Program-made: the position numbers and the translations under genes | Notes under the pieces: generated by a model | What the model saw: only the letters and a program-made list of their open reading frames with translations | What the model was told of the DNA's origin: nothing | The model's database searches: none | Part shown: piece by piece, positions 1-64,000 of the stretch | Position numbering within the stretch: the stretch's first letter is position 1 | How the letters are laid out: every line of letters starts with the position of its first letter | From: Exiguobacterium marinum DSM 16307 | GTDB lineage: Bacteria > Bacillota > Bacilli > Exiguobacteriales > Exiguobacteriaceae | DNA length: 64,000 nt | Direction: 5' to 3' | NCBI RefSeq assembly: GCF_000620845.1 | Contig: NZ_KK211189.1 | Coordinates: 1,193,662 to 1,257,661 of the forward strand

Positions 1-1
1 T

Positions 2-874
2 TATGCTGGATTGAATAAAGGAATCAAATTACTAAGTGACTTGAACATTTGGCTTGCATTAGGAATTTTAACATTTGTATTTGTATTTGGACCGACACGC
101 TTTATCTTAGAGACAACATTCAACGGTGTTGGGATTGTTATGGATAATTTCTTCCGAATGGCGACGTGGATGGAGCCATTTGGTGATTTTGGTGGCTTTA
201 CTTCAACGGGATTCCCTGAGTCGTGGACTGTATTCTACTGGGCATGGTGGCTTGTCTATGCTCCATTCGTCGGATTATTCGTGGCACGGATCTCACGTGG
301 TCGGACGATTCGTGGCATGATCATCGGAACGATGGTCTATGGGACGTTTGGGTGTGTACTGTTTTTCGGAGTTCTCGGAAATTATGGACTATACCTTCAC
401 CTAAGTGGAACATTCGATGTCATCTCATATATGGCTACTTACGGACCGGCCCCGACAATCATTGCGATTATTAGTCAATTGCCATTTGGAAGTGCGGTAG
501 TTGGGGTGTTCACTGTCCTCGCCATTATCTTCTTAGCGACGACGTTCGATTCTTCGTCATATATTTTGGCATCAGTCACTCAAAAGCATGTGGAAGATGA
601 ACCACTCGTATGGAATCGATTGTTTTGGGCATTCGCACTATCGATCATGCCTCTCACACTCATGTTCCTCGGAGGACTTGAAACTTTACAAACAGCAAGT
701 ATTGTCGGTGGTTTCCCCCTCATATTTATCATGATTTTACTCGGATGGTCGTTTATGCGTGTCTCAAGCAGTGATATCCGGGCGCAAGATGAATATGAGT
801 CACCGACGATTCATATTCAGTACCGAAAGAAAAAGCGTACCCCGTTCGATGTATTGAAAGACAAGGCAGATTGA
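2..874 (+). CDS. BCCT-family osmolyte (betaine/choline/carnitine) transporter, 3' part
   Basis: The gene is cut by the window start; about 290 C-terminal residues are present in the frame beginning at base 2. The BCCT family moves glycine betaine, carnitine or choline into the cell with Na+ or H+ as an osmoprotectant. The visible part contains the family's tryptophan-rich signature (FYWAWWLVYAPFVGLF) followed by VARISRGRTIRG, then four to five further hydrophobic membrane segments. The tail is hydrophilic and basic (YRKKKRTPFDVLKD), as in osmosensing members. Substrate cannot be assigned from this part. A strong intrinsic terminator follows at once, so it ends its transcription unit. Family call is firm; OpuD or BetL would be a guess. 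Confidence 0.9.
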   Translation, partial: YAGLNKGIKLLSDLNIWLALGILTFVFVFGPTRFILETTFNGVGIVMDNFFRMATWMEPFGDFGGFTSTGFPESWTVFYWAWWLVYAPFVGLFVARISRGRTIRGMIIGTMVYGTFGCVLFFGVLGNYGLYLHLSGTFDVISYMATYGPAPTIIAIISQLPFGSAVVGVFTVLAIIFLATTFDSSSYILASVTQKHVEDEPLVWNRLFWAFALSIMPLTLMFLGGLETLQTASIVGGFPLIFIMILLGWSFMRVSSSDIRAQDEYESPTIHIQYRKKKRTPFDVLKDKAD

Positions 875-902
875 TAGAAGAAAATATCTGTATAGTGAAC
901 CG

Positions 903-950
903 CCCCATAGAAGTTGGACATGAACATCCAGCTTCTACGGGGTGTTTTTT
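903..950 (+). terminator. Rho-independent terminator of the BCCT transporter gene
   Basis: A near-perfect 16-bp inverted repeat (CCCCATAGAAGTTGGA with TCCAGCTTCTACGGGG, one G-U pair) with an 8-nt loop is followed by TGTTTTTT. Confidence 0.88.
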
Positions 951-1071
951 ATCAAAATTATGCGAGAATACTCCCGCTTCTAAACGTTAAGGACAGTGCT
1001 TGCGTGAAAGTGGGAGATGAATCGCCAGCCTCTCTTTCGGGTAAAATATCTTCAAAAGGGGTGAACGTCAC

Positions 1072-2244
1072 ATGGTGAAGCACAAGGGCTATAAATTCCG
1101 GATCTATCCGACGAAGGAACAGGAGGTCCTGATTGCCAAGACGATCGGCTGTTCCCGGTTCGTGTTCAACCATTTCCTGTCGAAATGGGACGTGGCCCAT
1201 GAAGCGAATGGCAAGGGACTGTCGTATGATGCCTGCTCGAAAGAACTTCCCATACTCAAGCAAGAATTCAGTTGGTTGACGGAAGTGGACAGCACGGCCG
1301 TCCAGAACAGTGTCAAACACCTGGCCGACGCGTATAAGAAGTTCTTCAAGAAGGAGGAAAATCATCCCCGTTTCAAGTCGAAGCGAAACCCCGTCCAATC
1401 CTATACGGCGAACATCCAAGGGAAGTCCCAGCTCCCCGAGGTCTCGATCGTCGGGAACAAGCTCAAACTCCCCAAGCTGAAATGGGTGCGTTTCGCCAAC
1501 TCGAGACACGTCGAGGGTCGCATCCTGAACGCCACGATCCGACGAACAGCTTCGGGTAAATATTTCGTCTCCCTTCTCGCAGAGCAGGAGATCGGTGAAC
1601 TGCCGAAGACCGGTTCATCGGTCGGCGTCGACGTCGGGCTGAAGAACTTTGCCATTCTATCGGACGGCACATTCTACAAGAACGACCGTTACTTCCGCAC
1701 CCTCGAGAAGAAACTGGCGCGGGAGCAACGCAAGTTGTCCCGTCGTCAGCGCATCGCCCTGAACAAGAAAGTGAGACTTTCCGAGGCGAAGAACTACCAG
1801 AAGCAGAAGCGGAAGGTCGCACGCATCCATGAGAAAATCGCCAACAGACGCACCGACTTCCTGCACAAGGTGTCGACCGAGATCGTCAAAAACCACGACG
1901 TCATCGGCATCGAGACCCTGCAGGTGAAGGACATGCAGAAGAACCGCAAGTTGAGCAAGTCGATCTCCGAGGTCAGCTGGTCGGAGTTCTTTCGCATGCT
2001 CGAGTATAAGGCCGACTGGTACGGGAAGACCGTCGTGAAGGTGGGGAAGACCTTCGCCTCGAGCCAGCTCTGTTCGAGTTGCGGCCATCGACACAAAGAC
2101 GTGAAGCATCTTGGTTTGCGTGAATGGACATGCCCGAATTGCGGGGTCCACCACGACCGCGATGTGAACGCAGGACTAAACCTCAGACAAGAAGCCGAAC
2201 GCATGTTGGCTTCTTTAACCGTCGGGACGACGGGGCTAGCCTGA
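1072..2244 (+). CDS. tnpB: TnpB RNA-guided endonuclease (IS200/IS605 OrfB family)
   Basis: The 390-residue protein has the full layout of TnpB, the ancestor-like relative of Cas12: an N-terminal helix-turn-helix/WED region, a split RuvC nuclease and a zinc ribbon. RuvC residues are D187 ([10 protein letters not shown]), E281 ([12 protein letters not shown]) and D364 ([10 protein letters not shown]). The zinc ribbon is C334/C337 with C354/C357. All catalytic positions are present, so the nuclease looks active. TnpB proteins cut DNA using a reRNA (omegaRNA) made from the element's right end, next to a short transposon-adjacent motif. The ATG is preceded by AAAAGGGG with about 10 nt spacing. GC content is higher than in the flanking intergenic DNA. 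Confidence 0.92.
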
Positions 2245-2320
2245 TCAGGTTCCGACTGTCAGGTCGGATGACTCAGGAATCCTCCACCTCTAAGCGAAGC
2301 GTAGGTGGGGGTAGTTCAAC
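2150..2320 (+). ncRNA. Probable omegaRNA (reRNA) scaffold at the right end of the tnpB element
   Basis: In characterised IS605 elements the guide RNA overlaps the end of tnpB and runs to the right-end boundary, with the guide read from flanking DNA. Here the segment includes the last codons of tnpB, an inverted repeat around 2246-2270 and the CCTCCACCT/AGGTGGGGG hairpin, ending at GTAGTTCAAC (2320). The predicted guide would start TGAATTTCATAATGG at 2321. The 5' boundary is a guess. Confidence 0.5.
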
Positions 2321-2502
2321 TGAATTTCATAATGGAGGTCAAATTCGTGCAATAGAATTTCATGACGACATTTTCCCACTGAACTCAATCGAACTGAAAC
2401 AATCCTGTAATGGTGTTTTAAAAGTCGGATTGATATAATTGTAGTCGCTTCAACAATGCCCTAGATGATTTTTTGGCAAGGCGATAAACGAGAAATGACT
2501 CC

Positions 2503-2531
2503 TTGACAGAGAGGGGTATTTCCTGTAAAAA
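2503..2531 (+). promoter_or_regulatory. Sigma-A promoter for the ftsEX operon
   Basis: A perfect -35 TTGACA (2503-2508) is followed after 17 bp by TAAAAA (2526-2531), with a TG directly before the -10. A second candidate -10, TATAAT preceded by TGA, lies at 2434-2439 without a good -35. The rest of 2321-2623 shows no gene. Confidence 0.65.
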
Positions 2532-2623
2532 AGACTCTAGGCGAAATATACAGTAACTAAAACAAATGATTCCAATTCGTCATAGATGCATAAAAATATT
2601 TTAAAAAGGGTAGGGAATACGTT

Positions 2624-3310
2624 ATGATATCGATGCAAAAAGTCAGTAAAGTATATCCAAACGGCGTCGTTGCCATGGATGACCTCGATTTAGAAATTCG
2701 CGACGGCGAGTTCCTTTATGTAGTCGGTCCTTCCGGTGCCGGAAAGTCGACATTCATGAAGATGATTTATCGCGAGGAGAAACCGACGGAAGGTCAATTA
2801 TTGATTGACGGACTCGATGTCGGTAAACTCAAGGATCGTCATGTACCAAAGTTGCGCCGTCAACTCGGTGTCATCTTTCAGGACTTTAAATTACTTCCAT
2901 CACTTACGGTGTATGAAAACGTTGCGTTCGCATTAGAAGTCGTTGGGGCTGACACGACGTCGATTCGGAAGCAAGTCATGGATGTGTTGAATCTTGTCGG
3001 ATTGAAAAACAAGGCACGCAACTATCCAGATGAGCTTTCTGGTGGGGAGCAGCAACGGGTTTCGATTGCACGAGCGATTGTGAACAAACCGAAGCTGATT
3101 ATCGCCGATGAGCCGACAGGGAACTTAGACCCGGAGACAGCATGGGGCATCATGGAAGTGTTTGAAGAAATTCACCGCCGTGGGGCAACAATTGTCATGG
3201 CGACACACAACCGTGACATCGTCGATAAGATTCGCCACCGTGTCATCGCGATTGAGAATGGAAGAGTCGTTCGCGATGAAGAGAAAGGAGCATATGGCTA
3301 TGATGTTTAA
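2624..3310 (+). CDS. ftsE: Cell division ATP-binding protein FtsE
   Basis: FtsE is the cytoplasmic ABC ATPase that, with membrane partner FtsX, transmits ATP hydrolysis to cell-wall hydrolases outside the membrane. The 228-residue length is normal. Walker A is GPSGAGKST (35-43), the Q-loop lies in VIFQDFKLL, the ABC signature is LSGGEQQR (about 138-145), Walker B is [13 protein letters not shown], and the switch His is in ATHNRD. ftsX overlaps its end and an M23 hydrolase follows, which fits the FtsEX-hydrolase partnership (CwlO in Bacillus, PcsB in streptococci). In Bacillus ftsE lies near prfB and secA; here a BCCT gene and a tnpB element are upstream instead. Confidence 0.95.
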
Positions 3311-4202
3311 GGCTGGATTGCGCCATTTGCGTGAAGGGTTCAAAGGAACGCTTCGAAATGGATGGATGTCGTTCGCGGCAATTAGTGCCGTGACGATCAC
3401 CTTGTTACTTGTCGGTGTATTTGCACTCGTCATGTTCAATGTAAATGAAATCTCAGACAATGTAGAGAACGATGTCGAGATTCAAGTGTTCATCACCCGT
3501 ACGGCGGATGAGAGCTCAGTCGAGAAACTCGGACAGAATATTGAACAGGTACCGGGTGTGTCGAAGGTTACGTTCAGTTCGAAAGAAGATGAATTGGCCA
3601 AGTTCCAAAACCAACTTGGGGACGATGCGGCTGCTTATGGCACGGTTGAAAAAGACAACCCGCTCCACGCCCGTTATATCGTCAAAGCCCAAGACCCAAC
3701 AGAACTAGAGGAAGTTGCAAAATCGGTCGAATCATTCGATAACGTCGACGATGTGAAATACGGAAAAGACTACATTGATAAAATGTTCGCCTTCTTCAAC
3801 GGGATTCGCATCGGTGGACTCGCGTTGATTGTCGGATTGACATTGATGGCGATGTTCTTGATCTCGAATACGATTAAAATGACCATTTTCTCACGTCGCC
3901 GCGAGATTGAGATCATGCGACTCGTCGGAGCGAAGAACAGCTTCATCCGCTGGCCATTTTTCATTGAAGGATTGGTTCTCGGAATGCTTGGGGCTCTTGT
4001 CCCGATTCTTGTCATTTATTTCGGATATGACGTCGCATATAGTGCTTTACAACCATCGCTTGATCAATTGAATAGTGATATATTTAAGTTGATTGATCCA
4101 TCGACGCTCACAGTCCAAGTATCGCTTGTCTTACTTGCACTCGGTGCGTTCATCGGGATCTGGGGATCGACGACATCGCTCGGTCGTTTCTTGAAAATCT
4201 AA
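3300..4202 (+). CDS. ftsX: Cell division protein FtsX
   Basis: FtsX is the permease-like membrane partner of FtsE. From the chosen ATG the protein has 300 residues: a cytoplasmic N-terminus ([13 protein letters not shown]), TM1 about 26-46, an extracellular loop of about 130 residues, and three C-terminal membrane segments with the conserved cytoplasmic stretch IFSRRREIEIMRLVGA. The start at 3300 is about 9 nt from AAAGGAG and gives the N-terminus usual for FtsX; a longer reading back to 3162 lies inside ftsE and is not expected to be translated. The 11-nt overlap with ftsE suggests translational coupling. Known role: it relays FtsE ATPase activity to peptidoglycan hydrolases. Confidence 0.93.
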   Translation: MMFKAGLRHLREGFKGTLRNGWMSFAAISAVTITLLLVGVFALVMFNVNEISDNVENDVEIQVFITRTADESSVEKLGQNIEQVPGVSKVTFSSKEDELAKFQNQLGDDAAAYGTVEKDNPLHARYIVKAQDPTELEEVAKSVESFDNVDDVKYGKDYIDKMFAFFNGIRIGGLALIVGLTLMAMFLISNTIKMTIFSRRREIEIMRLVGAKNSFIRWPFFIEGLVLGMLGALVPILVIYFGYDVAYSALQPSLDQLNSDIFKLIDPSTLTVQVSLVLLALGAFIGIWGSTTSLGRFLKI

Positions 4203-4225
4203 CTTAAATAAGGAGGAGTTGGCGG

Positions 4226-5557
4226 ATGAAACGTTCGCTTGCGCTAGGGTTGTGTGTATCATTACTTGCCATGCCTGTCATGGCGACAGAGAAAGACACG
4301 TTAAAAGCTCGACAAGATCGATTGTCCAATGAGTTGGAGGAATCGAAAAATGCGCAGGCTGAAACGGATGCCGAGCTTGAGGTCACAGAGGCAGAGCGTG
4401 ATGCTGTAAAGACAGAAATTCACGTCGTCGATGATCGGTTGAATGATTTAAGCGAACAAATCGCGATTCAACAACACGAAGTCGACACGGCCCGTGGAGA
4501 GCTCGAGACGACCCGCCAACAACTTTCTGTTCAAGAAAAATACTTGGAAGACCAGAAGGAACTTTTAAACGAGCGCCTTCGTGTCTTGCAAGTACATGAA
4601 GATACGTCCTATCTACAAGTCATTTTTGAGTCCCGCTCTTTCGGCGATTTCGTGACACGGGTCATGACGGCCCGCACAATCGCTGAACAGGACCGGGAGC
4701 TCATACATAATTATATGAGTGAGATGGAACGCCTAGAGTCGCTTGAGTCGACGCAACGTACCCAACTCTCGTTCATCAAGCAAAAAGAGCGTGAGCTCGT
4801 CATCACGAAGCAAGACCTCGACCGTACAGCCGAGAAAAAGCGTGATCTGTTGGTCGAACTGAACGAACAAGTCGAGCAACTCGAACTTGAGAAGATGACA
4901 CGCAGTGAAGAACAGGCCGTCATGGCCGAACAGAATCGAATCATCAGCGAACAGCTCGAAGCGATTGCGATTGCTGAGCGAGAAGCCGCTGAGGCGGCCG
5001 AACGTGCCAAACAGGAAGCTGAAAAGCGTGCTGCCGAAGAACGAGCAAGAGCCGAGGCGGAAGCGCGTGAGTCAGAATCGGAAGTGAAAGAGGCGCCTGA
5101 GGTGACGGTACCACCTGAAACACCGACGAACGTTTCAACGTCGAACGGATTCGTCCGCCCTGTGTCAGGATATGTGTCGAGCCCGTTTGGTCCTCGAAAC
5201 AATCCTTTGACAGGTGTCTCGGAGATTCATAAGGGAATCGACCTCGTCAATGCTTCAGGGACACCGATTGTTGCGAGTGCACCAGGTGTCGTCATCAAAG
5301 CGGCACCGGCGACCGGATATGGGAATGTCGTGTTTGTTTCACATGTTATGAATGGAGAGGTTTGGACGACCGTCTACGCTCATCTGAATGCAATCACGGT
5401 CGGTGCCGGACAACAGGTAGCGGCAGGACAGACAGTCGGGACGCTCGGTAACACGGGTTGGTCGACCGGACCGCATCTCCATTTTGAGTTACATCGAGGG
5501 AAATGGGCGCCGGGACAGCCGAATGCGATTGACCCAGCCCCGTATATTGGCTATTAA
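4226..5557 (+). CDS. Secreted M23 peptidase with coiled coil (EnvC/PcsB-like), probable FtsEX-controlled murein hydrolase
   Basis: The 443-residue protein has a signal peptide (cleavage near AMPVMA-TEKD, residue 21). A long Glu/Gln/Arg-rich coiled coil follows to about residue 290, then a linker and a C-terminal LytM/M23 domain. The zinc-site residues are all present: H335 and D339 (HKGID), H386 (YAHL), H417 and H419 (PHLHFE). It therefore looks like an active endopeptidase, not a degenerate activator like E. coli EnvC. It directly follows ftsEX (23-nt gap, good AAGGAGGAG), and coiled-coil hydrolases are the known extracellular targets of FtsEX. The domain call is firm; FtsEX control is inferred from position. 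Confidence 0.87.
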   Translation: MKRSLALGLCVSLLAMPVMATEKDTLKARQDRLSNELEESKNAQAETDAELEVTEAERDAVKTEIHVVDDRLNDLSEQIAIQQHEVDTARGELETTRQQLSVQEKYLEDQKELLNERLRVLQVHEDTSYLQVIFESRSFGDFVTRVMTARTIAEQDRELIHNYMSEMERLESLESTQRTQLSFIKQKERELVITKQDLDRTAEKKRDLLVELNEQVEQLELEKMTRSEEQAVMAEQNRIISEQLEAIAIAEREAAEAAERAKQEAEKRAAEERARAEAEARESESEVKEAPEVTVPPETPTNVSTSNGFVRPVSGYVSSPFGPRNNPLTGVSEIHKGIDLVNASGTPIVASAPGVVIKAAPATGYGNVVFVSHVMNGEVWTTVYAHLNAITVGAGQQVAAGQTVGTLGNTGWSTGPHLHFELHRGKWAPGQPNAIDPAPYIGY

Positions 5558-5560
5558 TTC

Positions 5561-5604
5561 AAGCGGACGCGTCCCAAATATGTGGAACGCGTCCGCTTTT
5601 CCTT
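5561..5604 (+). terminator. Terminator of the ftsEX-hydrolase operon
   Basis: AAGCGGACGCGT (5561-5572) pairs perfectly with ACGCGTCCGCTT (5587-5598) and is followed by a T-rich tract. Confidence 0.85.
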
Positions 5605-5614
5605 TCGTTTTTGC

Positions 5615-5620
5615 TATACT
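5615..5620 (+). promoter_or_regulatory. Extended -10 promoter for the ctp-minJ pair
   Basis: TGCTATACT places a TATACT -10 with a TGN extension 39 nt before the GTG start of the protease gene. No convincing -35 is visible. Confidence 0.45.
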
Positions 5621-5658
5621 AATGAAAAGACTTACAAAGAGAAATGAGGGACCAACCC

Positions 5659-7062
5659 GTGAAAAATTCAACCGCAGGACTACTCGCTGGCACAACGTTC
5701 GTGGCTGGGGCCGGTGCAGGCCTTGCGACGATGGCATTTACAGACACTTCTCTTCCGATTCAAACGAATGCGGAAGGCTGGGATAAAGTCGATCAAGTAC
5801 GTGATTTGATTGAGGCGCATTCGTTACAAGACATCTCAGAAGATGACTTATTGACAGGCGCGCTCGACGGTATGACCGCAGCACTGAACGATCCGTACTC
5901 TGACTTCTTAGACGCAGAAGAAACATCACAATTTACCGACTCGATTGAATCGAGTTTTGAAGGAATTGGCGCAACTTTGGAGAAGAAAGGAGAAGACATC
6001 TTAATTGTCGCTCCAATCAAAGGCGCTCCGGCCGAAGAAGCAGGACTTCGCCCGGGCGACATCATCACAGCGGTCGACGGTGAGTCGATTGAGGGGATGG
6101 ATGTACAGGAAGCCGTCCAGCTGATTCGAGGAGAGAAAGGGACGACGGTCACGCTGACGATTCGCCGTGGCAGTCAGACGGCGGACTATGAAATCACACG
6201 TGACACGATTCCGATTGAGACCGTGTTCTCTGAAGTGAAAGAAATAGATGGTAAAAAGATTGGCTACCTTCAAGTTACTCAATTTTCAGAACCGACAGCC
6301 GATGAGTTTCTCGAGCAACTCGAGCAACTTGAAGCAGACGACATCGATAGCTTGATCATCGACGTTCGTGGAAATCCGGGGGGTCTCTTACCTGCCGTCA
6401 TCGAGATGTCTGAAGGGTTCGTCCCGACATCGAAACCGGTCGTCCAAATCGAAAATGCGGACGGGGACCGTGACGCTCAAAATGGTCGTGCCCGTGAAGC
6501 AAAACCGTATGACCTCTTCGTCTTGACGGATGAAGGCTCTGCTTCGGCATCCGAGATTTTGACAGGTGCGATGAAAGAAGGGGCCGGTGCGACAATCATT
6601 GGCACGAAGACGTTCGGGAAAGGTGTCGTGCAGACGGCGTTCGATTTAGAAGACGGCAGTAACTTGAAGTTGACGACGAGCAAATGGCTCACACCGGACG
6701 GGAACTGGATCAACAAAAAAGGGATCGAGCCGGACATCGAAGTGAAGCAACCGGATTTCTTCAATGTAACCCGCGTGCTAACAGAAGAAGAGTCATTAAA
6801 AGTCGGGGACTATGGCGACTCCGTGTCGAACTTGCACAATATTTTAACTGGAATCGGCTATGAGCCAGGCGGTCAACCCGGATATTACGGCGATACGATG
6901 GCAGAGGCCGTAAAAGCGTTCCAGGCAGACCAAAATCTCACGGCTTCAGGTACAGTCGATGAAGAGACAGCCTCGGCACTCGAATCGAAGCTACTCGAGG
7001 CGATTCAAGATGAGGAAAACGATGCTCAACTGAATCGAGCGCTAGAAGAAGCCGCAAAATAA
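5659..7062 (+). CDS. ctpB: S41 C-terminal processing peptidase (CtpA/CtpB type)
   Basis: This serine protease is anchored by an N-terminal hydrophobic segment (residues 5-28) and acts outside the membrane. A PDZ domain spans about 97-172 (GDIITAVDGESIEG). The S41 core carries the catalytic Ser-Lys-Gln set: S296 in GSASASE, K321 and Q325 in FGKGVVQ; spacings equal those of B. subtilis CtpB. A C-terminal peptidoglycan-binding domain covers about 385-450. The GTG at 5659 was preferred over the ATG at 5644 because GAGGG lies 8 nt before it. A MinJ-like gene follows, the same order as yvjB(ctpB)-yvjD(minJ) in B. subtilis. In Bacillus CtpB cleaves SpoIVFA during sporulation; the role here may be general envelope proteolysis. 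Confidence 0.9.
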   Translation: MKNSTAGLLAGTTFVAGAGAGLATMAFTDTSLPIQTNAEGWDKVDQVRDLIEAHSLQDISEDDLLTGALDGMTAALNDPYSDFLDAEETSQFTDSIESSFEGIGATLEKKGEDILIVAPIKGAPAEEAGLRPGDIITAVDGESIEGMDVQEAVQLIRGEKGTTVTLTIRRGSQTADYEITRDTIPIETVFSEVKEIDGKKIGYLQVTQFSEPTADEFLEQLEQLEADDIDSLIIDVRGNPGGLLPAVIEMSEGFVPTSKPVVQIENADGDRDAQNGRAREAKPYDLFVLTDEGSASASEILTGAMKEGAGATIIGTKTFGKGVVQTAFDLEDGSNLKLTTSKWLTPDGNWINKKGIEPDIEVKQPDFFNVTRVLTEEESLKVGDYGDSVSNLHNILTGIGYEPGGQPGYYGDTMAEAVKAFQADQNLTASGTVDEETASALESKLLEAIQDEENDAQLNRALEEAAK

Positions 7063-7090
7063 CGTTGTATGAAAGAAAGGGTTGGACCGC

Positions 7091-8245
7091 GTGGAAGTTG
7101 TACGAATGAGTGTTACGGCTTTATTGACGTTGTTAGGTAGTCCACTGTTTTGGGTGACGCTCGTCGCCCTTACGTACATATCAATGACCCGAGTCAAACG
7201 GGAACGGGCCATGTTTCGTTCGAGACGCCGCTCACCAAAGTCGGAATGGAAGCATTTCATCTGGCCGAGTCTCCTGCTGGCGGTCCTCTCATCAACCGCA
7301 ACGATTTTACTGGAGACGACCATCACATTTGAATGGGCAGTTTCGTTTACAATTCTTTACACGCTTGTCGTCTTGGCGATGCATCCGCGATTCTTTAACC
7401 CAGTGTTGCCGCTCCTCATTATATTCGGTGTCGTCATGTTACGTGATATTGTCGCATATGGGGCATTCAGTGATTGGGTGAGAGAGCTTGCCCGAGTCGA
7501 TTGGACGGTCTATGCATTGACGTTCGGGCTCGTCACACTCGCGGAAGCGATTCTCCTACGATGGGATGGACCAAAAGAGACGTCACCGACACTAATCTTG
7601 TCCAAACGTGGGCAGTTCATCGGAGGACACGTCGTCAAACGGGTTTGGTTTTTCCCGCTCGTTGTCTTTTTACCGCCGATGTTCGGTCTTGATTTGCCGA
7701 TGATCCCAATCATTCTGCCGATTCCGATTGGGGTCAGTTTACTGTCGACCGGTGCCTTGCCGGGGACACTTCTCGCACGGTTGAGTAACTATCGTGCGAT
7801 GCTCGCATTGATCGCCCTTATTTTGTTCGGTATATCCTATACGTGGGAGATTCCGTATATCGACTATGTATTGATTACACTATTCGTTCTCTATGAACTC
7901 GGATTACAGTGGATCAAACGAGAAAATCGTGGCACGACACCTGTCTTTATCAATGGCAATCGCGGGGCGGTCATCGTTGACACGCTCCCGAATTCACCGG
8001 GGGAAGCGATGCAACTCATCCCGGGTGAATCCATCTACAAAGTCAATGGAACAGTCATCACGGGAGGACATAGTTTCTATGAGGCGCTCCAGCAACATAA
8101 ACCTTATATTAAGCTCGAAGTGTTGAACTTGAACGGTGATATCCGATTCGTTCAACGGGCGATGTATGAGACCGATCCGCATGAACTTGGCATCTTGTTC
8201 GTCGGGGAACCGACGAGTCCGCGTGTCCGTCTTCGCAAACTGTGA
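7091..8245 (+). CDS. minJ: PDZ-domain polytopic membrane protein, MinJ-like division-site protein
   Basis: From the GTG at 7091 (9 nt after AAAGGG) the protein has 384 residues. About seven to eight hydrophobic segments fill residues 5-275, and a PDZ domain lies near 285-365 (RGAVIVDTLPNSPGEA, then IYKVNGTVITG). B. subtilis MinJ has the same size and order of membrane part and PDZ, and lies beside ctpB as here. MinJ links DivIVA to MinD and places the Min inhibitor at poles and septa. Sequence divergence makes this a call by architecture and synteny. An alternative TTG start at 7082 overlaps the ribosome-binding site. Confidence 0.78.
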   Translation: MEVVRMSVTALLTLLGSPLFWVTLVALTYISMTRVKRERAMFRSRRRSPKSEWKHFIWPSLLLAVLSSTATILLETTITFEWAVSFTILYTLVVLAMHPRFFNPVLPLLIIFGVVMLRDIVAYGAFSDWVRELARVDWTVYALTFGLVTLAEAILLRWDGPKETSPTLILSKRGQFIGGHVVKRVWFFPLVVFLPPMFGLDLPMIPIILPIPIGVSLLSTGALPGTLLARLSNYRAMLALIALILFGISYTWEIPYIDYVLITLFVLYELGLQWIKRENRGTTPVFINGNRGAVIVDTLPNSPGEAMQLIPGESIYKVNGTVITGGHSFYEALQQHKPYIKLEVLNLNGDIRFVQRAMYETDPHELGILFVGEPTSPRVRLRKL

Positions 8246-8272
8246 GAGTATCCGTCAAGGGTACTCTTTTTT
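8244..8272 (+). terminator. Terminator after minJ
   Basis: GAGTA ... CC and GG ... TACTC form a short stem, followed by TTTTTT. Confidence 0.7.
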
Positions 8273-8279
8273 GTACTGA

Positions 8280-8310
8280 AAAAGGGCACCCTTGGGGATG
8301 CCCTTTTTTC
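8280..8310. terminator. Bidirectional terminator between minJ and glpK
   Basis: GGGCACCC TT GGGGATGCCC is flanked by A-runs on the left and T-runs on the right, so it can stop transcription from either side. It mainly serves glpK on the minus strand. Confidence 0.75.
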
Positions 8311-9843
<1,533 letters not shown>

Positions 9844-9856
9844 TCAAAATATTGTG

Positions 9857-10564
9857 TTACGAGACGAGAAGGCCATAAATGAGTGCGGCGATAATCGCGC
9901 CGATAATTGGACCGACGACCGGGATCCATGAATATCCCCAATCTGACGATCCTTTTCCTTTAATCGGAAGAAATGCGTGAGCGATACGTGGACCGAGGTC
10001 ACGTGCCGGGTTAATTGCATACCCGGTCGTACCACCGAGCGAAAGACCGATCGATACGATCAAGAAGCCGACGATGAGCGGATTAAGTCCGTCCGCGAAG
10101 GTGTTTGCCCCGAATGACAATAGACCGAAGACAAGGACGAACGTTCCGATAATCTCACCAATCAAGTTGAAAGGTGTGCTTCGAATACCAGGAGCCGTCG
10201 AGAACGTCGCCAGTTTCAAACCTGGGTCGTCCGTTGCATCATAGTGCGGTTTATAGTGGATATAAACCAAACATGCCCCAATGATGGCTCCGATAAACTG
10301 AGCGAGGATGTAGAGTGGGACATCCGCCCATGGGAATTCGCCTGCTGTCGCGAGACCAATCGTGACGGCAGGGTTGATGTGTGCACCTCCGTAAATACCG
10401 GCTGCGTAGACCCCGACCATAACGGCGAGACCCCAACCCATTGTGATGACAATCCAGCCAGAGTTTTCCGCTTTGGAATGGCGGAGGACGACGCCGGCGA
10501 CGACACCGTTACCGAGCAGAATCAATAGCATCGTACCAATAATTTCACTGACAAATGCTGACAT
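9857..10564 (-). CDS. glpF: Glycerol uptake facilitator (aquaglyceroporin)
   Basis: This 235-residue MIP-family channel has six membrane segments and both half-helix motifs, GGAHINPAVTIG and GYAINPARDLGPR. The Asp after the second NPA motif marks the glycerol-conducting branch as opposed to strict water channels. It passes glycerol down its gradient, and the downstream kinase GlpK traps it. Transcription starts from a promoter that overlaps a CcpA cre site. Confidence 0.95.
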   Translation of the reverse strand: MSAFVSEIIGTMLLILLGNGVVAGVVLRHSKAENSGWIVITMGWGLAVMVGVYAAGIYGGAHINPAVTIGLATAGEFPWADVPLYILAQFIGAIIGACLVYIHYKPHYDATDDPGLKLATFSTAPGIRSTPFNLIGEIIGTFVLVFGLLSFGANTFADGLNPLIVGFLIVSIGLSLGGTTGYAINPARDLGPRIAHAFLPIKGKGSSDWGYSWIPVVGPIIGAIIAALIYGLLVS

Positions 10565-10608
10565 GTGATACTCCCCTTTCTCCCTTATGCAATTTGACTT
10601 ACCACTTC

Positions 10609-10637
10609 ATTATATGCCCAAAATGTAAGCGTTTTAA
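10609..10637 (-). promoter_or_regulatory. glpFK promoter with overlapping CcpA cre site
   Basis: On the minus strand TATAAT (10609-10614) lies 45 nt before glpF, with a weak -35 17 bp upstream (10632-10637). Between and over them lies TGTAAGCGTTTTAA (plus strand 10624-10637), which differs from the cre consensus TGWAARCGNTWNCA only near its end. CcpA bound there would block RNA polymerase, consistent with known carbon catabolite repression of glycerol genes. Confidence 0.65.
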
Positions 10638-10773
10638 AACAGCGTTTTTCAAAAATCATACTTTTTTCCTAAAAATGTTCACATTTACACCTGTAAACTT
10701 CATAAAAATGATGAGTAGAGAGCGGAACTAATAAGAAATAGATGATTCATCATGAAAACTGGGGGGATTTCAA

Positions 10774-10905
10774 TTGAATAGGAATATGGTCCATTGTTTG
10801 GTCATTCGTCTCCTATGTTACAAAAGTAACCTTTACAAATTGAACAAATGGATCTTTCTGAACGATTTGAATGTTTCTTTTGAGACGGTTAAGGAAAAAT
10901 ATTAA
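10774..10905 (+). CDS. Possible 43-residue small protein, unknown
   Basis: A TTG codon preceded by GGGGGGA (8 nt spacing) opens a frame of 43 codons, beginning MNRNMVHCLVIRLL and ending FETVKEKY. There is no recognisable domain, and the upstream promoter is unclear. The strong ribosome site is the only reason to list it; it may be chance. Confidence 0.25.
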   Translation: MNRNMVHCLVIRLLCYKSNLYKLNKWIFLNDLNVSFETVKEKY

Positions 10906-10960
10906 GCGATGCACAAATGACGTTTCTTCTATAAAGACGTTCTCAGTAAAAGTTGAGAAG

Positions 10961-10989
10961 CGAATATTTGTTCGTGTATATGGTATAAT
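10961..10989 (+). promoter_or_regulatory. uvrBA promoter with LexA (DinR) SOS box
   Basis: CGAATATTTGTTCG (10961-10974) matches the Bacillus LexA box CGAACNNNNGTTCG in 13 of 14 positions including the spacer. Nine bases on is an extended -10, TGGTATAAT (TATAAT 10984-10989). LexA would cover the -35 region. uvrBA is part of the SOS regulon in Bacillus. Confidence 0.82.
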
Positions 10990-11026
10990 CAAGACACTTA
11001 TGAAATGAGAAGGTGAGGAGTATCTT

Positions 11027-12997
11027 ATGGAATCAATTCCGTTTGCATTACAATCTGAATTTCAACCAGGAGGTGACCAACCTGAAGCGATTCGACAGCT
11101 TGTCGAAGGTTTGAATCGGGGTGAACGGTACCAGACGCTCCTCGGGGCGACCGGTACGGGGAAGACGTTCACCGTCTCGAATGTCATCCAGGAAGTGAAG
11201 AAACCGACACTCGTCCTCGCCCACAACAAGACGCTCGCCGGACAGCTCTACTCCGAGTTCAAAGAATTCTTCCCGAACAACGCCGTCGAATATTTCGTCA
11301 GCTATTACGATTACTATCAGCCAGAGGCGTACGTGCCTTCGACCGATACGTTTATCGAAAAAGATGCTTCGATTAACGATGAGATCGATAAACTTCGCCA
11401 CTCGGCGACCTCGGCTCTGTTCGAGCGCGATGATGTCATCATCGTCGCTTCGGTATCGTGCATCTACGGTCTCGGTAACCCGGAAGAATATAACAGTCTC
11501 GTCTTGAGTCTTCGTGTCGGGAAAGAGATGGGGCGCGATCAAATGCTTCGCAAATTGATCGACATCCAATATGAACGGAACGACATCGACTTCCAACGGG
11601 GTCGGTTCCGTGTCCGTGGGGACGTCGTCGAAATCTTCCCGGCGTCACGTGACGAGCAGTGCTTGCGTGTCGAGTTTTTCGGGGACGAGATTGATCGGAT
11701 TCGCGAGATGGACCCGCTTACCGGCGAAATCATCGCCGATCGCGAGCATGTATCGATTTTCCCAGCATCCCACTTCGTCACACGTGATGAAAAGCTTCAA
11801 AAAGCGATCGTCAACATAGAGGCCGAACTCGAACAACAGCTTGAGAAGTTCCGTGAAGAAGGCAAGTTACTCGAGGCGCAACGTCTCGAGCAGCGGACGA
11901 ACTACGATCTCGAGATGATGCGTGAGATGGGTTACTGTTCAGGCATCGAGAACTATTCGCGCCATTTGAACTTGACGGAGGCAGGCGCGACACCGTACAC
12001 GCTCATCGATTACTTCCCGAAAGACTTCTTGCTCATCGCGGATGAGTCGCACGTGACGCTCCCGCAAGTGCGCGGGATGTATAACGGGGACCAAGCACGG
12101 AAACAAGTGCTCGTCGACCACGGTTTCCGTCTGCCGTCGGCGAAGGACAACCGGCCGCTCAAGTTCGACGAGTTCGAGAAGAAGTTGAGCCAGGCCATCT
12201 TCATCTCGGCGACACCGGGCCCGTATGAGCTCGAACATACGCCGGACATGATTGAACAGATTATCCGACCGACGGGTCTCCTCGACCCAACAATTGAGAT
12301 TCATCCGATCAAAGGACAGATCGACTACTTGATGGATCAGATTCGCGAGCGCATCAAGCGAGGGGAACGTGTCCTCGTGACGACGCTCACGAAGAAAATG
12401 GCGGAAGACTTGTCTGATTACTTACGGGAGGCCGGAATCAAAGTTAACTATATGCACTCTGAAATCAAGACGCTCGAGCGGATTGAAATTATCCGTGACC
12501 TTCGTCTCGGAAAATACGACGTCCTCGTCGGAATCAACTTGCTGCGGGAAGGGCTAGACATCCCGGAAGTGAGTCTCGTCACGATTCTCGATGCCGACAA
12601 GGAAGGGTTCCTTCGTTCAGACCGGTCACTTATCCAGACGATCGGACGGGCGGCCCGGAACTCGAACGGGCACGTCATCTTGTTCGCGGATAAGATGACC
12701 GACTCGATGACGCGCGCGATTGAAGAGACCGACCGTCGGCGAACGATTCAACAAGCTTACAATGAAGAACATGGCATCACCCCACAGACGATTCGAAAAG
12801 ATGTCCGAGGGGTCATCCGAGCAACGGTCGAGGCCGAAGAAGAGGCGTTAGAGTCGCTCAGTACGATGAAGCCGGCGGAACGCGAGGCGGCAATTGCCAA
12901 GTTGGAAGAAGAAATGAAGCAAGCGGCGCGCGATCTCCAGTTCGAACGTGCGGCCGAATTGCGTGACTTAATCTTGGAGTTGAAGGTAGGGAATTAA
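11027..12997 (+). CDS. uvrB: Excinuclease ABC subunit B
   Basis: UvrB is the damage-verifying helicase-like subunit of nucleotide excision repair; UvrA loads it and it recruits UvrC. The 656 residues are full length. Walker A is GATGTGKT near residue 40. The beta-hairpin that clamps DNA lies in [21 protein letters not shown]-type residues are in LLIADESHV, and helicase motif VI is [10 protein letters not shown]. The C-terminal UVR domain (about 615-650, [13 protein letters not shown]) binds UvrC or UvrA. uvrA begins directly after the stop codon. SOS control is indicated by the LexA box upstream. Confidence 0.97.
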
Positions 12998-15871
12998 ATG
13001 GCTGAAAAGAAAAATGCGATTGTCATTAAAGGGGCACGCGTCAACAACTTGAAAAATATTGACATCGACATCCCACGTGACCAGCTCGTCGTCTTGACGG
13101 GCTTGTCCGGTTCCGGGAAGTCTTCGCTTGCGTTCGACACAATTTACGCTGAAGGACAACGACGTTACGTCGAGAGCTTGTCGGCGTATGCCCGTCAGTT
13201 TCTCGGTCAGATGGATAAGCCGGACGTCGATACGATTGAAGGACTCAGTCCGGCCATCTCGATCGACCAAAAGACGACGAGTCGTAACCCGAGGTCGACG
13301 GTCGGTACGGTGACGGAAATCTACGACTATCTCCGACTCTTATTCGCGCGAATCGGGAAGCCGGTCTGTCCTAACCACGGAATTGAAATTTCGAGTCAAA
13401 CGATCTCCCAGATGGTCGATCAGGTGATGGAATTACCGGAACGGACGCGTCTTCAGATTTTGGCCCCAATCGTATCGGGGCGTAAAGGAACGCATGTGAA
13501 AGTATTTGATTCGTTGAAAAAAGAAGGGTTCGTCCGTGTCCGTGTCAATGGAGAAACGATTGAATTGACAGATGAAATCGAGCTCGACAAAAATAAAAAA
13601 CATTCAATTGAGGTCGTTGTCGACCGTCTCGTCGTCCGACCGGATGTCGAAGGCCGTCTTGCGGATTCACTTGAGACGGCGTTACGTCTCGCTGATGGAC
13701 GTGTCATCATCGACAAGATGGATGGCACAGAACTTCTTTTTAGCGAACATCATGCTTGCCCGATCTGTGGTTTCTCAATCGGCGAGCTCGAACCCCGAAT
13801 GTTCTCGTTTAACTCACCATTCGGCGCTTGCCCGACGTGTGATGGTCTCGGGACGAAACTAGACGTCGACCCAGAACTCGTCATCCCGGACCCGTCGAAG
13901 ACGTTAAAAGAAGGGGCGATTGTCGCGTGGCAACCAACGAGTTCCCAGTACTATCCGCAGCTGCTTGCAGCGATGTGTGCACATTTTAATATCGATATGG
14001 ACGTGCCGTTTGAGCGTCTGTCGAAGCGTGACCAAGAGCTCGTCTTGAACGGGTCAACTGAGGAATCCTTCCTCTTCCGCTACGAGAATGATTTTGGTCA
14101 AGTCCGGACGAACACGATTTTCTTTGAAGGGGTTCTTCGCAACATTGAGCGCCGTTACAGGGAGACGACATCCGATTACATTCGTGAGCAGATGGAAATG
14201 TATATGGCGACACATGCCTGTCCGACCTGTCACGGTTATCGTTTGAAAGAAGAGTCGCTCGCCGTCAAAATCATCGGCCAGCACGTCGGACAAGTGACGG
14301 AGAAGTCGGTTGTGAACGCACTTGCTTTCTTCGAAGGGCTAAATGAACAGTTGAGTGAGAAAGATATCGCAATCGCGCGTCTCATCTTGCAGGAGATTCG
14401 AGAACGGCTCAGCTTCTTGAATAACGTCGGTCTCGACTATTTGACACTCTCTCGTGCCGCGGGAACGCTCTCGGGTGGGGAAGCACAGCGGATTCGTCTC
14501 GCCACGCAAATCGGCTCGCGCCTCACGGGTGTCCTATATGTTCTAGACGAGCCGTCGATCGGTCTCCATCAACGCGATAACGACCGCTTGATCGCCACGC
14601 TCAAACAGATGCGTGACATCGGCAACACGCTCATTGTCGTCGAGCACGACGAGGATACGATGATGGAAGCGGACTACTTGATTGACATCGGACCAGGCGC
14701 CGGGGAGCATGGAGGCCAGGTCATCGCTGCCGGTACACCGAAACAACTGATGAAAAACAAGAATTCGCTCACCGGACAATATCTCGCCGGGAAGAAGTTC
14801 ATCCCGCTTCCCGTTGAACGCAAGATACCGGACGAGCGTTTCTTAAAAATCGTTCGGGCAGGGGAGAACAACTTAAAAGACGTCGACGTATCGATTCCAC
14901 TCGGGATGTTCGTCGCAGTGACGGGTGTCTCGGGCTCTGGTAAATCGACATTGATCAATGAGATTCTCTATAAATCGCTAGCGCACAATATGAACCGCGC
15001 CAAAGCGAAACCAGGGAAACACAAGAAAATCGAAGGTCTCGATCATATCGATAAAGTCATCGATATCGACCAATCCCCAATCGGTCGTACGCCACGTTCG
15101 AACCCTGCGACCTATACAGGTGTCTTCGATGACATTCGTGACGTATTTGCCTCAACGAACGAAGCGAAGATGCGCGGATATAAGAAGGGGCGTTTTAGCT
15201 TCAACGTCAAAGGCGGTCGCTGCGAAGCGTGTCGCGGAGACGGAATCATCAAAATCGAGATGCACTTCTTACCGGACGTGTACGTGCCGTGTGAAGTCTG
15301 TCACGGGAAACGCTATAATCGGGAGACGCTCGAAGTGAAGTATAAAGGGAAGACGATTGCGGACGTGCTCGATATGACGATTGAAGAGGGTCTCGAATTC
15401 TTTGACAAAATTCCGAAAATCAAACGGAAGATTCAAACGATCTATGACGTCGGTCTCGGCTATATGAAACTTGGACAGCCGGCGACAGAACTTTCAGGTG
15501 GGGAAGCACAACGTGTCAAACTCGCATCAGAGCTCCATAAGCGTTCGACCGGGAAGACAATCTATATTTTGGATGAACCGACGACCGGACTTCATGTCGA
15601 CGACATCGCCCGTTTGTTGAAAGTGTTGCAACGTCTCGTCGAGAACGGAGACACGGTGCTCGTCATCGAACATAACCTCGATGTCATCAAGTCGGCGGAT
15701 TATTTGATCGACCTCGGACCAGAGGGCGGTGACGGTGGCGGCGAGATTGTCGCGACCGGCACACCGGAAGAAGTCGCTGAAGTCGCGGCTTCTTATACCG
15801 GCAAGTATTTGAAACCAGTCCTTGAACGTGATGCGGCCCGCGTGAAACCGAAAGCAGGAAAAAAGAAATAA
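12998..15871 (+). CDS. uvrA: Excinuclease ABC subunit A
   Basis: UvrA is the ABC-type ATPase dimer that first finds helix-distorting lesions. The 957-residue protein has two nucleotide-binding halves (Walker [11 protein letters not shown] near the start, [10 protein letters not shown] in the second half) and two LSGGEAQR signatures. It also has zinc-binding cysteine motifs (CPICGFS ... CPTCDG and CEACRGDG ... CEVCHGKR). It starts immediately after uvrB with the ribosome site inside the uvrB end, so the two are translationally coupled. The lysine-rich tail is normal. Confidence 0.97.
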
Positions 15872-15936
15872 GTATAGAAATGGTGAGAAACGGGAAGTTA
15901 ATTGACGTGCAATCAAATTGAAGGGGGAAAACGAAC

Positions 15937-17106
15937 GTGAAACAAGAAATGCGTGAACTGATTCTCCAGCAAGTGAAGGAAGGCAAGATGACGATTGAGG
16001 AGGGGATGACGCAACTCGAACGTCTCGAGCGACTCGAACCGGAACAAGTTCAAGCGCTTGAAGAACGACAGGATACGGAGAAGGTCGATGCGTACTCGGT
16101 CGAATCGCTTACGACGAAACTGACGTCTGCGATGGAAGGGCTCGTGACGAAACTTCGTGACAGTGACTTTACATTCAGCTCGAATTTCGGACCGGAAGTG
16201 ACGTACTCGAAGTCGTTCCCGTTTACAGGCAGCGATATCTCACTTGATCTTTTCAACGCATCGGCGACGATTGTATCGTCTGATGCCGAAGACTGTGAAC
16301 TGATTGTAACGGGACGTCCGCTTCGCCAACAAGATGCGGACAAGGCGCTCGAGCAGTTACAGTCGGCCGTCAAACATTCCGTCATCGGCGACCGTCTCGT
16401 CGTCTCGCTACGGGACAAGCTTGTCCGGGCCCATGTGGAATTGTACATCCCGCATCACCATTTTAACCATCTTCATGTCCAAACATTGAACGGGGAAGTC
16501 CGGGCCGATGGTCTCGACGTCGAGAACGTCCGTGTACAAACCGCGAACGGTCGCGTCGTGCTAAATGACGTGCATGCATCGGAACTACTGTTGAATACTG
16601 GCAACGGGACGGTCGAAATCGAAGGCGTAGAAGCGGAACTCGTTCATGTCCGTACCGGAAACGGTGCCGTCATTATCGGCGGGAAATACGACAAAGCTTC
16701 CCTTAAGACAGGGAACGGAAATATTCGTGCGGAACTGGCAACGGCTCGTCCGGCCAAGTTCGAACTCGCCTCGCTCGCCGGGAACATTCGACTCGTATTG
16801 CCACACGGTGTCGAGGTCGAAGGTGAACTAGAAACGAACTTCGGAGGTCTTCATTGCTTGCTCGATGAACTCGAGATTATCCGTGACCGCAAGGACGTCG
16901 CCCAACGTCGACTTGAATTCTTGTCTGGTCGAGGTCAAACACCTCGTATCGAAGTCGAAGCGGGAACACGTACCGGTACCATCGACTTAGAGCATGGTTC
17001 GGTGTATACACCATCGACATTCTTAGATGAAGAACAGACAGAGCCGGCTGACCCGGTCGATCCGGTCGACCCAGGCGATTTGAATAATCCGTTCCATCAA
17101 CAATAA
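15937..17106 (+). CDS. DUF4097-family protein, YvlB-like
   Basis: The 389-residue protein begins with a short helical region (MRELILQQVKEGKMTIEEGMTQLERLE) resembling the SHOCT-like segment of YvlB. It continues with a repetitive beta-helix-like region of short Gly/Asn repeats (LNTGNGTVEIEG, VRTGNGAVIIGG, LKTGNGNIRAE), typical of DUF4097 adhesin-like proteins. No signal peptide or membrane segment is seen. The C-terminus repeats Asp-Pro-Val (VDPVDPGD). yvlB also lies between uvrA and hprK in B. subtilis, where yvl genes respond to envelope stress; the biochemical role is unknown. The start is GTG after GAAGGGGG. Confidence 0.75.
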   Translation: MKQEMRELILQQVKEGKMTIEEGMTQLERLERLEPEQVQALEERQDTEKVDAYSVESLTTKLTSAMEGLVTKLRDSDFTFSSNFGPEVTYSKSFPFTGSDISLDLFNASATIVSSDAEDCELIVTGRPLRQQDADKALEQLQSAVKHSVIGDRLVVSLRDKLVRAHVELYIPHHHFNHLHVQTLNGEVRADGLDVENVRVQTANGRVVLNDVHASELLLNTGNGTVEIEGVEAELVHVRTGNGAVIIGGKYDKASLKTGNGNIRAELATARPAKFELASLAGNIRLVLPHGVEVEGELETNFGGLHCLLDELEIIRDRKDVAQRRLEFLSGRGQTPRIEVEAGTRTGTIDLEHGSVYTPSTFLDEEQTEPADPVDPVDPGDLNNPFHQQ

Positions 17107-17142
17107 AAAAATCCCGAAGGCGCCGCCTTCGGGATTTTTTTG
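17107..17142. terminator. Bidirectional terminator
   Basis: AAAAAAATCCCGAAGGCG pairs with CGCCTTCGGGATTTTTTT. It serves the YvlB-like gene on plus and the small membrane protein gene on minus. Confidence 0.9.
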
Positions 17143-17143
17143 A

Positions 17144-17500
17144 TTATAGATTCATTTCATACTCGATTTGTTGCCAATCCATCATCTGAGTATCATACAG
17201 CGCGAAGGCACTGACCGCGAAGACGATGAAGAGAACTGGCCCGGCAATCAAAAGGATGATTCCGAAGAGGCGCATCGACTTCGAACGAGTCCAGTAGAAG
17301 ATGATGGCGACAATCATCGAGATGAGCGCACCCGATAAAAAGAATCCGATGATATTCAAGATGAACAAAAGTAAGACCGTCTCGTTTTTCGTCGCCGCAT
17401 ATTCTTTCCACATATCGATCAACGACTTGATGATATAGACGAGCGAACCAATCCCGATCACGATCGCAAATAAGATGACGATTCCAAATAATCCTTCCAT
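17144..17500 (-). CDS. Small integral membrane protein, function unknown
   Basis: The 118-residue protein has three predicted membrane segments (about 5-28, 43-68 and 78-102) and short hydrophilic ends. The ATG at 17500 sits downstream of GGGAGGTG; an upstream ATG at 17515 overlaps that site. It is transcribed opposite to its neighbours, between the YvlB-like gene and hprK, a position taken by yvlC/yvlD membrane proteins in Bacillus, but I do not recognise clear similarity to those. Confidence 0.6.
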   Translation of the reverse strand: MEGLFGIVILFAIVIGIGSLVYIIKSLIDMWKEYAATKNETVLLLFILNIIGFFLSGALISMIVAIIFYWTRSKSMRLFGIILLIAGPVLFIVFAVSAFALYDTQMMDWQQIEYEMNL

Positions 17501-17612
17501 TACTACACCTCCCATTATGCTTATACCCTTCCTACGAACAGAATGTATGAAAGTTTCATCAATTTTTTGACACGTTGTTCATCACTTCTCTAACCTTTCA
17601 TAGAAAGAGCTA

Positions 17613-17621
17613 TGATACAAT
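17613..17621 (+). promoter_or_regulatory. Extended -10 promoter for hprK-lgt-ppaX
   Basis: TGATACAAT gives a TG-extended TACAAT -10 (17616-17621) 26 nt before hprK. A TTGACA at 17567-17572 is too far away to be its -35. Confidence 0.45.
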
Positions 17622-17647
17622 AATGAGCGTGAAAGGGGCAGATACTG

Positions 17648-18583
17648 ATGCAAAATATCGTACGCACAGCTCAAGTCGTTGAGCGTTTTAAACTTCAAAT
17701 TATTGCGGGAGAGGAAGGACTTCATCGTCCGGTCGCAACACCCGACCTAAGTCGACCAGGTCTCGTCCTTGCTGGTTACTATACGCACTATGCGAAAAAC
17801 CGCCTGCAAGTATTAGGGAAGACGGAATTGACTTTTTATGCGAGCCTATCGGAAGAAAAGCGTCGTGAGCGCGCCAAAATTTTATGTACGGAACACACAC
17901 CCGGTATTTTAATCACTCGAGGTTTCGATATTCCAAAAGAAATCGAGGAAGAAGCGGAAGCAGAAAACGTTCCACTTATGCGGACGAATGCGGTGACGAC
18001 TTCAATCGAATCACAAATCACGAACTTCCTCGAGATGGAGCTCGCGCCGATGACGGCGATGCACGGGGTCCTCGTCGATATCTACGGCGTCGGTGTCCTC
18101 ATCAAAGGGCAAAGTGGTGTCGGGAAATCCGAGACCGCGCTTGAACTCGTCAAACGGGGGCACCGTCTCGTCGCTGATGACTCGGTTGAGATTCGTCAAA
18201 CCGGCGACCAACTCCTCGTCGGTTCAGCGCCTAAACTCATTCGTCATTTACTTGAGATTCGTGGGATTGGCATCATCGATGTCATGACGTTGTTCGGGGC
18301 CGGAGCGGTTCGGTCGCATAAAAAAATCAGTCTCATCGTCAATTTGGAGAACTGGGATCCGGGCAAAGTGTACGACCGTGTCGGACTGGACCACAACGTG
18401 ATGAAAATCATCGATAGTGAAGTCCCGCTCCTGACGATCCCGGTTCGCCCAGGCCGAAACTTGGCGGTCATCATTGAAGTCGCGGCGATGAACTATCGTC
18501 TCCAAAACATGGGAATCAATACGGCTGAAGAGTTTGCGGAACGTCTTGCAAACGCGATTCAGGACACTGAAGGAGACTTGTGA
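17648..18583 (+). CDS. hprK: HPr kinase/phosphorylase
   Basis: HprK/P phosphorylates HPr at Ser46 with ATP or PPi and removes the phosphate by phosphorolysis, producing PPi. It is the sensor of CcpA-mediated catabolite repression. The 311-residue protein has Walker A GQSGVGKS (154-161), catalytic H139 and D177/D178 (VADDSVEIR), and the HprK signature [19 protein letters not shown]. The downstream pyrophosphatase gene ppaX is a functional partner. The glpFK cre site in this window is a likely output of this regulator. Confidence 0.96.
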
Positions 18584-18585
18584 TC

Positions 18586-19404
18586 ATGGTAGAACCGACA
18601 TTTGATCGTGTAGCATTTGAGATTGGATCTCTGCCAATTTATTGGTATGGCATGATTATCGCCTTCGGGGCGATGCTCGGTCTCGTTCTTGCTTTATATG
18701 AAGCGAAGCGCATCAATTACGATTCGGAGCGACTTGTGGATGTCGTCATTTGGTCGATCCCGATCAGTATCATTTTTGCGCGTATTTATTACGTGACGTT
18801 CCAGTGGGATTATTACTCAGAAAACCTTGGGCAAATCATCGATATCCGTCAAGGCGGAATTGCTATCCACGGTGCCATCTTCGGGGCGCTCCTTGTCGTT
18901 ATCGTATACTGTATGCGAAAATCGATGTCTTTTTGGAAAGTGACAGACATCCTGGCACCTTCCCTTCTTCTCGGACAGGCTGTCGGGCGCTGGGGGAACT
19001 TCATGAACCAAGAGGCGCATGGTGGAGAGACGACGCGTAGCTTCTTACAAGACACGCTCATGTTGCCGGACTGGATTGTCAATCAGATGTATATCGATGG
19101 GGCTTACTATATTCCAACGTTCCTATATGAGAGTGTCTGGAGCATCATCGGGGTCATCTTCCTCGTCGTTTGGCGTATGGTCGGAAACCCACGACGTGGG
19201 TATATCTTCTTGTCCTACCTCGTCTGGTATTCGATCGGTCGCTACTACATCGAGGGACTTCGTACGGACAGTCTCATGTCAGGTGATTTGCGTGCGGCCC
19301 AAATGGTGTCTATCGCCTTGATCCTCTTCGGTATCGTCATGATGATTCTTCGCCGCAACGCGAAACGGTACAACGACCCATCAGAGAAAGGACTGTTTGA
19401 TTAA
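18586..19404 (+). CDS. lgt: Prolipoprotein diacylglyceryl transferase
   Basis: Lgt moves a diacylglyceryl group from phosphatidylglycerol to the lipobox cysteine of prolipoproteins, in the cytoplasmic membrane. The 272-residue protein has about seven membrane segments and the family signature GRWGNFMNQEA (about 134-144); IAIHGAIFG holds another conserved His. ATG 18586 is 10 nt after AAGGAG and preferred to GTG 18580, which is only 4 nt away. Its stop overlaps the ppaX start by one base. Confidence 0.95.
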   Translation: MVEPTFDRVAFEIGSLPIYWYGMIIAFGAMLGLVLALYEAKRINYDSERLVDVVIWSIPISIIFARIYYVTFQWDYYSENLGQIIDIRQGGIAIHGAIFGALLVVIVYCMRKSMSFWKVTDILAPSLLLGQAVGRWGNFMNQEAHGGETTRSFLQDTLMLPDWIVNQMYIDGAYYIPTFLYESVWSIIGVIFLVVWRMVGNPRRGYIFLSYLVWYSIGRYYIEGLRTDSLMSGDLRAAQMVSIALILFGIVMMILRRNAKRYNDPSEKGLFD

Positions 19405-20054
19405 TGGATACGCTCTTATTTGACTTGGATGGAACGTTACTCGATACGAACCCGCTCATCATCGCGAGTTTCCGTCATACGTTCGAATACTATTTCCCAG
19501 AAAATACGTATCGGGATGAAGACGTCTATCGATTCATCGGACCGACGCTTGAGAAGTCGTTCCGTGAACTCAACGAACCGGAATGGAAAGAGATGCAGGC
19601 GTTCTATCGAAGTTTTAATATCGCGATGCATGATCAACTCGTCGCAGAATATCCCGGTGTCATCGAGGGGTTATACCGCCTCCATGCGAAAGGCTATAAG
19701 ATGGGGATCGTCACGTCGAAAGGGCGTCCCGTCGTCGAGCGGGGGCTTCGATTATTCAACATCGATCATTTGTTTGACGTCGTTGTGACGGCAGATGACG
19801 TTGAGAACGAAAAGCCTCACGCCGAACCGGTCGAGCGTGCGCTTCAGGCGCTCGATTCGTCGGCAGAACGCGCGGTCATGGTCGGCGATAACGATACCGA
19901 CATTTTCAGCGGAAAGAACGCCGGGACGAAAACGGTCGCAGTCGGTTGGGCACTCAAAGGTCGTCCTTTCCTCGAATCGCTCGAGCCAGACGTCATCATT
20001 GATACGATGGAACATTTCGAGGCATGGCTCGATGAGGTAAGCGTCCGTGCGTAA
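19404..20054 (+). CDS. ppaX: HAD-family pyrophosphatase PpaX
   Basis: This 216-residue haloacid-dehalogenase hydrolase has motif I FDLDGTLLDT (nucleophile D7, acid D9), motif II in VTSKG, and motif IV GDNDTDIFSG. In Bacillus PpaX hydrolyses the PPi released when HprK/P dephosphorylates P-Ser-HPr, and it lies in the same hprK-lgt-ppaX operon. It could also be a general phosphoglycolate phosphatase-like enzyme; synteny favours PpaX. Confidence 0.88.
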   Translation: MDTLLFDLDGTLLDTNPLIIASFRHTFEYYFPENTYRDEDVYRFIGPTLEKSFRELNEPEWKEMQAFYRSFNIAMHDQLVAEYPGVIEGLYRLHAKGYKMGIVTSKGRPVVERGLRLFNIDHLFDVVVTADDVENEKPHAEPVERALQALDSSAERAVMVGDNDTDIFSGKNAGTKTVAVGWALKGRPFLESLEPDVIIDTMEHFEAWLDEVSVRA

Positions 20055-20529
20055 AACGAAGCGATTTCATATCGACGGACCGAATCCGCTTTGGCAGATG
20101 TATCGGACGATTCGTTTTTTACGTGTCTTCAAAAACACGGCGGTCGTGCTCGTCGGCCGTTATTTTCCTTCAGTAAAGGCGAAGCGTTGGCTCTACCGGA
20201 CGTTTCTCGGCATGAACATTGGAGAGTATAGTGCACTTGCCCTCATGGTCACACCGGACGTCATGTTCCCGGAGAGGATCACGATTGGTCGCAACACGGT
20301 CATCGGGTTCAATTCGACGATTCTTTGTCATGAGTATCTCGTGGATGAGTATCGGATCGGGGACGTCGTCATCGGTGATGAGGTGTTGATCGGAGCGAAT
20401 GTGACCATCTTGCCTGGTGTGACGATTGGAGACGGTGCTGTCGTTGGCGCTGGCGCGATTGTTCATCGCGACGTGTTGCCGGGTGAACGAGTCGTCGGGG
20501 CGAAACTACAATCGCTGACACATATTTGA
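20047..20529 (+). CDS. Hexapeptide-repeat acyltransferase (YvoF-like)
   Basis: The 160-residue protein ends in left-handed beta-helix hexapeptide repeats (ITIGRNTVIG, VVIGDEVLIGANV, VTIGDGAVVGAGAIV) characteristic of LbH acetyl/acyltransferases. It starts at GTG 20047, overlapping the end of ppaX by 8 nt, with GAGGT upstream. yvoF occupies the same position in B. subtilis. The acceptor is unknown. Confidence 0.8.
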   Translation: MRKTKRFHIDGPNPLWQMYRTIRFLRVFKNTAVVLVGRYFPSVKAKRWLYRTFLGMNIGEYSALALMVTPDVMFPERITIGRNTVIGFNSTILCHEYLVDEYRIGDVVIGDEVLIGANVTILPGVTIGDGAVVGAGAIVHRDVLPGERVVGAKLQSLTHI

Positions 20530-20588
20530 CACAATTTTTCGCAAAAAGTTTTCGTGCATGTTTTGTATAAGAAGATGAAAGAATACTT

Positions 20589-20627
20589 GAGCGGTATCAC
20601 TTTTTTTTAAAGAGATACCGCTTTTTA
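20589..20627 (+). terminator. Terminator of the hprK operon
   Basis: AGCGGTATC (from 20590) pairs with GATACCGCT, followed by TTTTT. The rest of 20530-20823 is A/T-rich with no gene seen. Confidence 0.8.
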
Positions 20628-20823
20628 ATGGAAAAAAGTACAGAAATGAAAAAAACATATTTTCGCTCAAAAATAATTTTTGAACCTAGTAAAAAATATT
20701 CATTATAGAAGGAATATAGTCGCGATTTTTTTTAACTTTTTCAGTTGCCCTCGTTGTTCGAGTGAGGTATTCTTATCCCTGCAACTAAAAAAAGATTTAA
20801 AGATGATGTGGAGGATTTAGAAT

Positions 20824-22296
20824 ATGGAAGCGAACTATGAAGCAGTAATGACGCTACCCGAACCAGAATCTCCGCTCGCTGCGGAGCTCCACTACTATAG
20901 AGGTCGTCGTGCGTTACGTGAAGGTCGCCTAGATGAAGCGACTTTTTTCATGGCTGAAGCGACAGCGGCAGCCACGCATCGCGTCGACTATCATAAACAG
21001 TACGCAGAACTGTTGTTTGAAGTAGGGGAGATCTACCACGCCAATGACGTGTGGAAGCGAGTTTTAGAGCTCGACGAGACTGCGACAGAGGCGCTTTATC
21101 ACTTAGCGAGTAACTGTGCCTATGTCTCTCAATATGAAGAAGCCGCAAATTATGCATCCGAATATCTCGATCGTGACGCGAAAGGTCACTACACGGAAGC
21201 GGTGCAATCCCTTCTTGAACTGATTGAGCTCGAACAAGAGCTCGAGGACGAGGAAGAAGATGAGTTGATTACGTGGCATACAGAAGCACAGCGTCAAATC
21301 GACAAAGGACGGTTATTTGCGGCAAAGGCGACACTCGAACGCCTGATCGGGAGATATCCAGAGTTTTGGCCGGCTTATAACAATTTATCGGTCGTCAGCT
21401 TTTATCTCGGTGATGATCAAGCGGCGTTCCGGACGCTCGAATATGTACTCGATCAAAATCCTGGAAACTTGCATGCGATTTTAAATACGATTCTCTTGCT
21501 TCATGAAGCAGGACACTCGGAAGCGGCGATCCAGTTATCGACACCGCTCACACGTGTCCGTCCGCTCCAATACGACTTGCGTTATAAATTAGCGACGACA
21601 CTCGCACTCGTCGGTCACTACGACCGTGCGTATGAAGAATTGCGCTTATTGAAGGACCACGGGTTTCGCGGTGACCCATTGTTCGGGCATTGGCTCAGCG
21701 TGTCTGCCTACAAGACAGGACGATTAGAAGAGGCAGCCACCTACTTGAACAATGAAGAGATGAAACGATTCGAAGAGAGGCAGAGCTTCGATATTAGGGA
21801 AAACCTTGAGTTTCGTTCGGCGCTCGTCCAGGGATTGCGTCAAGAAAGCGATTTGGCTCGAGTCGAGATTATTCGTATTATCTCTAACCTTAAAGACGAC
21901 GAGGCGTTCGAAGCGCTCGCGCTCACGAATGCGGTGACGGAGAACGAGACGGTCCGCGCGTTCGCGGAGATGTGCCGTGCCGACCTCTGTAGTCAATCGT
22001 TCAATGGAGACGAACGAATCAAACGTGCGTTTGACGCACTTATCTTGGCTGAAGCACACGTTTCGGAAGCGGAACGGATGAGTCTTGAAGGTGACTTCTA
22101 TGAACGTTTTGCCACACTTTTATTGTCTGATGAACCATTCTTGGACGTAACGGCATCGGCCGCTGCGCTCGTCTGGATGTTTTATACAAAACGAGACGCG
22201 CTGATTCTCGAAGACTGTGCGAATGCCTTCCATCTTCCGGTCGATACGTTGACAGAGAAGGTACGTTCTTTCAAACGAACACTCGAACAAGCATAA
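20824..22296 (+). CDS. Tetratricopeptide-repeat protein (YvcD-like)
   Basis: The 490-residue soluble protein consists of helical TPR-type repeats, for example RRALREGRLDEATFFMAEA and HEAGHSEAAIQLSTPL, with an acidic stretch near residue 140 (LEDEEEDEL). It has no signal peptide. TPR arrays mediate protein-protein contact; the partner is unknown. In B. subtilis a TPR gene (yvcD) also precedes trxB. The ribosome site is GTGGAGG. Confidence 0.75.
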   Translation: MEANYEAVMTLPEPESPLAAELHYYRGRRALREGRLDEATFFMAEATAAATHRVDYHKQYAELLFEVGEIYHANDVWKRVLELDETATEALYHLASNCAYVSQYEEAANYASEYLDRDAKGHYTEAVQSLLELIELEQELEDEEEDELITWHTEAQRQIDKGRLFAAKATLERLIGRYPEFWPAYNNLSVVSFYLGDDQAAFRTLEYVLDQNPGNLHAILNTILLLHEAGHSEAAIQLSTPLTRVRPLQYDLRYKLATTLALVGHYDRAYEELRLLKDHGFRGDPLFGHWLSVSAYKTGRLEEAATYLNNEEMKRFEERQSFDIRENLEFRSALVQGLRQESDLARVEIIRIISNLKDDEAFEALALTNAVTENETVRAFAEMCRADLCSQSFNGDERIKRAFDALILAEAHVSEAERMSLEGDFYERFATLLLSDEPFLDVTASAAALVWMFYTKRDALILEDCANAFHLPVDTLTEKVRSFKRTLEQA

Positions 22297-22331
22297 AGAT
22301 AGACGATACCCGTACAGGTTTCTTATACTAA

Positions 22332-23318
<987 letters not shown>

Positions 23319-23329
23319 TTCAAGAAGCT

Positions 23330-23366
23330 AGGACTGCGGGGAACCGCGGTCCTTCTCTTTTTTTCG
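23330..23366 (+). terminator. Terminator after trxB
   Basis: AGGACTGCGG pairs with CCGCGGTCCT and is followed by a T-rich run. Confidence 0.8.
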
Positions 23367-23438
23367 GACGTTCGTTATACTAGATGGAGAGAGCTGCACA
23401 CACGGCTCGGTTGTCAATTTTAAGGGGGCGTCAGCGAG

Positions 23439-24311
23439 ATGGAAGATTTTAAAGGATTAGAAGAATTGATCATCATCAGTGGAATGAGCGGGGCAGGGAA
23501 GTCGGTCGCGATGAATAGTTTCGAGGACCTCGGCTATTTTTGTGTCGATAACTTACCGCCGGTTCTCTTGCCACAATTGATTGATGTCATCAGCTCGGTC
23601 CGGCCGAAAATCGCGGTCGCTATTGATACACGCACGAGAGATTTTATCGACAGCTTGTTCATCGTCATTGACGATTTAGAAAAGAAAAATGTACATCCAC
23701 ATCTATTGTACTTAGAGACAAGGGACGACGTGCTCGTTCGTCGCTATAAAGAGACACGACGTTCACATCCGCTCGCACCTGAAGATGCGCCACTCGTTGG
23801 GATCAAGATGGAGCGCGAACTGCTAGAAGGATTCCGTGACCGTGCTCATACGCTTTATGACACGAGTGATTTGAAGCCACAGATGTTGAAGGACCGCATC
23901 CTACAACAATTTAATGAGGAACGGATTCCGTTCACGGTCAACTTCATGTCGTTTGGTTTCAAACATGGGGTGCCGCTCGATATCGACTTGTTATTCGATG
24001 TCCGTTTCATTACGAACCCGTTTTATATACCTGAGCTTCGACCGCTCACGGGTCAGACGACAGAAGTGCAGGATTACGTCATGTCACATCCGGAGGCACG
24101 AGCGTTCTATAAAAAGTTGATTGACATGCTCGAGTTCCTCCTTCCGCAATATAAGCGCGAAGGAAAGACACAGATTGTCGTGGCGTTCGGTTGTACGGGC
24201 GGAAAACACCGATCGATCACATTTGCTGAGAAAGTATCGGAACACTTCGCCGAGCGATATAACGTGAAGACAGTCCACCGTGACCTCGCTCACGCGACGA
24301 AGGAGAAGTGA
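23439..24311 (+). CDS. rapZ: RNase adapter RapZ / nucleotide-binding protein YvcJ
   Basis: The 290-residue P-loop protein has Walker A GMSGAGKS (15-22) and the conserved C-terminal GCTGGKHRS. In E. coli RapZ senses glucosamine-6-phosphate and delivers GlmZ to RNase E; in B. subtilis YvcJ is a GTPase-like protein linked to competence, so the sRNA role should not be assumed here. It is the first gene of a rapZ-yvcK-whiA run. The NUDIX gene yvcI often found before it is absent. Confidence 0.92.
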
Positions 24312-24312
24312 C

Positions 24313-25308
24313 ATGAGACGAGACCGGAAAGTAGTGGCCATCGGTGGAGGAACGGGATTGTCCACTCTCGTTCGTGGCTTGAAACATTATCCGCTCGACA
24401 TCACGGCCATCGTCACGGTAGGCGATGACGGCGGGAGTTCGGGACGTCTGCGTGACGAGTTTCATATGTTGCCTCCAGGGGACATTCGAAACGTCATCTT
24501 GGCATTATCGGAAGTCGAGCCATTAATGGATAAAATTTTGCAATACCGATTCGACACGGGCTATGGCTTAGAAGGGCACTCCCTCGGAAACTTGATGCTC
24601 ACGGCGGCGACGCACATTTGTGAAGGCTCGTTTGTGAAAGCGATTGACGTCATGTCACAGCTCTTGAACGCACAAGGGAAGGTATTGCCGGTCACAGAGA
24701 CGCTCATGACACTCGCGGCGGAGTTCGAAGACGGAACGATTGTCAAAGGGGAATCCAAAATCCCGCTCCAAGAGCAGCCGATTAAACGCCTGTTCTTACT
24801 CGAGGACGGCATCAAGCCGGCACCCGGGGTCGTTGAGGCAATTGAAGAAGCAGACGTCATCGTCCTCGGTCCAGGAAGTCTCTATACGAGCATCATCCCG
24901 AACTTACTCATCCCGGCCGTACGGGAAGAAATCATCCGCTCGAAAGTCCCGGTCGTCTACATTTGTAACGTTATGACACAACCGGGGGAGACGAAAGGTT
25001 ATGACGCGATGAAACATTTGAAAGTCGTCGAGTCGTACCTCGGGAAGGCATCAATTGACACGATTGTTGTTAATAACGAGCCGATTGCTGAAGACTATTT
25101 AGAGCGCTATCTTGAAGACGGATCAGAAGAAGTCCGTTTCGACCGGAAAAAGCTCCGACACTACGGGACGAACGTCCTCGCAGGGGATATCGTTGACTAT
25201 AACCGCGATTATATCCGCCATGACTCTGATGCCATCGCCGGACTTGTCATGCAACGGGTGCTTCGGATTAAGAAACCTCGTTCGTTTCAGGAGTTGGAAT
25301 TGAAATAA
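24313..25308 (+). CDS. yvcK: Gluconeogenesis/cell-shape factor YvcK
   Basis: The 331-residue protein of the CofD/YvcK family begins [17 protein letters not shown], with a Rossmann-like nucleotide-binding loop, and contains [16 protein letters not shown]. In Bacillus YvcK binds UDP-sugars and is needed for normal shape on gluconeogenic carbon. It starts one base after the rapZ stop, with AAGGAG inside the rapZ end; a longer reading back to 24280 would overlap rapZ and lacks a ribosome site. Confidence 0.92.
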
Positions 25309-25342
25309 AGATTGTTTGAAAGATAGAAAGGAGGGGAACTCG

Positions 25343-26296
25343 ATGAGCTTTGCATCAGATGTGAAGAAAGAACTCACCCAGCTCGAAGCAAACGATGCCG
25401 AGGCGAAAGCTGAATTGTCGGCACTCGTTCGGATGAATGGAGTCATCTCGCTTGCCCTAGGACGAGGTATGACCCTTGATGTCTCGACGGAGAACGCCTC
25501 GATTGCCCGGCGGATGTATTCATTGATGAAGCGGCTTTACGACCATCCGCTCGATTTGTTTGTACGGAAGAAAATGCGTCTGAAAAAGAACAACGTCTAT
25601 ATCGTCCGTGTATCACAACATGCAGAGACGATGCTTCGGGACCTCGAGATTCTCGGAGAGAATTATGAGATGATCCGGACACTGAACTCGGATATGACAA
25701 GGGACGAGAACTTGGCACGTGCCTATTTACGTGGGGCGTTTCTTGCGGGTGGGTCGATCAACCATCCGAAGACGTCATCGTATCACCTCGAAGTGTATAG
25801 TTTGTATGAAAATCATAATCAGGCGCTACGTGATTTGGCGAACCGCTTTGATTTGAACGCAAAGACGCTCGAACGGAAAAAAGGACATATCCTTTACATG
25901 AAAGAGAGCGAGAAAATCTCAGATTTCCTCAAATTGATTGGCGCCACACGAGGGATGCTGGAATTTGAAGATGCACGCATCATCAAAGATATGCGTAACT
26001 CCGTCAACCGTCTCGTCAACTGTGAGACAGCGAACTTGAACAAGACGGTCGGTGCGGCATTGCGTCAGGTTGAGAATATCAAATTCTTAGAACGGACAGT
26101 CGGACTCGATGTCTTGCCGAAAAAACTGCGGGAGATCGCCGAACTGCGTGTCACGCATCAAGACGTCTCCTTGCAGGAGCTCGGGGAGATGCTCGAGTCC
26201 GGACCAATATCGAAGTCAGGAATCAACCATAGACTTCGTAAAATTGATCAAATTGCCGAGCGTGTGCGCAGCGGTGGCGAGATTGCATCTTCGTGA
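25343..26296 (+). CDS. whiA: DNA-binding protein WhiA
   Basis: The 317-residue protein has the LAGLIDADG-like N-terminal fold ([15 protein letters not shown]) and a C-terminal helix-turn-helix ([17 protein letters not shown] ... GINHRLRKI). WhiA controls sporulation septation in actinobacteria and affects chromosome segregation and division in B. subtilis. ATG 25343 follows AAGGAGGGG. In Bacillus the HPr-like gene crh follows whiA; here a small ribbon-helix-helix gene takes that place. Confidence 0.94.
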
Positions 26297-26382
26297 TGCG
26301 GTTGCACCAAAACCATTCTTCCTATATAATAAGCAATTGTGTATAGGTTTTATGAAAAGCGAATTAAAGGAGCTTCATCATT

Positions 26383-26619
26383 ATGTCGAATGAAAAGAAA
26401 AGATTATCGCTCACGATCGACGCTAAGCTCGATCAAGTCATCACAGAGCGTGCAAAAGAAATCGGGATTCCGAAAAGTGCACTCGTCACGTTTGCAACGA
26501 GCCTCTTCTTGAACCAGCTTCGTGCAGAAGAGTTGTTGAACGGAGATAAGAATGCAATCTACGAAGTCATTCGTAAAGACTACGAGTTGCTCACGAGCGT
26601 AAAGAATCTAGATAACTAA
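26383..26619 (+). CDS. Small ribbon-helix-helix (CopG/Arc-like) protein
   Basis: The 78-residue protein has a basic N-terminus, then KRLSLTIDAKLDQVITERAKEIGIP, a beta-strand followed by two helices as in RHH DNA-binding proteins. No toxin gene lies beside it, so it is more likely a stand-alone regulator than an antitoxin. It takes the position where Bacillus has crh. A clear terminator follows. Confidence 0.65.
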   Translation: MSNEKKRLSLTIDAKLDQVITERAKEIGIPKSALVTFATSLFLNQLRAEELLNGDKNAIYEVIRKDYELLTSVKNLDN

Positions 26620-26624
26620 GTGAA

Positions 26625-26650
26625 AGGTTGACTTCGGTCAGCCTTTTTTA
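26625..26650 (+). terminator. Terminator after the RHH gene
   Basis: AGGTTGAC TTCG GTCAGCCT with a TTCG tetraloop, followed by TTTTTT. Confidence 0.88.
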
Positions 26651-26711
26651 GTTGCATCTCTCCAGAAAATTTGGAATAGTTGAGGTACTGAATAAAGAGG
26701 AGGGCAAATGT

Positions 26712-27236
26712 ATGGGACAAGCAAGTCAATTGCTACTTATTTTATTGTTACAATTAATCTTCGTGCCGGTTCTGACCCTTCGAACGATTATGCTTGTTAA
26801 AGGCAAAACAATGATTGCAGCGATGTTTGGTACGCTAGAAACATTAATTTATATCTTCGCGCTCGGTATTGTATTCCAGGATTTGACGACGCTCGGAATG
26901 ATCGTCTATGCGGTCGGGTTCGGACTCGGGATTTTACTCGGTGGCTTCGTCGAACGGAAACTCGCAATCGGCTACAACATGATTCAAGTTCACACGAAAG
27001 AGTACCCGGCCGAGCTCATTCAACAGATGCGCGACAATGGATACGGTGTGACACATTACCAAGGTCAAGGACGTGACGGAATCCGTTATCGTCTTGACGT
27101 ATTGGCGGCCCGGACACGGATGAAGGAACTTCGTGAACTTGTCGAGAAACATGAACCGAAGGCGTTTCTCGTCGCATTTGACCCGATTGATTTCAAAGGC
27201 GGCTATATGATGAAAGGGCTACGTCGCCCGAAATGA
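26712..27236 (+). CDS. UPF0316 family membrane protein (DUF5698 + DUF2179), YebE-like
   Basis: The 174-residue protein has three membrane segments in its first 90 residues (LLLILLLQLIFVPVLTL; MFGTLETLIYIFALGIV; IVYAVGFGLGILLGG). A cytoplasmic DUF2179 domain follows, a fold also found at the end of YitT proteins and linked to nucleotide sensing. ATG 26712 is chosen because GAGGAGG lies 9 nt upstream; an earlier ATG at 26652 has no ribosome site. Function unknown. Confidence 0.82.
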   Translation: MGQASQLLLILLLQLIFVPVLTLRTIMLVKGKTMIAAMFGTLETLIYIFALGIVFQDLTTLGMIVYAVGFGLGILLGGFVERKLAIGYNMIQVHTKEYPAELIQQMRDNGYGVTHYQGQGRDGIRYRLDVLAARTRMKELRELVEKHEPKAFLVAFDPIDFKGGYMMKGLRRPK

Positions 27237-27240
27237 CGCA

Positions 27241-27270
27241 CGAGACTCACGTAAGTGGGTCTTTTTTTGT
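27241..27270 (+). terminator. Terminator after the UPF0316 gene
   Basis: AGACTCAC GTAA GTGGGTCT followed by TTTTTTT. Confidence 0.82.
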
Positions 27271-27325
27271 TGGAGTAGGAATTTTACTACGCGATAGGGA
27301 ACTAGTGAGAGAAGGAGATGAGACC

Positions 27326-27769
27326 GTGAAGAGCAATCGACGTTTTTGGATTGTCTTATTATTCTTGCTTGTCGGTGTTGGCATCATCTATTTTGCCGTG
27401 ACGCTGTTAGGCGACGGAGAAGACACCGTCAAACCACCACTCCCGACTGTCCGAGTCGGTTCGGTGACGGCGGAAGTAGAACAATCGACGTACTGTTGGG
27501 AGGCCGGCAATCAAGCGACATGCGCCGACTATGGTTTGCCGGAAGCGGATGACCTGCAACTGATTACGGTCAAACCGGGAGACCGAATCGACGTCGTCTA
27601 TCATGCGGAACCGAAGGCATCGAGTTTTCATCGAATCGAAGACGGCGAACTCGTCCCGACAGACGCAATCGTCCCGGAGGAGCCGGGCACCTATCTCTAT
27701 GAATTCGGCGGGGAATGGACGCAAGGCGATAGTCGGTACGTATTCGGCGTCAAGGTGTCCGAAAAGTGA
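27326..27769 (+). CDS. Membrane-anchored extracytoplasmic protein, unknown
   Basis: From GTG 27326 (8 nt after AAGGAG) the protein has 147 residues. A single N-terminal membrane segment (residues 8-29) is followed by an exported domain with two cysteines 9 apart (STYCWEAGNQATCADYG) that could form a disulphide. There is no lipobox, so it is not a lipoprotein. No family was recognised. A bidirectional terminator separates it from clpP. Confidence 0.6.
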   Translation: MKSNRRFWIVLLFLLVGVGIIYFAVTLLGDGEDTVKPPLPTVRVGSVTAEVEQSTYCWEAGNQATCADYGLPEADDLQLITVKPGDRIDVVYHAEPKASSFHRIEDGELVPTDAIVPEEPGTYLYEFGGEWTQGDSRYVFGVKVSEK

Positions 27770-27782
27770 CAAAAACCATATT

Positions 27783-27823
27783 AAAAGACGTTTCCCGATA
27801 GAAATGGGAAACGTCTTTTGTAT
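27783..27823. terminator. Bidirectional terminator between the anchored protein gene and clpP
   Basis: AAAAGACGTTTCCC pairs perfectly with GGGAAACGTCTTTT around a 9-nt loop, giving A- and T-runs on either strand. Confidence 0.9.
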
Positions 27824-27825
27824 GA

Positions 27826-28401
27826 TTAGCGTGTCATGACTTTGTCGATGAGACCGTAGTCTTTCGCTTGGTCAGCTGCCATGAAGTAGTCGCGCTCTGT
27901 GTCGCGTTCGATGACTTCAAGTGGCTGTCCAGTGTTTTCTGCCATGATTTGGTTCAACTTCTCACGCATTTTGATGATGCGTTCTGCGTGAATTTTAATG
28001 TCTGACGCTTGGCCTTGTGTGCCACCGAGCGGTTGGTGAATCATAATCTCCGCGTTTGGCAATGCGAAGCGTTTACCTTTTTCACCGGCTTGGAGCAAGA
28101 AGGCACCCATCGATGCAGCCATTCCGATACAAATCGTCGACACGTTCGGCTTGATGAAGTTCATCGTGTCATAGATCGCCATACCTGCTGTAATCGAACC
28201 ACCTGGGCTGTTGATGTAGAGCGAGATGTCCTTTTCTGGATCCTCAGCTGCGAGGAAGAGGAGCTGTGCGACGATGGAGTTCGCGACGTTGTCGTCAATC
28301 GCACTACCGAGAAGGATGATACGGTCTTTGAGCAAGCGTGAGTAGATGTCATACGCGCGCTCCCCACGGCCTGTTTGTTCGATAACTGTTGGAATTAACA
28401 T
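27826..28401 (-). CDS. clpP: ATP-dependent Clp protease proteolytic subunit
   Basis: ClpP forms the 14-mer proteolytic chamber used by ClpX, ClpC and ClpE. The 191-residue protein carries the catalytic Ser in GMAASMGAF, His in MIHQPLGG, and Asp in the [10 protein letters not shown] region. Upstream on the minus strand is a sigma-A promoter overlapped by a CtsR operator, so it should be induced by heat and protein misfolding as in other Bacillales. Confidence 0.97.
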
Positions 28402-28434
28402 TGAATCTGCCTCCTTTATGTAGGTTGTAATTTC

Positions 28435-28464
28435 ATCATACCTGTATAGTCAATGTTGGTCAAA
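28435..28464 (-). promoter_or_regulatory. clpP promoter with CtsR operator
   Basis: On the minus strand TTGACC (28458-28463) and TATGAT (28435-28440) are 17 bp apart. The plus-strand sequence AGTCAAT GTT GGTCAAA (28448-28464) matches the CtsR heptad repeat RGTCAAANANRGTCAAA at 13 of 14 heptad positions. CtsR is the class III heat-shock repressor. Confidence 0.8.
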
Positions 28465-28620
28465 CAGAAACCCTTTCTACTGGTTATTCCACGACCCACG
28501 ATGTGTAAAACGTCTCAAGTGCTCACGTTATTCTATTCGGAAGCGGGGTGGTTTGAAATTGTAGGTGAAAATATACAAAAAGGACGAAAACCAACTAAGG
28601 TCTTCGTCCTTTATTTCTGA

Positions 28621-28693
28621 TACACCCGGAGAGATTCGAACTCCCGACACCTGGCACCGGAAACCAGTGCTCTATCCCCTGAGCTACGGGTGC
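28621..28693 (-). tRNA. tRNA-Arg, anticodon CCG
   Basis: The minus strand folds as a 73-nt cloverleaf: acceptor GCACCCG with CGGGTGT (one G-U), D-arm AGCTCAGGGGATAGAGC, anticodon arm CTGGT/GCCAG with loop TTCCGGT, T-arm containing GTTCGAATC, and discriminator A. The anticodon CCG reads CGG (Arg). The 3' CCA is not encoded. It lies between clpP and rpoN, where Bacillus also has a tRNA-Arg near sigL. Confidence 0.93.
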
Positions 28694-28811
28694 ATATGTG
28701 TGACACGAATTTATTATACATTTGTTTTATTGAAAAAGCAATCCTGTTCATTTACCTTTTTTGAGCGCGAGTGGAGCGGGTTCGTTACAATAGAGAAGAG
28801 GGGGGAGAACG

Positions 28812-29957
28812 ATGCAACGGCAAGAACAAAAACAAGTGCAACAGCAACAGATGACGCAAGACCTCGTGCAACGGCTACCGGTGCTCGAGGCGGATCGTCT
28901 GGCGCTCATATTTCGTCTTGCACGGCTAGCCCGACATAACGCGAACATCCATCTCGGAAGCGGGGGTGTCGAATGGATCGAGGATGTGGCGAGCGCGTTT
29001 GAAGAGAAGCTGTTCACCCAAATTCAAGAAGGGAACGGTAGTGAGAGGGATAAAGAGCTTAGACGAAAGCTCGTCCTCTTGCTCGACCATCGAGGATTAT
29101 TGCCGGACACGAATGAAGTGTTGGCGGAGCGTCTTCAAGTTGATGTCGCTCAAATCGAACAAGCGAGACAGGCGCTCTTGTTTCTTGAACCGACGGGGAT
29201 TGGGGCGAGAACAGAAAGAGAGTGTCAATATCGACATGCGATCGAACATGACGACCCTCGTGTCGTCGATGTATTCGACGCAATCGAGAACGGTGTGAGT
29301 CATCAACAGATGGCAATCGTACTTGCCGTCTCAGAGGAAGAGCTTGCCGGTCTAGAACGTATTGTAGCGACGCTTCCGAAACGTCCTAGTTTATATGAAG
29401 AAACTAGTCAAATTTTTCCGGAAGTCGAGGTGCGCTATGAAGACGAAAAACTCGTCACGACGTGGCTCAGCCCTGAGCTCGATTCGACGCGAGTCGGCAA
29501 TGACCGTGAGGCGAGATGGTGGATGACATCCCTTGCGATGCGGAATGAGACGTTGCGTGAGATTTGGGGCGTCATCGAATCACGTCAGACGGAATGGCTC
29601 AAGGGAAAACTCGTCCTCAACCCGTTGACCCGTCGGACGGTCGCGCACTTGATCGGAAAACATGAATCGACGGTCGGGCGTGCCATCCAAGGGAAATTCG
29701 CCAAGACTGAGAACGGGATTATGGAGTGGAGACACTTTTTTGTCCGGTCGACGAGTCATGGTCATTCACCGTTTATGATCAAACGTACGCTCGCTGAACT
29801 GATTCAACAAGAGACAGCACCACAAAGTGACCAGACGCTCGCCCATGAGCTGGCACGATACGGTTATCAAGTGACACGTCGGACGGTGACGAACTACCGG
29901 GAAGAACTAGGGTTCGGTAACTCACGGGAGCGTGAGCGGCAGTTATGGAAAGGGTGA
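28812..29957 (+). CDS. rpoN: RNA polymerase sigma-54 factor (SigL)
   Basis: The 381-residue protein ends with the RpoN box TRRTVTNYREELGFGNS and has the upstream domain containing VAHLIGKHESTVGRAIQGK. Sigma-54 directs transcription from -24/-12 promoters and needs AAA+ activators. It is shorter than B. subtilis SigL (about 436), mainly because the N-terminal Region I is reduced to a Gln-rich MQRQEQKQVQQQQMTQDL and the acidic linker is short. Position near the glycolytic operon matches the sigL neighbourhood in Bacillus. Confidence 0.88.
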   Translation: MQRQEQKQVQQQQMTQDLVQRLPVLEADRLALIFRLARLARHNANIHLGSGGVEWIEDVASAFEEKLFTQIQEGNGSERDKELRRKLVLLLDHRGLLPDTNEVLAERLQVDVAQIEQARQALLFLEPTGIGARTERECQYRHAIEHDDPRVVDVFDAIENGVSHQQMAIVLAVSEEELAGLERIVATLPKRPSLYEETSQIFPEVEVRYEDEKLVTTWLSPELDSTRVGNDREARWWMTSLAMRNETLREIWGVIESRQTEWLKGKLVLNPLTRRTVAHLIGKHESTVGRAIQGKFAKTENGIMEWRHFFVRSTSHGHSPFMIKRTLAELIQQETAPQSDQTLAHELARYGYQVTRRTVTNYREELGFGNSRERERQLWKG

Positions 29958-29962
29958 CTCAG

Positions 29963-30220
29963 ATGAAATTGACATTATATAAACGTGAGAATTGCTCGCT
30001 TTGTGACGAGGCGGTCGTCATGCTCGAATGGCTTCAAGAAGACTATCCAATTGAAATCGAACAAATTGATATCACAGGGGACGAGGTACTCGAAGAAAAG
30101 TATCTCTTCGAAATCCCCGTTCTTATACATGAAGGAGAGGTCATCAGTCAAGGGCGATATGATGACAACAAAGTTGAAGATTTTGTTAAGTATACGCTTA
30201 CATTGAAAAAAAACGTTTGA
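29963..30220 (+). CDS. Glutaredoxin-like protein (CxxC)
   Basis: The 85-residue thioredoxin-fold protein has a CSLC redox motif after the first strand (MKLTLYKRENCSLC) and the cis-Pro region FEIPVLIHEGEV. It resembles the DUF836/glutaredoxin-2-like family found before cggR in other Bacillales. ATG 29963, after AAAGGGTG, replaces an upstream start within rpoN. It probably reduces disulphides; the partner is unknown. Confidence 0.8.
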   Translation: MKLTLYKRENCSLCDEAVVMLEWLQEDYPIEIEQIDITGDEVLEEKYLFEIPVLIHEGEVISQGRYDDNKVEDFVKYTLTLKKNV

Positions 30221-30225
30221 AGGGG

Positions 30226-30254
30226 TTGTCAGACGGAAAAGTGATTGATAAGAT
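30226..30254 (+). promoter_or_regulatory. Promoter of the cggR-glycolysis operon
   Basis: TTGTCA (30226-30231), 17 bp, TAAGAT (30249-30254). Confidence 0.65.
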
Positions 30255-30267
30255 GAACTCGTAGCGG

Positions 30268-30302
30268 TGGGACGCAAATAAAAAAGTGGGACGAAAATTG
30301 TC
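30268..30302 (+). promoter_or_regulatory. CggR operator
   Basis: Two TGGGAC repeats (30268-30273 and 30287-30292) are 19 bp apart. The second is followed after six bases by TGTC (30299-30302), as in the B. subtilis operator CGGGACN6TGTC. The TGTC of the first half is degenerate (AAAA). It lies 14 bp downstream of the -10, where bound CggR would block transcription until fructose-1,6-bisphosphate releases it. Confidence 0.68.
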
Positions 30303-30323
30303 CACACTTAAAGTCGAGGGGGT

Positions 30324-31358
30324 ATGAGCATGATCCAGCAACTGATTCACGTTCAGAAGCAAATTGTCCCTGACCTGCTCGATACGCTCCGACATCGTTA
30401 CGATATCTTACATTACGTCCGCTTGATGCAGCCAATCGGCCGCAGGACACTCGCAACGAGTTTGGGATTGACCGAACGAGTACTCAGGCGAGAGGTTGAC
30501 TTTTTGAAAGATCAAGGTCTCCTTTACGTCGCTACTCAAGGAATTTCCCTCAGTGAGACGGGACGAAACGTCTTGCGAGACTTGCATGAGATTATGGGAG
30601 AGCTTCTTGGAATCTCAGAAGTGGCAAGAGAGCTTGAAGAGAAGTTAGGGGTTCGCCAAGTCGTCATCGTGCCGGGTGATTCGGATGAAACATTCTGGGT
30701 CCAACGCGATATCGGACGGGCAGCGGTCACGCAATTAAAAGCGCGGCTCGCGCCGGATGATAACGTGATCGCGGTAACAGGTGGAACGACGATGGCATCG
30801 GTTGCGGCCATGATGTCGCCCGATAAAAAAGAACGCCCGATGCACTTTGTGCCGGCACGTGGAGGTCTGGGAGAAACGCTTGAACTTCAAGCAAACACCG
30901 TCTGTTCACGCATGGCGGACCGGGCCCACGCAGACTATCATCTTCTACATATTCCGGATGAAGTATCACAAGAAACGTTCGACCGGATGGTGGAGGAACC
31001 TAGCATAAAAAATGTGCTGGAAATGATTAGAGCGGCGCAAATAGTGGTACATGGAATTGGTGAGGCAGAAACGATGGCAAAACGTCGTCACGCATCGCCG
31101 GAGCATTTGCGGATGATTGAACGGCATGATGCCGTCGCCGAGGCATTCGGATATTATTTCAATGCTGAAGGTGAAATCGTCCATCGCGTCAAGACGGTTG
31201 GGATTCAACTCGAAGAGCTGGATGACATGGATACCGTCATTGCGGTTGCTGGAGGAAAGTCGAAGGCGCAGGCGATCGCCGCTTATGCGAAACACACGTC
31301 GAACATCATCCTCGTCACAGACGAAGGTGCGGCGAAAGAATTATTAACTTGTTATTAA
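30324..31358 (+). CDS. cggR: Central glycolytic genes regulator CggR
   Basis: This 344-residue SorC/DeoR-type repressor has an N-terminal winged helix (RRTLATSLGLTERVLRREVDFLKDQGLL) and a C-terminal sugar-phosphate-binding domain (AVTGGTTMASVAAMM; HGIGEAETMAKRR). In B. subtilis CggR represses its own gene and gapA; FBP is the inducer. It is the first gene of the operon and has its operator directly upstream. Confidence 0.94.
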   Translation: MSMIQQLIHVQKQIVPDLLDTLRHRYDILHYVRLMQPIGRRTLATSLGLTERVLRREVDFLKDQGLLYVATQGISLSETGRNVLRDLHEIMGELLGISEVARELEEKLGVRQVVIVPGDSDETFWVQRDIGRAAVTQLKARLAPDDNVIAVTGGTTMASVAAMMSPDKKERPMHFVPARGGLGETLELQANTVCSRMADRAHADYHLLHIPDEVSQETFDRMVEEPSIKNVLEMIRAAQIVVHGIGEAETMAKRRHASPEHLRMIERHDAVAEAFGYYFNAEGEIVHRVKTVGIQLEELDDMDTVIAVAGGKSKAQAIAAYAKHTSNIILVTDEGAAKELLTCY

Positions 31359-31415
31359 AGAGTTGACCCCGTTGGCTCTTCAATAAATAGCTTCTACCCT
31401 AAGGAGGAAATTAAC

Positions 31416-32423
31416 ATGGCAGTAAAAGTTGGTATTAACGGATTTGGACGTATCGGTCGTTTGGCATTCCGCGAGATCATCAAAAACGAAGGAATCGAAG
31501 TTGTTGCAATCAACGACTTGACAGACACGAAGATGCTTGCACACCTTCTCAAATATGACACGACTCAAGGTCGTTTCGATGGAGAAGTTGAAGTACACGA
31601 CGATCACTTCCTCGTAAACGGAGAGAAAGTTATCACGCTCGCTAACCGTAACCCTGAAGAACTTCCATGGGGAGACCTCGGTGTAGACATCGTTCTCGAA
31701 TGTACTGGATTCTTCACTTCAAAAGAAAAAGCTGAGCTTCACTTGAAAGCTGGCGCGAAGAAAGTTGTTATCTCGGCTCCTGCTACAGGTGACATGAAAA
31801 CTGTTGTTTACAACACAAACCACGAAATTCTTGATGGTTCTGAAACAGTCATCTCAGGTGCTTCTTGTACAACAAACTGCTTGGCACCAATGGCTAAAGT
31901 TCTTCAAGATCAGTTCGGAATCGTTGAAGGTCTCATGACGACGATTCACGCTTACACTGGTGACCAAAACACGCTTGACGCTCCACACCCTAAAGGTGAC
32001 TTCCGTCGTGCACGTGCAGCTGCAGCGAACATCGTTCCTAACACAACAGGTGCTGCTAAAGCAATCGGTCTTGTAATTCCTGAACTTCAAGGAAAACTTG
32101 ACGGTGCTGCACAACGTGTACCAGTTGCTACAGGTTCACTCACTGAACTCGTAACTGTACTCGACAAGCAAGTATCTGTTGACGAAGTAAACGCAGCAAT
32201 GAAAGCAGCAGCGAACGAGTCATTCGGTTACACTGAAGACCAAATCGTTTCTTCTGACGTCGTTGGTATCGCATACGGTTCACTCTTCGATGCGACTCAA
32301 ACTAAAGTGATGACAGTTGGCGACAAGCAACTCGTTAAGACGGTTTCTTGGTACGACAACGAAATGTCTTACACTGCACAATTGGTTCGCACAGTTAAGC
32401 ACTTCGCTAACATCGCGAAGTAA
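31416..32423 (+). CDS. gapA: Glyceraldehyde-3-phosphate dehydrogenase, glycolytic
   Basis: This NAD-dependent enzyme turns glyceraldehyde-3-phosphate into 1,3-bisphosphoglycerate. The 335-residue protein has the N-terminal Rossmann motif INGFGRIGR, catalytic Cys in [13 protein letters not shown], and WYDNEMSY near the C-terminus. The position after cggR marks the glycolytic GapA and not the gluconeogenic GapB. Codon use is strongly biased, as for highly expressed genes. The ribosome site is AAGGAGG. Confidence 0.98.
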
Positions 32424-32445
32424 GTTCGTGAACTAAATAGAATCA

Positions 32446-32482
32446 AATAGGAGCGGAAACAAGAGATTGTTCTCCGCTCTAT
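32446..32482 (+). other. Intercistronic stem-loop between gapA and pgk
   Basis: AGGAGCGGA pairs with TCCGCTCT around a 15-nt loop; only a weak T-tract follows. It may attenuate read-through or protect gapA mRNA ends. Confidence 0.5.
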
Positions 32483-32520
32483 TTATGAAATAACACGCAC
32501 GACATATGGAGGCGAAAGTT

Positions 32521-33705
32521 ATGAACAAACAGTCTATTCGTGACATCGATGTAAAAGGGAAACGCGTCTTTTGCCGCGTTGACTTCAACGTTCCACTCAA
32601 AGATGGCGTCATCCAAGATGAAACTCGGATCCAAGCCGCACTTCCAACGATCAAGCACTTGCTTGACGGTGGTGCGAAACTTGTCCTTGCGAGCCACCTC
32701 GGCCGTCCAAAAGGCGAGAAGAACCCTGAGTTCTCACTTGCTCCGGTAGCAAAGCGTCTCGCTGAGCTCCTCGGAAAAGATGTACCGCTCGTCGAAGAAG
32801 CATACGGCCCTGTTGCAGAAGAAGCGGTCGCTAAACTCTCTGAAGGCGATGTCGTCGTTTTAGAGAATGTTCGTTTCTACCCAGGAGAAACGAAAAACGA
32901 TCCTGAGCTTGCAAAAGGATTTGCAGCACTTGCTGACGTATACGTCAACGACGCATTCGGCGCGGCTCACCGTGCGCACGCTTCAACTGAAGGGGTTGCA
33001 CACCACGTGGATACAGCCGTTTCGGGTCTCTTGATGGAAAAAGAACTTGAAGTTCTCGGTAAAGCTCTTTCTAACCCGGATCGTCCGTTCACGGCGATTA
33101 TCGGCGGATCGAAAGTAGCTGACAAGATTGGGGTCATCGACCACCTTCTTGACATCGTTGACACACTCATCATCGGTGGTGGACTCTCGTACACGTTCTC
33201 GAAAGCACTCGGGCACGAAGTTGGGAATTCACTCCTTGAAGAGGATAAGCTTGACCTCGCTCGTCAATTCATGAAGAAAGCAGAAGACAAAGGCGTGAAA
33301 TTCTTGATGCCTGTCGACTGCGTCATCGCGAAAGAATTCGGCGAAGAAACGTATGTCGGCCCAGTCGATATCGACTCGATCCCAGCGGATCACATGGGTC
33401 TCGATATCGGACCGAAGACAGTCGAACTTTACGCGGACGCGATTCGCGAATCGAAACTTGTCGTATGGAACGGACCGATGGGCGTATTCGAACTCGATAA
33501 ATACGCAAACGGAACGAAAGGTGTCGCTCAAGCACTTGCGGACAGCGATGCATACTCAATCATCGGTGGTGGCGACTCAGCCGCTGCGGCAGCCAAGTTT
33601 GGTCTTGCTGACAAGATGAGTCACATCTCAACTGGTGGCGGCGCGTCACTCGAATTCATGGAAGGCAAAAAACTTCCAGGTGTCGAGGCGTTGAACGACA
33701 AGTAA
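32521..33705 (+). CDS. pgk: Phosphoglycerate kinase
   Basis: Pgk makes ATP from 1,3-bisphosphoglycerate. The 394-residue length is standard; motifs are [11 protein letters not shown] near the N-terminus, [10 protein letters not shown], and the nucleotide-binding GGGDSAAA near the C-terminus. ATG 32521 is used because the upstream in-frame ATG (32506) overlaps the GGAGG ribosome site. Confidence 0.98.
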
Positions 33706-33723
33706 TTTAGAGGAGGGTTATCG

Positions 33724-34476
33724 ATGCGTAAACCGATTATTGCAGGTAACTGGAAAATGAACAAAACACTCTCGGAAGCTGTCGCTTTCGTAGAGGAAGT
33801 AAAAAACAACATCCCATCTACTGACAAAGTAGATGCAGCGATTGGTGCTCCGGCACTTTTCCTCGCACCGATGGTAGAAGCAGCTAAAGGGTCAAACTTA
33901 ATGCTCGGTGCACAAAACATGTACGACAAAGATAGCGGTGCCTACACTGGCGAAATCAGCCCAGTGATGGTCGCTGACCTTGGTGTGACGTACGTCATCC
34001 TCGGTCACTCAGAACGTCGCGAGTACTTCGGCGAATCAGATGCGTTCATCAACAGCAAAACGAAAAAAGCGTTTGAACACGGTCTTACGCCAATCGTTTG
34101 TGTCGGTGAAACACTCGAGGAGCGCGAAGGCGACAAGTTCGAAGAAGTCATCAAAACACAAGTCGAAGGCGGTCTAGCTGACCTCTCTGCTGACCAAGTC
34201 AAACAACTCGTCATTGCGTACGAGCCAGTTTGGGCAATCGGTACAGGTAAATCAGCGGACGAAGCTGACGCACAAAGCTCTTGTAAGTATGTTCGTGACG
34301 TTGTGAAAGGTCTTTACGGCGAAGACGTAGCGGCTGCAGTACGCATCCAATACGGTGGATCTGTCAAACCTGAGAACATCAAAGAGTACATGGCACAAGA
34401 AGACATCGACGGCGCACTCGTCGGCGGTGCTTCACTTGAAGCCGCTTCGTTCCTCAAATTGTTGGAGGCGATTTAA
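33724..34476 (+). CDS. tpiA: Triosephosphate isomerase
   Basis: This 250-residue TIM-barrel enzyme interconverts DHAP and G3P. Active-site motifs are NWKMNK (Lys), GHSERR (His), [14 protein letters not shown] (Glu with the mobile loop), and YGGSVKPEN for phosphate binding. It lies in the gapA-eno operon with AGGAGGG upstream, and gpmI follows directly after its stop. Confidence 0.98.
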
Positions 34477-36015
34477 ATGGCTAGACCAGTCGCACTCATC
34501 ATCTTAGATGGTTTCGGGATGCGTGACGAATCGTTCGGTAACGCGGTCATGGCCGCGGACAAACCGAACTTCGACCGCTACTGGGAGCAGTATCCACATA
34601 CGCTCTTAAACGCAAAAGGCGAGTACGTCGGTCTTCCAGAAGGACAGATGGGGAACTCGGAAGTCGGTCACTTGAACATCGGTGCCGGCCGGGTCGTCTA
34701 TCAGTCACTCTCACGCGTCAACAACGCAATCAAAGACCGTTCGTTATTCGATCGTCAAGCGATGAACCATTTGGCAGGACATGTGAAGAAACATGACTCG
34801 AGCCTCCACATCATGGGCCTCGTGTCAGATGGCGGGATTCACTCGCACATCAACCACATGTTTGCCATCGTTGAGTTCGCAAAACTACACGGCATCGAAA
34901 AAGTGTACATTCACGCGTTCACGGACGGCCGTGACTGTGATCCGAAGTCAGGAGCTGGTTTCCTCAAGGAAACAGAAGAGAAGCTTGCTGAACTCGGTGT
35001 CGGTCAAGTCGCTAGCGTGTCTGGTCGCTACTATGCCATGGACCGCGACAACCGTTGGGAGCGCGTCGAGAAAGTATACGACGTTCTTGTAAACGGCAAA
35101 GGCGAAGTCGGCACGGACCCAGTCGAGGTTCTCAAGAAGTCTTACGAGAACGATTTGACGGATGAGTTCGTCTTACCGACCGTCATCGAAAAAGATGGCA
35201 AGCCGGTCGCGACAATCCAAGACAACGATGCCATCATGTTCTTCAACTTCCGTCCGGACCGGGCGATTCAGTTGTCGAAAGTGTTCAAAGAGAAAGCCGG
35301 ATTCGAAGGCTTCAAACTCTCTGAAAATCATCCTGAGAACCTTCTCCTCGTTTCGATGACGAAGTACTCGGATGTGATTGACACAGATATCGTCTTCCCA
35401 CCAGAAGATTTGAAGAACACACTCGGGGAAACACTCTCTGCGCAAGGATACAAGCAACTCCGCGCCGCAGAAACAGAGAAGTACCCACACGTCACGTTCT
35501 TCTTGAACGGACAACAAGAGAAGCCGTTCGAAGGTGAGGATCGTCTCCTCGTACCTTCACCGAAAGTCGCGACGTACGATCTTCAACCAGAAATGAGCGC
35601 ATATGAACTCACAGACGGTTTGCTCGAACGTATCGAGTCGGATGAGTATGATGCATACATCATCAACTTCGCGAACCCGGATATGGTCGGACACTCAGGT
35701 AAGCTTGAGCCGACGAAGAAAGCGATCGAAGTGGTCGACGAATGCCTCGGTAAAGTAGTGGACGCATTACTTGCTAAAGGTGGCGCGGCCATCATCACAG
35801 CGGACCACGGGAACGCGGACATCGTCACGAACCCAGATGGTTCACCGATGACGGCGCACACGACGGAACCTGTTCCATGTATCGTCACAAAAGAGGGAGT
35901 CGAACTGAAACCAGTTCTCGAAGGCGCACTTTGCGACCTCGCCCCAACGCTTCTCGACCTTCTCGGTGGAGAGCAGCCAGCTGAAATGACTGGTTCATCA
36001 ATCGTTACAAAATAA
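34477..36015 (+). CDS. gpmI: 2,3-bisphosphoglycerate-independent phosphoglycerate mutase
   Basis: This Mn-dependent, alkaline-phosphatase-superfamily mutase converts 3-PG to 2-PG. The 512 residues contain [10 protein letters not shown] and the catalytic Ser in [16 protein letters not shown]. The metal site near the C-terminus is [10 protein letters not shown] with [10 protein letters not shown]. It begins immediately after the tpiA stop, so translation is coupled. Confidence 0.98.
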
Positions 36016-37344
<1,329 letters not shown>

Positions 37345-37354
37345 TTGATTGTTT

Positions 37355-37387
37355 TCAGGCTCGCTTCGTGCGGGCCTGTTTTTTTGT
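37355..37387 (+). terminator. Terminator of the glycolytic operon
   Basis: CAGGCTCGC TTCGT GCGGGCCTG followed by TTTTTTT. Confidence 0.9.
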
Positions 37388-37455
37388 GGTTTCTATACTT
37401 TAACTTGCGAAATCTACGTTATAGAATTTAGAATCCGAAATTGTATAATGATAAT

Positions 37456-37497
37456 TAAAAAACACACTAATAGACAGAGAACCTGTCAATAGTGTGC
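37456..37497 (-). terminator. Terminator of the small Cys-rich protein gene
   Basis: CACACTA...GACAG and CTGTC...TAGTGTG form a two-part stem; on the minus strand it is followed by TTTTTTAATT. Confidence 0.75.
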
Positions 37498-37515
37498 CAT
37501 GTAATATTGAGTGTA

Positions 37516-37722
37516 TTAAGATTTACTACATTCACGACTGCAATAGTAACAGCCATCAAAATTTGTTTTTCCAGTCAACCTTTTAGCTTTTAAGATAGCT
37601 TCTTTACAATCTGAGGCTGAGCCTATCTCTTCTAAGTTAAATGGTTTGAAAGAACAGTTAAATGTGTGTACTTCGTGTTTTCCGTTTTGATCAACATTTT
37701 TATTGTATCCATACAAAGGCAT
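37516..37722 (-). CDS. Small cysteine-rich protein, unknown
   Basis: The 68-residue protein starts MPLYGYNKNVDQNG at an ATG 7 nt after AAGGAGGTG. Four cysteines include a C-terminal CYYCSRECSKS cluster, suggesting metal binding. DNA here is distinctly A/T-rich relative to eno and galU on either side, so it may be an acquired single-gene insertion. It has its own terminator. No family was recognised. Confidence 0.6.
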   Translation of the reverse strand: MPLYGYNKNVDQNGKHEVHTFNCSFKPFNLEEIGSASDCKEAILKAKRLTGKTNFDGCYYCSRECSKS

Positions 37723-37877
37723 AAAAGTCACCTCCTTCCAATATTTATAATATCATTAGGAGTAAAAAATACTATTTATATTTCTTTAATTGCCTCAACA
37801 TAACTAGTTTAGGGTTGTGTAAGTTTGCACAAAATTTGGGTATACTCTCTACATAACGAGTAAAGGAGCCACTGCTT

Positions 37878-38759
37878 ATGACACGAGTACGAAAAGCCAT
37901 CATCCCAGCCGCCGGTCTCGGCACCCGCTTCCTTCCTGCCACGAAAGCCATGCCAAAAGAAATGTTGCCGATTGTCAACAAGCCGACGATCCAGTTCATC
38001 GTCGAGGAGGCCGTCGCCTCAGGGATTGAGGACATCATCATCGTCACAGGTAAGAATAAACGGGCGATTGAAGACCACTTCGACCGTGCGCTCGAATTGG
38101 AGCAGAACCTCGAATCGAAAGGGAAGACCCGCTTGCTCGAATCGGTCCGTCACTCCTCGAACTTGGCGAACATTCACTACATACGCCAACAGGAGCCAAA
38201 AGGTCTCGGTCACGCGATTTGGTGCGCCCGAAAGTTTATCGGGGATGAGCCGTTCGCTGTCTTACTCGGAGACGATATCATCGAATCCGACGTACCGGCT
38301 ACGAAGCAATTGATTGATCAATATGAGGAGCATGAACGTTCCATCATCGGGGTACAGCGTGTCCCGTATGAAATGACGAACCGATATGGTATAATTGACC
38401 CGCTTGCCGTCGAAGGGAAGCTCATCCCGGTGAGGACGTTCGTCGAGAAGCCGCCCGTCGATGAGGCCCCGTCTAACTTCGCCATCCTCGGTCGATACAT
38501 CTTGAAACCGGACGTCTTCGAGGCGCTATCGGGGCAAGAAGCAGGTGCCGGAGGCGAGATACAATTGACGGATGCGATTGCACGCTTGAATGAGGCAGAA
38601 ACGGTCTTCGCTTATGAATTTGATGGTCGACGCTATGATGTCGGAGAGCCAATCGGGTTCGTCGAAACGACGATTTGCCATGCACTCAGCGATCCTGATT
38701 TAAAAGATGACGTCCACGCCTTATTGAAACGGCTCGTGGACGAACTTGATCAACAGTAA
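37878..38759 (+). CDS. galU: UTP-glucose-1-phosphate uridylyltransferase
   Basis: GalU makes UDP-glucose for glycolipids, teichoic acids and polysaccharide. The 293-residue protein begins with the nucleotidyltransferase signature [20 protein letters not shown] and has [10 protein letters not shown]-like [13 protein letters not shown] and VLLGDDI. It is followed by two glycosyltransferase genes in close linkage, suggesting a supply-and-use cassette for a surface glycan. A TATACT -10 lies at 37841-37846. Confidence 0.95.
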
Positions 38760-38771
38760 GGTGTGTTATTT

Positions 38772-39989
38772 TTGAAAACAATGCTCATGGTGTGCCAAAA
38801 CTATTATCCGGAAATCGGCAGTGCCGGTAACCGGATGCAAAACATTACGCATTTGATGAAACAGCGCGGGTATGAAGTCGAGGTCGTTACCGCCTCCCCT
38901 TCGTACCCGAGCTTTGATATGTATCAGGACGACCGTTTCTGGAACGACCGCGAGCTGAACGACCAGCCGTTCATCAAACGACTCGTCACGAAGAAACGGA
39001 AACATACGTCCAATATGGTCAGCCGTCTCTTTTTATTCCTCGAACAGATGGTAAAAGGGATTGGAGCCGTTCGCCAGTTAAAGTTGAAGCCTGACGTCGT
39101 GTTTGCGACGACCCCTTCTTTTTTTATGGCGTTTGTCGGAGTATATGCGAAGCGAAAGTATCGCGTCCCACTTATTCTAGACGTTCGCGACCTTTGGCCG
39201 GAATCGGTAAAAGGGGTCGGGGTATTCAAACATGACTGGGTGCTCGCGCCAGCGTTTTGGCTCGAGAAGCGATTGTATCGTTCCGCAGATGAAGTGATCA
39301 TCAACTCGGAAGGATTCCGCAGCTATCTTCGTCAGCGCGGTGTCCCGAATGAGATAATCCACTATATGCCGAACTCGATTCGGGAAGCGGAGCGCACGCT
39401 CGAGCGGACGATTCCACCGGACGACCGGATGGAGATTTTATACGCCGGAAATATGGGTCTTGCCCAGGACGTGTCTCTGTTGCTCGAACTCGCCGAACGG
39501 TTCCGGGACGAGCCACGGGTTCATTTCAAATTGATTGGCTACGGATATCGGAAAGAAGAGTTGAAGCAGACGATTAAAGATCGCGGCTTCCGAAACTTCT
39601 TGTTCCTCGAGGCGATGCCAAGGACGGAGGCGTTCCAGGCGATTAAAAATGCAGATGTCGCGTTCGTCAGCCTGATCGAGCAAGAAGTATTCGATACGGT
39701 CATCCCTGGGAAACTGATCGACTATATGGCGGTCGGCAAACCGATTGTCGCAGCAGTGTCAGGCCATGCGGCGAATGTCATTGAAGCGGCGGAAGTCGGC
39801 TACGTGTCACGGAAGCGTGACATCGATGAGATCGAACGGATTCTACGGAAGCTCCTCGACCGACCAGACCTTCGAGAGGTACTCGGGGCAAACGGGATTC
39901 GTTACGTCAAAGAGAATTTATGTTGGGAAGAGAATATCGACGTGCTAGATCAAGTCGTACAACAGTTAGTGATGGAGGAAAGACAATGA
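38772..39989 (+). CDS. GT4-type glycosyltransferase
   Basis: The 405-residue protein shows the GT-B fold: an N-terminal domain (MVCQNYYPEIGSAGNRMQN) and a C-terminal nucleotide-sugar site (YAGNMGLAQDVSLLLE ... IPGKLIDYMAVGKPIVA). It resembles WbuB-like transferases that act on N-acetylhexosamine sugars. A TTG at 38772, 8 nt after AAGGTG, is the probable start. The next gene overlaps its stop (ATGA). Acceptor unknown. Confidence 0.85.
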   Translation: MKTMLMVCQNYYPEIGSAGNRMQNITHLMKQRGYEVEVVTASPSYPSFDMYQDDRFWNDRELNDQPFIKRLVTKKRKHTSNMVSRLFLFLEQMVKGIGAVRQLKLKPDVVFATTPSFFMAFVGVYAKRKYRVPLILDVRDLWPESVKGVGVFKHDWVLAPAFWLEKRLYRSADEVIINSEGFRSYLRQRGVPNEIIHYMPNSIREAERTLERTIPPDDRMEILYAGNMGLAQDVSLLLELAERFRDEPRVHFKLIGYGYRKEELKQTIKDRGFRNFLFLEAMPRTEAFQAIKNADVAFVSLIEQEVFDTVIPGKLIDYMAVGKPIVAAVSGHAANVIEAAEVGYVSRKRDIDEIERILRKLLDRPDLREVLGANGIRYVKENLCWEENIDVLDQVVQQLVMEERQ

Positions 39990-41326
39990 AGTCAGTATGT
40001 ATGTTTGTATGGAACCATTTTACGAATGATGCGCGCGTCCTTCGTGAGTGCTCAGCACTTGCCGAGGCAGGTTATGAAGTCGATTTGATTGCGCTTCAAG
40101 ATCCTAAAAATAAAGAGCTTCCAAAAGAAGAGATGCGTCCGGAAGGCTTCCGTGTTATCCGCGTGAAGCGACAACCCTCGATTCTCGTCAATGCGCTCAA
40201 ATTCGCGAAGAAGACATACCAATGGGTGAGCGAGAAGCAGACCCGCCAGATTGGTGCTGGGCTCGTCGGTGCCGGGTTGGTCTTACTCGCGCCGTTCACG
40301 ATGCTCGCGCTCGGTGCAGCCGTCGGAACGGTCTTGTTACCACAAGTACGTAAGCAAATCGTCAACGCGAGTGCGATGCTCGAGATGGTGTTCGCTTCGA
40401 CGAAAAAATCGTATGACTTTTACCATGCTAATGATTTGAACACACTCCCGCAGGCACTCCTCGCTGGAAAAGTGTTCAACAAAGGCAGAATCGTCTATGA
40501 TTCGCACGAAGTACAGACGGACCGTACCGGCTACGGCTACATTCAAAGTAACCTCGAAGGATGGCTCTTGCCGTTCGTCGATACGATGATGGTCGAGAAC
40601 CATACACGTGCGGCACATAACGAAGAGTTGTACGGGTTCTATCCGTATGTGCTCCACAACTATCCGTTTTATCGTCCGCTCGACTTCTCGCTTCGTAAGG
40701 ATTTGCATGCACTCCTCGATTTGCCGAAAGACGAGAAGATCCTCTTATACCAAGGTGGGGTTCAAGCCGGACGCGGCCTCGAACAGCTCGTGCTCGCGGC
40801 GAAAGACTTCAAAGAAGGTACGCTCGTCATGATCGGGGACGGGAAGCTCAAACCGACGATTCAACAGTTGATTGAGACGGAAGGGGTCGGCGACCGCGTC
40901 AAGATGATTGACAAAGTACCGGTCGAAGCGTTACCTTACTATACGATGAACGCCTACTTAGGCTTCCAAGTATTGAACAACGTCTGCTTCAACCATTACT
41001 CGGCCTCATCTAATAAATTGTTTGAGTATTTGATGGCTGAAGTACCGGTCGTCTCATGTGACTTCCCTGAAATCGAACGGGTCGTTGCGGGAAATGACGT
41101 CGGGGTGCTCGTCGATTCGCATGATCCACAATCGATTGCGGACGGCGTCAACCGATTGATTGAAGATCAAGCACTCTACGCGCGTGTCAAAGAGAACACG
41201 AAGACCGCGCGTGAGAAATATAACTGGGATTTGGAAAAAGAGGCACTCTTGAACGTCTACGCAAATGCAGCGGAGCGCAAGTTGCCGATTATGAAAGACG
41301 GTGCGCCAAAGCCAGTACAATCTTAA
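39986..41326 (+). CDS. GT4-type glycosyltransferase with internal membrane segment
   Basis: The 446-residue protein has a GT-B C-terminal domain (LYQGGVQAGRGLEQLVLAA; SSNKLFEYLMAEVPVV) and the N-terminal WNHFTNDARVLREC motif. Unusually, residues 89-119 form a strongly hydrophobic segment (two short runs rich in Gly, Ala and Leu) inside the N-terminal domain, which would dock it to the membrane. It overlaps the previous glycosyltransferase gene by 4 nt and closes the galU cluster. Confidence 0.83.
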   Translation: MKSVCMFVWNHFTNDARVLRECSALAEAGYEVDLIALQDPKNKELPKEEMRPEGFRVIRVKRQPSILVNALKFAKKTYQWVSEKQTRQIGAGLVGAGLVLLAPFTMLALGAAVGTVLLPQVRKQIVNASAMLEMVFASTKKSYDFYHANDLNTLPQALLAGKVFNKGRIVYDSHEVQTDRTGYGYIQSNLEGWLLPFVDTMMVENHTRAAHNEELYGFYPYVLHNYPFYRPLDFSLRKDLHALLDLPKDEKILLYQGGVQAGRGLEQLVLAAKDFKEGTLVMIGDGKLKPTIQQLIETEGVGDRVKMIDKVPVEALPYYTMNAYLGFQVLNNVCFNHYSASSNKLFEYLMAEVPVVSCDFPEIERVVAGNDVGVLVDSHDPQSIADGVNRLIEDQALYARVKENTKTAREKYNWDLEKEALLNVYANAAERKLPIMKDGAPKPVQS

Positions 41327-41356
41327 GACTGCGGCTTTTGCCGCGGTCTTTTTTAT
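41323..41356 (+). terminator. Terminator of the galU-glycosyltransferase cluster
   Basis: AAGACTGCGGC TTTT GCCGCGGTCTT followed by TTTTT. Confidence 0.9.
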
Positions 41357-41373
41357 GTGGAAGGAGGACATGT

Positions 41374-42261
41374 ATGAAACGTCAACAGCAACATCTATTG
41401 CGCCAACAAGTATGGCGCAAGCTACAAACCATCTCGGTGAAGGACATCGCCTGGATCATCGCGGGCTCATTCATTCTCTCGTTCGGGGTCAACTACTTCA
41501 CCGTACCGAACGATTTCTCGGAAGGTGGCCTGCTCGGGGTCACGATCATCTTGTACTACGTGTTCGGCTGGGACCTCGGGCTCACGTCGATCATCGGGAA
41601 CGGGATTCTCTTTATCATCGGCTATAAGCTGCTTGACCGCCGGACAATGGTCTATTCGGTCATCGCGGTCGTCGCGACGTCGTTCTTTCTCAGTCTGACG
41701 CATAACTGGGGCAGCCCGGCTGAGGACAAACTGCTCGCGGCCGTCTATGCCGGGATCATGATCGGGGTCGGGATCGGCATGGTGCTCCGTGTCGGCGGTA
41801 CGACCGGCGGGGGTGTCATCATCGCCCGTCTCATGGAGCGCTATCTCCATTTGAGCGTCGCCGTCTCGATGTTCATCATCGACGCGATCGTCGTCGCGAC
41901 ATCCGGCTTCTTCTTAGGGGAGCAGGTCGTCCTGTATACGCTCATCGCCATCATCATCGGCTCATGGGTCATCGACCTCGTCGCGGAAGGACTCAACATC
42001 CGCAAGGCCGTCACGATCATCAGTGACAAACATGAAGAGCTCGCCGTCGTCTTGACGGAAACGCTTGGCCGCTCGGCAACGATTATCCATGGACATGGCT
42101 ACTATACGAAGCAAGATAAGAACATGTTGTATATGATCGTCGACAAACGTCAGATCGCGCCGCTCAAAAAAATCGTCCAAGTGACGGACGACCGGGCCTT
42201 CGTCGTCATCCACCAAGTGAAGGAAGTCATCGGGGAAGGATTCAGTTACCCGTCCCGATAA
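41374..42261 (+). CDS. YitT family membrane protein
   Basis: The 295-residue protein has about five membrane segments (DUF161) between residues 25 and 195, with the family motif VPNDFSEGGLLGVT and GGTTGGGVIIARLM. A C-terminal cytoplasmic DUF2179 domain follows (TIIHGHGYYTKQDKNMLYMIV). ATG 41374 follows AAGGAGGA; an upstream start (41338) lies in the terminator. Function in Bacillales is not established. Confidence 0.88.
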   Translation: MKRQQQHLLRQQVWRKLQTISVKDIAWIIAGSFILSFGVNYFTVPNDFSEGGLLGVTIILYYVFGWDLGLTSIIGNGILFIIGYKLLDRRTMVYSVIAVVATSFFLSLTHNWGSPAEDKLLAAVYAGIMIGVGIGMVLRVGGTTGGGVIIARLMERYLHLSVAVSMFIIDAIVVATSGFFLGEQVVLYTLIAIIIGSWVIDLVAEGLNIRKAVTIISDKHEELAVVLTETLGRSATIIHGHGYYTKQDKNMLYMIVDKRQIAPLKKIVQVTDDRAFVVIHQVKEVIGEGFSYPSR

Positions 42262-42334
42262 TTTGAATGCTGGTGTTTTATTGATAACTTCTATATAATA
42301 AAAGGCGTGTAAATAGAAGGAGGAACTGACTACT

Positions 42335-42559
42335 ATGCAAACGATCGCTACAATCAGCCTACTTGTCGTGGCTGTCTTATTGATTGTCGTCGTACTGCTC
42401 ATGTCAGGTCGGTCGCAAGGTCTTGGAGCGATTGCAGGTGGCGCGGAGCAGTTGTTCGGACGCCAGAAAGCACGCGGCTTCGATGCTGTTTTGAACCGAA
42501 CTGCAGCTGTACTAGGCACTTTGTTTTTCATTTTAGGATTACTAGTCGCATCATTATGA
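42335..42559 (+). CDS. secG: Preprotein translocase subunit SecG
   Basis: The 74-residue protein has two membrane segments linked by SGRSQGLGAIAGGAEQLFGRQKARG, the typical SecG hairpin. It is an accessory of the SecYEG channel. It starts the conserved secG-est-rnr-smpB-ssrA run. AGGAGGA precedes the ATG, and a TATAAT is at 42294-42299. Confidence 0.93.
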   Translation: MQTIATISLLVVAVLLIVVVLLMSGRSQGLGAIAGGAEQLFGRQKARGFDAVLNRTAAVLGTLFFILGLLVASL

Positions 42560-42661
42560 TGATAAGGCTGATCGTTCTCGATTTTCACGTGAGGCGGTCA
42601 GCCTTTGTTTTTTCGATTTATTTTTGGGGAATAATGTAGATACGAGGAGATGACGTACGAA

Positions 42662-43402
42662 ATGAAAGTAACAGCACCAAAACCGTTCTTCTTCGAGGGC
42701 GGAAAACGTGCCGTGTTGATGTTACATGGCTTCACTGGATCGAGCGCGGATGTCCGCATGCTCGGTCGCTTCCTTCAAAAAGAAGGATACACATGTATGG
42801 GACCGATCTATCGTGGTCATGCCGTCCCACCGGAAGAATTACTCCAATATGGACCGAAAGACTGGTGGGAAGACGTCTTGAACGCTTACCAGACACTCGT
42901 CGACAAAGGCCATGAGGAAATCGTCGTCTGCGGACTCTCGCTAGGTGGCGTGATGTCGCTTCGTCTCGCCGAGGAGAAAGACGTCAAGGCGGTCATCCCG
43001 ATGTGCGCGCCGACGGGAATCGATGCCGAGGACCGCTTGTATAAAGGAGTCCAGGCATATGCCCGAGAATATAAGGGTAGAGAAGAAAAGTCGCCGGAAC
43101 AGATCGAGCAGGAGATGGCAGAGTTCAAACCGATGCCGACGCTAAAAGACCTCCGTGCCTTCGTCCGCGACACGGCGTCGAAGCTCGAGGACATCTTCGT
43201 CCCGACACTCGTCGTCCAAGGCGCCAAAGACAACATGATTGACCCGGAATCGGCGAATCAGATTTACGAGGCGGTCAACACGTTCCAAAAAGAGTTGCTC
43301 ATCTATGAGGACTCGGGACATGTGATCACGCTCGACAAAGAAAAAGAGAAACTGCACCAGGACGTGCTCGATTTTCTCGAAACGTTAGACTGGTCAGTCT
43401 AA
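42662..43402 (+). CDS. est: Carboxylesterase (Est30/YvaK family)
   Basis: This 246-residue alpha/beta hydrolase has the oxyanion motif LMLHGFTGSSADVRMLGRFL, nucleophile Ser in CGLSLGG, an Asp near DNMIDP and His in SGHVITLDKE. It closely follows the pattern of Geobacillus Est30. The ATG at 42662 was preferred over 42650, which abuts the GAGGAG site. The same neighbour order (secG, est, rnr) occurs in Bacillus. Confidence 0.93.
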   Translation: MKVTAPKPFFFEGGKRAVLMLHGFTGSSADVRMLGRFLQKEGYTCMGPIYRGHAVPPEELLQYGPKDWWEDVLNAYQTLVDKGHEEIVVCGLSLGGVMSLRLAEEKDVKAVIPMCAPTGIDAEDRLYKGVQAYAREYKGREEKSPEQIEQEMAEFKPMPTLKDLRAFVRDTASKLEDIFVPTLVVQGAKDNMIDPESANQIYEAVNTFQKELLIYEDSGHVITLDKEKEKLHQDVLDFLETLDWSV

Positions 43403-43417
43403 GAAGGAGGTGTCACG

Positions 43418-45823
43418 TTGAATTTACGTGACCAATTACTAGAGATTTTACAGGCGAGCGAGAAACCGCTCTCTGTCGATCAACTGACCGAGCGACTACA
43501 GCTCGCGTCGACGGATGACTTCAAAGAGCTCATCCGCACATTGAATGCCCTCGAGGAAGAGGGTGCCATCGGCCGGACGCGGACGAACCGTTACGGGACG
43601 CTCGCCGTACTCGGCCAAGTCGCGGGGATCATCTCGATCCACCAGCGCGGCTTCGGCTTCTTGTCGGTTGAAGGGGAAGCGGAAGACGTGTTCTTGCCGC
43701 CCGACCAACTGAAGGACGTCTATCATGGCGATACGATCCTCGTCAAAAAGCGCGAGGACAATCGTGGCAAGACAGAAGGAATTTTATTAAAAGTTTTGAA
43801 GCGCGGACTTTCCGAGTTCGTCGGGACGTATACACTCCCGAGCGGTCGACTCGACCAGTTCGCCTTCATCGAGCCGGATGACAAACGCATCAACTTCTGG
43901 CCGGTCGTCAACCCGGACAAGTCACTCGGTGCCGTCGACGGACATAAAGTCGTCGTGCGCATCACGAAGTATCCGGACGGACGCTTCGCCGGTGCCTGTG
44001 ACGTCGTCCGCATCATCGGGCATAAGAACGATCCGGGCGTCGACATCTTGTCGATCGTCTATAAGCATGGCATCCCGACGGAGTTCCCGGAGGACGTGAT
44101 CTCTCAGGCGAATGCGGTGCCGGACGAGGCGGACGAGAAAGACTTCATCGGACGCGTCGACCTTCGTGACGAGACGATCTTCACGATTGACGGCGAAGAT
44201 GCGAAAGATTTGGACGATGCCGTCCACGTCAAAAAACTCGATAACGGCAACTACGAGCTCGGTGTCCATATCGCCGACGTTTCGCATTACGTGAAAGAGG
44301 GCTCACCGCTCGACGTCGAGGCGTTCGAGCGCGGGACGAGTGTCTATCTCGTCGACCGCGTCATTCCGATGATTCCGCACCGACTCTCGAACGGGATCTG
44401 TTCCCTCAACCCGCACGTCAACCGCTTGACGCTCAGCTGCGTCATGGAGATCTCCCCGCAAAACGGGAAGGTCGTTCGCCATGACTTGTTCCCGAGTGTC
44501 ATCAAGACGACGGAGCGGATGACGTATACGAATGTCCGTGAGATCATCGAGCGCGATGACGAAGAGACGTTGAAAAAGTACGAGCCGTTCATCGGTGAGT
44601 TCGACCTCATGGCCGAGCTCGCGGAAGTGCTTCGGAAACGCCGTAACTCGCGCGGTGCCATCAACTTCGATTTCGCCGAGGCGAAAGTCGTCGTCAACGA
44701 GGAAGGGAAGCCGGCAGATATCGTGCTTCGTCCACGTTCGGTCGCCGAGAAGTTGATCGAGGAGTTCATGCTCGCGGCCAACGAGACGGTCGCGGAACAC
44801 TTCCACAAGATGGACGTGCCGTTCATCTATCGTGTCCACGACAATCCGAAACCGGACAAGCTCGACTTCTTCTTCGACTTCGTCGCAAACTTTGGCGTTC
44901 ACATCGAACGCATCAAAGGGCAGACAGTCGAACCGAAGACGCTTCAAAAGATTTTGAAGGCAATCGACGGGGAACCGGAAGAGCCGGTCATCAGCACGAT
45001 CATGCTTCGCTCGATGCAACAGGCGAAATATGATGACGTCTCGCTCGGTCACTTCGGACTCGCGACAGACTTCTATACGCACTTCACGTCACCGATCCGT
45101 CGTTATCCGGACTTGATTGTCCACCGTCTCATGCGCACGTACGTCTTCAACAATGATTTGTCGGAGAAGACGATTGCGAAGTACGAGGACCGTCTCGGGG
45201 CGATCGCTGAACAGGCATCGAAACGGGAACGTCGCTCGGTCGACGCAGAGCGCGAGACACAGGCACTCAAAAAAGCCGAATACATGGAAGCCCATCTCGG
45301 TGAAGAGTTCGATGGTGTCGTCGCTGGCGTCACGAATTTCGGGATGTTCATCGAGCTTCCGAATACGATTGAAGGGCTTGTCCGTCTCCAGTCGATGGAT
45401 GACTACTATCACTTCGATGAGTCACAGCTCATGCTCCTCGGGGAGCGGACGAAACGTCAGTTCCGTATCGGGGACGCCGTCCGTGTCAAAGTCGACGCCG
45501 TCAACTTAGACGAGCGGACGATCGATTTCACGGTCGTCGGCATGCCGAAACGAGAACCGTCGACGCGTCGCCAACCGACGACGATCAAAGCGAAAGGCGG
45601 TCGTCCGAAGAAGGACGAGAAAGACCGTCGTGGCGGTCGCGGTCGGGACGACAAGAAGAAGCGCGGCAAACCAGGAAGACCCGGCAAGCCGGGTAAACCA
45701 GGCGAGAAACCGAAGCGAGACGGGGAGAAGTCATCCCAAGGCCGTTCGGCACTCGACCTGAAGAATAAAGACAAGCACAAACGAAAAGGCGACGCTAAAC
45801 GAGGTGCGAAGAAGCGTCGCTGA
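43418..45823 (+). CDS. rnr: Ribonuclease R
   Basis: RNase R is a 3'-5' exoribonuclease that degrades structured RNA and works with tmRNA on non-stop mRNAs. The 801 residues contain an N-terminal winged helix, cold-shock domains, the RNB catalytic core (IDGEDAKDLDDAVHV with the metal-binding Asp cluster) and an S1 domain about 625-705. A long Lys/Arg/Gly-rich tail follows (about 715-801). The start is TTG after AAGGAGG. smpB and ssrA are next, placing the trans-translation genes together. Confidence 0.96.
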   Translation: MNLRDQLLEILQASEKPLSVDQLTERLQLASTDDFKELIRTLNALEEEGAIGRTRTNRYGTLAVLGQVAGIISIHQRGFGFLSVEGEAEDVFLPPDQLKDVYHGDTILVKKREDNRGKTEGILLKVLKRGLSEFVGTYTLPSGRLDQFAFIEPDDKRINFWPVVNPDKSLGAVDGHKVVVRITKYPDGRFAGACDVVRIIGHKNDPGVDILSIVYKHGIPTEFPEDVISQANAVPDEADEKDFIGRVDLRDETIFTIDGEDAKDLDDAVHVKKLDNGNYELGVHIADVSHYVKEGSPLDVEAFERGTSVYLVDRVIPMIPHRLSNGICSLNPHVNRLTLSCVMEISPQNGKVVRHDLFPSVIKTTERMTYTNVREIIERDDEETLKKYEPFIGEFDLMAELAEVLRKRRNSRGAINFDFAEAKVVVNEEGKPADIVLRPRSVAEKLIEEFMLAANETVAEHFHKMDVPFIYRVHDNPKPDKLDFFFDFVANFGVHIERIKGQTVEPKTLQKILKAIDGEPEEPVISTIMLRSMQQAKYDDVSLGHFGLATDFYTHFTSPIRRYPDLIVHRLMRTYVFNNDLSEKTIAKYEDRLGAIAEQASKRERRSVDAERETQALKKAEYMEAHLGEEFDGVVAGVTNFGMFIELPNTIEGLVRLQSMDDYYHFDESQLMLLGERTKRQFRIGDAVRVKVDAVNLDERTIDFTVVGMPKREPSTRRQPTTIKAKGGRPKKDEKDRRGGRGRDDKKKRGKPGRPGKPGKPGEKPKRDGEKSSQGRSALDLKNKDKHKRKGDAKRGAKKRR

Positions 45824-45877
45824 CGGGGAAGGGCTCGTCCCTTCCTCCGTATCTTGTAGATAAAGGACTGAATGTGT

Positions 45878-46348
45878 ATGGCCAAGAAGAAAGATTCGAA
45901 CGCACTCGCCCAAAACCGCAAGGCGTCCTTCGATTACGCGATCGAAGATACGATTGAGGCAGGCATGGTGCTCACAGGGACGGAGATCAAGTCGGTCCGT
46001 CAATCGAAGATCAACATCGCGGATGCGTACGTCCGATTCGACGGGGGCGAGGCGACACTTCACAACTGTCATATCAGCCCGTTCGAACAAGGGAACCGCT
46101 TCAACCATGACCCACTCCGCGTCCGGAAGCTATTGTTGCATAAGAAGCAGATCAATCAGCTCATTGGAGCATCAGGGCGTGACGGCTACACGATCATCCC
46201 GCTCAAAGTGTATATCAAGAATGGGGTCGCGAAGTGCCTGCTCGGTGTCGGAAAAGGGAAGAAGAAGTACGACAAACGTGAGGACTTGAAGAAGAAAGAC
46301 GCGAAGCGTGACGTCGACCGTGCGATGCGCGATCGGCAAAAATACTGA
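45878..46348 (+). CDS. smpB: SsrA-binding protein SmpB
   Basis: SmpB binds the tRNA-like part of tmRNA and brings it to stalled ribosomes. From ATG 45878 it has 156 residues: an OB-fold core ([23 protein letters not shown] begins it) and a basic C-terminal tail ([21 protein letters not shown]) that reaches the decoding centre. ATG 45872 is only 4 nt from AAAGGA, so 45878 is more likely. ssrA follows 49 nt on. Confidence 0.96.
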
Positions 46349-46373
46349 CAACGAATCCTAATTGTGGTATATT
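46345..46373 (+). promoter_or_regulatory. ssrA promoter
   Basis: CTGACA (46345-46350), 17 bp, TATATT (46368-46373) with a TGG extension. Expected start near 46380 leaves a short 5' leader for RNase P to remove. Confidence 0.75.
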
Positions 46374-46397
46374 AAATAGAGTACCAATTACCACCCC

Positions 46398-46750
46398 GGG
46401 GACGTTATGGATTCGACGGGGGTAGGTCGGTCGTATGTTGCGTGTCGAGGGGTCGGCCTCGTTAAAACGCAAACGCCTATAACTGGCAAAACTAACACAC
46501 AACTCGCAGCAGCCTAAGTGCCCTGCGGATCCTGACATCCATCGCTTGTGTGGATGACTTTCAGGGTCTCAAACTAAGCAAGCTACGCTTCAACCTCGCC
46601 GTCTGAGGGCGCGAAGAAGAGATGAAACAGACTGGATGCGACGACGCCTGTTTATCGGCAGTGTCACATCGAGATTCAATAGATAAACTACACACGTAGA
46701 AGCATACGTTACGATGCCTTCGGACGCGGGTTCGACTCCCGCCGTCTCCA
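46398..46750 (+). ncRNA. ssrA: tmRNA (ssrA)
   Basis: The tRNA-like ends pair (GGGGACG with CGTCTCC), with the conserved TTATGGATTCGACGGGGGT near the 5' end and GGGTTCGACTCCC in the T-arm. The tag frame 46485-46517 reads GKTNTQLAAA then TAA; with the charged alanine the degradation tag is AGKTNTQLAAA. CCA is not encoded: after the discriminator A comes TTTTG, unlike B. subtilis. The 3' end is the presumed target of the adjacent island, because a degenerate copy of its last 108 nt lies at 54107-54214. Confidence 0.97.
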
Positions 46751-46791
46751 TTTTGAAGCAGTCTGTAACGACTGCGATTCAATGATTTTCA

Positions 46792-46837
46792 TGGAAGACC
46801 TTCTAATTTCATTGAGATTAGAAGGTCTTTGCTTTTG
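46792..46837 (+). terminator. Terminator after ssrA
   Basis: AAGACCTTCTAAT pairs with ATTAGAAGGTCTT around 9 nt, followed by TGCTTTT. A smaller hairpin (GCAGTC/GACTGC) precedes it at 46757-46775. Confidence 0.8.
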
Positions 46838-46869
46838 ATTGAAGCCATAAAGAAAGGAAGGTGAAGAGC

Positions 46870-47013
46870 ATGGGGAAATATCAATTGGATACGAAAAGCA
46901 AAGTAGCTGCGGCGAAGTACCAAGACGGGAAAAAGCCGACTGTTTCAAACAAGAAAGAAAGATTGAACCAGCTTCGTGAGGCGTATTTGCAGAAGCAACA
47001 AGATAAGAAGTGA
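46870..47013 (+). CDS. Small basic protein (47 residues), unknown
   Basis: The frame starts MGKYQLDTKSKVAAAKYQDG and ends EAYLQKQQDKK, preceded by AAAGGAAGG with 9 nt spacing. The protein is highly charged and helical, with no cysteine or membrane segment. Good ribosome site and core-like codon use suggest a real gene between ssrA and the island. A hairpin follows at about 47083-47125. Confidence 0.6.
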   Translation: MGKYQLDTKSKVAAAKYQDGKKPTVSNKKERLNQLREAYLQKQQDKK

Positions 47014-47082
47014 TCTGGTGAACGATTGGGTAATTTAGCGACTTCAGATGTTCTGTTATAAGAAGTTTGAGCTAAATGAAGA

Positions 47083-47127
47083 GGGCCATCCGTGCGTATG
47101 TTATGCATGGGTGGCCTTCTTGTTGTT
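47083..47127 (+). terminator. Hairpin after the 47-residue gene
   Basis: GAGGGCCATCC ... GGGTGGCCTTC forms a long stem with an extra pairing GTGC/GCAT inside; the T-tract is interrupted (TTCTTGTTGTTTC). Confidence 0.55.
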
Positions 47128-47149
47128 TCTCCGTTTTCTAATCTGATAC

Positions 47150-47310
47150 GAGTCGATTCTCACAATAAGTTGAAAAATAAGCAACGATTTTATCATTTCC
47201 ATGTTGGAATATGAACAACTCGAGTGCGATTAAAAAGTACCAATCACATGTGTGTCGAACCGCATGAGCCAGCTCATTTATTTTAAAAACAGGTTGCGAT
47301 TCACGAGACA
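47150..47310 (-). pseudogene. Decayed copy of the small membrane-protein gene at 56311-56502
   Basis: The minus strand still reads RFDTHVIGTFLIALELFIFQ followed by HGNDKIVAYF, against RFSTLIIGGLLIALGLFMFQ and DGSDAIVADLF in the intact gene. Alignment runs about 147 nt with two small indels. The upstream part contains an in-frame stop (AAA TAA ATG), and the normal stop after the LFNLW position is lost. The sequence acgagtcga before it also matches the hairpin beside the other copies. Confidence 0.75.
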
Positions 47311-47337
47311 TCTACTTTGAATGTGTAGTGCAAAATA

Positions 47338-49042
47338 GGAGTGGTTCTTACGCAATGTTGGTGAACGATGACGAGCGACCCGCTGAAGGTGGTCGCTCAT
47401 TTTTTTGCAATATCAGTGAGCACAACTCGGATCGGGATTACGACAAAGCACCCGAATCCTGAGCAAGTCAAAACTTCCCCTTCCATACATGAGTCGCTTC
47501 AACATCTTTAGACGGTTGACGTTCCCTTCCACGTAACCGTTGCTTTCTTCAAACCGACAAGCCGCCAGAATCACCTCTATATTTTGTTTGAGTCGACCCA
47601 CGAAGCGCTTCAATCCGGGATGTGATGTGACCTGTGGATTGGTGATCAATGCAAGGAGATGTTCCACGTCCCGTTCCCGAATCGCCTCCCTAAATCCTTG
47701 GATGAAACAGAACGGGATGACCAGGTCTTCGCAACGGACCAACAGGTACGAGACATCGATGGCATCATCCGGCCTGCTCAGAGGCCATTGCCAGAGTAAG
47801 CGACAGACGTCCTTGCGTGATATAAAGACCTGGGGTTCGGGAAGACCCTCCCTCCGAGCGTCACGTGAACGGTAACGGACCGCGCCAAACGAACCTCTGT
47901 AACCTAATTGCCTCAGATAAGCATCCGTTTCCTGGAGTGTGAACCGATTTCGGACACATTCCCTCAAATGTGGCATGAAACGATCAATCAAGTGAGGCTT
48001 TTGTCGTTTCGGCGGGGAGGGTTCGTAAGCCGGATCACTGTATTTTTTGACAGTCCTCCAATTCAAGCCGAGTATCTGGGCGATCGCATTCAGACTCATC
48101 CCTTGGCGGTGCATGCTTTGAACCCTTTCGACCAGCGGTCGTTTCGTTTCTTGCCGAGGTTCGGTCGGGTGTTGCGGTTTCAAACCGTACGATACAGCAC
48201 CTTCCGGATTTATAGGGATTCGAGAGGGGAGGACGCGTTGGCATATCGAGTTGAGGCATCGCCACAGGTTGTCTACGAGGTGGAATCGGTCGCTCACCAC
48301 TACGACGCCCTGGCTGAGCAACGCTTCTTGATAGGCCGGGAAGCGATCGACCGATGCGCGGACAGGTCCTTTCTCCATATTCACAAGCCAATCCGTCAAA
48401 GCGTCAGCTTCGCGGGTCCGGAGCAGGTCGATGGGGCGATGGGTCGTTGCGTCACAGATGATAGTCCCGTACCGATGCCCTTTTTTGAAGGCGAAGTCAT
48501 CAATGCCGATCACCTCGGCACAGGATCTCGGGATGGGCACCCGTCGTAACACCCTGAGCAGCGTGTCGTGACTGATGCGAAAACCCAGGACAGCAGTGAC
48601 ACGCTCGGCTTCCTTCGCACTCATGGCCAACATCAAAGTGGACAACACGCGCTCCGTACGGAGCGTTCTCCGCGAATGAGAAAGAGCCCACGGCAATCGC
48701 TCTGTAAAGATGGAACGTGGGCATCCAGAGTTGTCGCAGAACCATTTCGGGACTTGAACGTGCAATCGGAGCACTTGATGCATTCCTGAGAAGTCTTTTA
48801 GCCGCCGTGTCGCGAAACTGTGACGTCGGTGACAAGACCGACCGCAGTCTGGACAACATCCACCGCTGGAAACGAGACGAGCGGAAAAGTGTCTCACCCC
48901 ATCGTGTGAGTGAGCACTCGTGACGCGCAGTCGATCATCCAAGAATTCTAACTCGTTCATGGGAATCAATCCTTTTTGATTTTATTCCCATAATGTTAGC
49001 ATCACTACCTCACTAACATTGCGTAAGAACCACATTTGTATT
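47338..49042 (-). mobile_element. ISL3-family insertion sequence
   Basis: One transposase gene is framed by inverted repeats: GTGGTTCTTACGCAATGTT at 47341 and its complement ending at 49033. GCAAAATA occurs at 47330-47337 and again at 49043-49050, within a 14-nt direct repeat with one mismatch; this is a candidate 8-bp target duplication, the size usual for ISL3. If so the ends extend a few bases beyond the inverted repeats, which is unusual, so the exact borders are uncertain. Confidence 0.82.
47413..48960 (-). CDS. ISL3-family transposase
   Basis: The 515-residue protein has an N-terminal zinc finger (CCPDCGRSCHRR, then FCDNSGC) and a DDE domain: first Asp in VIGIDDFAFKKGHRYGTI, second in VVSDRFHLVDNL, Glu in SNGYVEGNVNRLK. 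A helix-turn-helix region lies within the domain (GMSLNAIAQILGLNWRTVKKY). All catalytic positions are intact, so it could be active. ATG 48960 follows AAAAGGA; a TTG nine bases earlier is less well placed. Confidence 0.92.
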   Translation of the reverse strand: MNELEFLDDRLRVTSAHSHDGVRHFSARLVSSGGCCPDCGRSCHRRHSFATRRLKDFSGMHQVLRLHVQVPKWFCDNSGCPRSIFTERLPWALSHSRRTLRTERVLSTLMLAMSAKEAERVTAVLGFRISHDTLLRVLRRVPIPRSCAEVIGIDDFAFKKGHRYGTIICDATTHRPIDLLRTREADALTDWLVNMEKGPVRASVDRFPAYQEALLSQGVVVVSDRFHLVDNLWRCLNSICQRVLPSRIPINPEGAVSYGLKPQHPTEPRQETKRPLVERVQSMHRQGMSLNAIAQILGLNWRTVKKYSDPAYEPSPPKRQKPHLIDRFMPHLRECVRNRFTLQETDAYLRQLGYRGSFGAVRYRSRDARREGLPEPQVFISRKDVCRLLWQWPLSRPDDAIDVSYLLVRCEDLVIPFCFIQGFREAIRERDVEHLLALITNPQVTSHPGLKRFVGRLKQNIEVILAACRFEESNGYVEGNVNRLKMLKRLMYGRGSFDLLRIRVLCRNPDPSCAH

Positions 49043-49227
49043 GCAAAATACTCTTTGAAGCCATAACGTCTGGTTATGCCGCCGTCTCTGTTAAAAAAAG
49101 ACGGTGCGTGCCATGTTACAAAAAAATTAAAGTGGGGTATTAAGCTCTTATTTAATTATGATATGCTCCCCAATAGGTAGACAGATGAAATAACAAATCT
49201 GTTTATCTGATTGGGGAGTGTTTTTTT

Positions 49228-49902
49228 ATGGCGAGAAGTCGGCATTCGATTGAACAAAAAATGGCTGCGCTACGTATGATGGAAGAAGAAACATATACAT
49301 GGAAGGAAATTATGGAGGCCCATGACGTCTCTTGGGATACCCTCCAGGTGTGGAAAGTGAAATTCGATACCGGTGGGATCGATGCGTTGAAGGAATCGAA
49401 GACATGGAGACATTACACCAAAGAACAGAAGCTCGCGGCCGTCCGTGACTATCTCGACGGTCTCTCCAAAATGGAAACCCTCTCCAAACACGACATCAGT
49501 AGTTCGTCTGTTCTTTACAGGTGGATTAGGCAGTATACTGGTCATAGCGAGTTAACAGATTCGAGAAAAGGGATGGATCGAGCTATGGCAAAAGGGAGAA
49601 AGACCACATTCGAGGAACGCATGGAGATCGTCAGGTATTGCCTGGACAATGGGCGGAACTATCAACGGACGGCCGAGATGTTCGCCGTGTCGTACCAACA
49701 GGTCTATGGTTGGACGAAAAAATATGACGCCGACGGCGTGCACGGGCTCGAGGACCGGCGTGGACGGACGAAGCAAGAAGAGGAACTGACCAACGAGGAG
49801 AAGCTCGAACGTCGCATCCAACAGATCGAGCGGGAGAACGAGCGCCTGCGGGCCGAGAACCTGTTCCTAAAAAAGTTAGAGGAGATCGAGAGGAGAGGTT
49901 GA
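49228..49902 (+). CDS. IS3-family transposase OrfA
   Basis: The 224-residue DNA-binding subunit has two helix-turn-helix regions (TWKEIMEAHDVSWDTLQVWK; NYQRTAEMFAVSYQQVYGW) and a C-terminal leucine-zipper-like coiled coil (EKLERRIQQIERENERLRAE). Near its end A_AAA_AAG (49869-49875) is an in-frame -1 slippery heptamer. Slippage there enters the orfB frame with no stop and yields an OrfAB transposase; OrfA alone acts as a regulator in this family. Confidence 0.9.
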   Translation: MARSRHSIEQKMAALRMMEEETYTWKEIMEAHDVSWDTLQVWKVKFDTGGIDALKESKTWRHYTKEQKLAAVRDYLDGLSKMETLSKHDISSSSVLYRWIRQYTGHSELTDSRKGMDRAMAKGRKTTFEERMEIVRYCLDNGRNYQRTAEMFAVSYQQVYGWTKKYDADGVHGLEDRRGRTKQEEELTNEEKLERRIQQIERENERLRAENLFLKKLEEIERRG

Positions 49903-50798
49903 TCAGCCAGATCCGGCTACAATTGCGTTACATGGCCATCGAGGAAATGTCGACGACCGATACGTTCTCGGTCGTGCTCCTGTGCGAGATCGCGCAGGTC
50001 TCACGGGCTGCCTACTATAAATGGTTGAAGCGTACCGTCTCGGTACGCGAGGAGGAGAATCTAAGCCTACTAGAGGACATCCGCCTCCTCTACGACCAGG
50101 TGAACGGGATCTACGGTTATCGACGGATCACCATGACGGTCAATCGCAGACGACGCCAGCATGGCCTGCCGGCATACAATGAGAAGTGCATCTATCGTCT
50201 CATGCGCATCCATGAGATCCGTTCGGTCATCCGCCAGAAGAGAAAGCGGTACAAAAAATCGTCACCGCAGCATGTGGCCGAGAACCTGATGAATCGGGAA
50301 TTCAGCGTGTCCCGACCTGACGAGAAATGGTGTACCGACGTCACCGAGTTCAAATTTGGTGCCGGGAAGAAGGCGTATCTGAGCGCGATCATCGACCTGT
50401 ATGACGGCTCGATCGTCGCCTATCGCATCGGGAAGTCTAACAACAACGGGCTCGTCTTCCAAACGATGATGCCAGCGATCGCGGGGCTCCGTACAGGAGC
50501 GAGTCCGATGATCCATAGTGACCGAGGATATCAATACACATCGAAAGGGTTCAAACGCATGGTAGAAGACGCGGGGCTGACCCACAGCATGTCCCGGGTC
50601 GGACGTTGTCTCGACAACGCCCCGATCGAGGGCTTTTGGGGTACCCTGAAAGTCGAGATGTACTACCTGCGTGAGTTTCAGGCCTATAGCGAACTCACAT
50701 CGGCCATCGAGGCCTACATATCGTTCTACAACCACGATCGTTTCCAGAAACGGCTAAACGGCTTGAGCCCTGTCGAATACAGGTCTCAAGCCGCCTAG
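49899..50798 (+). CDS. IS3-family transposase OrfB (DDE integrase domain)
   Basis: The 299-residue catalytic part carries the HTH_21 region and the retroviral-type rve domain. The triad is Asp in EKWCTDVTEFKF, Asp in MIHSDRGYQYTS and Glu in APIEGFWGTLKVEM. All are present. As a stand-alone gene it would begin at TTG 49899, but the functional product is probably made by frameshifting from OrfA. The element looks complete and potentially mobile. Confidence 0.9.
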   Translation: MISQIRLQLRYMAIEEMSTTDTFSVVLLCEIAQVSRAAYYKWLKRTVSVREEENLSLLEDIRLLYDQVNGIYGYRRITMTVNRRRRQHGLPAYNEKCIYRLMRIHEIRSVIRQKRKRYKKSSPQHVAENLMNREFSVSRPDEKWCTDVTEFKFGAGKKAYLSAIIDLYDGSIVAYRIGKSNNNGLVFQTMMPAIAGLRTGASPMIHSDRGYQYTSKGFKRMVEDAGLTHSMSRVGRCLDNAPIEGFWGTLKVEMYYLREFQAYSELTSAIEAYISFYNHDRFQKRLNGLSPVEYRSQAA

Positions 50799-50862
50799 TT
50801 TGGTTTTCATTATTTGCCCTGTCTACTTGACGGGGAGCAGTTCATTATAACTCAGTGTTTTT

Positions 50863-50893
50863 TTGATTATTAATACATAATTAACAATATAAT
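50863..50893 (+). promoter_or_regulatory. Possible promoter for the Septu-like operon
   Basis: TTGATT (50863-50868) and TATAAT (50888-50893) are separated by 19 bp, slightly long. It lies just outside the IS3 right end in A/T-rich DNA. Confidence 0.4.
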
Positions 50894-50994
50894 GAATATA
50901 GCAATACCATATAAAGTCTAAATTTAGTATTATTAATTATGATTTATTTTAATTAATGGTGAAAGTATGTAAAGACAATTAAGGGGGAATTTAA

Positions 50995-52452
50995 ATGGAA
51001 TTTTACGTGAAGGAATATCGAAAGGAATTAACAATTGATATGGTTTATCCTTGTGTAGTTTTAATAACCGATTATTGGGATGATTATAATACTGCTGAAA
51101 CCTTATTTCATATGATGTACTATAAAAATGCAAAAAAAAGTATAAAATTAGGTGAAGTAAAGATTATGCATAATATTGAACCGATTACTCGAAATGTGAT
51201 TCCTTCATCTTTTAAAGAACTAGATGAAGAATTTTGCTCTTTGGGACAAACTCCTGAGTATTATCGTTCATTAAATAAAATTAATAAGAAGAATAGGAAT
51301 AGAATATTAAAGGGGCTAAATGATGCAGCAATCAATCCGTATTTTAAAGAAAAATATAGCAACCATAACTTTTTTAAAAGCTCTCTTATAAGATTTAGTG
51401 AAGCCTCTAAAGCGTTAAAGGATGCTACGAATATTATTAATGGGGTCAGTGTAGAAAATGGTAATTATAAATTTGAATTTTCATGTACTTTAAAAGGATC
51501 AAGTTCTCCACACCATGTTAAATTTGATTTTCAGAAGAATATACTACCTTATAGAATAAATGCATTTGTAGGAAAAAATGCGACAGGGAAAACATCTGTA
51601 CTTAATGAAATTTCAAAATTTATGAGTGGAGTAAATAATAAAAATATACTAAACAATGAAAGACCTCCTTTTAGCAAAATTATTACTATTTCTTATAGTG
51701 CATTCGATGAAATGTATAAGCCATTTGAAGATATTAACATGAAAGATGATTTAGAAAGTAAAGATGATAATAAATTATTCAGCTATATTTATTGTGGTCT
51801 TCGCTCGAAAAATGGAATTCTTAAAATAGAAGAACTGGAAACTAATTTTTGGAGAGCATACGGTAAGATTAAAGAACAGAAAAGACTCAATATATGGATT
51901 AGAATTTTGTCAAACATATTTGAAAAAGATTACTTAGAAGAATTGGAAGAAATAAGCAAACATAAAGTCGGCGGATTCAGTTACAATCTAAGTTCTGGTC
52001 AAAATATATTGTTGTATACGATGTCAGAAGTAATTGCTAATATTCAACCGCAGTCTTTACTGATGTTCGACGAACCAGAAACACACTTACATCCTAACGC
52101 TGTTGCGAATTTAATGAGATTATTTTATGAAATCTTAGAAGAATTTGATTCTTTTGCAATAGTATCTACTCATTCTCCTCTTATAATGCAAGAAATACCA
52201 TCAAGATATGTTCATGTTTTTAATCGGTATGGAAACACAACACTTATAGAAAAACCATATAATGAATTCTTTGGCGAAAACATCAGTAATATAACGAATA
52301 TCTTATTTGAGGTGCAAGAGCACGAAAGTAATTATAAAACCTATTTAAAAAGACTCTTAGATAAAAAATCCTCGGATGAAATTATTGAATTGTTTAATGA
52401 AGAATTAAGTTTTAATGCTCTTACATACCTATCTTCTCTAAACAAGGGGTGA
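50995..52452 (+). CDS. ptuA: Septu-like defence ATPase (PtuA-type, ABC/SMC-like)
   Basis: The 485-residue protein has a RecF/ABC-type ATPase: Walker A GKNATGKT (193-200), signature LSSGQ (332-336), Walker B LLMFDEPETHLHP (about 355-367) and a switch His in STHSP (391-395). Between Walker A and the signature is a 130-residue helical insert. The first 170 residues precede the ATPase and are of unknown fold. An HNH nuclease gene follows 7 nt downstream, the PtuA-PtuB arrangement of the Septu anti-phage system (also the effector pair of retron Ec78). DNA is about 30% GC, unlike the core genome. AAGGGGG lies 8 nt before the ATG. Confidence 0.83.
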   Translation: MEFYVKEYRKELTIDMVYPCVVLITDYWDDYNTAETLFHMMYYKNAKKSIKLGEVKIMHNIEPITRNVIPSSFKELDEEFCSLGQTPEYYRSLNKINKKNRNRILKGLNDAAINPYFKEKYSNHNFFKSSLIRFSEASKALKDATNIINGVSVENGNYKFEFSCTLKGSSSPHHVKFDFQKNILPYRINAFVGKNATGKTSVLNEISKFMSGVNNKNILNNERPPFSKIITISYSAFDEMYKPFEDINMKDDLESKDDNKLFSYIYCGLRSKNGILKIEELETNFWRAYGKIKEQKRLNIWIRILSNIFEKDYLEELEEISKHKVGGFSYNLSSGQNILLYTMSEVIANIQPQSLLMFDEPETHLHPNAVANLMRLFYEILEEFDSFAIVSTHSPLIMQEIPSRYVHVFNRYGNTTLIEKPYNEFFGENISNITNILFEVQEHESNYKTYLKRLLDKKSSDEIIELFNEELSFNALTYLSSLNKG

Positions 52453-52459
52453 AATATTT

Positions 52460-53296
52460 ATGAGAAAATTAGTTTTACCCTCCCTTTCAAGTGATGATAT
52501 TTATACACAAGTTGTTAAGAATTGTAGGGACGCAATTAAGAAAGAAAAGTTGGAAGCAATTAAAAGTGTTGTATTCGAACGTTACAGCCACTATGAAGAT
52601 AATTCTCAAGAATTAAAACATATATCGCAAAGCCCTATTTCACAAGATGATGAAAAAGATTATTTAAAAAGCAATTATTCACGAAATAAAGACGGGTATC
52701 TGGAAGGAGAAGTAGTTTCTGCAATTTTAAAAGCACAGTCCCCGCAGTTAAGAAATACATGTCCTTATTGCGGAATAGATAAACCCAGAACTATAGATCA
52801 TTACCTACCTCAGTCGCTGTTTCCCGAGTATGCTATCTACCCATCAAACTTAATTCCGTGTTGTGGATATTGCAATTCTAAAAAAGGGAAAAGATGGATT
52901 GATGAGGGTAATAGAATGTTTATTAACTTTTATTTTGATGAGCTACCTTATGAAACAATTTTTTTGGAAGTTGAATTTAATTATTTATTGGATGATGAGG
53001 TTCCAAAGATATCGTTTAACCTGACTCAAGAGTCAATTGACAAAGATCAATTTAAACTAATTGAAAGTCATTATTCAAGGTTAGAACTCAAAAATGAGTA
53101 CGCAGCAGAATCGGATGAAGAAATTTCTAATATAAGACAATTAATCGTTGATAGCCCTCACACTTCATTACTTACTCATATCGCTAATTTAGAACGTAAT
53201 TTAAAGGTTTTTGAAAAAAAATACGGAGTTAATTATTGGAAATCAGCTTTGTATAGAGGCATAATAAATAGTGATTTTTTGAATAAAATCAAATAG
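52460..53296 (+). CDS. ptuB: Septu-like HNH endonuclease (PtuB-type)
   Basis: The 278-residue protein has a zinc-stabilised HNH site: CPYC (101-104), IDHYLPQS with H114, PSNLIPCC with N130, and GYCNSKKG (C138, N139). The order of CxxC, His, Asn and CxxCN matches PtuB/TIGR02646-type nucleases. In known systems it is held by PtuA and cuts DNA when the ATPase is triggered by phage infection. The ribosome site AAGGGGTG overlaps the ptuA stop, so the two are coupled. Confidence 0.82.
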   Translation: MRKLVLPSLSSDDIYTQVVKNCRDAIKKEKLEAIKSVVFERYSHYEDNSQELKHISQSPISQDDEKDYLKSNYSRNKDGYLEGEVVSAILKAQSPQLRNTCPYCGIDKPRTIDHYLPQSLFPEYAIYPSNLIPCCGYCNSKKGKRWIDEGNRMFINFYFDELPYETIFLEVEFNYLLDDEVPKISFNLTQESIDKDQFKLIESHYSRLELKNEYAAESDEEISNIRQLIVDSPHTSLLTHIANLERNLKVFEKKYGVNYWKSALYRGIINSDFLNKIK

Positions 53297-53343
53297 TAAT
53301 CAGTTTGAGTGAAATATATTATTTGGAGAGGGAGAATTATCCA

Positions 53344-53742
53344 ATGAATTTTTCACCGTGTACGTTAGAAGAGCTTGAAACTTATGAACCTTTTTTGACG
53401 CTATCTACATGGTCTATGTCTAAGTCATTTTTATATTTTAGACAAGAAGATCAGGAAATGATAAGGCTCGACAAGATAAAGGTTGAAAATGAAGTTGTGG
53501 CTCTTATTGAGTATTCTTTAGGTATGGCTAGTAAAAAGAGTATTTCAATAGATAATTTTGAAGTGTTTCACAAACGAAATGGTATTGGTAGCAAAATAGT
53601 GACTTTTTTGAAAAATACAAATTCAAATTGTATATTTGAGCTATACCCTACAACAGAAATAGCACGTTCTTTTTGGGAAAAGCAGGGATTCAAAGAAGAA
53701 GATGATGGTACTGGAACTGCTATTTTGCGACTTTATAATTAA
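53344..53742 (+). CDS. GNAT-family acetyltransferase, third gene of the Septu-like operon
   Basis: The 132-residue protein has the acetyl-CoA-binding motif KRNGIGSKIVTFLK and the C-terminal FWEKQGFKEEDDGTG typical of GNAT enzymes. ATG 53344 sits about 10 nt after GGAGAGGGAG; a TTG at 53305 would include that site. It lies 47 nt after ptuB and shares its A/T-rich composition, so it probably belongs to the same unit. GNAT is not a standard Septu part, and its substrate is unknown. Confidence 0.75.
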   Translation: MNFSPCTLEELETYEPFLTLSTWSMSKSFLYFRQEDQEMIRLDKIKVENEVVALIEYSLGMASKKSISIDNFEVFHKRNGIGSKIVTFLKNTNSNCIFELYPTTEIARSFWEKQGFKEEDDGTGTAILRLYN

Positions 53743-54008
53743 ACTCTACTATTATTCACGTGATTCACTTTATCCCGGGGGTCTTATATGCAGAATAAAA
53801 TTTTGTGAAATTTTGTCCTCGCTTGTCCGATTTATAATACTAGCAAGAACAACCGGGTGTCGACGTTGATTATCTTTACACGCTCGTAGAACGAAAATCC
53901 GAGCTGCGAATATTCAAGTAAATGACCACATAAATAGGGATACAATTGATTTATCCTTAATACTATGAGATGCAATATGGGTTATTGCAGATTGGTTACC
54001 TAAGACAT
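53743..54008. other. Non-coding stretch with decayed sequence
   Basis: No reading frame of useful length. It contains a short direct repeat (AAAATTTTGTGAAATTTTGT near 53795) and a moderately GC-rich block at 53850-53910, which looks like worn coding DNA but was not recognised. Confidence 0.4.
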
Positions 54009-54048
54009 AAAACGAGTCGAACCTTCCTAATTTAGGTTCGACTCGTTT
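54009..54048. terminator. Bidirectional hairpin, left copy
   Basis: AAAACGAGTCGAACCT pairs with AGGTTCGACTCGTTT. A near-identical hairpin stands at 56225-56264. From 53998 to 54048 the two loci are similar throughout, so this is part of a longer repeat. Confidence 0.8.
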
Positions 54049-54053
54049 ACATT

Positions 54054-54099
54054 GATCTATTCTCACCCCAAGTAAAATAAATCCGCCCACCAACCACAA
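54054..54099 (-). pseudogene. 3' fragment of the small membrane-protein gene
   Basis: The plus strand CTCACCCCAAGTAAAATAA then ATCCGCCCACCA matches CTCACCACAAGTTAAACAA then ATCCGCCACAAT at the 3' end of the gene at 56311-56502. Only the last ~12 codons remain. It lies against the same hairpin as the intact gene, and directly abuts the ssrA-like fragment. Confidence 0.65.
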
Positions 54100-54106
54100 A
54101 TGGGCC

Positions 54107-54214
54107 GGCGCCTAGTTATCGACAGTGGCACATTGAGACTTGATTGATAAACTATACAAGTAGAAGCATGCGTTACGATGACTTCGGAAGCGGTTCTGAC
54201 TCGCTGTTTCTACT
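54107..54214 (+). repeat. Degenerate copy of the ssrA 3' end (att-like remnant)
   Basis: An ungapped alignment of 54107-54214 with 46643-46750 (offset 7464) gives about 83 of 108 identical bases by hand count. Long identical runs include GTAGAAGCAT and CGTTACGATG. It covers the last arm of tmRNA, the T-arm and the acceptor end, which no longer pair. Such copies of tRNA or tmRNA 3' ends mark integration borders of genomic islands. Confidence 0.85.
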
Positions 54215-54291
54215 CTTGTTTTGAATCTTTTAAGTTTACAATAATAGTGATAAATATGATTGAATTTTGGAAAAAAATCTCTGTTATTTTA

Positions 54292-54320
54292 TTGATTTAT
54301 TTCACGATTTGAATTAAAAT
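54292..54320 (+). promoter_or_regulatory. Promoter of the ncRNA upstream of the reverse transcriptase
   Basis: TTGATT (54292-54297), exactly 17 bp, TAAAAT (54315-54320). The start would be near 54327, about 300 nt before the RT gene. Confidence 0.7.
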
Positions 54321-54326
54321 AAACAC

Positions 54327-54602
54327 GTTGTATTCATTTGGGAATGCATAAGGGAAGTTTGACCTTGTCAAGCAAATAATCACTGAGATGGTTCAACGCT
54401 ATATTGCATAGCACCACCACTATCCATGCTGATAACTCGCTGAGCACGGTAAATTCACCCCCTATATCAGTCGATATAATTCGATTATATACTAAATGTT
54501 TCAATAGGGTCCGTAGTGCATTATAGATGTATTATGGTGCATTGCTATTCTTCATGTATGCTTGGGGAGCAAGAACTTGTAATAGGCCCAATTACTGCTC
54601 CC
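54327..54602 (+). ncRNA. Structured ncRNA associated with the reverse transcriptase (DRT2-like)
   Basis: The segment between the promoter and the RT ribosome site carries no plausible gene but a dense series of hairpins. They are 54330-54347 (GTATTC/GAATGC), 54357-54373 (GTTTGAC/GTCAAGC, loop CTT), 54398-54412 (GCTAT/ATAGC), 54460-54509 (CCCTAT/ATAGGG enclosing two alternative stems), 54517-54541 (10 bp, loop ATGTA) and 54565-54602 (GGGAGCA/TGCTCCC stacked on GTAAT/ATTAC). Length about 276 nt matches the ~280-nt ncRNA of the Klebsiella DRT2 system, which serves as template for rolling-circle cDNA synthesis. Ends are estimates. Confidence 0.65.
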
Positions 54603-54629
54603 TCAGCTCTGCAAAAGGAGACTTATTGA

Positions 54630-56024
54630 ATGAAACCACTATCTTATTTTTCACACTATAAATCAAAAAATTACCTCCATTTAGATAAAAAAGTATCTAT
54701 AAGGCATGTTTATGAACAAATTCAGAATCCTGAACTTGTTGGTAAACATGCTTTTTTACCATTTATTCATTATTCATTGAACTTAGAAAAATATACTTTT
54801 AAAGAAGGGATAGATAGAGACAGATTAAAAGAATTTAAAGAGCTTCCCAATTATAATCAAAATGATCATAAGTGCAAAAAACCGAAAAAGAGAGAGATTA
54901 ATTATGCTTCACATTATGATAGCTATATATACAAATACTACGGCGAATTACTAAATGAAAAATACAATGAGTTTATGATTTCTCAAGGAATTGATGAATG
55001 TGCTATAGCATATAGAAATAATAAAAAAGGTAAAAATAATATACACTTTGCTAAAGAGGTTTTTAAGTTCATTTTAGAGCGAGATGAAGCTATTGTTATT
55101 GCTTTAGATTTTTCATCATTTTTCGATAACATTTCACATAAATCATTAAAAGATACTATGAAGCAACTTTTAGAAGTTGAGGAGCTTCCTAGGGATATCT
55201 ATAATGTTTTTAAATCTATAACAAAATATAGAAGTATCGAGAAAGAAGATTTAGATAAGTATTTAGTTGAAAAATATGGCAAAAAGGAACTAGGAAAACT
55301 AATAGATGAAAAGAAAATTCATAGCTATATGGATATTAAAGAGTTTAGACATTTACTAAAAACAAAGCGTTTAAAAGTCAATCCATTGAACTCAAGTAAA
55401 GTTGGAATTCCACAAGGCTCTGGAATAAGTGCTGTCTGTTCAAACATCAGACTAATCAATTTTGATAAAGAAATGTATACCTGGACAGAATCTTTAAATG
55501 GAATTTATCGTCGTTATTGTGATGATTTGATTTGGGTTATACCAAAAACTGAAGACCTATCGATAGAAAAAATTGAAAGCGAAATTTATAAGAAAATAGA
55601 TAGTTATGGAGATTTAATATTACAAAAAGAAAAAACTATCATATTAAGCTATGAAAATAATATTATGTTAAATCGTAATTATCGAAAATCACATTTGGAT
55701 TATCTAGGTTTCTTATTTGATGGGTCTACAATTAAAATAAGAGAAAAAAGTTTGTTTAAGTATTTTAGTCGAGCCTACAAAAAAGTTAGAGTAGTAGCTA
55801 GAGAGCAAATAAAACATAATCGAAATGCCTATATGAAGGATGTATACAGTCTTTATACGCATCTTGGATTTAATTATAAGGGAAGAGGCAACTTTATTAC
55901 TTACGCTCTAAAAGCTCAAAAGTTGATGGAAGATTTACCTGTGAATGTACAGATTAAAAATCAAGTAAAACGTCATTGGAAAAAAATTCACAAAAAGTTA
56001 GATTATTATAAGTCTAATTTTTGA
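54630..56024 (+). CDS. Defence-associated reverse transcriptase, probably DRT2 (UG2) type
   Basis: The 464-residue protein has the RT palm motifs: motif A VIALDFSSFFDNI (D160), motif B GIPQGSGISAVCSN (PQG 261-263) and motif C YRRYCDDLIWV (YCDD 296-299). It has no intron-maturase, HNH or fused nuclease domain, and lacks the extended retron motifs, so it is a stand-alone RT of the unknown-group/Abi clade. YCDD, the size, and a ~280-nt structured upstream ncRNA together point to DRT2, whose RT makes concatenated cDNA that is transcribed into a toxic never-ending ORF after infection. DRT9 or an Abi-type RT are the alternatives. Very A/T-rich, clearly foreign. AAAAGGAG precedes the ATG. Confidence 0.85.
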   Translation: MKPLSYFSHYKSKNYLHLDKKVSIRHVYEQIQNPELVGKHAFLPFIHYSLNLEKYTFKEGIDRDRLKEFKELPNYNQNDHKCKKPKKREINYASHYDSYIYKYYGELLNEKYNEFMISQGIDECAIAYRNNKKGKNNIHFAKEVFKFILERDEAIVIALDFSSFFDNISHKSLKDTMKQLLEVEELPRDIYNVFKSITKYRSIEKEDLDKYLVEKYGKKELGKLIDEKKIHSYMDIKEFRHLLKTKRLKVNPLNSSKVGIPQGSGISAVCSNIRLINFDKEMYTWTESLNGIYRRYCDDLIWVIPKTEDLSIEKIESEIYKKIDSYGDLILQKEKTIILSYENNIMLNRNYRKSHLDYLGFLFDGSTIKIREKSLFKYFSRAYKKVRVVAREQIKHNRNAYMKDVYSLYTHLGFNYKGRGNFITYALKAQKLMEDLPVNVQIKNQVKRHWKKIHKKLDYYKSNF

Positions 56025-56212
56025 TTCATTTAATCATTTAAAAGTAAAAAACTGTGTGGTTTATCAACGGTTCAAATTTTTATTTGGTGCTCAAAATTCT
56101 AACAGTATATAGCGCATATGTGTAAATCAGGATAAGTGACTCGTATGTACAAATTAACCATTATAGTCTCATCTTGCTCGTCAAATACAACAAAATAAGT
56201 CATACAATCTGA
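56025..56212. other. A/T-rich spacer after the reverse transcriptase
   Basis: No gene, repeat or structure was seen before the repeated hairpin region that begins at about 56213. Confidence 0.5.
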
Positions 56213-56224
56213 TATCTAAGCCAA

Positions 56225-56264
56225 AAAACGAGTCGAACCTTAACAATCGGGTTTGACTCGTTTT
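56225..56264. terminator. Bidirectional hairpin, right copy
   Basis: AAAACGAGTCGAACC pairs with GGGTTTGACTCGTTTT. It can terminate both the RT gene (plus) and the small membrane gene (minus). It matches the hairpin at 54009-54048. Confidence 0.82.
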
Positions 56265-56310
56265 CATTTCAAGAGTAATCAGGCATGAAATGAATGCGGT
56301 GATGTAATCC

Positions 56311-56502
56311 TCACCACAAGTTAAACAAATCCGCCACAATCGCATCACTTCCGTCTTGAAACATGAACAAGCCGAGTGCGATTAACAAACCTCCGATGAT
56401 GAGTGTGCTGAACCGCGTCAGTCCGTTAGTGTTCTTTTTGAATAGGCCGCGAATTACGAGCGCTCCACCGATCAATAGCATCAAGAAATACCAAAACCCC
56501 AT
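56311..56502 (-). CDS. Small two-segment membrane protein, unknown
   Basis: The 63-residue protein starts MGFWYFLMLLIGGALVIRG and has a second hydrophobic stretch (STLIIGGLLIALGLFMF), with a short KKNTNG loop between. The ribosome site is GGAGGAGGAAGG. It is the intact member of three copies in this window, the others being a decayed copy at 47150-47310 and a 3' fragment at 54054-54099. It probably belongs to the core genome at the island's right edge. Function unknown. Confidence 0.7.
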   Translation of the reverse strand: MGFWYFLMLLIGGALVIRGLFKKNTNGLTRFSTLIIGGLLIALGLFMFQDGSDAIVADLFNLW

Positions 56503-56639
56503 AGCCCTTCCTCCTCCGCTTATAGTTGAGTTTAGTTTACAAATATTTCCGAGCGCATACTGTAGGGCGCAGGACTGATTTAATCTCAGCCCAAGAAGGG
56601 TACATTACCTCTATGTGAAAATGAAGGGGAGTGACCATT

Positions 56640-58052
56640 ATGCGGAAAACGATTGTCATTGCGGGGGCGAGCGGCTATATCGGCTCGAACGTGATGGAAC
56701 AGCTAAAAGAAGAATACGACATCATCGCGTTGTCGCGATCGACGAAGAATAAAGAAGATGAGGCCCATATCACGTGGCGTGCCTGTGATTTGTTTTCATA
56801 TGAGGCAACAAAAGAAGCATGTGAGGGCGCGGATTACGCGATGTTCCTCGTCCACTCGATGATTCCGGATGGCGGCTTGACGCAGGCGACGTTCGAGGAC
56901 ATGGACGCGCTCATTGCGGACAACTTCGCCCGGGCGACGAAGGCGAACGACATTGAGCAGATCGTCTATTTGAGTGGGATCATCCCGAAACAAGAGAAGA
57001 CGTTGTCGCGTCACTTGAAGAGTCGACTCGAAGTCGAGCGCATCCTCGGCGGTCAGGGCGTGCCGGTGACGACGATACGGGCTGGACTGATCATCGGTCC
57101 GGAAGGTTCGTCGTTCCCGATTTTAGCGAAGCTCGTCAAACGATTGCCGTCGATGATCTTGCCACGATGGACGAAGACGGAGACACATCCGATCGACATC
57201 CGTGAAGCCGTTCAGGCGCTCATCTCGGTCGTCGGTGCCGAGTCGCTTTATGACCGTCATATCGACATCGGGGGTCCCGAGGTGATGACGTATCGGAAGA
57301 TGATCGAACAGACAGCCGAAGTCATGGATAAGCGTCGCGTCTTGATCGACTTCCCGTTCCCGACAATCAAACTGTCGCGGCTGTGGGTCATGGCTGTCAC
57401 GGGTGAACCGAAGGCGACCGTCTATCCGCTCGTCGAGAGCATGGGGCACGCGATGGTCGCAGAAGACACGGTCGAAGGTATCGGCCAAGGTGAGATTCCA
57501 TTCAAACAGGCGGTCGAACATGCGCTTGAGGAAGAAGAGAAGCAGTCCTCGGGCGGCAAAAAGAAAAAGCAACCGAAATCGTATACGGTCCGTTCGATTC
57601 AGCGGTTCGGTCTGCCGGAAGAAAAGTCGGCGCTTTGGATGGCGGACACGTACTTCGAGTGGCTCGGTCGTTTTATGTACCCGCTCATCCAGACGACAAA
57701 AGAAGATGATGATTGGGAGATTGCACTGCTTGATCAATCGTTCGTCGCGCTTCATCTATCCCTGGAACGAGAAGCGACAGACGATATGGCGTCCTTTGCG
57801 ATTGACGGGGGCAAGTTCGTCAAATTGAGTGAAGAGGATAAGACGGGGCGTCTCGAATTCCGGCGATTACCGGAGTCGGATGAAGGACTCGTCGCCATCC
57901 ATGAGTTCGTACCGGCCCTCCCATGGTGGTTCTACACGAAGACTCAGGCGAAAGCCCATCTCGTCGTCATGTGGCTGTTCGGTCGTCATGTGAAGTTGCT
58001 GGGGAAAGACGCGGAAGATGGCGATCAAGTCGTAGAAGCTCCGACGAATTGA
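56640..58052 (+). CDS. NAD(P)-binding SDR-family protein with C-terminal extra domain
   Basis: The 470-residue protein begins with an atypical short-chain dehydrogenase Rossmann fold (VIAGASGYIGSNVMEQL) and contains VYLSGIIPK and TTIRAGLIIGPEGSSF, as in NAD(P)H-binding epimerase-like proteins. After about residue 300 there is a KKKKQPKS linker and a C-terminal domain resembling the DUF2867/SRPBCC part found behind such folds (EFVPALPWWFYTKTQAKAH). ATG 56640 is 8 nt after AAGGGGAG; a GTG at 56631 overlaps that site. Substrate unknown. Confidence 0.78.
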   Translation: MRKTIVIAGASGYIGSNVMEQLKEEYDIIALSRSTKNKEDEAHITWRACDLFSYEATKEACEGADYAMFLVHSMIPDGGLTQATFEDMDALIADNFARATKANDIEQIVYLSGIIPKQEKTLSRHLKSRLEVERILGGQGVPVTTIRAGLIIGPEGSSFPILAKLVKRLPSMILPRWTKTETHPIDIREAVQALISVVGAESLYDRHIDIGGPEVMTYRKMIEQTAEVMDKRRVLIDFPFPTIKLSRLWVMAVTGEPKATVYPLVESMGHAMVAEDTVEGIGQGEIPFKQAVEHALEEEEKQSSGGKKKKQPKSYTVRSIQRFGLPEEKSALWMADTYFEWLGRFMYPLIQTTKEDDDWEIALLDQSFVALHLSLEREATDDMASFAIDGGKFVKLSEEDKTGRLEFRRLPESDEGLVAIHEFVPALPWWFYTKTQAKAHLVVMWLFGRHVKLLGKDAEDGDQVVEAPTN

Positions 58053-58055
58053 AGG

Positions 58056-58088
58056 GAGGCGCATCGAAAGGTGCGTCTTTTTCTTTTG
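58056..58088 (+). terminator. Terminator after the SDR gene
   Basis: GGCGCATC GAAA GGTGCGTC followed by TTTTTC. Confidence 0.75.
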
Positions 58089-58117
58089 TACATTCTGTTA
58101 ACGTTTTTCTCAAACCG

Positions 58118-58146
58118 TTTACAAGCCCTCTTTCCAGGCGTACACT
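58118..58146 (+). promoter_or_regulatory. Promoter of the SulP gene
   Basis: TTTACA (58118-58123), 17 bp, TACACT (58141-58146). Confidence 0.6.
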
Positions 58147-58182
58147 AAACTCGTTTTTGAACTGATTGGAAAGAAGGAATGT

Positions 58183-59742
58183 ATGATGCAAGACTCACTC
58201 TCCACACGTGAGATGTGGCAAAAGGATATCTCAGCCGGGATCACGGTCGGTGTCGTCGCCATCCCGCTCGCCATGGCATTCGCCATCGCCTCAGGGGTCC
58301 CACCGGTGTACGGTCTTTACACGTCCATCTTCGCGGGGATCCTCGTCAGCCTGTTCGGGGGTTCGACGTTCCAGATCGCCGGGCCAACGGGAGCGTTCAT
58401 CCCAATCGTCTCGGGTGTCGTCCTCGCTTACGGATATGAGGGGTTACTCGTCACGACCGTCCTCGCCGGAATTTTGCTGCTCCTCATGAGCGTGCTTCGG
58501 GTCGGACGGCTCATCCGCTTCATGCCTCGTGCTGTCACGATTGGCTTCACGGCCGGAATTGCCGTCGTTATCTTCGTCGACCAGCTCGATGAGTTGTTTG
58601 GAGTCACCTTTGAGAAGGCGCCACATTTTCACGAGAACTTGCTTCGCCTCGGTCAAGCGTTGCCCGAAGCGAGCCCTTGGCCGATCGTCATTGCCGGAAT
58701 CGGCTTTTTGACGCTTTGGCTCGTCCCGAAGCTGCCGTTCCGTTTACCGCTCTTACTCATGGCGATGCTCGTCCCGACGTTTGTCAGTCTCCTCATCCCG
58801 GGTGAGGTCGCGACGATCGGAAGTGCATACGGCGGTATCCCGAGTGGACTGCCAACATTCAACTGGCTAGCAATCGACCTAGACCTGATCACAACGCTCC
58901 TCCCGTCCGCATTCGCGATTGCCTTCCTCGGTGCACTCGAGTCACTTCTTTCGGGAACGGTCGCCGACGGGATGGCAGGGACGAAGATGAAGCCGGACAA
59001 GGAACTGTTCGGGCAAGGGCTTGCGAACGTGATCACGCCGTTCTTCGGTGGGATTCCGTCGACAGGTGCCATCGCTCGGACGGCGACGAACATTCAGGCC
59101 GGAGCGGTCAGTCGACGTGCCGGGGTCATCCATGGGATCACGGTGCTCGTGGCGGTACTCGTCCTCGCCCCGTTTGCGAGTTACGTGCCACTCGCTGCAC
59201 TGGCTCCGATCTTGATGCGGGTCGCCTGGAACATGTCCGAGCGCCATCACGTGATGGCGATGTTGCGTCATCGTTCATCCGAGTCGCTCGTCCTTCTCGT
59301 CACGCTACTGTTGACGGTATTCGTCGACTTGGTCGTCGCCGTCGAGGTCGGGGTCATCTGTGCGCTCGCGCTCTTTGCGAAACGAATGGCCGATACGATT
59401 GACGTGCGTGAACGGACAGAACGGTACGTCACACGGGACGGCCAAATCGTCTTCAGTGTCGAAGGTCCCCTCTTCTTCGGTGCGGTCGAGTTGTTCGAGC
59501 ACGTCCTCCATCACATTCATCGGGAACCGAACGTGTTCATCTTCAACTTCCACCGCTGTCCGGTCATCGACGTGACCGCGGTCGAGGAGTTGCGTCGTGT
59601 CGTCACCGAACTGAAAGCGGCCGAACGTCACGTCATCTTCGCGCACCTGTCTCCCTCGGTCCGCGCGACGCTTGCTCACTATGGTCTGCTCGACGGAATC
59701 GAGACGTTCGAGACGACCCAGGAAGCGATCGAGGCGTCTTAA
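58183..59742 (+). CDS. SulP/SLC26-family anion transporter with STAS domain
   Basis: The 519-residue protein has 10-12 membrane segments with the SulP signature near the N-terminus ([20 protein letters not shown]) and [15 protein letters not shown] in the second repeat. A cytoplasmic STAS domain covers about 420-510 ([21 protein letters not shown]). Family members carry sulfate, bicarbonate or dicarboxylates; the substrate is not evident. It converges with the yolD-like gene and the two stop codons overlap. Confidence 0.9.
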
Positions 59743-60068
59743 CGAACGGACAAGATATCGGTGAACGGGACGCGGCGCACCTCGCCGTCGAACAGTTCGA
59801 CCTCGCGCTCGGCGTAATAGATGGCATGGACATAGCCGCGCATGCTTGTCGTCAAGCCGTCCACGAACAAGGTCACTTCGACCTGGTCGCCTTCACGGAT
59901 GGCCCGTTCGAGCTCGGTCTGCCAGAGATAGAGGAGCTGTTCATCCAAATCGGGCAGTTCGATTTTTTGGATTTGTGCATAATAACGTTTCAGTAGGGCG
60001 ACGTGCTCGGGCATGAGAAATGGGATCCATTTCAACTCACCCCGGTCACGATAGCGGGTCTTGCTCAT
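59739..60068 (-). CDS. YolD-like protein, partner of the Y-family polymerase
   Basis: The 109-residue protein begins [26 protein letters not shown], the typical YolD-like start (R-x-K-W-x-P/A-x-x-x-P-E). YolD proteins are coupled to UvrX-type polymerases in Bacillus phages and plasmids and are thought to act as UmuD-like accessories. Its ATG overlaps the polymerase stop by 4 nt (ATGA), so it is the second gene of a minus-strand SOS operon. Confidence 0.85.
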
Positions 60069-61360
60069 GAGGAATCGCCTCCTTGTTTATGTCCGCCGAT
60101 TAAACGTTGGCGCGTCCGGAGCGGACTGTCTTTTAGTAGGCTCGACGCCGGTCGGATCGTGCCGCGACCGAACCGGACGTTCAGACCGTCAATCAAATCG
60201 AGGAAGTCGAGCCGTTTCGCCTTCGCCCATTCGTCTTCGAAGAACGATAACTGGACGTGGTCGCTCCGCGGCTCGAGCTTGCCGAGAGCGACCGAGACGT
60301 ATCGCACGGCCTCCGTCTCTTCCCAGCCGTCTAAAAATAACTGCACTAAGATGGGGAGAAACTCTTGCTCGTCCGCTGTGAAGCGGGGGAGCTTCTTTTG
60401 TTTACTGAAGCCACCCCGGTCGCTCGTTCGCGTATAGCGCACCCCGAGGTGGAGCGTCCCCCCGACGAGTCCCGCTTGCCGTGTCCGCATGCCGACCTCG
60501 ACCGCGATCGCCTGTAAGACGAGCCGGATTGCGGAATACGTCGTGTAGTCTTTCATGAGGGTGATGCCGTGTCCGATCGACTTCGGTCGCGTCCGTTTCG
60601 CCCCGAACAAGGAGCTCGCTGGCAGGATGGTCGGCGACTCGTCGATGCCCCAGGCGTGATGCCAAAGTTCTGCACCGATCACACCGAACTTTTCATGAAG
60701 GGATTCGAGCGGATAGCGGGCCAAGTCCCCAATCGTCCATATACCGAGCCGCTGCAGGTGGACCGCCATCTTCGTGCCGACGCCCCACATCTTCTCAACC
60801 GGGGCCGGATGGATGAGTCGTTCGACGTCTTGGAGAAGGCACGTGGCGACACCCTTCTTTTTCGCATGCAAATCGAGGACGAGCTTGGCGAGGACGTTGT
60901 TCGGTCCGATGCCGATGGTGACGGGAATCCCTGTATAGCGAAAAATCGTCGCACGCATGAGGTGGGCGACGTGCTCGTCACTTCCGAACAGTCGCTCCGT
61001 CCCGGTCATGTCGACGAGCGTCTCGTCAATCGAATAGACGCGAATCGCCTCGGGCGGGGCGAACTGATGAAGGATGTGGATGATTTGGATGGAAACGTTC
61101 AAATAATGACTCATCCGCGCCTCGGCATAGAGGACGTCTTGCCGTTCGTGCCACGGGAGGCGGTCGATGTGGAAGCGACGTGACCCGGTCTTGATGCCGA
61201 GCTGTTTCATCTTCGGGGTCGCCGCGAGGACGAGCGCCCCGCTGTCCCGGAGGTTCGAGAGGACGACGAGCTTCGTGTGATAAGGATTTTTGTTGCGCGC
61301 GGCACACTCACAACTGGCATAGAACGAGACGCTGTCGATACAAAAGATTCGTCTGCGCAT
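60065..61360 (-). CDS. uvrX: Y-family DNA polymerase (UvrX/YqjW, UmuC-like)
   Basis: The 431-residue protein has the Y-family palm: [13 protein letters not shown]-like [32 protein letters not shown] and [15 protein letters not shown] with the acidic pair SIDE. Two helix-hairpin-helix elements follow ([17 protein letters not shown]) and a little-finger domain. Such polymerases copy past damaged bases at the cost of mutation. ATG 61360 is used because AAAGGAG lies upstream; the frame runs 20 codons further but crosses the LexA box. A LexA operator and promoter lie directly upstream. Confidence 0.92.
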
Positions 61361-61379
61361 CGTCACCACTCCTTTTTTA

Positions 61380-61430
61380 CGAACAAATGTTCTGTTTTTT
61401 TCATCGTAACACGGTCTCACGTCATCTCAA
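61380..61430 (-). promoter_or_regulatory. Promoter and LexA box of the uvrX-yolD operon
   Basis: CGAACAAATGTTCT (61380-61393) matches the LexA consensus CGAACNNNNGTTCG except at the last base. On the minus strand TTGAGA (61425-61430) and TACGAT (61403-61408) are 16 bp apart, placing LexA over the transcription start. Confidence 0.8.
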
Positions 61431-61613
61431 ATAGTGAATTGAAAATATTTTTACAAAGATTTTTTGAAAATTACCCAAAATTTATAGGTTTTCACGTGTC
61501 TAAAAACCAACTTTTAGGAAGTTTTCGTAAAAAAGTATCCGAATTGGTTCGATTTTCGTTATAATAGACGAGTATGTAAGTGATGAATTGATAGAAAGAT
61601 GGAGGCTATTAGT

Positions 61614-63980
61614 GTGATCCAATTTGTAAAACAGTTAACGAATGATCAAAGCCGGCGTTTGAAAGCGTATGAACGACGGGTCGCGCGTATTAATGGATTA
61701 GAGACAACGATGAAAGCCCTCTCGGATGACGAGATGCGTACATATACGGAGACGCTCAAAGCACGTCTCTTGGATGGAAAGAAAGTGGATGACATCGCGG
61801 AAGAAGGGTTCGCTCTCGTCCGAGAAGCGTCGGTCCGTGTGCTCGGCATGCGTCACTATGACGTCCAGCTCATCGGTGGATTTGCCCTCCTCGAAGGGAA
61901 CATCTCGGAGATGCCGACCGGGGAAGGGAAGACGCTCGTCGCCGCCTTACCGAGTTACGTCAAGGCACTCGAAGGAAAAGGCGTCCACGTCATCACGGTG
62001 AACGATTATTTGGCGAGACGTGACGCCGAACAGATCGGGAAGATTCATGACTTCCTCGGGTTGACGGTCGGCTTGAACGTACCAGACATCGAGGCGGACG
62101 AGAAGCGTTCCGCGTATCAGGCAGATATCACGTATGGGGTCGGGACAGAGTTCGGATTCGACTACTTGCGTGACAACCTTGTCCATAAGCCGGAAGAACG
62201 GGTCCAACGCCCGTTCCATTTCGCAATCGTCGATGAAGTCGACAGCATCTTGATCGATGAGGCGAAGACACCGCTCATCATCGCGCAAAAGGACCGATCG
62301 CACATTCGGTTGAAACAATTGGCGCAACAGATCATTTCCGAGTTCGGTGAGACCGATTACGAGGTCGACCTCGAGTCGAGATCTGCGACTTTCACGGAAG
62401 AAGGAATCGTCAAGATTGAAGAGCTGTTCGCCATCGACAATCTGTTCAGCGCCTCGCATCAGGTGCTCTATCACTATCTCGTCCAGGCGCTCCGGGCGAA
62501 CGTCTTGTTCGAGCTCGACGTCGATTATATCGTCCGTGAAGACAAGATTGAACTGATCGATTTGTTCACGGGACGCATCATGGAAGGGCGGAGCTTGTCG
62601 GAAGGGTTGCATCAGGCGCTCGAGGCGAAAGAAGGCGTCACGATCACCGAAGAGAACAAGACGACGGCGGAAATTACGATCCAGCACTATTTCCGCATGT
62701 ATCCGCTCGTCGGTGGGATGACGGGGACGGCCCAGACGTCACGCCAAGAGTTTTTGAAGACGTACAACATGGACGTCGTCCAAGTGCCGACGAACCGCGA
62801 ACGTCAGCGTGTCGACCATCCGGACCGCATCTTCATGACGACCGAGCAAAAGTATGCGGCGGTCACTGAAAAAGTGGCGGAACTGCATGCGACGGGACGT
62901 CCGGTGTTGATTGGGACGACCTCGATCGCACAGTCAGAAGCGATCAGCAAGCACTTGAAGAAGAAGCGGATCGAACATGACGTGTTGAACGCGAAGACGG
63001 TCGCACAGGAAGCGGACATCATCGCAGATGCCGGTCAGTTCGGCAAAGTGACGATTGCGACGAACATGGCCGGACGTGGGACGGATATCACGCTCGATGC
63101 AAAAGCGAAGGAAGCGGACGGTCTCTTTGTCGTTGGGACGGAGCGCCACGAGTCAAAACGTGTCGACAATCAGCTCCGCGGTCGTTCGGGGCGTCAAGGC
63201 GACCCGGGTGCGACCGAGTTCTTCGTCTCGCTCGAAGATGAGATCGTGAAACGTTATGCGGCGCAAAAGTTAGAACGCGTGGAGAAGAAGTTGAAGCCGA
63301 GCGCGACAGGTGAGGTCTCAACGAAAGATGCGATCGAGATCATCGAATATGCGCAGACGACGATTGAAGGACTCGGCGTCTCGATTCGGGACTACTTGTT
63401 CAAACTCGATGACGTCTTGAACGAGCAGCGGAATATCATCTATACGATTCGTAACCAGGCCGTCAACGCCGATGCGGATGCCATTACGAAAAACGTCCTC
63501 GGCATGATGCGTCTCGCCCTCGAGAACAGCATCGACATGCATGTGTCGGATGAACTCGTGCCTGAGGAATGGCCGATCGATGAGTTGAAAGAAGACTTGC
63601 GCTACTTGACGATGCAGGAGCCGACATGGGCAAATGACATCGCGGATACGCGTGAACTGAAGGATGCCTTAAACGACTGGATGGAGACCATCATCGCTAC
63701 GACGGCGTCACGCCTCGAACAGGACGACATCGTCCTCTTCGCGAAAGAGTCGCTTCTTCGTGCCGTCGACATGAAGTGGACGGATCATTTGACGACGATG
63801 AGCGGATTGAAAGAAGGGATCGGTCTTCGTAGCTACGGTCAGGAAGACCCGAGCCGTCAGTTCGGAAAAGAAGGACTTGAAATCTTCGAACAGACGTATA
63901 TCAATATCGCACGGGATGTCACGACGGAACTATGCCAGCTCGACCGCTACTTCGCAGAGATGGCAGAGGAGGAAGTATAA
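61614..63980 (+). CDS. secA2: Accessory preprotein translocase ATPase SecA2
   Basis: The 788-residue protein has the SecA motor: Walker A MPTGEGKTLVA, DEAD-type VDEVDSILIDEA, the preprotein cross-linking region, and helicase motif MAGRGTDITL with RGRSGRQGDPG. It ends at LDRYFAEMAEEEV without the Cys-rich zinc-binding C-terminus (CxCxSGxxxxxCH) of house-keeping SecA in Bacillales. Together with the slightly short length this marks SecA2, which exports a small set of surface proteins in Listeria and B. anthracis. GTG 61614 is 8 nt after GGAGG; the ATG at 61599 overlaps that site. A gene overlaps its stop by one base. Confidence 0.85.
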   Translation: MIQFVKQLTNDQSRRLKAYERRVARINGLETTMKALSDDEMRTYTETLKARLLDGKKVDDIAEEGFALVREASVRVLGMRHYDVQLIGGFALLEGNISEMPTGEGKTLVAALPSYVKALEGKGVHVITVNDYLARRDAEQIGKIHDFLGLTVGLNVPDIEADEKRSAYQADITYGVGTEFGFDYLRDNLVHKPEERVQRPFHFAIVDEVDSILIDEAKTPLIIAQKDRSHIRLKQLAQQIISEFGETDYEVDLESRSATFTEEGIVKIEELFAIDNLFSASHQVLYHYLVQALRANVLFELDVDYIVREDKIELIDLFTGRIMEGRSLSEGLHQALEAKEGVTITEENKTTAEITIQHYFRMYPLVGGMTGTAQTSRQEFLKTYNMDVVQVPTNRERQRVDHPDRIFMTTEQKYAAVTEKVAELHATGRPVLIGTTSIAQSEAISKHLKKKRIEHDVLNAKTVAQEADIIADAGQFGKVTIATNMAGRGTDITLDAKAKEADGLFVVGTERHESKRVDNQLRGRSGRQGDPGATEFFVSLEDEIVKRYAAQKLERVEKKLKPSATGEVSTKDAIEIIEYAQTTIEGLGVSIRDYLFKLDDVLNEQRNIIYTIRNQAVNADADAITKNVLGMMRLALENSIDMHVSDELVPEEWPIDELKEDLRYLTMQEPTWANDIADTRELKDALNDWMETIIATTASRLEQDDIVLFAKESLLRAVDMKWTDHLTTMSGLKEGIGLRSYGQEDPSRQFGKEGLEIFEQTYINIARDVTTELCQLDRYFAEMAEEEV

Positions 63981-64000
63981 TGTTAGGATTTCGTAAACGT
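63980..64000 (+). CDS. Start of a gene coupled to secA2, cut by the window end
   Basis: TAATG joins the secA2 stop and an ATG that opens MLGFRKR. Ribosome site GAGGAGG lies inside the secA2 end. Only seven codons are visible. A one-base overlap suggests the product works with SecA2, but its identity cannot be told. Confidence 0.5.

What the first reader, a model, noticed from the sequence alone, without database searches (positions are those of the whole stretch)
54292..56024. Complete DRT2-like cassette: promoter, structured ncRNA and YCDD reverse transcriptase
Seen: a stand-alone RT with motifs DFSSFFDN, PQG and YCDD and no fused domain. It is preceded by a 17-bp-spaced promoter and about 276 nt of hairpin-rich DNA that ends just before the RT ribosome site. 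Known: DRT2 systems pair a UG2 RT with a ~280-nt upstream ncRNA, which is reverse transcribed by rolling circle into repeats encoding a toxic endless ORF (neo). Inference: this is a Bacillales DRT2 (or close relative) and a functional anti-phage system.
Basis: partly seen in the sequence, partly recalled or inferred. Interest (0 to 1): 0.87.

Follow-up and report, generated by a model that had tools for sequence, protein, structure and literature searches.

The report
Phage-defence enzyme with hidden repeat gene
This piece of an Exiguobacterium-family genome carries a bacterial anti-phage reverse transcriptase (DRT2) next to a structured RNA, and that RNA appears to hold the backwards template of a repetitive, stop-free gene that could be read only after it has been copied into tandem DNA repeats.

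Summary
Confirmed and extended. The ORF at 54630-56024 is an intact Drt2 (UG2) reverse transcriptase (PADLOC Drt2 466 bits, next non-Drt2 family 63), about 33% identical to KpnDRT2. The ~285 nt upstream are a conserved RNA with covarying helices and a pseudoknot. It is the only such unit in the window. Calling units from promoter geometry plus a short repeat, without any coding criterion, in 78 non-redundant DRT2 loci gave 50 antisense calls, 48 divisible by three, all 48 stop-free; the sense strand gave 5, 1 and 0. The jump motif is GTTT, not the published ACA, and motifs largely follow RT clades. The cassette sits in a variable, defence-rich locus beside tmRNA. Transcription, cDNA synthesis, Neo toxicity and phage defence are inferred from KpnDRT2, not shown here.

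The parts
54292..54320 (+). putative promoter of the ncRNA-RT unit (TTGATT-17-TAAAAT)
   Evidence: 9 of 12 matches, not above chance alone; TAAAAT recurs in L036 and L002
54327..54611 (+). predicted DRT2 ncRNA, about 285 nt (both ends predicted)
   Evidence: fold z -3.1; covarying helices; scaffold model hits
54329..54348 (+). 5' handle hairpin (54329-54335 with 54342-54348)
   Evidence: helix of the consensus fold of 13 sequences, 7 of its 8 pairs with changes on both sides
54357..54497 (-). template of the 141-nt neo repeat unit (neo reads on the minus strand); 47 aa per repeat
   Evidence: stop-free in one frame through the junction; only such unit in the window
54357..54360 (+). junction repeat GTTT, copy 1 (end of copying; cDNA AAAC)
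54498..54501 (+). junction repeat GTTT, copy 2 (where the cDNA end would re-pair)
   Evidence: same motif in 13 close loci
54366..54371 (-). -35 box TTGACA of the promoter formed at the repeat junction
54484..54489 (-). -10 box TATAAT of the promoter formed at the repeat junction; 17 bp from the -35 only in the concatemer
54455..54463 (-). Shine-Dalgarno AGGGGGTGA of neo
   Evidence: a Shine-Dalgarno pattern is found there in 9 of 13 close loci
54445..54447 (-). in-frame GTG, predicted neo start codon
54506..54511 (+). pseudoknot helix, 5' arm (54507-54511 pair; A54506 faces A54590, unpaired)
54585..54590 (+). pseudoknot helix, 3' arm
54513..54545 (+). 14-bp hairpin, candidate 'tower'
   Evidence: the match to the KpnDRT2 tower is by position and length only
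54560..54607 (+). terminal helix (54560-54568 with 54599-54607) enclosing the pseudoknot 3' arm
54630..56024 (+). Drt2 (UG2) reverse transcriptase, 464 aa

Best explanation
A two-part DRT2 defence cassette: an RT and the ncRNA upstream of it. Proposed working: the ncRNA binds the RT through its 5' hairpin and its pseudoknotted 3' scaffold. On phage infection the RT copies the 141-nt template; when it reaches GTTT at 54357 the end of the nascent cDNA (AAAC) re-pairs with GTTT at 54498 and the template is copied again, giving tandem repeats that become double-stranded. Only in the concatemer do TTGACA and TATAAT stand 17 bp apart, so an mRNA antisense to the ncRNA is made, whose stop-free frame is translated from GTG behind AGGGGGTGA into a repetitive Neo protein (47 aa per repeat, 26 of 47 residues hydrophobic) that arrests the cell. 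Shown from sequence: RT identity, conserved RNA structure, junction repeat, junction promoter, stop-free frame, start signals, conservation. Inferred from KpnDRT2: RNA binding, repeat synthesis, second strand, transcription, translation, toxicity, phage trigger.
For: Drt2 profile 466.4 and 325.8 bits against 62.9 for the next family; DRT2 chains in the PDB down to 4.6e-58. Exact 17-bp junction promoter, GTTT repeat and stop-free 141-nt unit; exact configuration in 6 of 3000 shuffles; only such unit in 64 kb, both strands. Units called without coding criteria in 78 loci: antisense 50 called, 48 divisible by three, 48 stop-free; sense 5, 1, 0. The same GTTT junction in 13 loci, and in a five-member subclade a one-base shift on each side that keeps the sum at 17. 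Positive controls: two E. coli drt2 loci give 117-nt ACA units, stop-free. RNA: 12 of 19 predicted pairs with changes on both sides; pseudoknot 77 of 78 pairs against 21-39 when slid; scaffold model finds 13 untrained loci just before their RTs. Defence-rich neighbourhood.
Against: NCBIfam Drt2 score 378.1 is below its cut-off of 390. 28 of 78 loci give no strict call, and 2 of 50 calls are not divisible by three; with 3-nt repeats 18 of 79 have none and 4 of 79 are not divisible. Looser settings are met by chance: 590 of 3000 shuffles with one mismatch per box and a 3-nt repeat; 61 repeat-bounded stop-free pieces exist in the region. Control stretches of the same loci gave 23 calls in 452 strands, 9 divisible by three, 8 of these stop-free. 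E. coli controls are called only when the repeat may be 3 nt. Codon-position bias in Neo between close pairs is weak (35/25/35; 24 synonymous, 52 non-synonymous codons in 7 pairs). A Shine-Dalgarno pattern was found in 9 of 13 close loci, not all. The genomic promoter is not above chance. No expression data.
Confidence: 0.88

Rival explanations
1. A DRT2 that makes the same tandem cDNA, but whose effector is the nucleic acid itself rather than a translated Neo protein (as in DRT9, where the product is poly-dA).
For: Codon-level selection in Neo is weak; DRT9 and DRT10 make non-coding repetitive cDNA (passages of PMC12632851).
Against: 48 of 50 geometry-only units are divisible by three and all 48 are stop-free; Shine-Dalgarno and in-frame start in the window and a Shine-Dalgarno pattern in 9 of 13 close loci. 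In KpnDRT2 stop codons abolish defence and synonymous codons do not (PMC12039810 passages).
Confidence: 0.06
2. A DRT2 cassette that was functional in its lineage but is silent or damaged in this genome.
For: It is found in 1 of 19 genomes of the genus searched, lies in a locus full of IS elements and duplications, and its promoter is weak.
Against: The RT is full length with intact motifs, the junction promoter is a perfect 12 of 12 and the frame is open, and the pseudoknot pairs in 5 of 6 positions.
Confidence: 0.05
3. The RT belongs to another UG/Abi class, and the upstream DNA is an ordinary leader without a coding template.
For: NCBIfam score just under the cut-off; weak matches to RT_UG17 (58.9 bits), Drt9 (58.4) and group II maturase (74.6).
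Against: About 400 bits separate Drt2 from the next family; the leader covaries and is conserved; units of this kind are rare in control DNA.
Confidence: 0.01

Closest known systems
KpnDRT2 of Klebsiella pneumoniae (Wilkinson et al. 2024, PMC12039810; Tang et al. 2024 preprint, PMC11100668; PDB 9c0i and others)
   Same: Drt2 RT; ncRNA upstream; 5' handle, hairpin and pseudoknot 3' of the template; antisense stop-free unit divisible by three; -35 and -10 joined at 17 bp across the repeat junction; Shine-Dalgarno and start codon downstream.
   Different: RT about 33% identical; unit of 141 nt instead of 120; junction motif GTTT instead of ACA; host in a Gram-positive lineage; Neo sequence different.
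E. coli DRT2 (L092, L093; annotated drt2 in RefSeq)
   Same: The same test finds 117-nt antisense stop-free units with the junction promoter.
   Different: Junction ACA, 117 nt; RT 59-60% identical to KpnDRT2 and 33-34% to the window RT.
Closest relatives of the window system: L036 (Ureibacillus aquaedulcis) and L002 (same family as the window)
   Same: RT 63% and 60% identical; GTTT junction, 141 and 135 nt, similar Neo repeats, Shine-Dalgarno and in-frame ATG.
   Different: L002 has a -10 of TGTAAT and an 8-nt junction repeat; I found no name or description of these systems in the papers searched.
DRT9 (UG28) and DRT10 (UG17)
   Same: Class 2 UG RTs that make repetitive cDNA from an adjacent ncRNA (passages of PMC12632851).
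   Different: PADLOC 58.4 (Drt9) and 58.9 (RT_UG17) bits against 466.4 for Drt2; here the template is long and open for translation.

Membership tests
DRT2 (UG2) | RT matches the Drt2 profile far better than other RT classes | tested here: met
   PADLOC Drt2 466.4 and 325.8 bits, next family 62.9; PDB DRT2 chains to 4.6e-58
DRT2 (UG2) | NCBIfam NF041746 Drt2 equivalog cut-off (390 bits) | tested here: not met
   378.1 bits over 416 of 416 model positions, best family by far but under the cut-off
DRT2 (UG2) | intact RT active site (YxDD) | tested here: met
   YCDD and DFSSFFDN present, catalytic Asp invariant in 5 homologs
DRT2 (UG2) | structured, pseudoknotted ncRNA of about 280 nt just upstream | tested here: met
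   covariation and scaffold model; its transcription was not testable
DRT2 (UG2) | antisense repeat unit divisible by three with one stop-free frame across the junction | tested here: met
   141 nt, one frame of three; 48 of 78 loci by strict call
DRT2 (UG2) | -35 and -10 brought to 17 bp by repeat junction, followed by ribosome site and start | tested here: met
   TTGACA-17-TATAAT, AGGGGGTGA, in-frame GTG
DRT2 close to KpnDRT2 | template bounded by two ACA motifs | tested here: not met
   the repeat is GTTT in the window and its close relatives; E. coli controls do show ACA
DRT2 (UG2) | concatemeric cDNA on phage infection, Neo toxicity, abortive infection | not testable with these tools
   needs cells and phage
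DRT9 (UG28) | RT of the Drt9 profile | tested here: not met
   58.4 bits against 466.4 for Drt2
Abi-P2 | RT of the AbiP2 profile | tested here: inconclusive
   no AbiP2 model among the best 25 of 40 families shown; 15 weaker ones, ranked after E 1.6e-7, were not displayed

The most novel reading that the evidence does not exclude
Neo synthesis is the general mechanism of DRT2 well beyond the KpnDRT2 group. Over much of Bacillota the template-jump motif has changed clade by clade (GTTT, GTATT, GTGAA, ATTG, TATT; ACA in the enteric group) while the 17-bp junction promoter and divisibility by three are kept, so these hidden repetitive genes can be read from genome sequence alone. The window is a complete example of the GTTT clade.
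Probability: 0.75. Interest if true: 0.75.

Novelty: new variant of a known kind. Interest (0 to 1): 0.62.

Why it matters
The preprint that described neo says that ncRNAs could be predicted in more divergent DRT2 clades but that Neo annotation there was 'more challenging', leaving open other mechanisms (PMC11100668, section 10). A rule that uses only the junction promoter and a short direct repeat finds stop-free units in 48 of 78 mostly Bacillota loci and names a junction motif per clade. That makes the question directly testable in Gram-positive bacteria, with a concrete 141-nt prediction. Five literature searches listed no paper whose title or abstract start reports GTTT-type junctions or a Gram-positive Neo; the final journal version of Tang et al. 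was not in the library listings and supplements could not be opened, so this is not proof that it is unpublished.

Tried and rejected
Stop-free pieces bounded by any 3-nt repeat: 61 candidates, not discriminating; replaced by promoter geometry. One mismatch per box with 3-nt repeats: 590 of 3000 shuffles pass, so claims rest on strict calls. Codon-level selection in Neo: weak, not used as support. Rfam at gathering thresholds: only tmRNA and tRNA in the window. The scaffold covariance model does not reach the E. coli or ATTG-clade loci at E 1, so beyond the GTTT and GTGAA-type clades RNA homology rests on architecture. Viral contigs: no relative with the single protein, one (L091) with the alignment. 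Genus and order searches for relatives: 1 of 19 and 3 of 38 genomes, the window's own included. A first pseudoknot script chose wrong arms in L036 and in the window copy L001, corrected. A small alignment of the 5' hairpin was uninformative because of badly chosen ends. The three GTTT-clade loci without a strict call (L011, L012, L077) do have stop-free GTTT units of 123, 123 and 171 nt, but weak boxes. Structure prediction and fold search were not run, because solved DRT2 chains already match by sequence.

Considered and rejected: another UG/Abi class (scores), ordinary leader (covariation), chance unit.

Full report
Observation. The ORF at 54630-56024 (464 aa) has DFSSFFDN, IPQG and YCDD. 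PADLOC gives Drt2 466.4 bits (3.2e-140), a second Drt2 model 325.8, then a general RT model with 62.9 (25 of 40 matching families shown). NCBIfam Drt2 gives 378.1 bits, under its cut-off of 390. phmmer against the PDB finds three distinct sequences at E 0.001 or better, two named Drt2 and the third, of nearly the same sequence, named RNA-dependent DNA polymerase. Pfam sees RVT_1 alone. The upstream sigma-70-like site exists, but with 9 of 12 matches it is no better than shuffles.

The hidden gene. In KpnDRT2 the neo unit is antisense to the ncRNA, divisible by three, stop-free across repeats, and -35 and -10 come to 17 bp only across the repeat junction (PMC12039810: abstract, passages and part 1 of section 9. 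PMC11100668: abstract, passages and section 10). In the window the antisense strand holds TTGACA (54371-54366) and TATAAT (54489-54484) in the wrong order. Joining at the direct repeat GTTT (54357-54360 and 54498-54501, 141 nt apart) brings them to exactly 17 bp, and one of three frames is stop-free through the junction. AGGGGGTGA follows, and an in-frame GTG begins 42 nt after the start of the -10. The repeat reads LVYNRIISTDIGGEFTVLSELSAWIVVVLCNIALNHLSDYLLDKVKH. In 3000 dinucleotide shuffles of the region, 6 had an exact configuration on either strand; with one mismatch allowed per box, 590 did. In the whole window, both strands, two units pass the box rule with a junction repeat of at least 4 nt, one is divisible by three and stop-free, and it is this one.

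Relatives. The one genome-contig scan confirmed 111 relatives, of which the best 80 were kept. With L001-L010 and L091 this made 91 loci. Two had too little upstream sequence (L041, L047), leaving 89; 11 near-duplicates were removed, leaving 78. Units were called with no coding criterion (boxes 11 of 12 or better, spacer 17, repeat of 4 nt or more): antisense 50 of 78, 48 of the 50 divisible by three, all 48 stop-free in at least one frame; sense strand 5, 1, 0. The two exceptions are L039 (76 nt; a 135-nt unit also exists) and L058 (113 nt). Control stretches of the same loci gave 23 calls in 452 strand-sequences, 9 divisible by three, 8 of them stop-free; 6 of the 8 lie in RT coding sequence, where a frame is open anyway. 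Two E. coli drt2 loci give 117-nt ACA units, stop-free, if a 3-nt repeat is allowed; with 4 nt they are not called. PMC12039810 reports 117 nt as the commonest length among 42 close KpnDRT2 homologs.

Junction motif. In the RT tree (80 sequences, FastTree, midpoint root) the window groups with L036 and L002 (support 1.0), in a clade whose called junctions are GTTT; other clades have GTATT, GTGAA, ATTG or TATT, and the enteric controls ACA, with exceptions within clades. The clade is Bacillota by record titles, except L014, titled a Lutibacter MAG. Of 79 loci labelled there, 57 have a unit divisible by three (3-nt repeat allowed), 4 a unit that is not, and 18 none. The window's clade mates L011, L012 and L077 lack a strict call but have stop-free GTTT units. 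In five members of one subclade (L003, L016-L019) the -10 is one base nearer to the junction and the -35 one base further, so the sum stays 17. KpnDRT2 and E. coli DRT2 sit on another branch, 33-34% identical to the window RT.

RNA. RNAalifold on 13 relatives predicts 19 pairs, in the 5' hairpin and the terminal helix, 12 with changes on both sides. A pseudoknot helix, 54506-54511 with 54585-54590, forms 77 of 78 possible pairs in 13 sequences, and 21 to 39 when slid by 1 to 3; the one failure is A54506-A54590 of the window. On alignment A4, where that cell is a gap, the helix is paired in every cell with letters and 4 of 6 pairs have changes on both sides; with the terminal helix (93% paired) the structure beats all 500 shuffles on four of five measures, and 4 of 500 reach it on the fifth. 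A covariance model of the scaffold was searched over 67 sources, of which only the window was in training: 13 other loci match at E 0.01 or better, each just upstream of its RT match (L023 overlaps its first 20 nt); the window has only the expected hit; the E. coli loci have none.

Context. Both flanks (tmRNA side and the epimerase-like gene at 56631) are conserved in the 12 congeneric stretches fetched, of 18 other genomes in the genus search, but the DNA between differs or aligns only in short pieces. Of ten proteins picked from these variable parts, 8 match PADLOC models at 1e-10, among them Gabija GajA in two genomes, GajB in one, and Hachiman HamB. A copy of the tmRNA 3' end (103 nt, 81%) lies at 54100-54202, just before the cassette, and a terminator with the end of a small gene is duplicated on both sides of it, which suggests insertion at a tmRNA attachment site (inference). 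Upstream lies a PDC-M01A/B pair (AAA ATPase and HNH) related to Septu PtuA. The host is placed in the Exiguobacterium family because L003, from the window's family, has a near-duplicate, L025, titled Exiguobacterium.

Conclusion. By sequence this is a DRT2 with every architectural feature that could be tested except the ACA motif, which its clade replaces by GTTT, and except the NCBIfam cut-off, which it misses by 12 bits. Rolling-circle copying, Neo translation, toxicity and defence are inferred from KpnDRT2.

Noticed in passing
window 47020-56593: Variable locus between tmRNA and an epimerase-like gene: flanks conserved in 12 of 12 congeneric stretches fetched, contents different, with Gabija, Hachiman and other PADLOC matches in relatives. 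A defence hotspot of the genus.
   Followed up: partly
window 46636-46738 and 54100-54202: 103-nt partial copy of the tmRNA 3' end (81%), an attachment-site-like duplication directly upstream of the DRT2 cassette.
   Followed up: partly
window 53997-54087 and 56213-56335: Terminator-like hairpin and the end of a small minus-strand gene duplicated on both sides of DRT2 (86-90% over two 29-nt blocks); no recombinase was seen between them.
   Followed up: no
window 50995-53296: Candidate defence pair PDC-M01A/PDC-M01B (AAA ATPase 553 bits, HNH 268 bits), related to Septu PtuA (226 bits). The ORF after it, 53305-53742, matches no PADLOC, Pfam or NCBIfam family at 0.001.
   Followed up: partly
window 47329-50798: An ISL3-family transposase with inverted repeats (47329-47364/49010-49045) and a two-ORF transposase with rve and HTH domains at 49228-50798.
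   Followed up: no
L086 and L087; also L076, L085: Bacteroidota DRT2 loci give no strict junction-promoter call, yet L086 has a 13-nt direct repeat 132 nt apart bounding a stop-free antisense unit, and L087 a 6-nt repeat at 150 nt. They may use another promoter consensus.
   Followed up: no
L004, RT match at about 1501-2823: This GTTT-clade relative has a TAA inside its RT match but keeps a stop-free 153-nt unit; perhaps a recent loss or a sequencing error.
   Followed up: no
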